Of a DNA stretch of 40,389 nt, positions 1 through 40,389 are shown piece after piece. The first letter of the stretch is position 1. Each line of letters begins with the position of its first letter. The notes below the pieces were generated by a model. The model worked only from the letters and a program-made list of their open reading frames with translations. It was not told the origin of the DNA and made no database searches. The DNA is from a virus. The position numbers and the translations under genes are program-made. The stretch covers positions 1 to 40,389 of IMG/VR virus record IMGVR_UViG_3300037674_000399, one strand, 5' to 3'.

Positions 1-902
1 AATACATAATCAGCGTGTTGATAATTACCTAATGCCTGTCCTTCATCTCCCACAGCAGGTGGTATATAAACATTTTTATAATGCTTTGTAAATTCTTCAT
101 TTAAATATCCGTTATATATAACTCCTCCTGCTAAACAAAGATTGTCGCAAGATTTAAGTGGATAGATATGTTCTTTAATTTTATCATTTGTAAATTTTTG
201 TAATGTAAATGCCAAATCTGGTACACCATATTCTTCTACATTAATTAATTCGTGAGTTTTATAATTTTTTTCTTTTATAACATCATCAAGTATTGTTTCA
301 AATACATTATAATAATATGAACTAAATCTTCCATAACCAACTAACCCCATTAATTTACTTGCACCTAACGAACCAAATCCAGTTCGTTTTGACATTTGAT
401 TCCACAACCAACCTATAGGTAATTCTTTTGACAAGTCTTTAATATTATAATCTTTATCAACAAATATACATCTATGTTTATAACCTATACCATCAATAGC
501 AACTATATCTGATTGTTCATAACCAGAATTGATAAACGCATAAGTAGCGTGAGATTGATGATGGTCTATAAAGTAAATATCATCTTTGTAATAATGATCC
601 CATAACTTTTTAGGTTTAAAATCTAATACTTCTTTAGGTAATATATCTTTACACATTCTAATACCACCAACTGTCATTGAAAAACTTAATATACCATCTT
701 TTGGTTTTTTAAAATACTCTTTAACAAATTCATTATTTAATTTATAGTCACCTGTTTCTAATTGTTCTTGATGAGCATAAGAGTCTACCTTTAATGGTAG
801 ATTATGTTTAAATCTAGTATATCTTTCTCTTTGATTATGAAAGACACCATCATAAGTATTATGGTCGTGTAGATTTAATGCAACTGCAAATATTTTAGTC
901 AT
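1..902 (-). CDS. Carbamoyltransferase, NodU/CmcH/TobZ family (3' end cut by window edge)
   Basis: I translated this frame by hand. It is open from ATG at 902-900 to the window edge, giving the first 300 residues. Family signatures are visible: an N-terminal strand followed by NLHDHNTYDG, the metal/substrate motif DHHQSHA at residues 113-119, a LCLAGGV segment near residue 250, and PPAVGDEGQALG at about 282-293, which matches the P-A-x-GD-x-G-x-ALG block of NodU-type enzymes. Known members transfer carbamoyl from carbamoyl phosphate to a hydroxyl of a sugar or antibiotic through carbamoyl-AMP. Usual length is 500-600 residues, so the C-terminal domain lies outside the window. The start overlaps the stop of the upstream radical SAM gene by 8 bases, suggesting translational coupling. 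With neighbouring aminotransferase, epimerase and glycosyltransferase genes, a sugar acceptor is the likely substrate; that is inference. Confidence 0.85.
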   Translation of the reverse strand, partial: MTKIFAVALNLHDHNTYDGVFHNQRERYTRFKHNLPLKVDSYAHQEQLETGDYKLNNEFVKEYFKKPKDGILSFSMTVGGIRMCKDILPKEVLDFKPKKLWDHYYKDDIYFIDHHQSHATYAFINSGYEQSDIVAIDGIGYKHRCIFVDKDYNIKDLSKELPIGWLWNQMSKRTGFGSLGASKLMGLVGYGRFSSYYYNVFETILDDVIKEKNYKTHELINVEEYGVPDLAFTLQKFTNDKIKEHIYPLKSCDNLCLAGGVIYNGYLNEEFTKHYKNVYIPPAVGDEGQALGNYQHADYV

Positions 903-1719
903 TTAATACCTTCGCATATTTTCTCATAGGAAAATGTCCTTTTGGTGGAACAAATTCAGTACAAGTCTTACAATAGTTTTCATATTTAAATAATCTAAAG
1001 TTCATCATCTTATCAACGTTCTCCTGTGTAATGTCCCACTCTTTTGATAACTCTTTATTATTAGCAAACTTTTTACTACAATGTACTATAGTTTTTGTTT
1101 CAAAATTTATTACAGGCACCATTGGAAAAGAAGCACACAATTTTCTATCTATTTCATCTGCTTGTATAACATCTGTAAATTCTGGTGACCTACCATTAAA
1201 TGCTTTCCACATAGTATTCTTATGATTTAACTTTTCTATTACTTCTTTATGATTGTCTTTGTATTTAAAATAGTTTGGTGTCTTTACAACTACATTATAA
1301 TTATTCATATCATTTTCAGGTACAAAATCAAAGTTACCTAACATCTTTACTTCATCCTCATAAAAGTCTAATATATTGTGTTCAACATACAGTATTTCTT
1401 TATCTTTTAATACTTTAGGATATCTCTTTCTAACAAACGAGTTTGATAATACTGAACAAATAAAATTAGGATACTTTTTAATTTCTGCAATAACTTTATC
1501 TAAATTTTTAATTAGTCCAGGTTCACCACCAAGTAAACATATTCTCATCTTATAGTTTTTAAATTTCTCTAAAGTGCTTTTCAAAAAGACCATATCTACT
1601 GTCAAGTTTCTCATTTCTAAAGTATAACTTGTACAATAATGGCAGTCTTTATTGCAAGACATTGATAGAAAGAAGTCTACCGCCAAATAATTATTCTGTA
1701 TTTCTTGTAAGGTTTTCAT
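895..1719 (-). CDS. Radical SAM protein
   Basis: The 274-residue protein has the radical SAM cluster motif CxxxCxxC at C22, C26 and C29 (CNKDCHYC), followed by a GGEP motif (LLGGEPG) near residue 65 that contacts SAM's amino group. The C-terminal part carries extra cysteines (LCASF near 194, HCSKK near 214, YCKTC near 248), which could bind an auxiliary cluster as in SPASM/twitch proteins. Family members cleave SAM to a 5'-deoxyadenosyl radical and modify peptides, sugars or nucleotides; the substrate here cannot be told. It starts 1 base after the end of the next upstream gene and overlaps the carbamoyltransferase start, so it belongs to the same operon. Confidence 0.85.
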   Translation of the reverse strand: MKTLQEIQNNYLAVDFFLSMSCNKDCHYCTSYTLEMRNLTVDMVFLKSTLEKFKNYKMRICLLGGEPGLIKNLDKVIAEIKKYPNFICSVLSNSFVRKRYPKVLKDKEILYVEHNILDFYEDEVKMLGNFDFVPENDMNNYNVVVKTPNYFKYKDNHKEVIEKLNHKNTMWKAFNGRSPEFTDVIQADEIDRKLCASFPMVPVINFETKTIVHCSKKFANNKELSKEWDITQENVDKMMNFRLFKYENYCKTCTEFVPPKGHFPMRKYAKVLND

Positions 1720-1720
1720 A

Positions 1721-2053
1721 TTAATGTGTTTCTATAACTTTAGTTCCGTTTACTATTCTTATTTTTTTAGAATCCTTATTCCAATCACTACCACAAAATT
1801 TCTTACATACAGGTGGCGCTTGTTCTGGTTTATTTTTTAACATATTATAAAAATCAGTCCACTCTTTACTCTTAAAAATATCTTCAACATTTTCATTATT
1901 TTCTAATTTTAAATGTTCTTTAAACAAAGTTTTAATCCAATCTTGGTCTCTATATAATTCATCATCTACCCAACAACAAGGAGTAAAAAATCCATTACAA
2001 GAAAGAGTTACTTCTTGGTCTTTGTATATACATTTAGGACAAAATTTACTCAT
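1721..2053 (-). CDS. Cys-rich SPASM-like Fe-S protein (apparent C-terminal half of a split radical SAM enzyme)
   Basis: I chose ATG at 2053 (MSKFCPKC...). A GTG two codons upstream is possible. The protein has C5xxC8, then C19 and the pair C26-C27 (CNGFFTPCCW), then a later CKKFC. This spacing resembles the auxiliary-cluster (SPASM) part of radical SAM enzymes, where the pattern normally sits at the C-terminus of the same polypeptide. The gene begins inside the last codons of the radical SAM gene 2046-2726; the two overlap by 8 bases (ATGAGTAA) in different frames. The pair therefore looks like one enzyme encoded as two coupled genes, or a frame break. No catalytic CxxxCxxC is present in this part. 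Confidence 0.7.
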   Translation of the reverse strand: MSKFCPKCIYKDQEVTLSCNGFFTPCCWVDDELYRDQDWIKTLFKEHLKLENNENVEDIFKSKEWTDFYNMLKNKPEQAPPVCKKFCGSDWNKDSKKIRIVNGTKVIETH

Positions 2054-2726
2054 CTTCACGCTTTATTTTAGGTGGTTTAAATCTATCCCTCTTATTTCTT
2101 TGAGCATTTTGTAAATATTCTATTTCATCTTCATCTCTTCGTGTCTTTATAAAAATCATTTCTATACTATATTTTTTCGCCAATTGTTTGCACTCATCCA
2201 TATATTTTTTATTATAATCAAAGATAATATATTGCCAAATTGCTTCAACTCCCATTAACCTTGCCATCAACATCATCTTAAATAAAAATTCACCATTTTG
2301 ATTTACACGATAATTATGACTCAAGTGTGGGGGTCCATCAATACCAAAAGTCCAAATAGCTTCTGGATTTGCTAAAAATGCTTTTTCATACCAATCTTCT
2401 TTTCTTCCTGTAGCAGCTGTATTAACTCTAGTTCTAAATTTTTTTCCGTTTAAAGAGAATATTTTACATATTTTTAATAATTCAATAAAATATTTATTAA
2501 AAATAGGGTCAGAAAGTTGTCCACTAAAAGTTATATCACCATTCCAATATTTTAATATTTTTTTTAATCCATCTGGTGTTAAATCGTTACCTGGGACAAC
2601 TTTAGTCTTATGTAAAAACATATATGTTGTTCTCTTACACATAGAGCATTCCAATGTACATCTAGGCGTACCTTCAATATTAAGTCTTTTATTTTTAAAG
2701 AAAAATCTATCTCGTGATGTTTTCAT
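2046..2726 (-). CDS. Radical SAM protein, catalytic half
   Basis: 226 residues. The radical SAM motif is C23xxxC27xxC30 (CTLECSMC), preceded by a short beta strand (LNIEGTPR), the usual start of the TIM-barrel core. The GGE position is replaced by FSGQLSDP near residue 87, a variant of the FxGxGEP type. The protein ends soon after the barrel and lacks an auxiliary-cluster domain; that domain seems to be supplied by the overlapping downstream gene 1721-2053. Its start overlaps the end of the aminotransferase gene by 20 bases. Substrate unknown; the setting suggests a sugar or other small-molecule modification. Confidence 0.85.
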   Translation of the reverse strand: MKTSRDRFFFKNKRLNIEGTPRCTLECSMCKRTTYMFLHKTKVVPGNDLTPDGLKKILKYWNGDITFSGQLSDPIFNKYFIELLKICKIFSLNGKKFRTRVNTAATGRKEDWYEKAFLANPEAIWTFGIDGPPHLSHNYRVNQNGEFLFKMMLMARLMGVEAIWQYIIFDYNKKYMDECKQLAKKYSIEMIFIKTRRDEDEIEYLQNAQRNKRDRFKPPKIKREDE

Positions 2727-3972
2727 AAAACTTATTAAATGCTATCTTCAACTTTCTTTTATTCTTAAACTCAACTTCTTCAATATACCCTGGTGTTTGA
2801 TAGGTCTTCTCTACAATATAATCGTAAATAGGTTCAGTTGTTTCGTTGACTAAACTTGCGTCAAATAAATCATCACCTAATACTCTTTTCATATTTTTTA
2901 CAAACTTATTCTCTTCGTGTCCTAATAAAATTAAAATTGTATTAATAACTTCATCAATCTCCTCTTGTTTCATATAAGGGTGTATAGGTAAAGTCAATAT
3001 AGTATCACAAATAATTTTACTAATATACTGTTTATCTTTTCTATGATTAATGTTTTGATACATAGGACTTTCAGACAAAGGTTTATCATAATGCACTTTC
3101 GCACCAAGTCTATCTTTAACCATATCTCTTACTTTTTTATTCTGTAATCTAATAACATATTTGTGATAGTTATGGTTAAGACCATTTGTTGTAGGTTGTA
3201 CTGTTACATAATCTTTTAATTGTTCATCATATTGTTTTGCTATCTCTTGTCTTTTAGATATCCATTCGTTCATCTTCTTTAATCTAAAGTTAATAAAACA
3301 AGCATTAAGCATTAACATTTTTGAGTTACGACCTAACACTTCATTGTTGCCGTGTCTTCTTAACTTTCTAAACAATTCTGCTTTGTCTTTATCATCTGTT
3401 AAGATTGCCCCACCACCTGCTATACCAGCTACAACTTTATTTGCGTTGAAACTTAAACAACTAACATCTCCTATTGAACCTGCTTTAACATCATTTAAAC
3501 TAGCACCTAATGACTGAGCGGCGTCTTCTATAAATGCAATATTCTTTTCTTTACAAAAATCTAATATCTCTTTTGTATCAGACATACTACCAAATAAATG
3601 TGGATACACTATCGCTTTTACTCTCGGCGTCCACTCTCTTTTAATACTATCTAAATCCATATGATAAGTTAAAATATTAGGTTCACAAAACACAGGTCTT
3701 GCACCTACCATAGATATACAAGACGCTGTTGCTATCCAAGAAAATTGAGTTGTCATTACATCATATCTAGAATCAATACCTAAACTAATTAAAGCAAAAT
3801 GTAATGCGTCTGTACCACTATTACAAGCGACAGCATACTTTCTACCTGTTATTTTAGTAAGACTCTTTTCAAGGAACTCTACATTTTGTTCCTGTTCTTG
3901 TTGCATAGCACTATCAAAGATTTTTAAATATGCTTCTTTGTTTGCTAAATATTCTCTATCCCAACCTGTCAT
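2707..3972 (-). CDS. DegT/DnrJ/EryC1/StrS-family PLP aminotransferase
   Basis: 421 residues of fold-type I aminotransferase. Landmarks are the phosphate-binding CNSGTDAL at 50-57, the PLP-stacking region QFSWIATAS at 76-84, EDAAQSLGA at 149-157, and the PLP-binding lysine K179 in SFNANK. Family members convert keto-sugars on nucleotide carriers to amino sugars for O-antigen or glycan synthesis. The family is about 370 residues long; here a roughly 65-residue C-terminal extension of unknown role (after about residue 355) is added. The gene overlaps both neighbours (17 bases with the SGNH hydrolase, 20 with the radical SAM gene), which fits one translated operon. Confidence 0.9.
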   Translation of the reverse strand: MTGWDREYLANKEAYLKIFDSAMQQEQEQNVEFLEKSLTKITGRKYAVACNSGTDALHFALISLGIDSRYDVMTTQFSWIATASCISMVGARPVFCEPNILTYHMDLDSIKREWTPRVKAIVYPHLFGSMSDTKEILDFCKEKNIAFIEDAAQSLGASLNDVKAGSIGDVSCLSFNANKVVAGIAGGGAILTDDKDKAELFRKLRRHGNNEVLGRNSKMLMLNACFINFRLKKMNEWISKRQEIAKQYDEQLKDYVTVQPTTNGLNHNYHKYVIRLQNKKVRDMVKDRLGAKVHYDKPLSESPMYQNINHRKDKQYISKIICDTILTLPIHPYMKQEEIDEVINTILILLGHEENKFVKNMKRVLGDDLFDASLVNETTEPIYDYIVEKTYQTPGYIEEVEFKNKRKLKIAFNKFYENITR

Positions 3973-4675
3973 ATATAAACTCCGCTATTTTTTCTTGTCC
4001 TTTTGCAGTAGGATGAGTATCTTTTTTTGAAACTTCATATTTACCATATCCTAATACATCACTCTTTATACTAAACCCACCTATACCTGGATCGCCAGGC
4101 CAACCTATAAAATTTTTATCTATCTTATCACAATAAATATTATTATTAATATGTTGTAAAAATCTACTATTATCCATTTCCACGGCGTCCTGTTTTTGTG
4201 TAGCTGGATTGTACCACCAACCGTGAAATATATGAAGCATTTGAACTTGTTTTAAAGGTATCTTTTTAGATTTACATATCTCTTGAAGACTATAATAATA
4301 TCCAATACTTTTATCCAAAAAACCAAACATATCATTTGAACCATAACCAAAAAAACCAACTGCTAATTTACCTGTATTACAAACTTGGGTATTATTAAAC
4401 CACTTTCCTTTTATTTTCCAATCTCGCCTTTGACATACAGACCAAGCAGGTATTACCAATCCTATATTATCAATAGTCGCTATTTTGTCCAATAGACTAT
4501 AGTAAATATATTCGTTACCTGCTCCACTATGAGCAAGATTAATAACTTCCATATCTAATTTTTTTCCTAGTATCTCGGGCCAGAAAGGCCAAGCGTTAGG
4601 ACCTATATCGTGAAAATCACTACACCAATCTTTATCTGTATAACTACAACCACCAGTTAATAATATTTTTCTCAT
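3956..4675 (-). CDS. SGNH/GDSL-type hydrolase
   Basis: 239 residues. Block I is GGCSYT with the predicted nucleophile S11; a G/N block appears as HSGAGNE near residue 49-55; block V is DTHP with D219 and H221, placed just before the C-terminal helix as expected. SGNH enzymes are esterases or acyl transferases, and in glycan clusters they often remove or add acetyl groups. No signal peptide is visible, so it acts inside the infected cell or on phage-made glycans. It overlaps the glycosyltransferase gene by 4 bases. Confidence 0.8.
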   Translation of the reverse strand: MRKILLTGGCSYTDKDWCSDFHDIGPNAWPFWPEILGKKLDMEVINLAHSGAGNEYIYYSLLDKIATIDNIGLVIPAWSVCQRRDWKIKGKWFNNTQVCNTGKLAVGFFGYGSNDMFGFLDKSIGYYYSLQEICKSKKIPLKQVQMLHIFHGWWYNPATQKQDAVEMDNSRFLQHINNNIYCDKIDKNFIGWPGDPGIGGFSIKSDVLGYGKYEVSKKDTHPTAKGQEKIAEFIYDRLG

Positions 4676-6057
4676 ATTCTTGTTTCAGCGTCAACTAAAA
4701 TCGGATTATTTTCTCTATAATAATCTTCAATAAGTCTTTCATCTTGAACTATAGTTTGTATTTTAGTAATACCTAATATTCCAAAAACTATAACTCTATG
4801 TCTTCCATCAATTACATAATACTTGTCTTCAGGAACATCTATAGATGTTCTTGACGATTTATGTTTTGATTTAATACATTCAATTGGTAAACATTTACTA
4901 GGATTAAAATTCTTTATAATTCTATCTACTGTATCAACATTTATTTCTGCTTGTATAGATTTATCTATCCATAATTTAGATAACTCTATTTCTTGTTGAC
5001 CTTTAGGAAATTTTGGATTCTTATCCCAACCTCTTTTATAATATAAGTTAGAAGTCTGTGGTAAGATATTATCGTCCCAACCCTTTTTCATAGCTGGTAA
5101 ATATTTTCTTTGCACCTCTTCAATAACACCTAACATACTTTTTCTTTTACGTCTTACTATATTCACATTTCCATACTTTTCAATAAGTACTCTTATTTTC
5201 TTTATTAAATCAATAAGAATATTTATGTTGTCAGAATATATCTGCTTTGTGGGTACAGGTCTGTTCCAGTATACCATACCACCATCTTTTATATTCTTAT
5301 CTCTTAAATACTCTACTTTTTTACCTAACCATCTAAATTCTACAAAAAGTCTAGGTGCAGGATCAAAGTTTGGTTTTGTATAGACATATGTTTCAAATTT
5401 ACCTAATATATTAGATATAGGCGCAAATAGATTATTTGAATTACGATTAATCCACTTCTCGTTATATGTTATAATACCGTGGTCTGGATACTTTTTAATT
5501 ACTTTTTCAATTTCTTTATAATATATTTCATTTGTTCCTAAAAATAAATGTTTATATTGTATATCATCTTTCACAGGTTTATATACATCAAAGTTAATTA
5601 TCTTCTCATATTGTTTACCTACACCATTTTGATAGACTTCGTGGTCGCATAAGTTCCAAACCTTTTTAGTTTTAAAATATCTTAATGCTAAAGGATATTC
5701 TTCAGGATGATTTTCTGAATAAAGTGCTATTACATTATTATTGAATAATAAATGTAAAGTTAATAATTGTTCTTTAGTATATTTGTGTTTATCTAGGTAT
5801 GGTAAAGTTATCATACTTCTACCTAGTACTAAAGTTAATTCATCTGTAGATGGTGTGTAATAGTCAAAGACAATATTTTCATAAGTCTTATATTGGTCTT
5901 TAATTGCTTTTATATAATCTTCTTTTGGGTGTTTAGGATTGGGTATTATTACACATTGACTTTCAATACCTACTGAATTGAGATAACAACAATGTTCATA
6001 ACTATAACGTAATAATCCATCACCAGGTTTACCTGTACATACTATATTCAATATCAT
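4672..6057 (-). CDS. Glycosyltransferase-like protein with a ParB-like C-terminal domain
   Basis: 461 residues. The N-terminal part (about 1-290) looks like a GT-B type glycosyltransferase as seen in marine phages: an early GDGLLRYSYEHC segment, then FDPAPRLFVEF and KNIKDGGMVYWNR in the second half. After a charged linker (about 290-340) the C-terminal part (about 345-461) resembles the ParB/sulfiredoxin fold, with YYVIDGRHR (D417-R421) followed by a hydrophobic helix and FGILGI, as in D-G-x-H-R of ParB-like nucleases or NTPases. Such domains bind nucleotides. A fusion of the two is unusual. Both domain calls are from motif memory; the glycosyltransferase call is the firmer one. Confidence 0.65.
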   Translation of the reverse strand: MILNIVCTGKPGDGLLRYSYEHCCYLNSVGIESQCVIIPNPKHPKEDYIKAIKDQYKTYENIVFDYYTPSTDELTLVLGRSMITLPYLDKHKYTKEQLLTLHLLFNNNVIALYSENHPEEYPLALRYFKTKKVWNLCDHEVYQNGVGKQYEKIINFDVYKPVKDDIQYKHLFLGTNEIYYKEIEKVIKKYPDHGIITYNEKWINRNSNNLFAPISNILGKFETYVYTKPNFDPAPRLFVEFRWLGKKVEYLRDKNIKDGGMVYWNRPVPTKQIYSDNINILIDLIKKIRVLIEKYGNVNIVRRKRKSMLGVIEEVQRKYLPAMKKGWDDNILPQTSNLYYKRGWDKNPKFPKGQQEIELSKLWIDKSIQAEINVDTVDRIIKNFNPSKCLPIECIKSKHKSSRTSIDVPEDKYYVIDGRHRVIVFGILGITKIQTIVQDERLIEDYYRENNPILVDAETRI

Positions 6058-6058
6058 A

Positions 6059-6535
6059 TTAACTCATTAAATCTATAGCAATCTTTAATAACTCAATTTT
6101 ATTTTTAGCTTGTCTTAATTTCTTTTTAACTTCAATATCTTTTGAATCTCTAATTTGTTTTAATTCAAACAATGCAAGTTTCAAAGCAAATAAATGGTCT
6201 TCATTTTCTGTTTCTTCAAACATTGCTTTAACAATAGTAGGATAGAATTTTGTATCTAATCTATGTTCATCAAATACTAATCCATCTCTTTTAGCAATCC
6301 TCACTACCATTTCTTCAACTGCCTTTTTTTCTTTTTGCTTTTTCTGATATGTATTTTCGTGAAGGTCATCTAAAGTAATAATCTTTAATAACTCTTGACA
6401 AACTGGATATTTCTCATCATATTCAACTATATGTGAAATAACTTTTTCATTTTTTTCATCTCTTAATAAAACTTCAATATTCTTTCTTTCATTATCTATA
6501 AAACTTGCTGTAATGTAATTTTCTTTAGTTATCAT
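6059..6535 (-). CDS. Hypothetical protein, helical and charged
   Basis: 158 residues with no motif I recognise. The first 45 residues are beta-rich (ITASFIDNERKNIEVLL), the remainder is strongly helical and rich in K and E, with a likely coiled coil between about 60 and 75 and again at 125-155. It sits between the epimerase (1-base overlap) and the glycosyltransferase (1-base gap). Similar-looking proteins occur near tail-fibre genes of marine T4-like phages, but I cannot name a function. Confidence 0.7.
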   Translation of the reverse strand: MITKENYITASFIDNERKNIEVLLRDEKNEKVISHIVEYDEKYPVCQELLKIITLDDLHENTYQKKQKEKKAVEEMVVRIAKRDGLVFDEHRLDTKFYPTIVKAMFEETENEDHLFALKLALFELKQIRDSKDIEVKKKLRQAKNKIELLKIAIDLMS

Positions 6536-7281
6536 TAATTTGTTCTCCTGTTCTTTGTTATATATGTTTTTAAATTCACTTCAGGATTCCAACCTAAAGA
6601 TTTTAAAAATCCTATATCTGCTTTATTCAATATTCTTTCAGATTCATCTGCTAATTGTTCTTTAGTATCAATCTTAAAGTATTGTAGTATATCAGTTAGC
6701 TTATGTAATTCTCCAGCACCAATATCTATAATATCTCCAAATGGTATTACTCTTTCAGTTGAAGATATTAAAGTATTTATCGCTGAGCATATATCGTCTA
6801 CGTGAATAAAATCTCTCCAATGGTTTGTATTAACATATGGTACATCATTTCTCAATATTCTAGGTATCAACATAGTATCTCTAGCACCTTGACCATAGAC
6901 TGTAGTAAATCTCAAACCAACAGATTTTTTTGGTGCAATTTGTTCCATAGAATACTTACTCATTGCATATGGATTTCTCCAGGGTTCGTATGCAGTACTT
7001 GAACTTGCGTATAAAATTTTTGTGTCTTTGAAATGGTCAAATACTCTTTGACTTGCGATAACGTTATGTTTCCAATAGTCTGTAGGATTTTTAAAACTAT
7101 CTCTAACACCAGATAGTCCTGCTAAATGTATTACCCAATCAACATCATATTTTAAATTACAAGTTAGTAAATCATTACCACTATTACGGTCTATCTCAAT
7201 AATAGTATGTCTTTTTATTTGTAGATATGTCTTTAGATTTTTTCCTATAAATCCATCAGAACCAGTTAATAATATTTTCAT
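6535..7281 (-). CDS. NAD-dependent epimerase/dehydratase (extended SDR)
   Basis: 248 residues. The Rossmann motif GxxGxxG is G7-S-D-G10-F-I-G13, the strand VIHLAG is at 50-55, SSST at 93-96 supplies the catalytic Ser/Thr, and YxxxK is Y105-A-M-S-K109. These are the complete catalytic elements of nucleotide-sugar epimerases and dehydratases such as GalE or RmlB. It is shorter than most (about 310 residues), with a reduced C-terminal substrate domain. It is the first gene of the sugar cluster after the fibre genes and probably makes an activated sugar for the glycosyltransferase next to it. Confidence 0.88.
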   Translation of the reverse strand: MKILLTGSDGFIGKNLKTYLQIKRHTIIEIDRNSGNDLLTCNLKYDVDWVIHLAGLSGVRDSFKNPTDYWKHNVIASQRVFDHFKDTKILYASSSTAYEPWRNPYAMSKYSMEQIAPKKSVGLRFTTVYGQGARDTMLIPRILRNDVPYVNTNHWRDFIHVDDICSAINTLISSTERVIPFGDIIDIGAGELHKLTDILQYFKIDTKEQLADESERILNKADIGFLKSLGWNPEVNLKTYITKNRRTN

Positions 7282-7297
7282 AATAAAATCTCATTGT

Positions 7298-8227
7298 TTA
7301 ACTTTTATTTATTTTCAAATACCAAGTATTTGATGTTGAAGCTGTACCATTTGGAAACTCTTGCGCTCTATAATCATCAGCATCCACTTGACGAGTTTGA
7401 TAATCTCCTGAACCTGTCAATATTGTATCTGCCATACCAGAACCTCTATTTGTTCCTGATATATAACTATAAGTTATTCTAAAACCATCTGCTGAAGCAG
7501 CTGCTGTATATTTAATTGCATTGCCTATTAAAGTATTAAAATCTGCTGTTACATATTCTCTTAAATCATTTCCAGCGGTAACATAAAGTGGTGTTTTTGT
7601 AGATTGATTAGCACCATCTATTTGATGTAAATAATAATTTTGAATTGTTGTAGGATTATCCAATGCGTGGTCTCCAATTGTTGTAGGGTCATAAGCAGTT
7701 GTATCTGCTTGAGTATTTACAAAAATTGGTGTTCCATTAACTAAAGTAGAACCTGCAACATTATTTGAAGTGTTAATATGATATGTTCCACCTTGTTCAG
7801 TTGTTAAAGTCGCCGCCACTAATTTATCTATTGCAGGATGAAGAAAAGTATCTTTAACATCTTCCAATGACATTGCTTGAATATTATTAGTCGCTGTTCT
7901 ATAACAAGGCCAAGTTTTTCCTGAATCAGTTGGAGCTGAACCAGAGTTTGTTGTTGATTGTATTTTATCGTAGGTAACAGTTACCGTTGTAGGTTCTGCT
8001 GTTGTTGCCTCATTAGGAAAAGCTGAAGCGTCTGTTGAATGGACACCCGCCGCTTGTCTTGTATCTGTTATTGATCCAACATTACCACCAGAACTAACTA
8101 CTGATAATGCAACAGATGGTGCTAATGAATATTGATAGATTGTTTGTGTAATTATTTCATCAACTTCAGGAGAAGTCATTTCTCTCAAATTGCCTGCGCT
8201 ATAATATAAAGGAGCTCGTATAGCCAT
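7298..8227 (-). CDS. Virion structural protein, probable fibre-associated
   Basis: 309 residues, rich in T, S, N and A, typical of phage fibre proteins. An internal duplication is visible: residues 5-30 (APLYYSAGNLREM...) resemble residues 212-241 (TPLYVTAGNDLREY...), and a weaker copy starts near 115. No enzyme motif is seen. It is the last gene of the baseplate/fibre operon and begins 11 bases after the preceding fibre-like gene, with RBS AGGAG upstream of ATG. Confidence 0.75.
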   Translation of the reverse strand: MAIRAPLYYSAGNLREMTSPEVDEIITQTIYQYSLAPSVALSVVSSGGNVGSITDTRQAAGVHSTDASAFPNEATTAEPTTVTVTYDKIQSTTNSGSAPTDSGKTWPCYRTATNNIQAMSLEDVKDTFLHPAIDKLVAATLTTEQGGTYHINTSNNVAGSTLVNGTPIFVNTQADTTAYDPTTIGDHALDNPTTIQNYYLHQIDGANQSTKTPLYVTAGNDLREYVTADFNTLIGNAIKYTAAASADGFRITYSYISGTNRGSGMADTILTGSGDYQTRQVDADDYRAQEFPNGTASTSNTWYLKINKS

Positions 8228-8238
8228 AATTTAATCTC

Positions 8239-9126
8239 CTATGTAGCACTACCAACAATCGTCTTTTGCGCTACCCCTGCTGAATTGTATATTACTAAAG
8301 ATGATGACAATGTAAAAATACTACCAGTTGCCCATCCTGTTTTATTTTCTAATAGAACTGTACCTGTTGCGTTAGGAAGTGTGATTATTTTATCAGTTGT
8401 TGGATCTTCAACAGTTAATTCAGTTTCAAAACTATCGTTTGTTGCACCTTCAAAGAAGATACTTTTATTTTGACCTATTTCTAAATTAGAATTTATAGTA
8501 ATTTGGTCTCCTGATAAAGGAATAAAAGTATTTGCTAGTACATTACCTAAAACTCGTAAGCTATCATTAATAATTAATTCAGTTGAATCAGTTGAATTAA
8601 TAGTATTACCTGAAATTTGAACTGTTCCTAATGTATGAGTTGTGCCTGTACCTGTAAGTGTTCCAGCAGACATTGAACCAGCAGATACTTCATTAGTTGT
8701 TGTTATATTTTCATTATCAAAATTTATAGTACCACTTGAGTCTGTAATATAACCACTTGATAAAGTTAAATTACCTGCATTAACAGTTGGAGATGATATA
8801 GAAGTTGTAATAGTTACATCATCTGTTAATGACATTGTTAATGTATCTGGAACAGATACAACAGCATTTATTTGGTTTGATGTTCCAAGAAATCTACCTG
8901 TTTGACCTGCACCAACTGTTTGTGTTGTTGAAGTAGAGTCTTCCATCTTCCAACCAGCAGCAGAAAATATTTGTCCAGCTAATTCATTAACAGCACCAAT
9001 AACGTTAGTTGCTGACATTGTGGCGTCTAACGTAGCTATATCGCCGAAATCATCCTTCGCTAATGCGTTAAACTCCGTTCTTAAAGTTTCTAACGTTTGT
9101 TCTGGTAATATTTGTCTTACTGCCAT
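8239..9126 (-). CDS. Fibre-like virion protein
   Basis: 295 residues. The first 60 residues are helical (MAVRQILPEQTLETLRTEFN...NVIGAVNELAGQIF) and look like a baseplate-attachment or trimerisation segment. The rest is low-complexity S/T/N/G-rich beta sequence of the kind found in trimeric fibres, followed by PTTDKIITLPNATGTVLL, a motif repeated in many marine phage fibres. It directly follows the small gene 9128-9349 with a 1-base gap. Likely a tail fibre or whisker-like component. Confidence 0.7.
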   Translation of the reverse strand: MAVRQILPEQTLETLRTEFNALAKDDFGDIATLDATMSATNVIGAVNELAGQIFSAAGWKMEDSTSTTQTVGAGQTGRFLGTSNQINAVVSVPDTLTMSLTDDVTITTSISSPTVNAGNLTLSSGYITDSSGTINFDNENITTTNEVSAGSMSAGTLTGTGTTHTLGTVQISGNTINSTDSTELIINDSLRVLGNVLANTFIPLSGDQITINSNLEIGQNKSIFFEGATNDSFETELTVEDPTTDKIITLPNATGTVLLENKTGWATGSIFTLSSSLVIYNSAGVAQKTIVGSAT

Positions 9127-9127
9127 T

Positions 9128-9349
9128 TTACTTTACAACCTTCTTAATTAAATCTTTTATTTCTCTTAATTCTTTCTTTAAATTATTTATCTCGGAACAC
9201 ATACCTCTTAATCTGTCTGCGTTCTCTTCTCTATCTCTTGTTCTTTTCATATAAACAGCATATTCATTACTTGTTCTAATTATTGCATTAGTTTTAACAT
9301 CTCTAATTAAATCTTCGTGTCCTTCAACTTTCAATATTCCATTTGCCAT
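9128..9349 (-). CDS. Small conserved phage structural-region protein
   Basis: I chose ATG at 9349 (MANGILKVEGHEDLIRD...), giving 73 residues and a 4-base gap to the preceding stop. A start 21 bases upstream would overlap the DUF4815 gene. The N-terminal half is a compact beta segment, and the C-terminal half (about 43-73) is an amphipathic helix with a K/E/L-rich coiled-coil pattern. Proteins with the same opening occur next to fibre genes in T4-like cyanophages as I recall; no function is known to me. Confidence 0.65.
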   Translation of the reverse strand: MANGILKVEGHEDLIRDVKTNAIIRTSNEYAVYMKRTRDREENADRLRGMCSEINNLKKELREIKDLIKKVVK

Positions 9350-9353
9350 TTTT

Positions 9354-12300
9354 TTATATTGCCAATGCAATTCCTCTCATATCTTTACAGATTGGTGGAT
9401 AAGATGATATAGTTCCTTTCATTGCAATTTTAATTTGAAATGAAGTGAAATCATTTAAGTCACTTGCTGAATATTTGTATTCTCTAAATGTTAAATCATC
9501 TTCTGCAGGAGCAATTGTAATATCTTCGCTACCATCTGAATTAAATGGCAACCAATTTATATCTTCAATTTTTCTAGTTTCTGCACCTCCAGATGTTCTA
9601 TAGTAAAGTCTAATTTGTGAACTTGAACGAACATTTGCTGATAGTCTTATATCAAGAGAAGTAGAATTATTTTCTAAAACTATTGGTCTAGTTAAGTACA
9701 CCGCTGCTGTTGATGTTCCAGTTGGAGTAGTATCAGCAACAAAGTCTGGTGTATTACCTGTTGTTGGACTATTTAATCTGTTTTGTATTGTGTATGCACT
9801 AACTCTTTGTAAATCTATAAGTGGTGATAGTTTAGTATTTGAACTTGACATTTCTACATTTACATACAAAGATTTTAAACCGTTCATTTCATTTGTTTCA
9901 TTTATTTGACTTGCAACCATTTTAGGTGAAGTACAATAGATATTATCATTTGCAATTACTGAACCAGCGTTTGCAACTGATACTGTAGTAAATTCTGATT
10001 CTGAACCGTGCATTGATTGTCCAGTAGTAGGTCTTAATTTATAAGATATACTTGTACCTGGTACACTCATTGTTGATAAATTTAAATTCATAACATCATA
10101 CAATCTATTTTGTGAACCATAAACAGCATTACTTCCAATATCTCCTGAAGTATTTGCGTTTGTAGAACCTGGTATTTGTACATCATAACTATCTAAAGTT
10201 ATGTTTGATATAGTCGTATATGTTCCGTTAATAGAACTATGTGCCAATCCGTTGTATGTTCCTGAAGGAACTCCAGATATAGTTACATTGTTTGATACAC
10301 TATGCATTCCGTGATTTGGATGATAAACTCTAACTACATCTGAACCTTGCGTTGTTCTAATTGGATTGTTTCTTAATTTTCTTGCTGGTAATGATTCATT
10401 GCAAAGTGTAATTCTACCAACTACATTTGAAAATTCTGCTCTATTCATTATAAATTTAATATCTTCATTTTGTTCAGCAGTCCAAGTTGAACCGTTTTGA
10501 GATTTAAACATAACACCAGCATATGGTTGTTGTGATATTGTTCTATCAGAACCTAATACTGTTTCGCCTAATCTTCCAACATAAGCAGTATATTCATTTG
10601 AGTTTGCAAGTACAACAAAACAATACTCAACATTTTCTTGTACATATACAGGTCCAGAAAAAGTAAATTTAGTTGCTACTGTTCCATCAGCACTTATATT
10701 AACTGAACTTGGATTTAATGTTGTTTCACTAAATGGTACAATTATTGATCCAGGATATCCATTTACAACTTCTCTTATTTGAACTGTAATTGGAATATTA
10801 TTATCTTTAGTACCAAAATATAAATCAACAGAAGTTAAGAATACACCACCAACATCATCAATCATAAATGTTTGTGCTAATGGGTCAACCCAACCAACCG
10901 TTCTTTCACTTCGTCTTGTAGATGACCTTGTAATACTTCTGTTTTCATTTGTAGCTTGTCTTTCAAGTCTAGGTTCTCTTGTTGATATAATTGTATTCTG
11001 TACAGTTTCTAAAATTCCTCTTGCGATATAATCTGCTTCTCCTGAAGTTTCTACATCTGTACTTGTATCATTTGTAACTGAACTTGTTAATCTGAATACT
11101 CTTTGACCAGTACGCCATCTTGGATTTGCCTCAACAGTTGGATCAGGAATTGCAAAAGTACCTGAACACGCACCATTAGCGTCTGTTACAATATTACCTC
11201 CTAATGAACCACCATTTGGTGTACAATAAGTTGATATTGCAATGTTATCAAAGTAAGGATAAACTCTTGTATTTGGTTTCATCCTTGTTCCATTAAATGT
11301 TATTGTTCTACTTCTAACAAATGGTACAAAAGCAACATTAACAATTCTGTCGCCTATTGAATTTCTTACTACTTGAGGAACTAATCTTTGTCTTAATCCT
11401 GTTCTTGTTTGTTGGACTGTTTGTTCAGTTTGTATTTCATCAACAGCAAATACTCTTCTTCCACTTCTTCCGCCGCCAACTTGTCTACTTGAAACATCTC
11501 TAGTCGCACCTGACCAGAAATCTTGCCAATCATTCCATACAGTTCCAATTTCAACACCTTCTAAACCATTGTTTGGAATTCCAGAAACTAACGTATCAAA
11601 ACCTCCCACATTATTGATAACTAACTCGGGTCTTCTTTCAGTTTCTTTCCACTCGTCTGAAGGTGGAGTTAATTCTATTGCACCTGACCAAGTAAATACA
11701 TCAAATGGATTTACATTGACACTCTTACTTGCGAAAGGTTGTGTTATTAAAGCAGTTTCAGTATAAGGTAATGTTAAACAATCTCCAGTTTTTTGATAAC
11801 TACCATCTGTTCTATCAGACGCTTGAATAGTAGTACCATCATCATCTGCTTCTATTAATTGTACTGCGTCCTCATTAAACATAGGTCTTAATTGACCTTG
11901 CGCCATATCAATGGATGCTTTGTAATCTGTATTACCAACATCACCTATATTATGACCACTAAAGTTGTCTACTATAATTCCATTTTTAAATCTATCAAAA
12001 CCATTTGCGTCTTGTATTTGTAAATTTTGTGCTTGTGTTTCTAACAATGATAATTGAGTATAATATTCCATACTCTCAATTCTATTTTCTAAATTACCAA
12101 TATCTCTCATTGTATATCTTTTGTTATCAGTTTTTGTAATTTTAATATCGTCTAAATCTAAAACATAAGATGGCATTTCTAAAGTATATAATAGCATTGC
12201 ACCATCTAAAGATTTTGGAACTTGCGGTATTAAAGCACTTGCGCCATTAGCAACTTTAAAATTTCCTTCTTTATCTAAATAAACTTTATCTATTCTTGGT

Positions 12301-15300
12301 AAGTAGTATTCAAAATCAGAAGTAATATCTGTTCCAAATTTAACTACATCAACTATAGAAGCACCTGTACCACTATAATAACGGTCAGCATTACCACTAT
12401 CTATTGTTGAAGCGTCATCTACTCTTGGTCTAAAATCTAAACAATCTCTTAATTCAAATTTCTTTCCTGTTGTATCAGAAGAATAACTTGGTATATCTGC
12501 GTAATCTACAACACCTGAATAAGAGTCTACATCAAAGTAATCTCCTGAACCGTGTGAGAAATAACTAAATGTAACTAATAATCTTCCTGTAGGTGTTAAT
12601 GCACCATTTTTTAATTTAATTCTTCCAATATCATAGAAGTTATCTCTTTGTCCTGAATCTACATTAAATCTATTTGTAATATCTGTATCGCCTGCAACTG
12701 CATTTGTACTAAAGTCAGCAGCCATTTTAATAGAGTCTACGGTATAAACATCTGCTCTACCTAATCCACATACACCAGATTCAATAGTTGCTTGTGTAGC
12801 AATTTGTACTGTTTGCGAAGAATTTAAAGTTTTAGATTTAGAACCTGCAACTGCTCTATTAATTGTTGCTAAAATTTTTACTTTATGTCCTGCATAATCA
12901 GTACCAAAATTTAATGTTAAAGTTTTACCAGTTGGAGAACCACCTAATGAAAATATTGTTCCTGCTAAATGGTTAGTACCACTTAAACTTAATACGGCAC
13001 CAACTTCTCCTCCTACACCTGCGCCCATAGCCATAATAGAAACAGTAAAATCTTTTTCTAGTAATCCACTAATTGTTTCATTTGTTCCTGCTGTAATTGT
13101 TATATCACCATTTGATCCTAAAGTTCCTGTAAATCCTCTTCGTATAGAAAAGTTTGTATCTGTAATTCCTGAATTAACTTGCGTTTTTAAAGTCTTAACA
13201 GTTTCATTTGGCATTTCAAATATAGAAATATTTTTGTTTGCGTCATTTATTACACCACGTCCTCTAGTAATAGATGATTTAGTTACGTTTGCACCAGAAG
13301 CGTCTATTGTATAAAGAAGTGTATCACTAACAATATATTTTACAACTTTTGTTTCTTGTAAATTAGTATCTGTTGTAATTGTAATTTTATCACCAATTTT
13401 TAATTCATCTGTAAATCTTGTACCAAATCCTGTAAATGAATATGCACCACTAGTATTAGATACTGTTCCAGTTAATGAAATATCTGTTGTTGATATATCT
13501 GAAGTATAGGTTGGAGAACCTGCCATTCCAATTTGTTTAACATCACTTGGACCAAAATTTCTTACTCCTTTTCTTCCTATTGTATCTGCTTGTATAGTTC
13601 CTGTATTACTTGATGTTCCACCTGTGATTGTTTCACCTGCAACGAAATCACCTTGTACATTTGAAAGTACTACAACTCCGTGAGTTGCCGTACCACCTGC
13701 ACCTGGAGTGGTTACATTAGCAGGAGTTGTTCCATCTGCTTGATATAATTTCCAATTTGCACTATCTTTATCTCTAACTGTAAATGTTCCACCAGCAGTT
13801 ACAACTGAATCAATTGCTAAACCAGTTACACCTGCAATAGTAATTTGTTGTCCATCTTGTAAATTATGTGTACTAGCAATTTGAACTTCACCAGGATTTG
13901 CTAGAGTTATATTATTAATAGTAACTGTTTCTGCTGTAGAAATTGCTTGAAGTACACCAGTAGCACCTGAAGTACCACCTGTTATTGTTTCTCCAGTTGT
14001 AAATGATGTTGCTTCTAAAATATTTAAATGAGCAAACATTTCTATATCAAATAGATAATGTTTATAAACAGCACTAGTTATAGTATTTCTTGAAAATATA
14101 TTATTTGTAGCAGTACCAGAAGAATATTCCATCCCTCTTGATTTTGCTCTTCCTATTGAATTAATACTTGATTCAGCACCAACATTAGGAGTACCTCTAA
14201 CAGCAGTCGCTGTATCATATAAGGTTAAATTTTTAAATGATTCTGAATCACCTGAAACGAAACCAACATCTGGCGAACCATAAACGTTAGTTACATTAAA
14301 GTAATTACCTAAATTAAATCTTGTTTTAAAATTATTTTCTGTATCAAATTCTCTTGTCTTTTCAATATCAATAAAAGATGTACCAATAGTTTCTATTTCA
14401 TAACCTCGTACATATGCTTTACCTGGTCCCATACCAGCGGCAATTTTATTTGCGTCCCCACCATCACCTGAAGAGTAAATACCTCTATTATTTCCTGATA
14501 GTAAATGTTCTCTTAAATCTAAATCAAAATCTCTTAATGCATAATCACCAGATTCATCAAACGTTCTACGAGCAAAAGTATCTTCTATTACAGCGTATTC
14601 TGTTGTTCTAACTTGATTTTGAATTATACCATTTTTTAATCTCAACAACTCTACAAAGTTTGCGTCTGCTGTTGAAGCTAAAGATAATTTAGTTAATGTT
14701 AAAAGAATTTTAAATCTATGAGCACCTGGAGCATTTTGATTTGATGTTCCTTGAGCATTATCATTTAAACTTGCGTCTTCATTTGGTGTTGTAAATGATT
14801 CTGTAACTAATAAACCAATTCTATATGAAGGTTTGTTTGTATATTTGTCAAGTATTACTGTTTGTTGTGAAACTTCAACGTGATATCCATTAATGTAATA
14901 AACACCTTTTTGAACTTCAGCAGCGCAACCTGTATGAACTGAAGCAACAGTTGCCGTAGCAGCTAATTCATTAATTGTACAATCTAAAGTTTCTGAAACT
15001 GCGAATTGTGTAGCAGTATTATCTGTTCCAGTTTTTATATATTTTACAAATAATGTATCTGCGTCTGTACCATCTGCAACAGCTACACCTACAACTTTTG
15101 CAATAACGCCTGAAGTTGCACCTGTTAATTCTACTCCATTATAATCTGCTAATGTTGAGTTTGATTTTGCGGAAAGTTTTACTGAATGGTAATTTAAGTC
15201 ATACCCAATTTCACCAGGTATAACCATAGCACCTTTTTCAAATAGATGGTCTGATACCCTCTCTACTTGATTTTGTATTTGGGTTTGTGATTGTGTTAAT

Positions 15301-15410
15301 TCTCTCGCCTGTACAGCAAATGCTGGTCTAAAAAGAACTCTATGAAACTTTTTACTTTCGTTAAAGTCATCATAATAGGGCGATAAATTAAAATCTGTTG
15401 GACTTGGCAT
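9354..15410 (-). CDS. Giant baseplate/fibre structural protein with DUF4815 N-terminus
   Basis: 2018 residues, the largest gene in the window. The N-terminus (NLSPYYDDF...FHRVLFRPAFAVQARELTQ) matches DUF4815, a domain at the start of large virion proteins in T4-like marine phages. Segments of the form GETITGGTSxxTG recur in the middle third, indicating beta-rich modules. A central helical region with NLENRIESMEYYTQLSLLE (around residue 1090-1110) is a likely coiled coil. The last third has a module (FMIDDVGGVFLTSVDLYFG...) found in baseplate-distal proteins. It lies right after gp8, where T4 has gp9/gp10, so it may join fibres to the baseplate; that role is inferred. Confidence 0.8.
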   Translation of the reverse strand: MPSPTDFNLSPYYDDFNESKKFHRVLFRPAFAVQARELTQSQTQIQNQVERVSDHLFEKGAMVIPGEIGYDLNYHSVKLSAKSNSTLADYNGVELTGATSGVIAKVVGVAVADGTDADTLFVKYIKTGTDNTATQFAVSETLDCTINELAATATVASVHTGCAAEVQKGVYYINGYHVEVSQQTVILDKYTNKPSYRIGLLVTESFTTPNEDASLNDNAQGTSNQNAPGAHRFKILLTLTKLSLASTADANFVELLRLKNGIIQNQVRTTEYAVIEDTFARRTFDESGDYALRDFDLDLREHLLSGNNRGIYSSGDGGDANKIAAGMGPGKAYVRGYEIETIGTSFIDIEKTREFDTENNFKTRFNLGNYFNVTNVYGSPDVGFVSGDSESFKNLTLYDTATAVRGTPNVGAESSINSIGRAKSRGMEYSSGTATNNIFSRNTITSAVYKHYLFDIEMFAHLNILEATSFTTGETITGGTSGATGVLQAISTAETVTINNITLANPGEVQIASTHNLQDGQQITIAGVTGLAIDSVVTAGGTFTVRDKDSANWKLYQADGTTPANVTTPGAGGTATHGVVVLSNVQGDFVAGETITGGTSSNTGTIQADTIGRKGVRNFGPSDVKQIGMAGSPTYTSDISTTDISLTGTVSNTSGAYSFTGFGTRFTDELKIGDKITITTDTNLQETKVVKYIVSDTLLYTIDASGANVTKSSITRGRGVINDANKNISIFEMPNETVKTLKTQVNSGITDTNFSIRRGFTGTLGSNGDITITAGTNETISGLLEKDFTVSIMAMGAGVGGEVGAVLSLSGTNHLAGTIFSLGGSPTGKTLTLNFGTDYAGHKVKILATINRAVAGSKSKTLNSSQTVQIATQATIESGVCGLGRADVYTVDSIKMAADFSTNAVAGDTDITNRFNVDSGQRDNFYDIGRIKLKNGALTPTGRLLVTFSYFSHGSGDYFDVDSYSGVVDYADIPSYSSDTTGKKFELRDCLDFRPRVDDASTIDSGNADRYYSGTGASIVDVVKFGTDITSDFEYYLPRIDKVYLDKEGNFKVANGASALIPQVPKSLDGAMLLYTLEMPSYVLDLDDIKITKTDNKRYTMRDIGNLENRIESMEYYTQLSLLETQAQNLQIQDANGFDRFKNGIIVDNFSGHNIGDVGNTDYKASIDMAQGQLRPMFNEDAVQLIEADDDGTTIQASDRTDGSYQKTGDCLTLPYTETALITQPFASKSVNVNPFDVFTWSGAIELTPPSDEWKETERRPELVINNVGGFDTLVSGIPNNGLEGVEIGTVWNDWQDFWSGATRDVSSRQVGGGRSGRRVFAVDEIQTEQTVQQTRTGLRQRLVPQVVRNSIGDRIVNVAFVPFVRSRTITFNGTRMKPNTRVYPYFDNIAISTYCTPNGGSLGGNIVTDANGACSGTFAIPDPTVEANPRWRTGQRVFRLTSSVTNDTSTDVETSGEADYIARGILETVQNTIISTREPRLERQATNENRSITRSSTRRSERTVGWVDPLAQTFMIDDVGGVFLTSVDLYFGTKDNNIPITVQIREVVNGYPGSIIVPFSETTLNPSSVNISADGTVATKFTFSGPVYVQENVEYCFVVLANSNEYTAYVGRLGETVLGSDRTISQQPYAGVMFKSQNGSTWTAEQNEDIKFIMNRAEFSNVVGRITLCNESLPARKLRNNPIRTTQGSDVVRVYHPNHGMHSVSNNVTISGVPSGTYNGLAHSSINGTYTTISNITLDSYDVQIPGSTNANTSGDIGSNAVYGSQNRLYDVMNLNLSTMSVPGTSISYKLRPTTGQSMHGSESEFTTVSVANAGSVIANDNIYCTSPKMVASQINETNEMNGLKSLYVNVEMSSSNTKLSPLIDLQRVSAYTIQNRLNSPTTGNTPDFVADTTPTGTSTAAVYLTRPIVLENNSTSLDIRLSANVRSSSQIRLYYRTSGGAETRKIEDINWLPFNSDGSEDITIAPAEDDLTFREYKYSASDLNDFTSFQIKIAMKGTISSYPPICKDMRGIALAI

Positions 15411-15419
15411 TTATCTCTC

Positions 15420-16880
15420 CTAAAATTCTATAATCAGTTTGATATTCTCGGTTTGGTCAGCAGCTCTAGTGATTGGTGCTCTATTTTCTACATAGACTAT
15501 TTCACCAGAACCGTGGTCAATTTCTGAACTAGAATATCCACTTACAAATACTTGGTTATTAACTGTACCTGTTGTTGTTGCAGGTGTTAAAGTCGCTGAT
15601 GTATCTGCACCTGTAATAATATTTGTGCCACTAAACGCTGTTTGATTACCGTTGCTATCTACTCCCTCATCATTGTGTCTTGTTTGAATATAATATAATA
15701 TTTTATTTGATGGATCCCATTCTACAACTTTACCAACTGCACCTGTGCCTGCTTGTGAAATTTTTTCGTCAACTGTAAATGTTCCTGTACTTCCTGATCC
15801 AACAGCTGCTGTAGTTGCTCTCATTGTAGTAGCCGTAGCGGCAACTCCACTAGCTTTCGGGTCTCTTATCAAACTTACTTGTCTAAAATCGTTTGCAACT
15901 GTTACGTCACCTGAATTTGCTGATTCAGTTCCTTCTAAACTTGTATTTAACATAACAAAGAAACCACCTAACTCTTGTACTGCGTTGTATCCGTGTCCAC
16001 CTTTTGGTTCAATTATTACATCTAATTCTGTAGTAATTAATGCGCCACCACCAGCAGAATTTATATCTGCAAGTTTAATATATCCATATGTGTATCCTGT
16101 TCCTGGAGTAGTTACGGTTACTGCCGAAACTGCACCTGAAGTTATAGTTACTGAACATACACCACTTGATCCATCTCCTCGTATTGGTATACCTGTATGT
16201 GTTCCGTCTGAACCAGCTGAACCTGCTGTTTTAATTTTAACTATGTTAACTGCACCATCTACAGCGGCTGAACTAATTGTTAAGTTTGTAGAAACTGCCA
16301 TAAAATCTACTGATAAGAAATCAGCTTGTTGAGCAGCAGTTAAAGTGTACATATATTTCCACTTGTATCCGTCAGCAGTTGTTAATATTGTTGTTGATGT
16401 TCCTGTAGGTTCTACAGTTGAAACTGCACCACCATTATTATCTAAACATTTATATACGTTTCTTTGAGTTGTTAAAACATAAAAAGTTGCGTCATATAAA
16501 GTAGCAGCACCACTTGTTGAAGTTTGTACTGTTGTTCCATTAGTAATATATTCTCCGTAGTCGTGTCTGTAATAATCATAAACTGTACTAGTTACCCAAT
16601 TTCTTCTAGGAACTACAAAACCAGCATTTGTAGTTGCAATTTTTTTACAAGCGAGCATACTATCAAATATATAATTTTGTGTGTTTTCATTGTCTGCAGG
16701 AATCACAGGCAATGCGTCTGTACCCTCATTATTTGTTCTACCATCTCCTCTTGTTGAAGTAGTAAATCCTTGAGGTCTTCCTATTCCTAAATAGAAAGTA
16801 TTACCTGAAGCTTCAGAAAACGCTTCTTGGAATTGTTCCGAGTTGTGTATTCTGAATTTATTTGTTATAATTGCTGGCAT
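15420..16880 (-). CDS. 8: Baseplate wedge protein gp8
   Basis: 486 residues. The order of landmarks matches T4 gp8: TNKFRIHN at the start, FYLGIGRP, FVVPRRNW (T4: VIPRRDW), VYKCLDN (T4: VYRCLD) and TADGYKWKYMYTL (T4: PGDGYVWEYLFEI). Gp8 forms part of the wedge of the contractile-tail baseplate together with gp6, gp7, gp10 and gp53. The C-terminal half is a long, Gly/Thr-rich, beta-type extension making it longer than T4 gp8 (334). A late promoter and the purine-rich RBS AAGGAAATAAGA precede the ATG. Confidence 0.8.
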   Translation of the reverse strand: MPAIITNKFRIHNSEQFQEAFSEASGNTFYLGIGRPQGFTTSTRGDGRTNNEGTDALPVIPADNENTQNYIFDSMLACKKIATTNAGFVVPRRNWVTSTVYDYYRHDYGEYITNGTTVQTSTSGAATLYDATFYVLTTQRNVYKCLDNNGGAVSTVEPTGTSTTILTTADGYKWKYMYTLTAAQQADFLSVDFMAVSTNLTISSAAVDGAVNIVKIKTAGSAGSDGTHTGIPIRGDGSSGVCSVTITSGAVSAVTVTTPGTGYTYGYIKLADINSAGGGALITTELDVIIEPKGGHGYNAVQELGGFFVMLNTSLEGTESANSGDVTVANDFRQVSLIRDPKASGVAATATTMRATTAAVGSGSTGTFTVDEKISQAGTGAVGKVVEWDPSNKILYYIQTRHNDEGVDSNGNQTAFSGTNIITGADTSATLTPATTTGTVNNQVFVSGYSSSEIDHGSGEIVYVENRAPITRAADQTENIKLIIEF

Positions 16881-16898
16881 TCTTATTTCCTTTATCTA

Positions 16899-16906
16899 TA
16901 TTTATA
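16899..16906 (-). promoter_or_regulatory. T4-type late promoter (TATAAATA) for gp8
   Basis: Exact TATAAATA on the minus strand, 18 bases upstream of the gp8 start codon, followed by an RBS. In T4 this octamer is the only conserved late-promoter element and is read by the phage sigma factor gp55. Confidence 0.75.
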
Positions 16907-16918
16907 CAAGTTTTCTAA

Positions 16919-18163
16919 TTAGTAATTAATTCCTATTCCGTGGACTTGACATTCTTTTGTAGAACTTGATTGGTTATCCCACTCTATTTTATAACGGACA
17001 TCTGTTCCACTCGTACAAGTGGTTTCACCTAAACGGATTTGTTTAATACCTGTTGAATAAACTGGTGTTATAGCATTATAACTAGACGCTTCTGTCCAAT
17101 TTGATCCTCCATTACAAGTCATATAAACCTTTAAATCAGTTCCCATAGTATTAGTTCCAAAAGCATCCTTATATAATAATGTTCCACCAACTTTAGTTTT
17201 TGCTGAACCAACTACATTAGCAGCTTGAATTGCTGTTCCTGTTGTATTTGAAGCAGGGACACCAAAGTTTGGAAGAGAACCTGCAAAACTTGTTCCATCA
17301 GCATAACGATTATTACTTGAAATTCTTATGCCATCCATCCAACCTTTAAAATATCTATTAGGGTCACTTCTATGATGACCAATTCTAACAACTCCATCTG
17401 AATATGCACCAGCACCAGGAGAACCTGGAGTACCACTATCTACTTGAACTCCATCTATATAAAAACGAAATACTCCACTTTGTCTTGTATAAGCTACGTG
17501 GTGCCAAGCACCCTCACTACAAGCAGTTGCTTCTTTTAAGTTTGCACCACCTTCAGTATTAAACACTTCTAATTTTTCAGTACTATTTTCAAATTCCCAT
17601 TGTTGTATTTGTCCAATATCAAAAATACTATCACTTGAAAAATCAACCCCAGCTTCTTTCCACATCCAAAATTCAACAGTATAATCTCCATTTGTTTCCA
17701 TAGCTTGAAAAGAACTATGAGTAAAAGTCATTGTATCTCCAGCACCGTCAAAATAAATTGATGTATTTGTGCCAGTTAATTTTTGTGTATTATTCCAACG
17801 TGTGTTTCCACCTACTGTCGCACTATGAGGATTAGAACTTTTATCTGTAAAAGTTGTAGAACCATCTGTCATATTGAAAGATGACAATAATAACATTGTA
17901 TCAGCATCCGAAGTGAATATATCTGTTGCAGGAGTAATTGTGTTTATATAACCAGATGTAAGAGCAACCTGTGTTTTAGTTCCTAAAGTATCTGTTGCGA
18001 AGGTATCAATATGTTGATTTGGCAAATTAAAAGCGGCACTTGATTCGTTAGTTGCTTCTCTTAAAGCCAAAGCACTTATATCCGACTTAACTGGTTGTAA
18101 ATTTGTTTCACCACCAAGAGTTGTCGTTAAATTATTTGCTATACTTCTAGTTTTAGTTCCCAT
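16919..18163 (-). CDS. LamG/concanavalin A-like lectin-fold fibre protein
   Basis: 414 residues. Residues about 85-310 read as a LamG-type jelly roll: SIYFDGAGDTMTF, YTVEFWMW, WHHVAYTRQSGVFRFYIDGV, and VRIGHHRSD...YFKGWMDGIRIS, which closes the domain. Such domains bind carbohydrates or calcium. The first 80 residues and the last 100 are fibre-type sequence that could attach to the virion. It lies 4 bases after the cupredoxin-like fibre gene, and a late promoter for the next gene (gp8) sits just beyond its end. Likely a host-surface recognition protein. Confidence 0.78.
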   Translation of the reverse strand: MGTKTRSIANNLTTTLGGETNLQPVKSDISALALREATNESSAAFNLPNQHIDTFATDTLGTKTQVALTSGYINTITPATDIFTSDADTMLLLSSFNMTDGSTTFTDKSSNPHSATVGGNTRWNNTQKLTGTNTSIYFDGAGDTMTFTHSSFQAMETNGDYTVEFWMWKEAGVDFSSDSIFDIGQIQQWEFENSTEKLEVFNTEGGANLKEATACSEGAWHHVAYTRQSGVFRFYIDGVQVDSGTPGSPGAGAYSDGVVRIGHHRSDPNRYFKGWMDGIRISSNNRYADGTSFAGSLPNFGVPASNTTGTAIQAANVVGSAKTKVGGTLLYKDAFGTNTMGTDLKVYMTCNGGSNWTEASSYNAITPVYSTGIKQIRLGETTCTSGTDVRYKIEWDNQSSSTKECQVHGIGINY

Positions 18164-18167
18164 TTGT

Positions 18168-19982
18168 TTATCCTAAATATCTTATTACTATTTCTGCACC
18201 ACTATTAGGAGCAGTTATAAAAGTTAATGTTGTTCCTGAAATTGTATAATCGTCTGTTGGCACTAAACAAATACCATTTACAAAAACTAAAATATCATCT
18301 ACTATTCTTCCAGAAAGAATTGTAAATCCTGTTGTTGAACCATCTGCAACAAGTGATTTATTTGTAATTACATTTCTTCTTCCACCTTGAACTTCAATAG
18401 CGTGACCCATACCTCCGTGTGGTTCACATTGATAATAAAGTAAAGAAGGTGTATCTTCTGTAATTTCTATTTGTAAATATGCACCAGCATTTCCTGCTGT
18501 ACCGTTAACGGTAACATTAGTTGTATATTCAATTGTTTTATTTGAATCTCTATAAATTTTCATTTGATGACCAACGTTTGTTGAATCTGATTGGTCAAAT
18601 TTCCATTTACCTGGTGCTAATTGTAATAGTGGAGATTCATCTCCATCTATTAAAAATCCTGATGAATGTCCAGTACCATAATAATAATGCGCTGTTGTTT
18701 TAGTTGCTACGGTTACTGGAAGCGTTTCAATAATAGTATTATGAGAAGAACGGTAAGAAAGATATTGTACGTCTGAAATTCTTTCATTTAATTGGTCTAA
18801 AGCAGAACCCGCTGTAAATGCACCAGAACCACCAACTGAACCAGGTTCAAATCTTGTTGTTGAAGAATTCCAAACCATTCCTTGACCGTTAGTAATTCCT
18901 GTTATATTAACATTTGAGTGTCTATCAACACCATCATTTTCTGTTAATAAATTTACCCAACCTGACGCTGTTGCGATATAAGGTTTAAGTAATGCTTCAT
19001 CTAAAGCAGGCGAACCTGAATAAGTTGCTGCTGCTGGAAAACTAGCAAAGTTTGGATAATTAAATCTTATTGCTGATCCTTGTCCATTAATTGTTATATA
19101 AGATGAACCAGTTATTGATAATCCATTTACTGTTGTTGCACTTGTTCCTAATTCAATTGCTGTATAACCGATAGTAACTGAATCATTTGCTAAATTAGCA
19201 TTTGTAATTCCTGCACTACCACTTAATGAAGCATTTGTAAGTCCTGAAGCGGCTACTGTAACTGTATCACCAGTTGTAGTTGTTGTTATACCAGTACCAC
19301 CAGATAATTTTAAAGTATCTCCTTGTACTATGGAAGACGTTGTTGATGTATCATCAGCGATAGTGAATAAAGAACCTGTAATTGAATTTGATCCAGTATC
19401 TATTGTTTTATTTGTTAAAGTTTGTGTACCGTCTTTAGTTGCAACATCACCTGTTGGTGTGTTAATAACTGGACTTGTTAAAGTTTTATTTGTAAGAGTT
19501 TGTGTACCGTCTTTAGTTGCAACATCACCTGTTGGTGTGTTAATAACTGGACTTGTTAAAGTTTTATTTGTAAGAGTTTCTGTACCAGCAATTGTCGCAA
19601 AATCATCATCTGATAAAGCAGTATTAAAATTTGCTGTTGTTCCTGTAATAGTATTAGTTGCTAAATCAATTGATTTATTTGTTAATGTATCTGCTGATGT
19701 TTCTGTAAGAACTGTACCGTCTATTGCTATTTGAACTTCATTATTACCAACGGTTGTTATAATACCATTAGAACCAATGAACTGTAATTTTTCACCAAGA
19801 TTTACTGTATCTACAGTAGAACTAGTATCTTCAATAGTAATATAACCTGTTAGATTACTACCATCACCTATCGCTGTATAGATTTCGTCAAAATTTTGAT
19901 TTATGATACTACCACCACCACGCAGGTTAGTACCTGTTCCATCATTGGATACTGTTCCTAAAAATATTGATTGTTTAGCCAT
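18168..19982 (-). CDS. Tail-fibre protein with LTNKTL repeats and a plastocyanin-like domain
   Basis: 604 residues. The N-terminus ([18 protein letters not shown]...[12 protein letters not shown]) is the usual opening of marine T4-like fibre proteins. Residues about 130-190 contain two identical 26-residue [14 protein letters not shown] units plus degenerate copies. Residues about 450-535 resemble a cupredoxin: GHQMKIY with H472, then a beta region, then [11 protein letters not shown] with C519, H522 and M525, the order H...C..H..M of type 1 copper proteins. The C-terminus ([25 protein letters not shown]) is a common fibre end module. A late promoter precedes it. Confidence 0.8.
19423..19578 (-). 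repeat. Two identical tandem 78-bp repeats inside the fibre gene
   Basis: Bases 19423-19500 and 19501-19578 are the same unit, encoding the 26-residue LTNKTL...KDGTQT repeat. A third, diverged copy follows (TCTGTACCAGC...), and a partial one precedes it. Repeats identical at DNA level point to recent duplication. Confidence 0.85.
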
Positions 19983-20004
19983 TTCTTCCTTTAAATTACT
20001 TTAC

Positions 20005-20012
20005 TATTTATA
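20005..20012 (-). promoter_or_regulatory. T4-type late promoter (TATAAATA) for the fibre gene
   Basis: Exact octamer on the minus strand 22 bases upstream of the fibre start at 19982, in the short gap after the gp7-position gene. The sequence AAGGAAGAA between it and the ATG supplies the RBS. Confidence 0.75.
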
Positions 20013-20017
20013 ATCTT

Positions 20018-22594
20018 TTACGGTGTTGTATCATCAAAAAGTGGTCCTTCATCATCCCACCTTACAACTGTATTACTGAAGTCATTTTGGTTAAATGTAA
20101 TTACTGAAGGAAAAGCAGTCATCATCTTAACGTTTTTTCCATTAGCGTCTGAAGACATTAAGAATATTCCACTTTGTCCATCTAAACTAGTCCTTGTTCC
20201 AAATACTTTTAATTCATTGAATGCTCTAAATGTATATCCTGGATCATTTGCAAATACAGTAGTTGCGTATTTGTTAAGTGTTCCCCAACGAGGTCCACCA
20301 TATGCGTGACCAGTTCTAACACTTTGACCACCTATTGTTGACCGTTTTCTACTTAAATAATCATAATCTATTCCAGCTCTATTTAAAGTTATATCTCTTT
20401 GATTAGCAGCAAAATGTTCAATTGTATTATGGTCTAAATCAATTGAACCTGATTCAAGAGCATTTGCTCTTAAAGATGTTCCATCATCTATTGTTCCTAA
20501 TCTTCTACCAAATATAACCGAGAATAAAGTATTAAGAATTGCAATTAATGGTATTTCAACTTCTGTTCTACCAGAAACAGCACCAACTAATGGTAATCTT
20601 CCTCTGGCGTCTAGTGTGTTAATAATATCTACTTGACCTGTAAAATAAAATCCTGCTGTATGCATTGTCTTTTTAAATGCATCCCGCCATACTGCAATAG
20701 AACTAGCAACTCTCAATACATAAGAAAAATCTTGATAGTATTTACTATCTTGTACTTTCATTGTTATTTCAGAAAGTTTACCATCTTCATTAATAAATTT
20801 TCCATCTGTATCTGCAACTGAAACTACATTAACTGTTGCTGTTGCAGGATCATTTTTTGCAATAGTTCCTGAACCACCTGAATCTGCTGATAATACTTGA
20901 CCTTCTGTAAATGTTCCTGTAATATCTTTTATTCTTAATATGTTTGTATTAGAATTAAATGAAACAATTGTTCCTTGTCCACTAGGTGTTGTACAAGATG
21001 ATCCTACTGTAAAGTTTCCTATTGCACCTGATAATACAGCACTATTATAAAATGCCAATATTGGAGGAGTTGGAGCGTCTTGATATTTTTTTCCTAACTC
21101 AACTGTTTTTAATGCTGTAATTCTTCCAATCTCATCACCCCACGCATTTACAGTTCCAGTTGAACCACCTGGTGATGTTATAGTTACAGTAGGTAAAGAA
21201 GTATATCCTGTACCACCATAAGTTAAAAATATTTTTTCAATTGTTCCATTACCTGTATCTTTTTCTTGCATAATACTATTACCAAAATATTGGTCACCTG
21301 CATTAGTACCATCTTCTAAAACTATTTGGTCAGAATCTTCACCTGCAATACCACCATTAATAACTCTTACAAATCCAGCGGCATCCCTACCACCTGTTCC
21401 ACTATTATCAAATACTAATTTATCTCCAACTGAATAATTTGCGCCTTTGTTAGTAATTACTATATCTGTTAACCCACCTGAACCAATTTCTTCAATATTA
21501 AATATAGCTCCAACTCCACCTGCGATAACTTTAACTGTATCAGTAGTTTCATTTAATGTTCCATCATTTGTAAGTATTTTTGTTCCTGGTATTCCTGTTA
21601 CAGTTGCTTTAATATACCAATCGTCTTCATCTGAAGCAGTACCTTGTATTTGTTCACCAATTTGAAATGTACCTTGAATAGAATCATTATTTAAAATAAA
21701 TTCTGTAACTGTATCCGCACCAATTTGATACTTATTAACATTTTCAATAATTGCATATGATAAACTGTCTGCACCAGTAATTGTTCTTCCAACTAATTCT
21801 GCTGTATCGCCAATATCACTAATTGCTCTTAATACTTTTAATGTATCATACTTACCATCTGATACTCTTAATAATTGTTCTCTAGGATAAAACGTTTGTG
21901 ATTCTTCATTAAATAATACTCTAAAAAATATTTCGTGTCCTCTATTCGTACCTTTTGAACGATAAAGTGATTTAACATTTTTTATAAGATTTCTTTTATC
22001 AACTTTGTTTGCTAACTTATCTGGTAATGTTGCAAGAAATTCATCTCTAAAATTTGATAAGAAATTACTAATTACATTATCTGGATCTCTAAAGTTAACT
22101 AGGTCGGCAATATTATTTACTGGATTAGGTCTATAATTATTTATTATTGCATATGCATTTGAACTACCACCTACAACTATTTCACCATCTATAAATTTAC
22201 TGTTAGCACTTATGAATAAACGTCCATTATCTAAATCTTCTGTTAATACAACAGAAGTTGAACCAGAAGATTGTCCTGTAATTGTTTCACCTCTAGTAAA
22301 TTTTCCATATTCAGAACCAGAATAAATTTCAAAAATAATTTTATCACCTGCGTCAAGTAATGTTCTTGAACTACCTACAGCACTTGAATTTAAAACTAAA
22401 TTATTTGCTTGGTCTGTTTCTGATTCTAATAAAATACCTTCTGTAGATTTAACAGAAGTTACTGATAACTCAGCGGACTCTAGTAATTGATAATAGACTT
22501 TAAGAAATTCAGCAAACTTTGGGTGTTCGCTAACTACGAATTCAGGTAGTTGACCCGAAAGTATTGTTGAGATTTTATCAGTAAACTTTGCCAT
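20018..22594 (-). CDS. Large baseplate wedge/virion structural protein at the gp7 position
   Basis: 858 residues. It opens with ISTILSGQLPEFVVSEHPKFAEFLKVYYQLLE, a helical start I associate with large structural proteins of marine T4-like phages, followed by repeated beta modules (RGETITGQSSGSTS, VGRTITGADS, IGEQIQGTAS) and KNVKSLYRSKGTNRGHEIFFRVLFNE around 205-230. The order gp25-gp6-this-gp8 is that of T4, where gp7 (1032 residues) occupies the slot. I cannot confirm homology to gp7 by eye. It starts 6 bases after gp6. Confidence 0.6.
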   Translation of the reverse strand: MAKFTDKISTILSGQLPEFVVSEHPKFAEFLKVYYQLLESAELSVTSVKSTEGILLESETDQANNLVLNSSAVGSSRTLLDAGDKIIFEIYSGSEYGKFTRGETITGQSSGSTSVVLTEDLDNGRLFISANSKFIDGEIVVGGSSNAYAIINNYRPNPVNNIADLVNFRDPDNVISNFLSNFRDEFLATLPDKLANKVDKRNLIKNVKSLYRSKGTNRGHEIFFRVLFNEESQTFYPREQLLRVSDGKYDTLKVLRAISDIGDTAELVGRTITGADSLSYAIIENVNKYQIGADTVTEFILNNDSIQGTFQIGEQIQGTASDEDDWYIKATVTGIPGTKILTNDGTLNETTDTVKVIAGGVGAIFNIEEIGSGGLTDIVITNKGANYSVGDKLVFDNSGTGGRDAAGFVRVINGGIAGEDSDQIVLEDGTNAGDQYFGNSIMQEKDTGNGTIEKIFLTYGGTGYTSLPTVTITSPGGSTGTVNAWGDEIGRITALKTVELGKKYQDAPTPPILAFYNSAVLSGAIGNFTVGSSCTTPSGQGTIVSFNSNTNILRIKDITGTFTEGQVLSADSGGSGTIAKNDPATATVNVVSVADTDGKFINEDGKLSEITMKVQDSKYYQDFSYVLRVASSIAVWRDAFKKTMHTAGFYFTGQVDIINTLDARGRLPLVGAVSGRTEVEIPLIAILNTLFSVIFGRRLGTIDDGTSLRANALESGSIDLDHNTIEHFAANQRDITLNRAGIDYDYLSRKRSTIGGQSVRTGHAYGGPRWGTLNKYATTVFANDPGYTFRAFNELKVFGTRTSLDGQSGIFLMSSDANGKNVKMMTAFPSVITFNQNDFSNTVVRWDDEGPLFDDTTP

Positions 22595-22600
22595 TAGTCA

Positions 22601-24454
22601 TTAGTAGCTGGAAGTAGTTGTGTATCCGACACCTGCCTCAGCACTTCCTCCTACAAAACTATCAGCTGTAACTGTTATTTTTGAATTTGCAATATCCATT
22701 TCAACAATTTGGTCTCTAACTGGAACAACATCATTAGAACTTGGTACTACAGTTAATCTTATTACTGTTGAAACTGCACCATCAATATTTGATATACTAG
22801 CAATGTTCATTGAATTAAGTGTTAATGCACCTGTTGAATAATCAATAGTACCTTGTGTTGAATTTAAATAAGATTTTACTCCACTTGCCTGATAATATAA
22901 TCTTACATTACCTGCGCCGTCATCATCAAAAAAGCATTCGTTATCATTACCATCAACTTTAAATCCTGATGAAGTTAATATTCCACCTGAACTTGCCATA
23001 TGTCCAGAGTGTGGATTATATAATGCATTTCTAAAATAGATACTATATTTTGCTGATGTACTAATTAATGGTTGGAAATCTTTTCTAATTTTAACAGTTG
23101 TAATGTTTGATAAAATACTTGTATCAGCACTATCAATCAAACCTGTAACTTTTGAATATCTGAATACTGCGTCAAACTTTTGTAAAGTAGAAGCATTATA
23201 AGTTGTTAATGAATCAATAACATCTGCTTTTATAGTATCAGCAGTTTTTGCTGTTGCCTTTGCGTCATACTTAACATTTGAAGTAATTAATACAGAAGTT
23301 GTTTCTGGATCTTTTATAACTGGTCTTACTGAAGCAACGTTAAATGGTTTTAATTGAGTTACAATATCTGCTTTTGATGTATCTGATAATACTGTTCCTG
23401 ATTTTGCTTTAATTGAAATATTTACAACACCGTATTGTGGAGTTTCATCATCTTCACCACCCCACGCACTTACTGATAATGCATTTGGATAAATTGATTT
23501 AACTAAAGTTTCATAATCAGTTGCTGTAACTGCTCTATCTTGAGCGGCATATTGTAAAGGTGCATTAAATTTTATTGATTGATTTGTTTCTGCAATTGCA
23601 CCACCTTGAGAATTTGAATCAGTTGTTATAGTTACGTTATTAAATCCACCAATGTTTCCTGATAATGAAAATTTTGAAGCACCATTTGAATTTACTGTAT
23701 TAGTTACAACATATTCTAATATAATAATATTACCATCTGATAATTTTTTACCTACAACACCATCACCAAAATAAATCTCATACTTATTATCTGAACCTTC
23801 TTGTATAAAATAAACTTTTGAATCACTTGCAACATTATTATAACCACCCGCTAAAGCATACACACCTTGCGTTGTATCTGTATTACTATTTTGAACGGTA
23901 ACTTTTAAAGTTGAAGTATCTGCCATAGAACTAGGTATAACAAATTTCTGGTCAGTATCATTTACATCAACTGTATATTTAAATGTAACCAATGTTCCTT
24001 CATAAAGAGTTACATCATTAAATGTATAAACTCCATTTACTGGTGTAATTGTTGTATCTGCATTAGTTACATATTGATAATCAACTGTATCAACTGTAGT
24101 TGTAAAAATTGTTCCCTTCTGCATTGTAACCGAGGAACCTGTTGCGTTATTAACAACAATATCAATTTGTGCTCTTGGTGCTCTAGGAGATGTAGGAGTA
24201 TATCCTAACATCTTTGCTAATGAAACAATATTTTTTCTAATATCAGCACTATCCAAATACATTTCATTAGTTGACATATTTGCAATGTATGACAAGTAGT
24301 GAGTATTGTAAGATAGTACATCTAATAAAATAGATAAACCAGCACCCTCAAAATCATAATCTTGAAATTGTGTTTGACTTTGTAAAAAAGTTTTTAAATT
24401 TACTTTGATTGCGTCAAAATCTAATTCAGATACTTCTAATTTATGTTGTGCCAT
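22601..24454 (-). CDS. 6: Baseplate wedge protein gp6 (gpJ-like)
   Basis: 617 residues, close to T4 gp6 (660). The N-terminal part (FDAIKVNLKTFLQSQTQFQDYDFEGAG...VLSYNTHYLSYIANM...) is diagnostic of T4-like gp6, and the middle contains AVTATDYETLVKSIYPN, the conserved core of the gp6/gpJ baseplate family. Gp6 dimers form the inner ring that ties the wedges together. The gene begins 1 base after the gp25 stop, as in T4-type baseplate operons. Confidence 0.88.
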   Translation of the reverse strand: MAQHKLEVSELDFDAIKVNLKTFLQSQTQFQDYDFEGAGLSILLDVLSYNTHYLSYIANMSTNEMYLDSADIRKNIVSLAKMLGYTPTSPRAPRAQIDIVVNNATGSSVTMQKGTIFTTTVDTVDYQYVTNADTTITPVNGVYTFNDVTLYEGTLVTFKYTVDVNDTDQKFVIPSSMADTSTLKVTVQNSNTDTTQGVYALAGGYNNVASDSKVYFIQEGSDNKYEIYFGDGVVGKKLSDGNIIILEYVVTNTVNSNGASKFSLSGNIGGFNNVTITTDSNSQGGAIAETNQSIKFNAPLQYAAQDRAVTATDYETLVKSIYPNALSVSAWGGEDDETPQYGVVNISIKAKSGTVLSDTSKADIVTQLKPFNVASVRPVIKDPETTSVLITSNVKYDAKATAKTADTIKADVIDSLTTYNASTLQKFDAVFRYSKVTGLIDSADTSILSNITTVKIRKDFQPLISTSAKYSIYFRNALYNPHSGHMASSGGILTSSGFKVDGNDNECFFDDDGAGNVRLYYQASGVKSYLNSTQGTIDYSTGALTLNSMNIASISNIDGAVSTVIRLTVVPSSNDVVPVRDQIVEMDIANSKITVTADSFVGGSAEAGVGYTTTSSY

Positions 24455-24455
24455 T

Positions 24456-24944
24456 TTATCTTAACCTTTGTAAATTTATTGAAACTGAATGTGGGTGTGG
24501 AACACCTATAATATTAAAATGTATTTCTACTTCTAATCTATTATCATCTGCATTTTGGTTTCTCACATCTAAAACCGAACCAGATAAATTTTCTCCATTT
24601 ATTATAATACCAGTTAACACAATTCTAGGTTCATTATTAACTAAACACTCTTCTATTTTTCTTTTTAAAAACATACTATTAACTGGGTTAAAATTTTCAA
24701 AAAGTAACCCTCTTATACCACATCCTAATTCTGGATGAAATGGTCTTTCATAAAAATTTGTTAATACTAGATTTCTTACAGACCTTTTTATTGCTATAGC
24801 GTCTTCAACCACATTAACGTCATTAGTAACTGGATGTCTTCCAAAGTCTAAATCTATATCTTTAAACTTCCTAGATTGCCTAGTACTAGAACTTTTAACG
24901 TGTTTTGTATAATCGTTTAAAAATGCTTGGTTGTTTTGTGCCAT
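24456..24944 (-). CDS. 25: Baseplate wedge protein gp25 (GPW/gp25 family)
   Basis: 162 residues. The gp25 family core is clear: VRNLVLTNFYERPFHPELG, GIRGLLFENF, and the EPRI motif at about 117-120 (NNEPRIVLTG) that gives the family's conserved EPR. It has lysozyme-like fold in name only and links the sheath and wedge. The N-terminal 30 residues are an added arm. A late promoter lies 8 bases upstream. Confidence 0.92.
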   Translation of the reverse strand: MAQNNQAFLNDYTKHVKSSSTRQSRKFKDIDLDFGRHPVTNDVNVVEDAIAIKRSVRNLVLTNFYERPFHPELGCGIRGLLFENFNPVNSMFLKRKIEECLVNNEPRIVLTGIIINGENLSGSVLDVRNQNADDNRLEVEIHFNIIGVPHPHSVSINLQRLR

Positions 24945-24952
24945 AACTGTAA

Positions 24953-24960
24953 TATTTATA
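24953..24960 (-). promoter_or_regulatory. T4-type late promoter (TATAAATA) for gp25-gp6
   Basis: Exact octamer on the minus strand, 8 bases upstream of the gp25 ATG. The leader would be very short or absent, so either gp25 is translated from a near-leaderless message or the site is not used at the expected spacing. Confidence 0.65.
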
Positions 24961-24963
24961 CAG

Positions 24964-25263
24964 TTATCCCGCTCTTACTGTAGTAGAACCTTTAATTAAT
25001 TGTCCTGCGTCTGTACTATCACCAATTCGTGATACAGGTAATCCTACAACTCTAACAGTAGAACTACCAACATTAACTTTTGCCACGTGAGGAGCGCAAG
25101 GTGGTGACGGTGGAAAAGGATGAGAAACAGTTTTATCTGTTTTTCTTGCTATTAGTATATTATTTGCTCGGACAGTAGATTGTGTTGGAGTATCTAATAT
25201 AGTTACTCCAGCACAAATATGTCCTGTTGATAATTGGTCAGCTTTTCTACTGATACCTGGCAT
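24964..25263 (-). CDS. PAAR-like tail-spike tip protein
   Basis: I chose ATG at 25263 (MPGISRKADQLSTGHICAG...), giving 99 residues, because it overlaps the stop of the small upstream gene by one base (TAATG) and matches the usual PAAR opening; the longer frame adds 14 residues that belong to the other gene. Features are H and C residues (GHICAG, PPCAPH) suited to metal binding, and the C-terminal pattern SSTVRVVGLPVSRIGD...GSTTVRAG of PAAR repeats. PAAR proteins sharpen the gp5 spike tip. It lies 19 bases ahead of gp25. Confidence 0.85.
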   Translation of the reverse strand: MPGISRKADQLSTGHICAGVTILDTPTQSTVRANNILIARKTDKTVSHPFPPSPPCAPHVAKVNVGSSTVRVVGLPVSRIGDSTDAGQLIKGSTTVRAG

Positions 25264-25367
25264 TACGCCAAGATCCAAATAGCTACTATAACTATCAATA
25301 CCCAATTAGGTACTGAACTTTTAGTAAACCATTCTTTTACTTTTTTTGTGTCTATTGGTTCTATCAT
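25263..25367 (-). CDS. Small single-pass membrane protein
   Basis: Found by reading the gap between bL12 and the PAAR gene. It encodes 34 residues: a charged N-terminus (MIEPIDTKKVKEWFTKSS) and a C-terminal hydrophobic segment (WVLIVIVAIWILA). The start shares ATGA with the bL12 stop, and its TAA shares TAATG with the PAAR start, so all three are translationally coupled. No homologue known to me. The exact fit of both junctions is the main support. Confidence 0.6.
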   Translation of the reverse strand: MIEPIDTKKVKEWFTKSSVPNWVLIVIVAIWILA

Positions 25368-25726
25368 TTTACCTCTATTTTTCCTCCAGCAGACTCAATG
25401 TCTGCCTTTATCTTATTTGCTTCTTCTTTTTGTTGGTCTTCTGCGATTATAGAAGGACATTCTTCAACAAAAGTCTTTGCTTCAAGTAATCCCATATCTT
25501 TAAATGCTCTAACTGCCTTAATAACACCTATTTTCTTACCTGCGTCAAATCCTGTTAAGACTATTTTGAATAAAGAGTCTTCTTTTTCTTCTACTACTGC
25601 CGCTGGTGTATTTGTTAATGCGTTTAAATCTAAACCCCAAGTTTTCTCTAACTTTTTTGCTAACTCACCTGCTTCAACAACTGTTAATTTGCCTAATTGT
25701 TCAACTAACGTATCTATATTTGACAT
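25364..25726 (-). CDS. rplL: Ribosomal stalk protein bL12 (L7/L12)
   Basis: 120 residues, the length of bacterial bL12, aligning end to end with E. coli L7/L12. Residues 1-32 form the helical N-terminal dimer domain that docks on L10; 33-48 a shorter hinge (LNALTNTPAAVVEE); 50-120 the factor-binding domain. K65, I69, K70, R73, G79-L80 and E82-A83-K84 fall at the residues that touch EF-Tu, EF-G and IF2, and the last four residues are IEVK (E. coli VEVK). It should be able to join host ribosome stalks. bL12 genes have been reported in uncultured viruses. It lies between baseplate genes and an unknown basic protein. Confidence 0.93.
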   Translation of the reverse strand: MSNIDTLVEQLGKLTVVEAGELAKKLEKTWGLDLNALTNTPAAVVEEKEDSLFKIVLTGFDAGKKIGVIKAVRAFKDMGLLEAKTFVEECPSIIAEDQQKEEANKIKADIESAGGKIEVK

Positions 25727-25728
25727 TA

Positions 25729-25935
25729 TTATCTTCCAATCTTATCTCTTCTACCAATAGGTAGTTTTTGCCACTTGGTCATCTCTTGACCTTTCTTACT
25801 TATCCACTCAATATAGATTAATGGCGTTTTAACTTTATTTTGAAAAGATTTAACTGCCTTTTTCCAACTTGTAGCAGTTACTTCTTCGTTTATTTCTTTG
25901 TTATCTGTAAACTTAAACTTTTTTTCTTTTGACAT
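25729..25935 (-). CDS. Hypothetical small basic protein
   Basis: 68 residues with no recognised domain. It is lysine-rich with a central SWKKAVKSFQNKV helix and a strand LIYIEWI, then a basic tail (KLPIGRRDKIGR). The RBS AAGGA is 8 bases before ATG. It overlaps the end of the Cys-rich gene by 23 bases and ends 2 bases before bL12. Its position invites the idea of a nucleic-acid or ribosome-linked role, but nothing in the sequence proves it. Confidence 0.65.
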   Translation of the reverse strand: MSKEKKFKFTDNKEINEEVTATSWKKAVKSFQNKVKTPLIYIEWISKKGQEMTKWQKLPIGRRDKIGR

Positions 25936-26074
25936 TCTGTTTATTCCTTTTCACTTTACATTTTTTATCATCACATCTACAATATTTACAGATTTCTATG
26001 TTTCTAGCTTCCATCATTTCAAATTTGGGTTCTCCACAATGAGATTCCCTACCACAATTATTGCAATACGTCAT
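25913..26074 (-). CDS. Small Cys-rich zinc-ribbon-like protein
   Basis: 53 residues, read from the gap. It starts MTYCNNCGRESHCGE and continues to ICKYCRCDDKKC, giving CxxC(5)C plus CxxCxC(4)C spacing, enough for one or two zinc sites, followed by a lysine-rich tail. Such double-knuckle proteins occur in T4-like marine phages as I recall. ATG at 26074 lies 7 bases after a TATAAATA octamer. It overlaps the next gene by 23 bases. Confidence 0.7.
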   Translation of the reverse strand: MTYCNNCGRESHCGEPKFEMMEARNIEICKYCRCDDKKCKVKRNKQNVKRKKV

Positions 26075-26081
26075 AATATAT

Positions 26082-26089
26082 TATTTATA
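26082..26089 (-). promoter_or_regulatory. T4-type late promoter octamer (TATAAATA), abutting the zinc-ribbon gene
   Basis: Exact octamer on the minus strand in the 15-base gap between the lipoprotein stop and the zinc-ribbon ATG. Only 7 bases separate it from the start codon, so a transcript from it would be leaderless or start inside the gene. Confidence 0.5.
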
Positions 26090-26227
26090 CTAAAAATTAC
26101 AAGTGTAAAGCGCTTCACGACTCGGAAATTTATCCATATCGTAAGAAAATCTGCAATTATGTACGTTTCCACAAGAAACGAGAACAAAAAGCGAACAAAA
26201 TATTAGTAAAACCTTGATTTTTCTCAT
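26090..26227 (-). CDS. Small lipoprotein
   Basis: 45 residues, found in the gap. The start MRKIKVLLIFCSLFVLVSCG is a classic type II signal peptide: two basic residues, a hydrophobic stretch and a lipobox LVSC with the lipidated cysteine at 19 followed by G. The mature part is only 27 residues (NVHNCRFSYDMDKFPSREAL...) with two more cysteines that could form a disulphide. Lipoproteins this small in phages are often Rz1-type outer-membrane spanins or superinfection blockers; neither is proven here. The RBS is weak (AAGGGA, 15 bases upstream). Confidence 0.7.
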   Translation of the reverse strand: MRKIKVLLIFCSLFVLVSCGNVHNCRFSYDMDKFPSREALYTCNF

Positions 26228-26245
26228 TTTTTTTGAATTTTTCCC

Positions 26246-26274
26246 TTGACTTTCCTAAATTTTTAGTGTATATT
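26246..26274 (+). promoter_or_regulatory. Sigma70-like promoter for the small plus-strand membrane gene
   Basis: TTGACT at 26246-26251, a 17-base spacer and TATATT at 26269-26274, 29 bases before the start at 26303. A strong RBS (AAGGAG) follows. This indicates reading by host RNA polymerase, so an early gene. Confidence 0.7.
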
Positions 26275-26302
26275 TAACGTATAAGTTGAAAAGGAGAACA
26301 TT

Positions 26303-26509
26303 ATGAAAAAAATACTTGAATATTTAACAATTATTTTATCAATAGGAGGAACTTTCTGTCTAATCGGCGCTGTCGGCGCAATTGACGGCGGTTATAAAGG
26401 AATTCCTATGAACGATAATTGGTTTTTATGTGGTACTTTGTCATTGTTAGGAATTGCTATGTTTATTTTAGCTCTATACTCGCAAACGTTGTATTCTGAA
26501 CAAGACTAA
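26303..26509 (+). CDS. Small two-span membrane protein, probably early
   Basis: 68 residues with two hydrophobic segments: about 6-26 (YLTIILSIGGTFCLIGAVGA) and about 41-61 (FLCGTLSLLGIAMFILAL), joined by a short GGYKG loop. There is no cleavage site, so an inner-membrane hairpin is likely. It has its own sigma70-like promoter and RBS AAGGAG 7 bases before ATG, both unlike the surrounding late genes. Its stop overlaps the end of the convergent dioxygenase gene by 4 bases. Role unknown; superinfection exclusion or lysis timing are guesses. Confidence 0.75.
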   Translation: MKKILEYLTIILSIGGTFCLIGAVGAIDGGYKGIPMNDNWFLCGTLSLLGIAMFILALYSQTLYSEQD

Positions 26510-27123
26510 TTACCTAGTTTAAACAATCCACCATTATTTACTTCTTTAGGAGGTATTAAAGTCGCAACTAGGTGGACTCTTGAAGTTTCACCACCATTAA
26601 AAAAGTTGTGATATTTCGTATTATCAGTAATATAACCATTTCCATTAGCTGGCATATGAAAACTATCATCTTCAATAACCATTCTACTACCACCATTTGT
26701 TATCATTGGGATATGTAATCTCTTTTCTGGATCACGGTGCCAAGATAAACAACTTCTAGGTGGTTTCATTAGAAAACGAACACGACCTAACTTAAATCTT
26801 AATGTTAAATAATCGTAAAGAGTCTCAATATACGTGCCTTTAAATTCTGGACAAATTTGGGTGTATTCTTCTTCTTTGACTTCTTCAAGTCTTTGTTCCT
26901 CGGTACCTGTATTGTCAGGATAGGTCCAATAGATTCCACGGATATTACCACCAGAGATTGATTTGGGGTCTCCAGGTTTACGGTTGATACATATAGCATT
27001 GAAATCTATATTATCAGGATTGTCTGTAGAAAAACCTTTTGATTCTCTAAACTGTTCATAACACGCTATTAACTCCTCTAAATTTATCTCTAGGTCTTCT
27101 ATCAATTGATAGTGTTTACTCAT
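26506..27123 (-). CDS. Aspartyl/asparaginyl beta-hydroxylase-like 2-oxoglutarate dioxygenase
   Basis: 205 residues. The C-terminal half holds the jelly-roll metal site: SWHRD with H129 and D131, RLHIPMITNGG, then KYHNFFNGG with H172 and SRVHLV with R182 for 2-oxoglutarate. That order (HxD...H...R) and the RLHIP strand are typical of the Asp/Asn beta-hydroxylase family, which hydroxylates protein side chains using Fe(II), O2 and 2-oxoglutarate. The N-terminal 90 residues are not recognisable. It is the last gene of the 29.9-26.5 kb operon, 20 bases after hemB. Confidence 0.82.
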   Translation of the reverse strand: MSKHYQLIEDLEINLEELIACYEQFRESKGFSTDNPDNIDFNAICINRKPGDPKSISGGNIRGIYWTYPDNTGTEEQRLEEVKEEEYTQICPEFKGTYIETLYDYLTLRFKLGRVRFLMKPPRSCLSWHRDPEKRLHIPMITNGGSRMVIEDDSFHMPANGNGYITDNTKYHNFFNGGETSRVHLVATLIPPKEVNNGGLFKLGN

Positions 27124-27131
27124 AACAATAC

Positions 27132-27139
27132 TATTTATG
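27132..27139 (-). promoter_or_regulatory. Possible variant late promoter (CATAAATA)
   Basis: CATAAATA, one base from the T4 octamer, lies in the 20-base gap between hemB and the beta-hydroxylase-like gene, 8 bases from that gene's ATG. Weak evidence. Confidence 0.3.
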
Positions 27140-27143
27140 AGTA

Positions 27144-27998
27144 TTACTGTCTATGATGTCTTACTAAACGTCTTGCTCCGTAAGTTATCATATAATCTGC
27201 ACCTGCTCTTTTAAATACGTGATATGTTTCTTCTAAACTACCAGGTGCCCCTATACCTAACCATTCTCCAGATGTTTGATATACACCTACAGGTTTCTTT
27301 GTAATATTTTTTATTGGTTCAATTAAGTCTAAACTTGTTATACCAGGTTTTACCATTAATTCATCTGCGCCATCATCTGAATACTTTATAGACCTTGCAA
27401 TCGCCTTATGTCTATCGTGGATATCTAATTGATAAGGTCTATGAATACCTTTTGATATTTTCATTGCATTACGCCAACCTCTATAAAATGTTGAACGAAA
27501 TTTTGTACTATAACTCATAACTTCTATATTACCATCTTTCAATGATTTAATATTCTTAACTGTATTGTCTTGACAATCACTTGGTGCTATTGTAGCACCT
27601 GACGCTGTGTAAATTGATTTTGCATTATCTAATAATAGTTTGTCTGTTCTTTCTTGGTCGCCCATAATACAACAATGTCCATCTTGCGTGTATGAACATA
27701 AACAAACATCTACAATTAATCTACAATGTGGTTGTATATCTTTTGAAAGACTAGCGGCAGTTACACATACTTGGTCAAACTTATGAGCGTCTATATGTTC
27801 ATCACCTCTATGACTACTAGATTTTTCACCTAACTTAAATTCTGGTATATAGAATAAAAGAAATTCTTTTACGCCTAAATCAATATCTTTCTTAACACGT
27901 TCATTAATTTCTTTCCACGCATTAAAGATTTTATTGTCTTCACCTAGTCCAGTATCTCTTGTAGAATAACTGGCAAATATCGGTTGTATTAATCTCAT
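27144..27998 (-). CDS. hemB: Porphobilinogen synthase (delta-aminolevulinate dehydratase)
   Basis: 284 residues that align with bacterial HemB from the first barrel strand to the end. The zinc-site cysteines are present, C99, C101 and C109 in VDVCLCSYTQDGHC (E. coli DTCFCEYTSHGHC), as are the active-site lysines K166 (SYSTKF) and K217 (MVKPG, the Schiff-base lysine), GATIAPSD (134-141), FYRGWRNA and VYQTSGEW. The enzyme condenses two 5-aminolevulinates to porphobilinogen, a step in haem synthesis. The roughly 30-40-residue N-terminal arm of cellular HemB (324-340 residues), which stabilises the octamer, is missing. ATG shares TAATG with the preceding membrane gene. Confidence 0.92.
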   Translation of the reverse strand: MRLIQPIFASYSTRDTGLGEDNKIFNAWKEINERVKKDIDLGVKEFLLFYIPEFKLGEKSSSHRGDEHIDAHKFDQVCVTAASLSKDIQPHCRLIVDVCLCSYTQDGHCCIMGDQERTDKLLLDNAKSIYTASGATIAPSDCQDNTVKNIKSLKDGNIEVMSYSTKFRSTFYRGWRNAMKISKGIHRPYQLDIHDRHKAIARSIKYSDDGADELMVKPGITSLDLIEPIKNITKKPVGVYQTSGEWLGIGAPGSLEETYHVFKRAGADYMITYGARRLVRHHRQ

Positions 27999-28186
27999 TA
28001 AAATAATTTCCCAAGTTTATATACTCCCCATAAAGCAACAAAGACAAATAAAGCACTTAATAATCCACCTTCAAATAAAGCAACTAGTGTAACACCTGCC
28101 CACAATACATAGAACACTAAAGTTTTCCAATTCATAAAGAACCAAACTAATCCTAATCCAATTACTTTTAAATATTCTTTTATCAT
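27998..28186 (-). CDS. Small membrane protein
   Basis: 62 residues, almost wholly hydrophobic, with two or three spans (about 8-20, 22-40 and 43-58) rich in aromatic residues and ending in KLGKLF. It overlaps the U32-like gene by 4 bases and hemB by 1 base, so its production is coupled to both. No family recognised. Confidence 0.65.
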   Translation of the reverse strand: MIKEYLKVIGLGLVWFFMNWKTLVFYVLWAGVTLVALFEGGLLSALFVFVALWGVYKLGKLF

Positions 28187-29013
28187 TTTGCTGAATTTGC
28201 TAACATTTGATGGTTTCTTTTATACATTAATGCTGTTCGTTGTTGTTCTTCGTGAGGTGCAACTAATTTAAATTTCTGTACACCCATTTGTTCATATTTA
28301 GGTAAATCAAAATAAAATTGGCTCCAAGTTATATCATCATTATAAAAAGTACGTTCCATACCTAAATGAATTAAACTACATATCATTCCTTTTCTCTCTT
28401 CTCTATTTATTTTAGAAGTTGTACCATAACAAACTTTACTAGGACAATTATAAGAACACTCTATGTTCATAAACAATCTTAATAAATCTTTTCTTTTAAT
28501 ACTTTCTATAAACTTTAAATCATCATTACTATGAATAGGTAAAACAATTGTATCATATAAATTCTTTGCAACAACTTTTTCATAATGTTCATTATCTGTA
28601 ATATCTTGTATGCAACTTGCTTCTATTTTATAATCAGGAAAATCATTTCTAATATATTCAGCTAACTTATCAGTTGCTGTAATAACTGCATTTCCTTTTC
28701 TATGATATTCTTTTAAAAATGTTTTACTTTCTTTATACTTCTCATCTGTTATAAATTTATTCTGTAAAGTAAGTTTAAGACCGATACCTTTATCATAAAT
28801 CCATTTAATATCCTTTTCAAACATTTCTGGCATTTTAGCAGGTCGCCCACCATATAAAGGACAATTGTATTCAGTTTGTCCAAATACAGAATCTATATCT
28901 TCATAACCAAAAGTAAAATTAGAATATTCTTCTGCGTGTTGTATGTGTTTATCTAAAAATGCTTTGATATGAACATCCCATTGTTTTCTTGCCGAACAAG
29001 ATATCTTTCTCAT
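28183..29013 (-). CDS. U32/UbiU-UbiV-like Fe-S protein
   Basis: 276 residues. The TIM-barrel style pattern matches the U32 family: GLKLTLQNKF (78-87), then NAVITATDKLAEYIRNDFP where U32 proteins have a strand plus helix predicting the next segment, YKIEASCIQDITDNE (about 129-142) and YDTIVLPIHSNDDLKFI. A cysteine cluster C186, C190, C195 and C212 (ECSYNCPSKVC...MIC) could hold a 4Fe-4S cluster as in UbiU, UbiV, TrhP and RlhA, which hydroxylate quinone precursors or RNA without O2. The match is from pattern memory and distant. It shares TAATG with the preceding dioxygenase gene. Confidence 0.6.
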   Translation of the reverse strand: MRKISCSARKQWDVHIKAFLDKHIQHAEEYSNFTFGYEDIDSVFGQTEYNCPLYGGRPAKMPEMFEKDIKWIYDKGIGLKLTLQNKFITDEKYKESKTFLKEYHRKGNAVITATDKLAEYIRNDFPDYKIEASCIQDITDNEHYEKVVAKNLYDTIVLPIHSNDDLKFIESIKRKDLLRLFMNIECSYNCPSKVCYGTTSKINREERKGMICSLIHLGMERTFYNDDITWSQFYFDLPKYEQMGVQKFKLVAPHEEQQRTALMYKRNHQMLANSAK

Positions 29014-29726
29014 TACTTTATTTCAGACGCTACTTTTCTTGCAAAGTCCATATTTTGTCTTTGTAAGTTTGATTCTTCAACTGTCTTTGATGTATCATTA
29101 GGAGGATTAAAATATAAATTACCTGACACACTTATTCTTTCGCCTGGTGTTTTATAAGACATTACTTGGTGTCTTAATTGTGCAGGAAATATCCACATCC
29201 CAGCAACTACAGGTAAATAACCATATGAGTGTTGTGCCCAAGTTGGATTTTGATGTTCACCATAATGAAACGTAACTCCACCTGGTCCATAACTCTTACC
29301 TTTATAATTTCTTCGTTCTTCTTCTAAATCAGGAACTTTTAAAAAGATAACCCAAGATAACATACCACCGTGTGAGTGTTCTGGATTTTGTTCGTTCTCT
29401 TTCATAAAATTAATCCATAAATCTATAAGAGTAAATTTGTTTGATATTCTTCCACTTTTATAATCAATGTCTTGACCACTATATCGTGCTGAATCTTCAA
29501 CGTAATTATCTATGTAAGGTTGGAACTGTTCTATAAACCATTTCTTATCTTCTTGCGTATAACCTCTTTGGTCTTCCATTATACCAGCCAAGTTACTATT
29601 GCCTGAACCAGGTCTACATTTTTCACCTCTTACTAAAAGTCCTTCTAAAAATTCTTCGTGAATTTTATAGTGTGCAACATAAGGACCGAAATTTAAATTG
29701 CCACCTTTTAATACATCTATACTCAT
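29013..29726 (-). CDS. 2-oxoglutarate/Fe(II)-dependent dioxygenase-like protein
   Basis: I chose ATG at 29726 (MSIDVLKGG..., 237 residues) because it overlaps the upstream stop as TAATG; a start three codons earlier is possible. The metal and cosubstrate residues are H117/H119 in PEHSHGG, H186 in LRHQV and R197 in GERISVSGN, within a jelly-roll pattern (LSWVIFL, GMWIFPA). This resembles the putative 2OG-Fe(II) oxygenase family (2OG-FeII_Oxy_5) common in marine phages. Substrate unknown. Followed directly by the U32-like gene. Confidence 0.78.
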   Translation of the reverse strand: MSIDVLKGGNLNFGPYVAHYKIHEEFLEGLLVRGEKCRPGSGNSNLAGIMEDQRGYTQEDKKWFIEQFQPYIDNYVEDSARYSGQDIDYKSGRISNKFTLIDLWINFMKENEQNPEHSHGGMLSWVIFLKVPDLEEERRNYKGKSYGPGGVTFHYGEHQNPTWAQHSYGYLPVVAGMWIFPAQLRHQVMSYKTPGERISVSGNLYFNPPNDTSKTVEESNLQRQNMDFARKVASEIK

Positions 29727-29908
29727 TATAACCAATAATTATATTCGTCTGGTTTTGGTTTGTAATCATTATCAAAATGTTTATCTGACCATATAGAAAA
29801 ACATATTGCAATCATAGCAAACGCCATTATAAAATATAATCCCTTTCCTTCTTCCCAGTTTGTTAATAAAAACCATAGTACTTGTAGTCCGTTCATTTCA
29901 TCATACAT
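29726..29908 (-). CDS. Small single-span membrane protein
   Basis: 60 residues with one hydrophobic helix (about 25-40, FIMAFAMIAICFSIW) preceded by an amphipathic segment and followed by a charged cytoplasmic-type tail (KPKPDEYNYW). It overlaps the next gene by one base (TAATG) and the previous one by 16, consistent with a coupled operon. No family known to me. Confidence 0.55.
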   Translation of the reverse strand: MYDEMNGLQVLWFLLTNWEEGKGLYFIMAFAMIAICFSIWSDKHFDNDYKPKPDEYNYWL

Positions 29909-30027
29909 ATTCTTAACTCCTCTAATAGTTTCATTACTTTATGTTTTATAATATCCTTATTACTTAATTTGGGAATTGCTTTTAAGAATTTAGGATATTC
30001 TTTATTTAAGTTTTTATTGATGTGCAT
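29893..30027 (-). CDS. Hypothetical small lysine-rich protein
   Basis: I chose ATG at 30027 (MHINKNLNKEYPKFLK..., 44 residues), which overlaps the preceding stop by 14 bases; a start 48 bases upstream would overlap it by 62. The protein is helical and rich in K and L (KDIIKHKVMKLLEELR). No recognised motif. Confidence 0.45.
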   Translation of the reverse strand: MHINKNLNKEYPKFLKAIPKLSNKDIIKHKVMKLLEELRICMMK

Positions 30028-30454
30028 TAATAAATCTTTTGTGTTCTTCTTCTGTAATCGTTGCTTGTTTGCCATTTGGTATAATTATTTTTAATTCATT
30101 ATTTAAGTATATCACAGGTGACCAATAAAATCTAGTCTTATACTTATAAGGTTTATTGACATCTGGATCCGAAACGTAATCATACTTTTTTTCTATGACA
30201 GGTATCGTATCGTAATGGGTGCCGTTTTTTTCTATATTCCAACAATGATGAATAATAGGTGTTGCGTTTATGTCTGCTCTATATTCATCAATCAACCAAC
30301 CTGATATAAATTCACTTCCAAAGTTTTTTGCTTCCATAATCGTCATAGAAATACATTCTCTTTGTTTGTAATCTGTATTCGGTCTATGTTCAACCTTTTC
30401 TATGTATTGTGCGTTAGGTCTATACTTTAAGAATCGTTTAGTTGCGTCTTTCAT
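30014..30454 (-). CDS. Hypothetical protein
   Basis: 146 residues. It has a compact alpha-beta look with FISGWLIDEYRADINATPIIHHCWN in the middle, where cyanophage proteins of unknown function show a similar strand and HxW feature, then THYDTIPV. A catalytic role is not evident. The start overlaps the nitroreductase gene by 17 bases, and a TATAAATA octamer sits directly against the ATG. Confidence 0.65.
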   Translation of the reverse strand: MKDATKRFLKYRPNAQYIEKVEHRPNTDYKQRECISMTIMEAKNFGSEFISGWLIDEYRADINATPIIHHCWNIEKNGTHYDTIPVIEKKYDYVSDPDVNKPYKYKTRFYWSPVIYLNNELKIIIPNGKQATITEEEHKRFINAHQ

Positions 30455-31175
30455 TATTTATATCAATCTTTATTTTTTTATCAAAACTAGGAAACTTCCA
30501 ACGTTCATTATCTTCACCAGTTCTATATTGTTTTGGTATATCTTTATTAAAAAGTGTACCGTGTAATCTTCTATCCATATTACTATTTTCATAACCAATA
30601 CCCACTAGTAACCTTGGTTCATCTTTTATAACTGCCTTTAATTGTGAAGTAGAATAGCCAGAACAAAAGCCAGTTTTATAACCTAATAGTGCTGCTACTA
30701 AACTTAATTGACCAGAAGATATGCCAATTGAAAAATTTTTTAATCTAGTAAAAAAGTTTGTTGTTTCTTCACTTGCATTGCCTCTATTGGCTATTATTTG
30801 TTCGCTACCTCTTAAATTATCTTCATCTTGTTGGTCTTCATCACAATAAACAAAAACGACATTAGCAAGCACTTGCGAATTTTTAACTTCATATTTGTTA
30901 TTGCCTATCACGCCTTTATCTGTATCTTTATACATCTTATCAAAATTATCTCCAATTAAACCAAATCGTTTAGTACAATCGTAAATGTTATGTATTAAAT
31001 TAGGGTCTGTATAAACCTTTAATTTAAAATGTGTTTCATTTTGTTTAGAAGGCGAATTGAGTGCCGTATAAATGAGTGTATCTAAATCTGCTTGTGGTAT
31101 TGATTTAGATAAATCATAATTACGTTGTGCTCTTTGTGTAATATCAACTGCGTTCTTTAACTCTTGATGTTCCAT
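30438..31175 (-). CDS. Nitroreductase-family FMN flavoprotein
   Basis: 245 residues. The N-terminal RAQRNYDLSKSIPQADLDTLIYTALNSPSKQNETHF matches the FMN-binding R-R-x-R/Y...A-x-x-APSxxNxQ opening of nitroreductases, and SIGISSGQLSLVAALLGYKTGFCSGY (about 150-175) matches the central helix that packs on FMN, followed by LLVGIGY. Members reduce nitro groups, quinones or flavins with NAD(P)H. The natural substrate cannot be told. It overlaps both neighbours slightly. Confidence 0.8.
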   Translation of the reverse strand: MEHQELKNAVDITQRAQRNYDLSKSIPQADLDTLIYTALNSPSKQNETHFKLKVYTDPNLIHNIYDCTKRFGLIGDNFDKMYKDTDKGVIGNNKYEVKNSQVLANVVFVYCDEDQQDEDNLRGSEQIIANRGNASEETTNFFTRLKNFSIGISSGQLSLVAALLGYKTGFCSGYSTSQLKAVIKDEPRLLVGIGYENSNMDRRLHGTLFNKDIPKQYRTGEDNERWKFPSFDKKIKIDINNERRN

Positions 31176-31335
31176 TATCTTTACTTTTCAATAATTTATC
31201 TTTTAATAATAACTTCATTTTCTTCAAGTCTTTTAACTCTCTAAATGATGTAAAACTTCTATCGTTATTTCTTACCTCTTCTTGTAGTTTTACTTTTCTT
31301 TTTAAGTCTTTGTGATTTGCTTTTAATTCCGCCAT
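31144..31335 (-). CDS. DUF465/YdcH-like small coiled-coil protein
   Basis: 63 residues. LKANHKDLKRKVKLQEE...SFRELKDLKKMKLLLKDKL follows the DUF465 pattern: a helix-turn-helix hairpin with a conserved LKKxKLxLKD second helix. It has a good RBS (AAGGA, 6-7 bases before ATG) although it starts within the 3' end of the preceding gene, with 71 bases overlap. Function of DUF465 proteins is unknown. Confidence 0.7.
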   Translation of the reverse strand: MAELKANHKDLKRKVKLQEEVRNNDRSFTSFRELKDLKKMKLLLKDKLLKSKDNGTSRVKERS

Positions 31336-31684
31336 ATTGTGTCCTTTCGTCTATATCGTGTATTCGTGGATTGTAACCTTTTGGCCAATTCAAATTTAAA
31401 GTTAATGTTGAATCATCTTGACTTATTATTCTTATCTGGTGTCCTGTGGGTGTTGAATTGTCCCAATATCGTTCATAGTTATTTAAGTTAATAACTTGAT
31501 GTTTTAGTTTCTTTGATTTTTTCTTGACTGAATCAAACATACCCGAATTGGGTGTATTGTTTGCGATATCATCTAAAAAGGAATCTTTGGGACTCATATT
31601 AAAATCATAAGTGGCACCGTAGATACCACTATCTTCCTGTTGCGCTATTTTTTGTGCAAAGGTCTCCATATTGTCTTTACTCAT
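31265..31684 (-). CDS. Hypothetical protein
   Basis: I chose ATG at 31684 (MSKDNMETFAQ...), 139 residues, because AGGAG lies 8 bases upstream and a late promoter lies 21 bases before the start; a longer frame would start inside the promoter. The C-terminal part is very basic (KSQRLKKKSKTTRRGKK), and the middle has a beta segment (YWDNSTPTGHQIRIIS...TLTLNLNW). No family recognised. Confidence 0.65.
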   Translation of the reverse strand: MSKDNMETFAQKIAQQEDSGIYGATYDFNMSPKDSFLDDIANNTPNSGMFDSVKKKSKKLKHQVINLNNYERYWDNSTPTGHQIRIISQDDSTLTLNLNWPKGYNPRIHDIDERTQYGGIKSKSQRLKKKSKTTRRGKK

Positions 31685-31704
31685 ATCATAATCTCCTATA
31701 ATAC

Positions 31705-31712
31705 TATTTATA
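31705..31712 (-). promoter_or_regulatory. T4-type late promoter (TATAAATA)
   Basis: Exact octamer on the minus strand 21 bases upstream of the start at 31684, with AGGAG between them. It starts the accessory operon DUF465, nitroreductase and onward. Confidence 0.75.
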
Positions 31713-31763
31713 CCGCCACGCCACGCTCTTAACAACTACGATTGATTCGCAAAAATTTTAGAC

Positions 31764-31792
31764 TTGACATTTACTGCAACAAGCAGTATACT
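31764..31792 (+). promoter_or_regulatory. Sigma70-type promoter for the plus-strand gene at 31812
   Basis: Consensus TTGACA at 31764-31769, 17-base spacer, TATACT at 31787-31792. The gene starts 20 bases further on. This is a near-consensus host promoter, so early expression is likely. Confidence 0.8.
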
Positions 31793-31794
31793 CT

Positions 31795-31802
31795 TATAAA
31801 TA
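31795..31802 (+). promoter_or_regulatory. T4-type late octamer (TATAAATA), plus strand
   Basis: Exact octamer 2 bases after the TATACT element, so one gene could be read early from the sigma70 promoter and late from this one. The spacing to the ATG (10 bases) leaves almost no leader. Confidence 0.45.
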
Positions 31803-31811
31803 TAACTTTAG

Positions 31812-32087
31812 ATGGACATTCCTTCTAAAAACAAAATCATCATAGAATCAAGCCATCATAGTCACACCTTTGCTGACGTAGACTTTATCGTCTATTGTCA
31901 AAAGGCATTATACAGTAAATCACCATATAGAGTAAGAATAGTAGATTGGGAGCCAGAGTATTGTATTGCTTACATTAAAACGTTAAGACAACACGATAGA
32001 TGGAAACCTCTTACAATTAAGTATACACGTAGAGGTCATTATATCTATTTGTGGAATAAGAGTTATGTAAAAGGAAAGAGATACTGA
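31812..32087 (+). CDS. Hypothetical early protein
   Basis: 91 residues with no recognised motif. It has several aromatic and basic residues (YRVRIVDWEPEYCIAYI, IKYTRRGHYIYLW) and looks like a compact alpha-beta protein. It is one of only three plus-strand genes in the window, with a near-consensus host promoter 20 bases upstream. No clear RBS is visible. A host-takeover role would fit an early gene, but this is only inference. Confidence 0.65.
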   Translation: MDIPSKNKIIIESSHHSHTFADVDFIVYCQKALYSKSPYRVRIVDWEPEYCIAYIKTLRQHDRWKPLTIKYTRRGHYIYLWNKSYVKGKRY

Positions 32088-32216
32088 TTTTTGCCGAGTC
32101 GTGGAGACCAGGTACTTGGAGCATTCTTGCGAACACTACACAGATATATATAATTTACAAGTTTCCAACAATGACTGCAAAAACAATAAACACAATGAAT
32201 AGTATGTAAACACTTA
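32088..32216. other. Gap without a convincing gene
   Basis: Between the convergent genes I see no tRNA and no ORF with an RBS. A plus-strand TATAAT at 32149-32154 with TTGCGA 16 bases upstream is a weak promoter candidate that would read into the opposite strand of the next gene. Frames open here lack a good start. Confidence 0.4.
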
Positions 32217-32600
32217 TCATTTATCGTCTGGATGATTAATATGGTCACCGTCCATAAAAGGTAATATCTCGTCTATCTTCTTTCTTGCACGTAAAACAAC
32301 AGGACGTCCTTTCTTATGTAAAGGCAATTGTTTCTGTTTATTGGGTTCACCTTCCCATTCAAATCTGTATGTTTCATTTTCTGGTATATAAGTCGCAGGC
32401 GGATTTTCGTATGCTTCTTGTGGTAACTTACACCATAACGAATCAAATAACTCTTGTTCTTCAATCATACCAAACTGATTATAAACACGACCAGTCATTT
32501 CTTTAGTCATATCACGTAAGCGTTCTTTATTGTATTCTATCTTACGTTGAAAGTCCCAATACTCTTTTAAGTCGGTGTATGATTGTTTTGTAATAGACAT
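32217..32600 (-). CDS. Hypothetical protein
   Basis: I chose ATG at 32600 (MSITKQSYTDLKEYW..., 127 residues); the alternative at 32609 is TTG. The N-terminal 45 residues are helical and charged (RKIEYNKERLRDMTKEM), and the C-terminal half is proline- and lysine-rich. No recognised family. A CATAAATA element lies about 10 bases upstream (32609-32617), a possible variant late promoter. The 176-base gap beyond it (32601-32775) holds short, weak stems only. Confidence 0.6.
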   Translation of the reverse strand: MSITKQSYTDLKEYWDFQRKIEYNKERLRDMTKEMTGRVYNQFGMIEEQELFDSLWCKLPQEAYENPPATYIPENETYRFEWEGEPNKQKQLPLHKKGRPVVLRARKKIDEILPFMDGDHINHPDDK

Positions 32601-32775
32601 TATACTCAATATTTATGCTGGCCGGTTTTTTTGGCGGAAAAAATAAATAACGATATATCTAATGATTGTTATTGCATTTATAGTTTAAATTATATAAGAA
32701 TTTTAACAATAGCCTTTTTGACAGGCCGTTTTTCAGATTTCTGTTTTGTTATTTATTGGGATGATATATATAACG

Positions 32776-33882
32776 TTAGTTGAGGTCTATTGTACTGCCT
32801 CTATGAAATACACTCATAGTGGTGTTTGAAGTCTTACTGCCTTCTATTGTTTCTTTCTTACTGCCCCATATATCACTAGTGTAATCACCTTTTACTTTTA
32901 GATTGTAATTGCCACCTACGTTCATATTGATATCGCCATCAACGGTCACCAAGTTGATATTGCCTTTATCTACTTGTATGTTGATGTTTGCATTCGGGCC
33001 AATCTGTATATCATAGTTGTTATTGGATTCGCCTTTCTTGTTAATGTAAATCTTATGGCGACCATCTATCGTAATGTCACTATCGCCTTCAATGGCGTGA
33101 CAATATTTGCCTGATGTTAATTCGTATTTTTCTTTTTTGTTATAGATGTTGATGGTGCCTTCTTTGTCTATTTCATAACCTGTACCTTTTCTATGGGCAA
33201 AATAAATACGTTCTGCGCCAACAGTATCGTCCACTTCATAGATATGTCCACTCTCGGATTCGTAAACGTGATTGAAAGGATAAACGGCCGCATAAGCTGG
33301 CGCAGGTTGATCCCAAGTATCACCATCACTTGCCGTTATTTCACCACCACTCGCATTCGTAGTGGCATTAAAATCTGCTGTTGCAATGCCTGTCTTAACG
33401 GTATCAATTCTATTCTGTAATGCTAAATGCGTAATGTCATTTCGTGCAAGTCTATTCACATCTGATTCAGATTTTTCTCTAGGGTAAACCGAAATGCCTG
33501 TCGGTTCGCCATTCTCATCTAGCCGACTAATGGGATCATAAAAACCTTTTTCAACATCACCTAACTCACTCGGGACGCCAGGTAAAGAACCAATTACGCA
33601 AGGTTCTTGACAACTTGCGCCATCTCTAAAATATCCAAACACCCAACTGCCTTCAACAAGAAAACTTGGTGAGTGACCTAAACCTGAAATGCCTGGCGAT
33701 GTAACAGGCAGTATGACTTGCGACCAAGGTAAATCTTTTGTTGGCAATACTTGTTTGTCTTGCGTATGTATGCCCACGCAACGCACTCGCACTCTCCCCA
33801 AGAAGAATGGATCAGTTCTATCTTCAACAACGCCTGTGAACCAGATAAAGTTATTGAACCCTAAAAAATTAGTGTCAGCCAT
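32776..33882 (-). CDS. 5: Baseplate hub spike protein gp5 (no lysozyme domain)
   Basis: 368 residues. The N-terminal OB-fold is visible (WFTGVVEDRTDPFFLGRVRVRCVG, then VLPVTSPGISG... and SWVFGYFRDG...PCVIGSLPG, about 10-115). The C-terminal region shows the beta-helix repeats of the gp5 needle (DGDINMNVGGNYNLKVKGDYT near 315-335). T4 gp5 (575 residues) carries a lysozyme between these, and here that segment is replaced by about 100 residues without lysozyme motifs. It overlaps the preceding gene by 8 bases. Confidence 0.88.
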   Translation of the reverse strand: MADTNFLGFNNFIWFTGVVEDRTDPFFLGRVRVRCVGIHTQDKQVLPTKDLPWSQVILPVTSPGISGLGHSPSFLVEGSWVFGYFRDGASCQEPCVIGSLPGVPSELGDVEKGFYDPISRLDENGEPTGISVYPREKSESDVNRLARNDITHLALQNRIDTVKTGIATADFNATTNASGGEITASDGDTWDQPAPAYAAVYPFNHVYESESGHIYEVDDTVGAERIYFAHRKGTGYEIDKEGTINIYNKKEKYELTSGKYCHAIEGDSDITIDGRHKIYINKKGESNNNYDIQIGPNANINIQVDKGNINLVTVDGDINMNVGGNYNLKVKGDYTSDIWGSKKETIEGSKTSNTTMSVFHRGSTIDLN

Positions 33883-34243
33883 TTAATTTTTTCCCATATT
33901 GTTTTTCTTTTAAAGAACACGACTTACGCATTTCAAGACTATTTAGAATACCTTTACGCAGGTTCGTGTGAGGACTGCGTGTAATATTATCTTTACGCAG
34001 GCGAGTTTGCGTACCAGCGACCACACTTGCGTACCCATTGCGTAAAGGTAGTAATATACCTTTTAGCCAATTCTGAACAACTTTGGTTACCGTCGGATGC
34101 TTAGATGGCTTCGCATTAATATAGTATGCCTGGCGACTACGCTGTGATTCCATCAGCTCATCTGCGTTATACACTATTCCGCTCACATTGTCAATAGGCA
34201 ATGCTTCAAGTTGTTCGTAGTTTGTTCTTATCTGCTGTGTCAT
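33875..34243 (-). CDS. Hypothetical basic protein
   Basis: 122 residues with no recognised family, rich in R, K, N and S, notably near the C-terminus (LRKDNITRSPHTNLRKGILNSLEMRKSC). The repeated LRK/MRK triplets come from recurring TGCGTA-type hexamers in the DNA (33925-34044). The start shares ATGA with the stop of the small gene upstream. Base composition is less AT-rich than the neighbours. Sits between gp27 and gp5. Confidence 0.55.
   Translation of the reverse strand: MTQQIRTNYEQLEALPIDNVSGIVYNADELMESQRSRQAYYINAKPSKHPTVTKVVQNWLKGILLPLRNGYASVVAGTQTRLRKDNITRSPHTNLRKGILNSLEMRKSCSLKEKQYGKKLNG
33925..34050. repeat. Cluster of TGCGTA/TACGCA hexamers with a 12-bp inverted repeat
   Basis: Six copies of TACGCA or TGCGTA occur in about 125 bases. 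The 12-base sequence TACCTTTACGCA at 33949-33960 recurs inverted at 34039-34050. Direct copies also occur: CTTTACGCAGG at 33951 and 33991, and TTGCGTACC at 34006 and 34027. Confidence 0.6.
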
Positions 34244-34353
34244 AGTTCTGTCATATTCTCTAAAGAGACCTGCTGTAATGGTAATCTTACACGTCTAGCG
34301 TTAGCGAACCCAAAAAATTTGCGAGTCTCCGAGTTTCTTTCAGTCGTTATCAT
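34240..34353 (-). CDS. Small hypothetical protein
   Basis: 37 residues, read from the gap after gp27. MITTERNSETRKFFGFANARRVRL... is basic and has no motif. Its start begins 1 base after the gp27 stop, and its stop shares ATGA with the next gene. No RBS beyond AGG (in CACAGGTAAT). Support is only the fit of its ends to its neighbours. Confidence 0.45.
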   Translation of the reverse strand: MITTERNSETRKFFGFANARRVRLPLQQVSLENMTEL

Positions 34354-34354
34354 A

Positions 34355-35875
34355 TTACCTGTGAGGATTTGGACGTTGGTTCATCCTTCCAAGTAATTCG
34401 TTGTCTGCTTCATATATACTTTGTAGTCCACCTTGAGTTACGTGAGACCACACACTCTCCTCGGACACATATGGGTGGTCAACATTATCTTTAACCGCTC
34501 TAATGTGTACAGTATATTTGTCTTCTGTTTTATCTACAATATGTTTCATATCATATACCAAATATCGTCCTGCCCAATAAGGACTAGCTTTTGCTTTTAC
34601 ATTATGTCCTAGTGGTTCCATTATTGGCATATCAAACGTAATGATATCTCCTGCTTGTATTAGTGAATTGCCTGGTGCCACAATTTCCAATATACCAGTA
34701 GATAATAATTGTCTTTGAGATAATGCCTTTTGTGTTGTGTGTTTATCACTCACATTCTCTACTACATAAGTTTCACCTTTTTCATCAACGTGTTCGTGTA
34801 TATTTTTAGTATTAGATTTAAACATTACCCTTGCTTCAGGTTCATCACTTATTGTTTTAAGTGTATCATCAAATTTTGCATAAGGTAATGGTGTCTTAAC
34901 CGAAGATTTACCACCATCACTATGTTCAGTATGAAAATGTTTACCAAATTCTTTTGCATAATCAAAATCAGTTTCTTCAATAGTTTTATTAAACATATCG
35001 TGTTCAATTAATCTATTTGCATATGCACCATTGCCTATATTATCTAATGTATCAATTGGATTATGTAAACTCCAACTTTCTGCACCGTGTAAATCTTTAA
35101 TAATTTCTTTTCCACCTGATGGATGTCTAACATCTTTCATTCCAAAATTATAACTCCATTTGGCAGGTCTTGCTACTGCACCACCTACGGCTAATAATGA
35201 TTCAATACTTCTGAAATGATATCCATTAAAATCTTCATAGAATAAGTATCCTGCATTTTCATATTTTTCTGATACTGCCTTTTTACACAACATATCAATT
35301 GCTTCAAATGGTCTTGTATTAGGTATAACTATTTTGGTTTGGTTTCTTGTAGGTTCAAAGTATAAATTCTTTTTACTAGATAGGTATTTTCTGTTTCTGA
35401 ATATATCATTAACACCAACCTCAACTTGTCCCATATATGCCTTACTCACCTTACGCATATTATTAAAATAGGATTCTCTTGAACAAAAGAATATGTCATA
35501 GAGTTGACTACCTAAAGCACCTGTATTATCAGGTGTTACACTTTCTATTTTATATATGTGAAATGGGTGACCTTCATTGGCAGTTGCATTAACACCAGTC
35601 AACCCAGGCGTATGAAATTTTAAATTTAATCTTTCTAAACCAACAATAGGTAATAGTGTACGTACATCTTTGGTATCGTGTACTTGTATTTTACCAATCA
35701 TTGTACGGCTAAAAATACTTTGTTGAAGTTCTACACTTAAAATGATATTTTGTATATCAATTCTAAATGGTTGAACCTCTCCAGGTACACCACCTGCTAT
35801 TTTATATGATAGTATTTCAGCGACATCTAGGTTATAATCGCCTGCTTTTATTATGCGTTCTTTATTATCAGCCAT
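34355..35875 (-). CDS. 27: Baseplate hub protein gp27
   Basis: 506 residues (T4 gp27 is 391). It sits right before gp5 and after gp53, the position of the hub that carries the spike. VPGEVQPFRIDIQNIILSVELQQSIFSRTMIGKIQVHD at about 35-70 has the strand pattern of the first gp27 tube-like domain, and FEAIDMLCKKAV and GYLFYEDFNGYHFRSIE match the helical and beta parts of the family. The C-terminal ISFDMP-type segment (DIITFDMPIMEP) and KAKASPYWAGRYLVYDMKH are also typical. Gp27 forms the trimeric base for gp5. Homology is distant. Confidence 0.72.
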   Translation of the reverse strand: MADNKERIIKAGDYNLDVAEILSYKIAGGVPGEVQPFRIDIQNIILSVELQQSIFSRTMIGKIQVHDTKDVRTLLPIVGLERLNLKFHTPGLTGVNATANEGHPFHIYKIESVTPDNTGALGSQLYDIFFCSRESYFNNMRKVSKAYMGQVEVGVNDIFRNRKYLSSKKNLYFEPTRNQTKIVIPNTRPFEAIDMLCKKAVSEKYENAGYLFYEDFNGYHFRSIESLLAVGGAVARPAKWSYNFGMKDVRHPSGGKEIIKDLHGAESWSLHNPIDTLDNIGNGAYANRLIEHDMFNKTIEETDFDYAKEFGKHFHTEHSDGGKSSVKTPLPYAKFDDTLKTISDEPEARVMFKSNTKNIHEHVDEKGETYVVENVSDKHTTQKALSQRQLLSTGILEIVAPGNSLIQAGDIITFDMPIMEPLGHNVKAKASPYWAGRYLVYDMKHIVDKTEDKYTVHIRAVKDNVDHPYVSEESVWSHVTQGGLQSIYEADNELLGRMNQRPNPHR

Positions 35876-35876
35876 A

Positions 35877-36416
35877 TCATTGTTTAATCAGTTGTTTAAA
35901 TTCTCTTACAAAAATATCAAGGTACTTTGGTTCAAGTATTTTAATTTGTCTTTTCTTGTCTTGTATTCTTCTTTCATATTCATAATTAGATACGGCACCT
36001 GCGCCTGCGTCTGTTGAATTGCACTCTATCTTATAAGAATAATCTTCTGGTCCATCACCTATTTGTGGTCCACTTGATTGTGTTCTTTCCCAATGATGTA
36101 CTCCATCAGGTTCATTATATTTGTCTTTCATATAATTTTCAAACTGTAAATTTGATAACGGCCAATCATAATAAGGATTTTCAATATTGTTTATCATACA
36201 CACAACCCAAAAGAAATCTGTATCACCATATATTTTATATGCTACGTGTTCTGGTCTTTCTCCATCTGCAACATCATACGCATCCAATAATGCTATATTA
36301 TTTTTTATTTTATTTTTTGCTTTAACTCTACGAAATATATCAGGCACTAATTTATAATTATAATCTGCCTTGATATCGTATGCCATCAGCGGAAACTGTT
36401 CAAAAAATCTAGCCAT
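35877..36416 (-). CDS. 53: Baseplate wedge protein gp53
   Basis: 179 residues (T4 gp53 is 196). MARFFEQFPLMAYDI and HVAYKIYGDTDFFWVVCMINNIENPYYDWPLS are the LysM-like core of gp53, which joins neighbouring wedges and closes the baseplate ring. It shares one base with the gp48 stop (TAATG) and is followed directly by gp27. Confidence 0.85.
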   Translation of the reverse strand: MARFFEQFPLMAYDIKADYNYKLVPDIFRRVKAKNKIKNNIALLDAYDVADGERPEHVAYKIYGDTDFFWVVCMINNIENPYYDWPLSNLQFENYMKDKYNEPDGVHHWERTQSSGPQIGDGPEDYSYKIECNSTDAGAGAVSNYEYERRIQDKKRQIKILEPKYLDIFVREFKQLIKQ

Positions 36417-37651
36417 TAGAATCCATCCTTCATTTTCTGTTTCGTTAAGTATTCTAATTCTTTAAATTCTAAATTAATAGTATATGTAACAGGTGCATAG
36501 TCTTCAAACGTTTTGAAATTACCACCTTCTGGTGTATAACCTACATCACATTTTGTTAAGGCACATCTTGATATTTTATGTAGTTTCTCATTGATACCAG
36601 TATTAGTTAAATAATGTATTTCAAATTCTGAAGGATATCTGAATATACGTCCACCCCACTCATCATCTTTCCAAGGGTGCATATGATATTTGAACATCTT
36701 AATTATTTTTTGTGTAGTTTCAGTTTCAACATCATTTCTCGGCCAGAATGCAAAACTATAATTAAAAGTTCTAAATTCAGGACCTTCATAAAACATTTCT
36801 TTACGGTTGTTCATTGCCATACCCCAACCCTTACCTAATAATTTTAACCAATCACCCATACCTAAACCACCAGATAAGTTAGAAACTCCTCTGGCTCCTG
36901 CTTGACCAATGGCACCAGCGGCACCACCTACTAAATTCTTTAATAAATCTTTTTGTCCTTTACCTTGCATTAAATCAGCAATCTGTACTTGTTTTACGTT
37001 CTTCCAAGCGGCAGCAATATCACCTGATATATTTGTGTCTTCAGCTCCCCAATTTGCACCATAGGATACTTTAATATCACTAGGCATATATAAAGCAATT
37101 GCACCACTAACTATATCAGAATTTTTTTCATCTGATAATACAGTATTAGTTTTATTCATCCGAGGGATAGTAATGTTTCTTTTCTTATAATGATCCCTTA
37201 ATTCATCCATTCCTTCATATGTTTTAACAACTCCACCTCCAGAGCGTACTTCTGTTTGCTTAATAGTACCTGGACTCATACCCATATCTCTGGCAAATTG
37301 TAAATCAGCATTATATGCTGGGTTTTTACCAAGATTGGTTGCTATTGTGAAGAATAATATCCAATTGCCTAATTCTATACCAGTTAAGTCTGTTGGATAT
37401 TGTAAGTGTTGAAAACCTAAAGGATCATCTTTAGTATTCGTTTGACTATCATTTAAAGTTTTTTCAAATGGAGATTTCTTTAACATTGTATTAATACCAC
37501 TTACATCTCCAACTGTAGTGTTATTAAAACCAGATGTAAAGCTACTGAATAAACTATTAGCGGCAGCACCCATTGCCTTATTAACCACAAAACTCTTAAC
37601 ATTTCTTACGGCAGACTTACAGTAGTTCTTTAATTTTAGACTTTTTCCCAT
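36416..37651 (-). CDS. 48: Baseplate tail-tube cap protein gp48/gp54
   Basis: 411 residues. The second half has FNYSFAFWPRNDVETETTQKIIKMFKYHMHPWK and VTYTINLEFKELEYL, the tail-tube fold shared by gp48, gp54 and gp19, with the first ~150 residues being the extra domain of the cap proteins. Only one such gene is seen, placed between gp29-like and gp53, so it may do the work of one or both of T4 gp48 and gp54. A late promoter lies 27 bases upstream. Confidence 0.75.
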   Translation of the reverse strand: MGKSLKLKNYCKSAVRNVKSFVVNKAMGAAANSLFSSFTSGFNNTTVGDVSGINTMLKKSPFEKTLNDSQTNTKDDPLGFQHLQYPTDLTGIELGNWILFFTIATNLGKNPAYNADLQFARDMGMSPGTIKQTEVRSGGGVVKTYEGMDELRDHYKKRNITIPRMNKTNTVLSDEKNSDIVSGAIALYMPSDIKVSYGANWGAEDTNISGDIAAAWKNVKQVQIADLMQGKGQKDLLKNLVGGAAGAIGQAGARGVSNLSGGLGMGDWLKLLGKGWGMAMNNRKEMFYEGPEFRTFNYSFAFWPRNDVETETTQKIIKMFKYHMHPWKDDEWGGRIFRYPSEFEIHYLTNTGINEKLHKISRCALTKCDVGYTPEGGNFKTFEDYAPVTYTINLEFKELEYLTKQKMKDGF

Positions 37652-37663
37652 TTTGATCCTTGT

Positions 37664-37671
37664 TATAAATA
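37664..37671 (+). promoter_or_regulatory. T4-type late promoter (TATAAATA) for gp4, plus strand
   Basis: Exact octamer 33 bases before the gp4 ATG. It faces away from a second octamer at 37678-37685 on the other strand, only 6 bases apart. Confidence 0.75.
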
Positions 37672-37677
37672 CTATTA

Positions 37678-37685
37678 TATTTATA
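37678..37685 (-). promoter_or_regulatory. T4-type late promoter (TATAAATA) for gp48, minus strand
   Basis: Exact octamer on the minus strand, 27 bases before the gp48 start at 37651. It pairs with the plus-strand octamer at 37664-37671 to form a small divergent promoter. Confidence 0.75.
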
Positions 37686-37703
37686 TGATTTATAGGTAAT
37701 AAT

Positions 37704-38135
37704 ATGAAGAAGAGTTACAAAGGAATATACAGACCAACATACCCTAGAAAATACGTAGGCAACCCTAATATGATAGTGTATAGGTCATTGTTAGAGCGTA
37801 GGTTTATGCGTTATTGCGACCTTAATCCTGATGTACTAGTTTGGGCAAGTGAAGAGTTACCTGTTAGATACTATAATCCATTAGACAAGAAATTTCATAG
37901 ATACTTTCCAGACTTTGTTATCAAGACAATTAAAGATAAAAAGTATATGATTGAAATTAAACCATCAAGACAATGTGTTAAACCTAAAAAACCTAAATTA
38001 AAGACTAAATCTTATATGCGTGAGTCATTTAACTATATCAAAAATAAAGCAAAATGGTCAGCAGCCAAGGCATACTGTTTAAATAATAATATGGAATTTA
38101 AATTGATTACTGAAAAACAATTAGGATTTAAATAG
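37704..38135 (+). CDS. 4: Head completion nuclease gp4 (gp50)
   Basis: 143 residues, close to T4 gp4 (150) and alignable end to end: PRKYVGN, YRSLLERRFMRYCDLNP, VRYYNPLDKKFHRYFPDF, IEIKPSRQCVKPKKPK and KWSAAKAYC. TnsA/PD-(D/E)XK nuclease residues are visible as E31, D70, E84 and K86. In T4 this protein finishes packaged heads and trims DNA ends before tail joining. It is the only structural gene on the plus strand, with its own late promoter, and its end overlaps the convergent IscA-type gene by 8 bases. Confidence 0.92.
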   Translation: MKKSYKGIYRPTYPRKYVGNPNMIVYRSLLERRFMRYCDLNPDVLVWASEELPVRYYNPLDKKFHRYFPDFVIKTIKDKKYMIEIKPSRQCVKPKKPKLKTKSYMRESFNYIKNKAKWSAAKAYCLNNNMEFKLITEKQLGFK

Positions 38136-38436
38136 AAAATGATGTGCCACATCCACAAGAGGATTTAGCTTTTGGGTTGTTGAATACAAAGTTGGCACCA
38201 AATATATCGTTCTTATAATCTAATTGCATACCTAGTAAGTACAATTCAAAACTTTTATCTACTAACAGCGTATCATCAACAACTAAATCTTTATCAGTTG
38301 GTGAATCTTCAAACGTCCAATCATAACCAAAACCAGCACAACCACCACCTTTTACAGATAGTCTAACATAGTTCTTATTATGTTTTTCTCTTAATTCTGT
38401 TAATCTATTTTTTGCGTTTTCTAATATTGTTATCAC
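38128..38436 (-). CDS. A-type Fe-S carrier (IscA/ErpA/HesB family)
   Basis: 102 residues. The three conserved cysteines are C33 (GGGCAGFGY), C94 and C96 (SSCGCGTSF), the exact CxnCGCG signature of A-type carriers, and DIFGANFVFNNP precedes the C-terminal pair as usual. These proteins bind iron or a 2Fe-2S cluster and pass it to apo-enzymes. HesB/IscA-like genes are known from marine T4-like phages. It overlaps the gp29-like gene by 4 bases and is followed by convergent gp4, so it is transcribed with the tail genes. Confidence 0.92.
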   Translation of the reverse strand: MITILENAKNRLTELREKHNKNYVRLSVKGGGCAGFGYDWTFEDSPTDKDLVVDDTLLVDKSFELYLLGMQLDYKNDIFGANFVFNNPKAKSSCGCGTSFSI

Positions 38437-40271
38437 GCTGTTTTATACCCATTTAAACTAGCCATAAGAGAAGGATCAATTGGATATATAGTTTTAGCGG
38501 CAATAGTATTAACAGTTTTGCTTGAATTGACACTTCCTCCTGTACTATTATCAACAAACATACCTGATGATGTTGCTTTATCTTCTTCTAAATTCAATTT
38601 TTTAATAGTAGACTTTTTATCTTCTTTTAAATCATCTAAATTTGTAGTGATTGGTTCTATTTGTAATTTATACTCTTTAATAAAAGCTATAATTGTATCC
38701 ATATCAGCTTCAGTTTCAGATAAACCTTTCTTTTGTAAACTTAATTGTTTAGAATATGAACCTTTTAGTTTTCTTTCGGATGTTGATTCTACTTTTAATT
38801 CTAATTCTTTTATTTTTGCCGATTGTAGTTCTTTTGTGTTTTCTAATTCTGAAAGTTTATCTCTTACATCATCACTTGCAACTCTTCCATCAGATAATTG
38901 AAGGTCTGGTGTTGTATATACTGCTTTATCAAAATCAGCTTGGTCTTGTGCTATTTTAATTTTTTCACTTGCCTCTTTAGTATTGGCGTCTAATTGATTT
39001 CTTAATTCTTTTGTTTTTGCTATTAATGCTTTGGCATCCTCTTCACTAACTTTACCTGATGTTGCTAATTTTTCTAAATTTCCAATACTAGTATTAATTT
39101 CTCTTAATACCAATCTTGAATATTCTGAATCTTCTTTAAGTCTATCAGTACTCATATTTGCAATTAGTTTATCAGTATCTTTTAAAATTTCAGCAACTTT
39201 ATCTGAACTAACTTCTCCACCTGAACCTGGAGTATCTGAAAGAGCACCAGCAGTTGATTTACTTAAACTGGATGCTTCACTACCTACTTCTTTATCTGTA
39301 CTCAATGGTGTCATATCAAACTTCATCTTTTCTTTCATTTCTTTTATTTTATCAAAACCAAAATCAGGAATTTGTTCAATAATCCAATTTAAAGCTGTTT
39401 TAATTAAATTAAACATTTTTTTATATGTATCAATGATTGGAGTAAATATCATTTTAGCCAAATCTGATACTTTTTCTGCTATGCCTACTGTTGTATCAAC
39501 AACCCAATCTTTCATATTGGAAAATACTTCAACTATTTTCTCAAACATCATTTTAGGAAAATCAATTATCTTTTGAATAAATTTAGCTATGTTTTCACCA
39601 CCAATGTATCCTAAAAGAGCACCTGCCATACCACCGATAGCAGCACCGATAACTGCACCAAAAGGTCCACCAAACATCATACCAATAGTACCACCAAGTA
39701 TTGCAAACTTACTACCTTGCATTATTGCACCTGACATTCCTGAAGATAATCCACCTAGTAATCCACCTATAAATCCAGCAGGACCACCCCATTGTTTCAT
39801 ACCAGCAAATGCGTCAAATATAGTCCATACTAACATCAATATCATACCAGTCACACTACTAAAAATAGCTTTACCTAATATTTTTACAAATCCACCAGCC
39901 ATTTGCATAAGTCCCATACCAGCCATATCTTCTTTCATATCTAAATTTGACCACCAATCAGCTAGTTTTGCTAAATCACCTTTATTTTTTTTCTCTGGAT
40001 CGCCTGATGTTTTTGCTCTATCTTCTTGTTGGTCTTCTCTTTCTATATAACCAAAATGTCCCTTCATTACATCAACCATTTCACTTAATTTATCAACAGC
40101 AGCTGTTTGTAGAGTTCTAATGCCATCTAATACACCTAAAATAGGTTCATTAACAACACCTCCACTCTCCTGGGATAAGTTTTTCATCCCAATTAGTGTT
40201 CCGCCTACTTTTTCTTGTATATTATTGGCTACCAACGATACATTGTCGGCAACTACTACTGATTCTGCCAT
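38433..40271 (-). CDS. Tail tape-measure/hub protein, gp29-like
   Basis: 612 residues, close to T4 gp29 (590). It contains a Gly/Ala-rich hydrophobic stretch (about 150-225, with GGPAGFIGGLLGGLSSG and GGPFGAVIGAAIGGMAGALLG) of the kind that lines the tail tube and later makes a channel, then long helical coiled-coil sequence (about 375-580). It lies in the tail block ahead of gp48, as T4 gp29 does, with the IscA gene and gp4 in between. RBS AGGAT lies just before ATG. Confidence 0.72.
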   Translation of the reverse strand: MAESVVVADNVSLVANNIQEKVGGTLIGMKNLSQESGGVVNEPILGVLDGIRTLQTAAVDKLSEMVDVMKGHFGYIEREDQQEDRAKTSGDPEKKNKGDLAKLADWWSNLDMKEDMAGMGLMQMAGGFVKILGKAIFSSVTGMILMLVWTIFDAFAGMKQWGGPAGFIGGLLGGLSSGMSGAIMQGSKFAILGGTIGMMFGGPFGAVIGAAIGGMAGALLGYIGGENIAKFIQKIIDFPKMMFEKIVEVFSNMKDWVVDTTVGIAEKVSDLAKMIFTPIIDTYKKMFNLIKTALNWIIEQIPDFGFDKIKEMKEKMKFDMTPLSTDKEVGSEASSLSKSTAGALSDTPGSGGEVSSDKVAEILKDTDKLIANMSTDRLKEDSEYSRLVLREINTSIGNLEKLATSGKVSEEDAKALIAKTKELRNQLDANTKEASEKIKIAQDQADFDKAVYTTPDLQLSDGRVASDDVRDKLSELENTKELQSAKIKELELKVESTSERKLKGSYSKQLSLQKKGLSETEADMDTIIAFIKEYKLQIEPITTNLDDLKEDKKSTIKKLNLEEDKATSSGMFVDNSTGGSVNSSKTVNTIAAKTIYPIDPSLMASLNGYKTA

Positions 40272-40282
40272 TGATTATCCTA

Positions 40283-40389
40283 TTAGATACTATCCATTAT
40301 AGCTTTAACAAAGTTAGCATTTGCTTTCTTTGTTTCATCACAAATTGTTCCTGCTGTATCAACAGTTTCACTACAAACTTCTTTTGAAA
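40283..40389 (-). CDS. 3' end of an unknown gene, cut by the window edge
   Basis: The minus-strand frame from the window edge to TAA at 40283-40285 encodes SKEVCSETVDTAGTICDETK and ends in ANFVKAIMDSI, a helical, acidic sequence with two cysteines. It ends 11 bases before the gp29-like start, so it is in the same operon. Too short to name. Confidence 0.6.
   Translation of the reverse strand, partial: SKEVCSETVDTAGTICDETKKANANFVKAIMDSI

Follow-up and report, generated by a model that had tools for sequence, protein, structure and literature searches.

The window analyzed here, a linear virus record of 40,389 bases, carries on its minus strand a compact run of genes in which a ribosomal protein gene sits among tail genes. 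The order along that strand is a TATAAATA box, a zinc-ribbon-like gene, a gene for a basic protein, bL12, a gene for a 34-aa peptide, PAAR, gp25, and gp6. The box (26082..26089), a T4-type late promoter motif known from T4-like phages (PMC2984593), lies 8 nt before the first gene, which encodes a 53-aa Cys-rich zinc-ribbon-like protein (25913..26074) with putative zinc binding. It is followed by a 68-aa basic protein with no assigned function (25729..25935), which ends 2 nt before bL12 and is kept in phages that lack bL12; PHROGs returned no function for either the basic or the zinc-ribbon protein. The gene for the ribosomal stalk protein bL12 (L7/L12; 25364..25726) is full length and encodes 120 aa, and its stop codon is overlapped (ATGA) by the ATG of the 34-aa peptide (25263..25367), which displays one hydrophobic stretch as judged by eye. 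The PAAR-motif spike-tip protein (24964..25263) probably starts at the ATG at 25263, overlapping the stop codon of the 34-aa gene, and is followed by the baseplate wedge proteins gp25 (24456..24944), which has its own TATAAATA at 24953-24960, and gp6 (22601..24454). These overlaps and the tight packing suggest translational coupling along the chain. An earlier note on this DNA had placed bL12 between a zinc-ribbon/basic pair and baseplate genes, and this is indeed the arrangement found, with the pair directly upstream and PAAR-gp25-gp6 directly downstream.

To identify the protein, we compared it with domain profiles, whole-protein models, and solved structures. The ORF starts with ATG, contains no internal stop codon, and occupies exactly the positions given in the earlier note, which had left the strand unstated. 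The Pfam C-terminal domain profile PF00542 (Ribosomal_L12) matches over its entire length (positions 1-67 of 67; 1.3e-21, 77.1 bits against a cut-off of 25.9 bits), and PF16320, the N-terminal dimerisation/uL10-binding domain, matches with 1.3e-9 and 38 bits (cut-off 25 bits), so that the N-terminal part is a predicted dimerisation and uL10-docking domain. The whole-protein bL12 equivalog TIGR00855 of NCBIfam scores 88.1 bits against a cut-off of 84.4, and the nearest solved structures by sequence are bacterial bL12 chains (best E 1e-14). A structure model built from a 42-row alignment reached a mean pLDDT of 72.4, as compared with only 50.6 from a 13-row alignment, with values below 50 in the linker, as expected of a flexible part. 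In the model, the C-terminal domain fits onto E. coli 1CTF with a Z of 14.4 and 0.8 A over 68 residues, while ClpS and other fold neighbours (Z below 10, 7-19% identity) share a common arrangement only. The N-terminal domain, linker, and C-terminal domain are thus all found in the window protein, as the earlier note had claimed, and its identification as bL12 by chance is excluded. The gene is likewise no pseudogene or decayed fragment, in line with that note, given both complete Pfam domains, the TIGR00855 match, and a dN/dS of about 0.2.

For T4 and T4-like cyanophages, NATAAATA/TATAAATA has been published as the late promoter (PMC2984593). Each of the nine TATAAATA words found in the window stands 1-33 nt ahead of a gene start on its own strand, whereas 55 other orderings of the same letters, used as a control, are so placed in only 38 of 696 occurrences (5.5%). 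The raw count in the window is not above chance (9 vs 11 expected), such that position alone is non-random. Among relatives, ATAAATA occurs within 900 nt upstream of bL12 at 59 of 61 loci, a count that is inflated by shared ancestry, and in the closest of them the zinc-ribbon gene begins 6-7 nt after it. The late expression suggested in the earlier note is borne out as a prediction by the placement of the boxes and by the motif in these relatives: bL12 is predicted to be expressed late, together with the tail genes.

The T4-type baseplate genes in the window are gp6, gp25, gp53, gp8, a gp5-type hub, and PAAR. The cultured phages nearest in gp6 are Pelagibacter phage Mosig EXVC030M (72%) and HTVC008M (57%), followed by Methylophilales phages (53%). 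Judged by these genes, the phage is a T4-like myovirus related to the Pelagibacter phages Mosig and HTVC008M, and the kinship of gp6 therefore makes a SAR11 host likely. No tRNA genes were found in the window. Upstream of the bL12 unit lies a gene for an aspartyl/asparaginyl hydroxylase-like protein (PF05118; 26506-27123, minus strand), a type of protein reported as core to pelagimyophages (PMC7029224). Next to it, at 27144-27998 on the minus strand, is a homologue of ALAD (porphobilinogen synthase; Pfam 1.2e-49, below the NCBIfam equivalog cut-off) that is kept beside the bL12 unit in many relatives, and whose activity is uncertain because the first ~50 profile positions are missing. The window also encodes a TnsA-like endonuclease N-terminal domain (PF08722, 1.9e-19; 37704-38135, plus strand), preceded by a separate TATAAATA box at 37664-37671. 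Positions 3-9126 of the minus strand, adjacent to the tail fibre genes, hold genes for a carbamoyltransferase, two radical-SAM proteins, an aminotransferase, a ParB-like protein, and an NAD-epimerase, which look like a glycan or nucleotide-sugar island.

Using two scans of viral contigs, we collected 80 distinct contigs bearing bL12 relatives (54-100% identity), and in 77 of these bL12 is followed by PAAR, gp25, or both. A further scan, seeded with gp25, shows how sharply the presence of the gene is divided: where gp25 is at least 67% identical, bL12 is present at 41 of the 41 loci whose contig reaches the bL12 position (11 further loci in this band are cut by the contig end before it), whereas at gp25 identities of 62% or less it is found at 0 of 28 loci, of which 27 keep the basic gene. 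In phage Mosig, the zinc-ribbon and basic genes run directly into PAAR, without bL12. On contig L242, the stop codon of the basic gene is immediately followed by the ATG of PAAR, both bL12 and the 34-aa gene being absent from this empty site; its basic protein is 78% identical to that of the window, and the TATAAATA box still stands ahead of the zinc-ribbon gene. Because these relatives join the flanking genes directly, bL12 and the 34-aa gene can be read as a two-gene cassette of about 0.46 kb that was gained in, or lost from, an existing unit. The earlier note had named a contig joining host and phage DNA as the case that would overturn its claim. The existence of 80 bL12-bearing viral contigs, 77 of them with the same junction, together with the empty sites, rules out such a host-phage chimera.

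The gene also appears to have moved between phages. The bL12 DNA of L022 (2102-2461) and L014 is 97% identical, with flanks that are only 43% (upstream 500) and 59% (downstream 800) identical, and with 100% identity in a 120-column block starting at the bL12 3′ end. L089, from the same diverged lineage as L022, has a bL12 that is 84% identical to that of the window and an upstream region that is 39% identical, and both L022 and L089 carry ATAAATA 7 nt before the bL12 ATG. The pattern in L022 and L014 indicates that the bL12 gene is exchanged between diverged phage lineages. Three divergent relatives carry it elsewhere: in L140 it lies between the genes for GMP reductase and a B-family DNA polymerase, and in L138 and L102 it lies outside the baseplate module. 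In L102 (1525-2105), the basic gene still stands 2 nt before bL12, although the two lie in another part of the genome, behind a redoxin gene, which hints that the basic protein and bL12 are functionally linked. The GMP reductase of L140 and a nearby D-2-hydroxyacid dehydrogenase (2731-8226) resemble the deep-ocean pelagimyophage gene set as outlined in PMC7029224. One relative, on a 177-kb contig, also encodes bS21, so that both ribosomal subunits may be targeted.

We then examined selection and descent. Pairwise comparison of 22 distinct close coding sequences gave a median dN/dS of 0.21 (211 usable pairs, not independent of one another), indicating that viral bL12 is under purifying selection. 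A tree built from 42 viral and 25 cellular sequences, the latter without SAR11, groups the viral proteins into a single clade with a support of 100/100 and a stem of 0.94 changes per site. The bL12 of a huge phage (LR756501), which is 31.7% identical, falls outside this clade on a long branch beside Bacteroides and therefore looks like a separate acquisition. A genome scan matched Verrucomicrobia and Chloroflexi only; since its search words came from the viral N-terminus and the KDMGLLEA loop, neither group can be taken to indicate the donor. When viral contigs were scanned with an alphaproteobacterial bL12, no recognisable SAR11 sequence was recovered.

The earlier note had further stated that the factor-contact residues are conserved, and the window bL12 does keep all eight positions (K65, I69, K70, R73, G79, L80, E82, and K84). 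Across the 42 distinct viral sequences, seven of these (K65, I69, R73, G79, L80, E82, and K84) are essentially fixed, whereas at position 70 the residue is K in 32 sequences and Q in the other 10, so that the factor face is not preserved strictly throughout the clade. Two neighbouring positions set the viral proteins apart from the cellular sample: position 77 is D/E in 40 of 42 viral sequences vs G/N/S, and position 81 is L/I/M, L being the signature state, vs K/A. The linker differs in composition as well, with a median Ala+Gly fraction of 0.17 in viral bL12 vs 0.56 in the cellular sample (range 0.41-0.69); that of the window protein is 0.18, against 48% in E. coli. Its length is 22 residues, compared with 23 in E. 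coli and up to 31 in the cellular sample, so the shorter hinge that the earlier note thought might change stalk reach amounts to one residue, is not meaningful as stated, and was dismissed as a difference from E. coli; composition is what differs. Conservation among the viral proteins is highest in the N-terminal, uL10-docking domain (mean identity 85%, vs 66% for the C-terminal domain). Such a pattern is consistent with a protein that docks on the ribosome and recruits GTPases, yet is no plain copy of a host bL12.

Viral bL12 is established in the literature. Mizuno et al. 2019 (PMC6375957) report that one such protein was detected by MS in E. coli 70S ribosomes, and that ribosomes with tagged viral bL12 could not be affinity-purified, which suggests weak or inefficient incorporation. 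Their proteins come from cultivated and uncultivated phages and, like that of the window, have conserved factor-contact residues; the seven cultured cases described there are podophages of less than 80 kb in which bL12 often lies inside larger proteins, whereas the window bL12 is stand-alone, full length, and belongs to a T4-like myophage lineage with one relative on a 177-kb contig. Zaragoza-Solas et al. 2020 mention an L12 homologue in some group PMP-A pelagimyophage genomes (PMC7029224), that is, the same protein in the same kind of phage (uncultured T4-like SAR11 myophages), in one sentence that, unlike the present analysis, comes without position, promoter, phylogeny, selection, or empty-site analysis. 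The earlier note did mention reports of viral bL12, but the novelty is lower than it implied, since the PMP-A case (PMC7029224) and the detection of another viral bL12 in ribosomes (PMC6375957) were already in print. Al-Shayeb et al. 2020 list rpL7/L12 in huge phages, e.g., LR756501 (PMC7162821), where it is likewise a stand-alone gene in a large phage genome, at only 31.7% identity. For bS21, a different protein of a different subunit, the metatranscriptomic account of Chen et al. 2022 gives late expression with structural genes (PMC9723584); as in the window, a ribosomal protein gene lies beside virion genes, but according to that account bS21 is on the opposite strand and outside their operon, whereas the window bL12 shares both the strand and the predicted unit of the structural genes. 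The find thus mostly confirms and sharpens published phage bL12 biology; not mentioned in the published passages on these systems are the cassette with its empty sites, the late promoter box, the signature of the viral proteins, and the exchange of bL12 among phage lineages.

The sequence itself establishes what the protein is and that it is intact, as well as its conserved position, the limits of the cassette, the selection, and the promoter box, whereas we infer late expression, ribosome incorporation, a benefit, and a SAR11 host. The best explanation, which we consider probable, is that phage bL12, made late, attaches to host uL10 and either takes the place of host bL12 or adds to it. According to this model, the bL12 and 34-aa cassette would sit in an otherwise conserved late unit (zinc-ribbon, basic, PAAR, gp25, and gp6), and bL12 would be synthesised alongside the tail proteins during the late phase. 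It would dimerise via its N-terminal domain, dock on host uL10, and exchange with or supplement host bL12 on the 50S stalk, the C-terminal domain recruiting host translational GTPases via the K65/I69/K70/R73/G79/L80/E82/K84 face. The phage stalk would bear virus-specific side features (D/E77, L81, and an Ala/Gly-poor linker), and the result would be a stalk that the phage provides, and probably adjusts, for making late proteins in bulk. Entry of the window bL12 into ribosomes would be expected by analogy with the other viral bL12 detected by MS in E. coli 70S. More tentatively, it is possible that these side features make bL12 a specialised protein that shifts the GTPase preference of late ribosomes, and that the phage alters both subunits (through bL12, and through bS21 in the 177-kb relative) to give a ribosome biased towards the virus in late infection. 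The core contact residues, all kept in the window bL12, and the strong purifying selection would also suit a mere supplement in dosage, in which more ordinary bL12 is provided to a slow-growing host whose stalk is limiting and ribosome behaviour is unchanged; this is unlikely, since the 0.94 stem, the virus-only D/E77, L81, and the Ala/Gly-poor linker, as seen against a sample without the real host bL12, are unexpected of a plain copy.

Other readings take the protein away from the ribosome. Free bL12 dimers could act as a decoy that binds EF-Tu, EF-G, IF2, or RF3, or blocks a defence protein sensing the stalk or its factors, as would agree with the conserved factor-binding face and with the failed purification of tagged ribosomes recounted by Mizuno et al. 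(PMC6375957); we find this improbable, because the uL10-docking domain, needless for a decoy, is the part with the highest conservation (85% vs 66%). The linkage to PAAR-gp25-gp6 in 77 of 80 contigs and the shared predicted late unit might instead speak for a bL12 that is packaged or aids baseplate assembly. The packaging idea, raised in the earlier note, is unsupported because L140, L138, and L102 carry bL12 outside the tail/baseplate module, related phages keep the same baseplate genes without bL12, and nothing points to a virion role, so that we consider such a role very improbable. The window is a single linear 40-kb virus fragment rather than an isolate, which leaves room for an assembly artefact or a recent, functionless capture of a host gene, but 80 contigs (one of 177 kb), empty sites, selection, and a long private viral branch render this hardly conceivable.

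Docking of a late-made phage bL12 on host uL10 thus being the preferred reading, its meaning depends on whether the protein really enters host ribosomes. If it does, a widespread group of marine phages would, as virions are being built, exchange the ribosomal component responsible for recruiting elongation and release factors, a clear example of translation being tuned by a virus via ribosome composition. To the published reports, the present analysis adds locus structure, promoter, selection, and recombination evidence, and it defines a small cassette, bL12 plus the 34-aa peptide, for which natural relatives without bL12 provide the controls.
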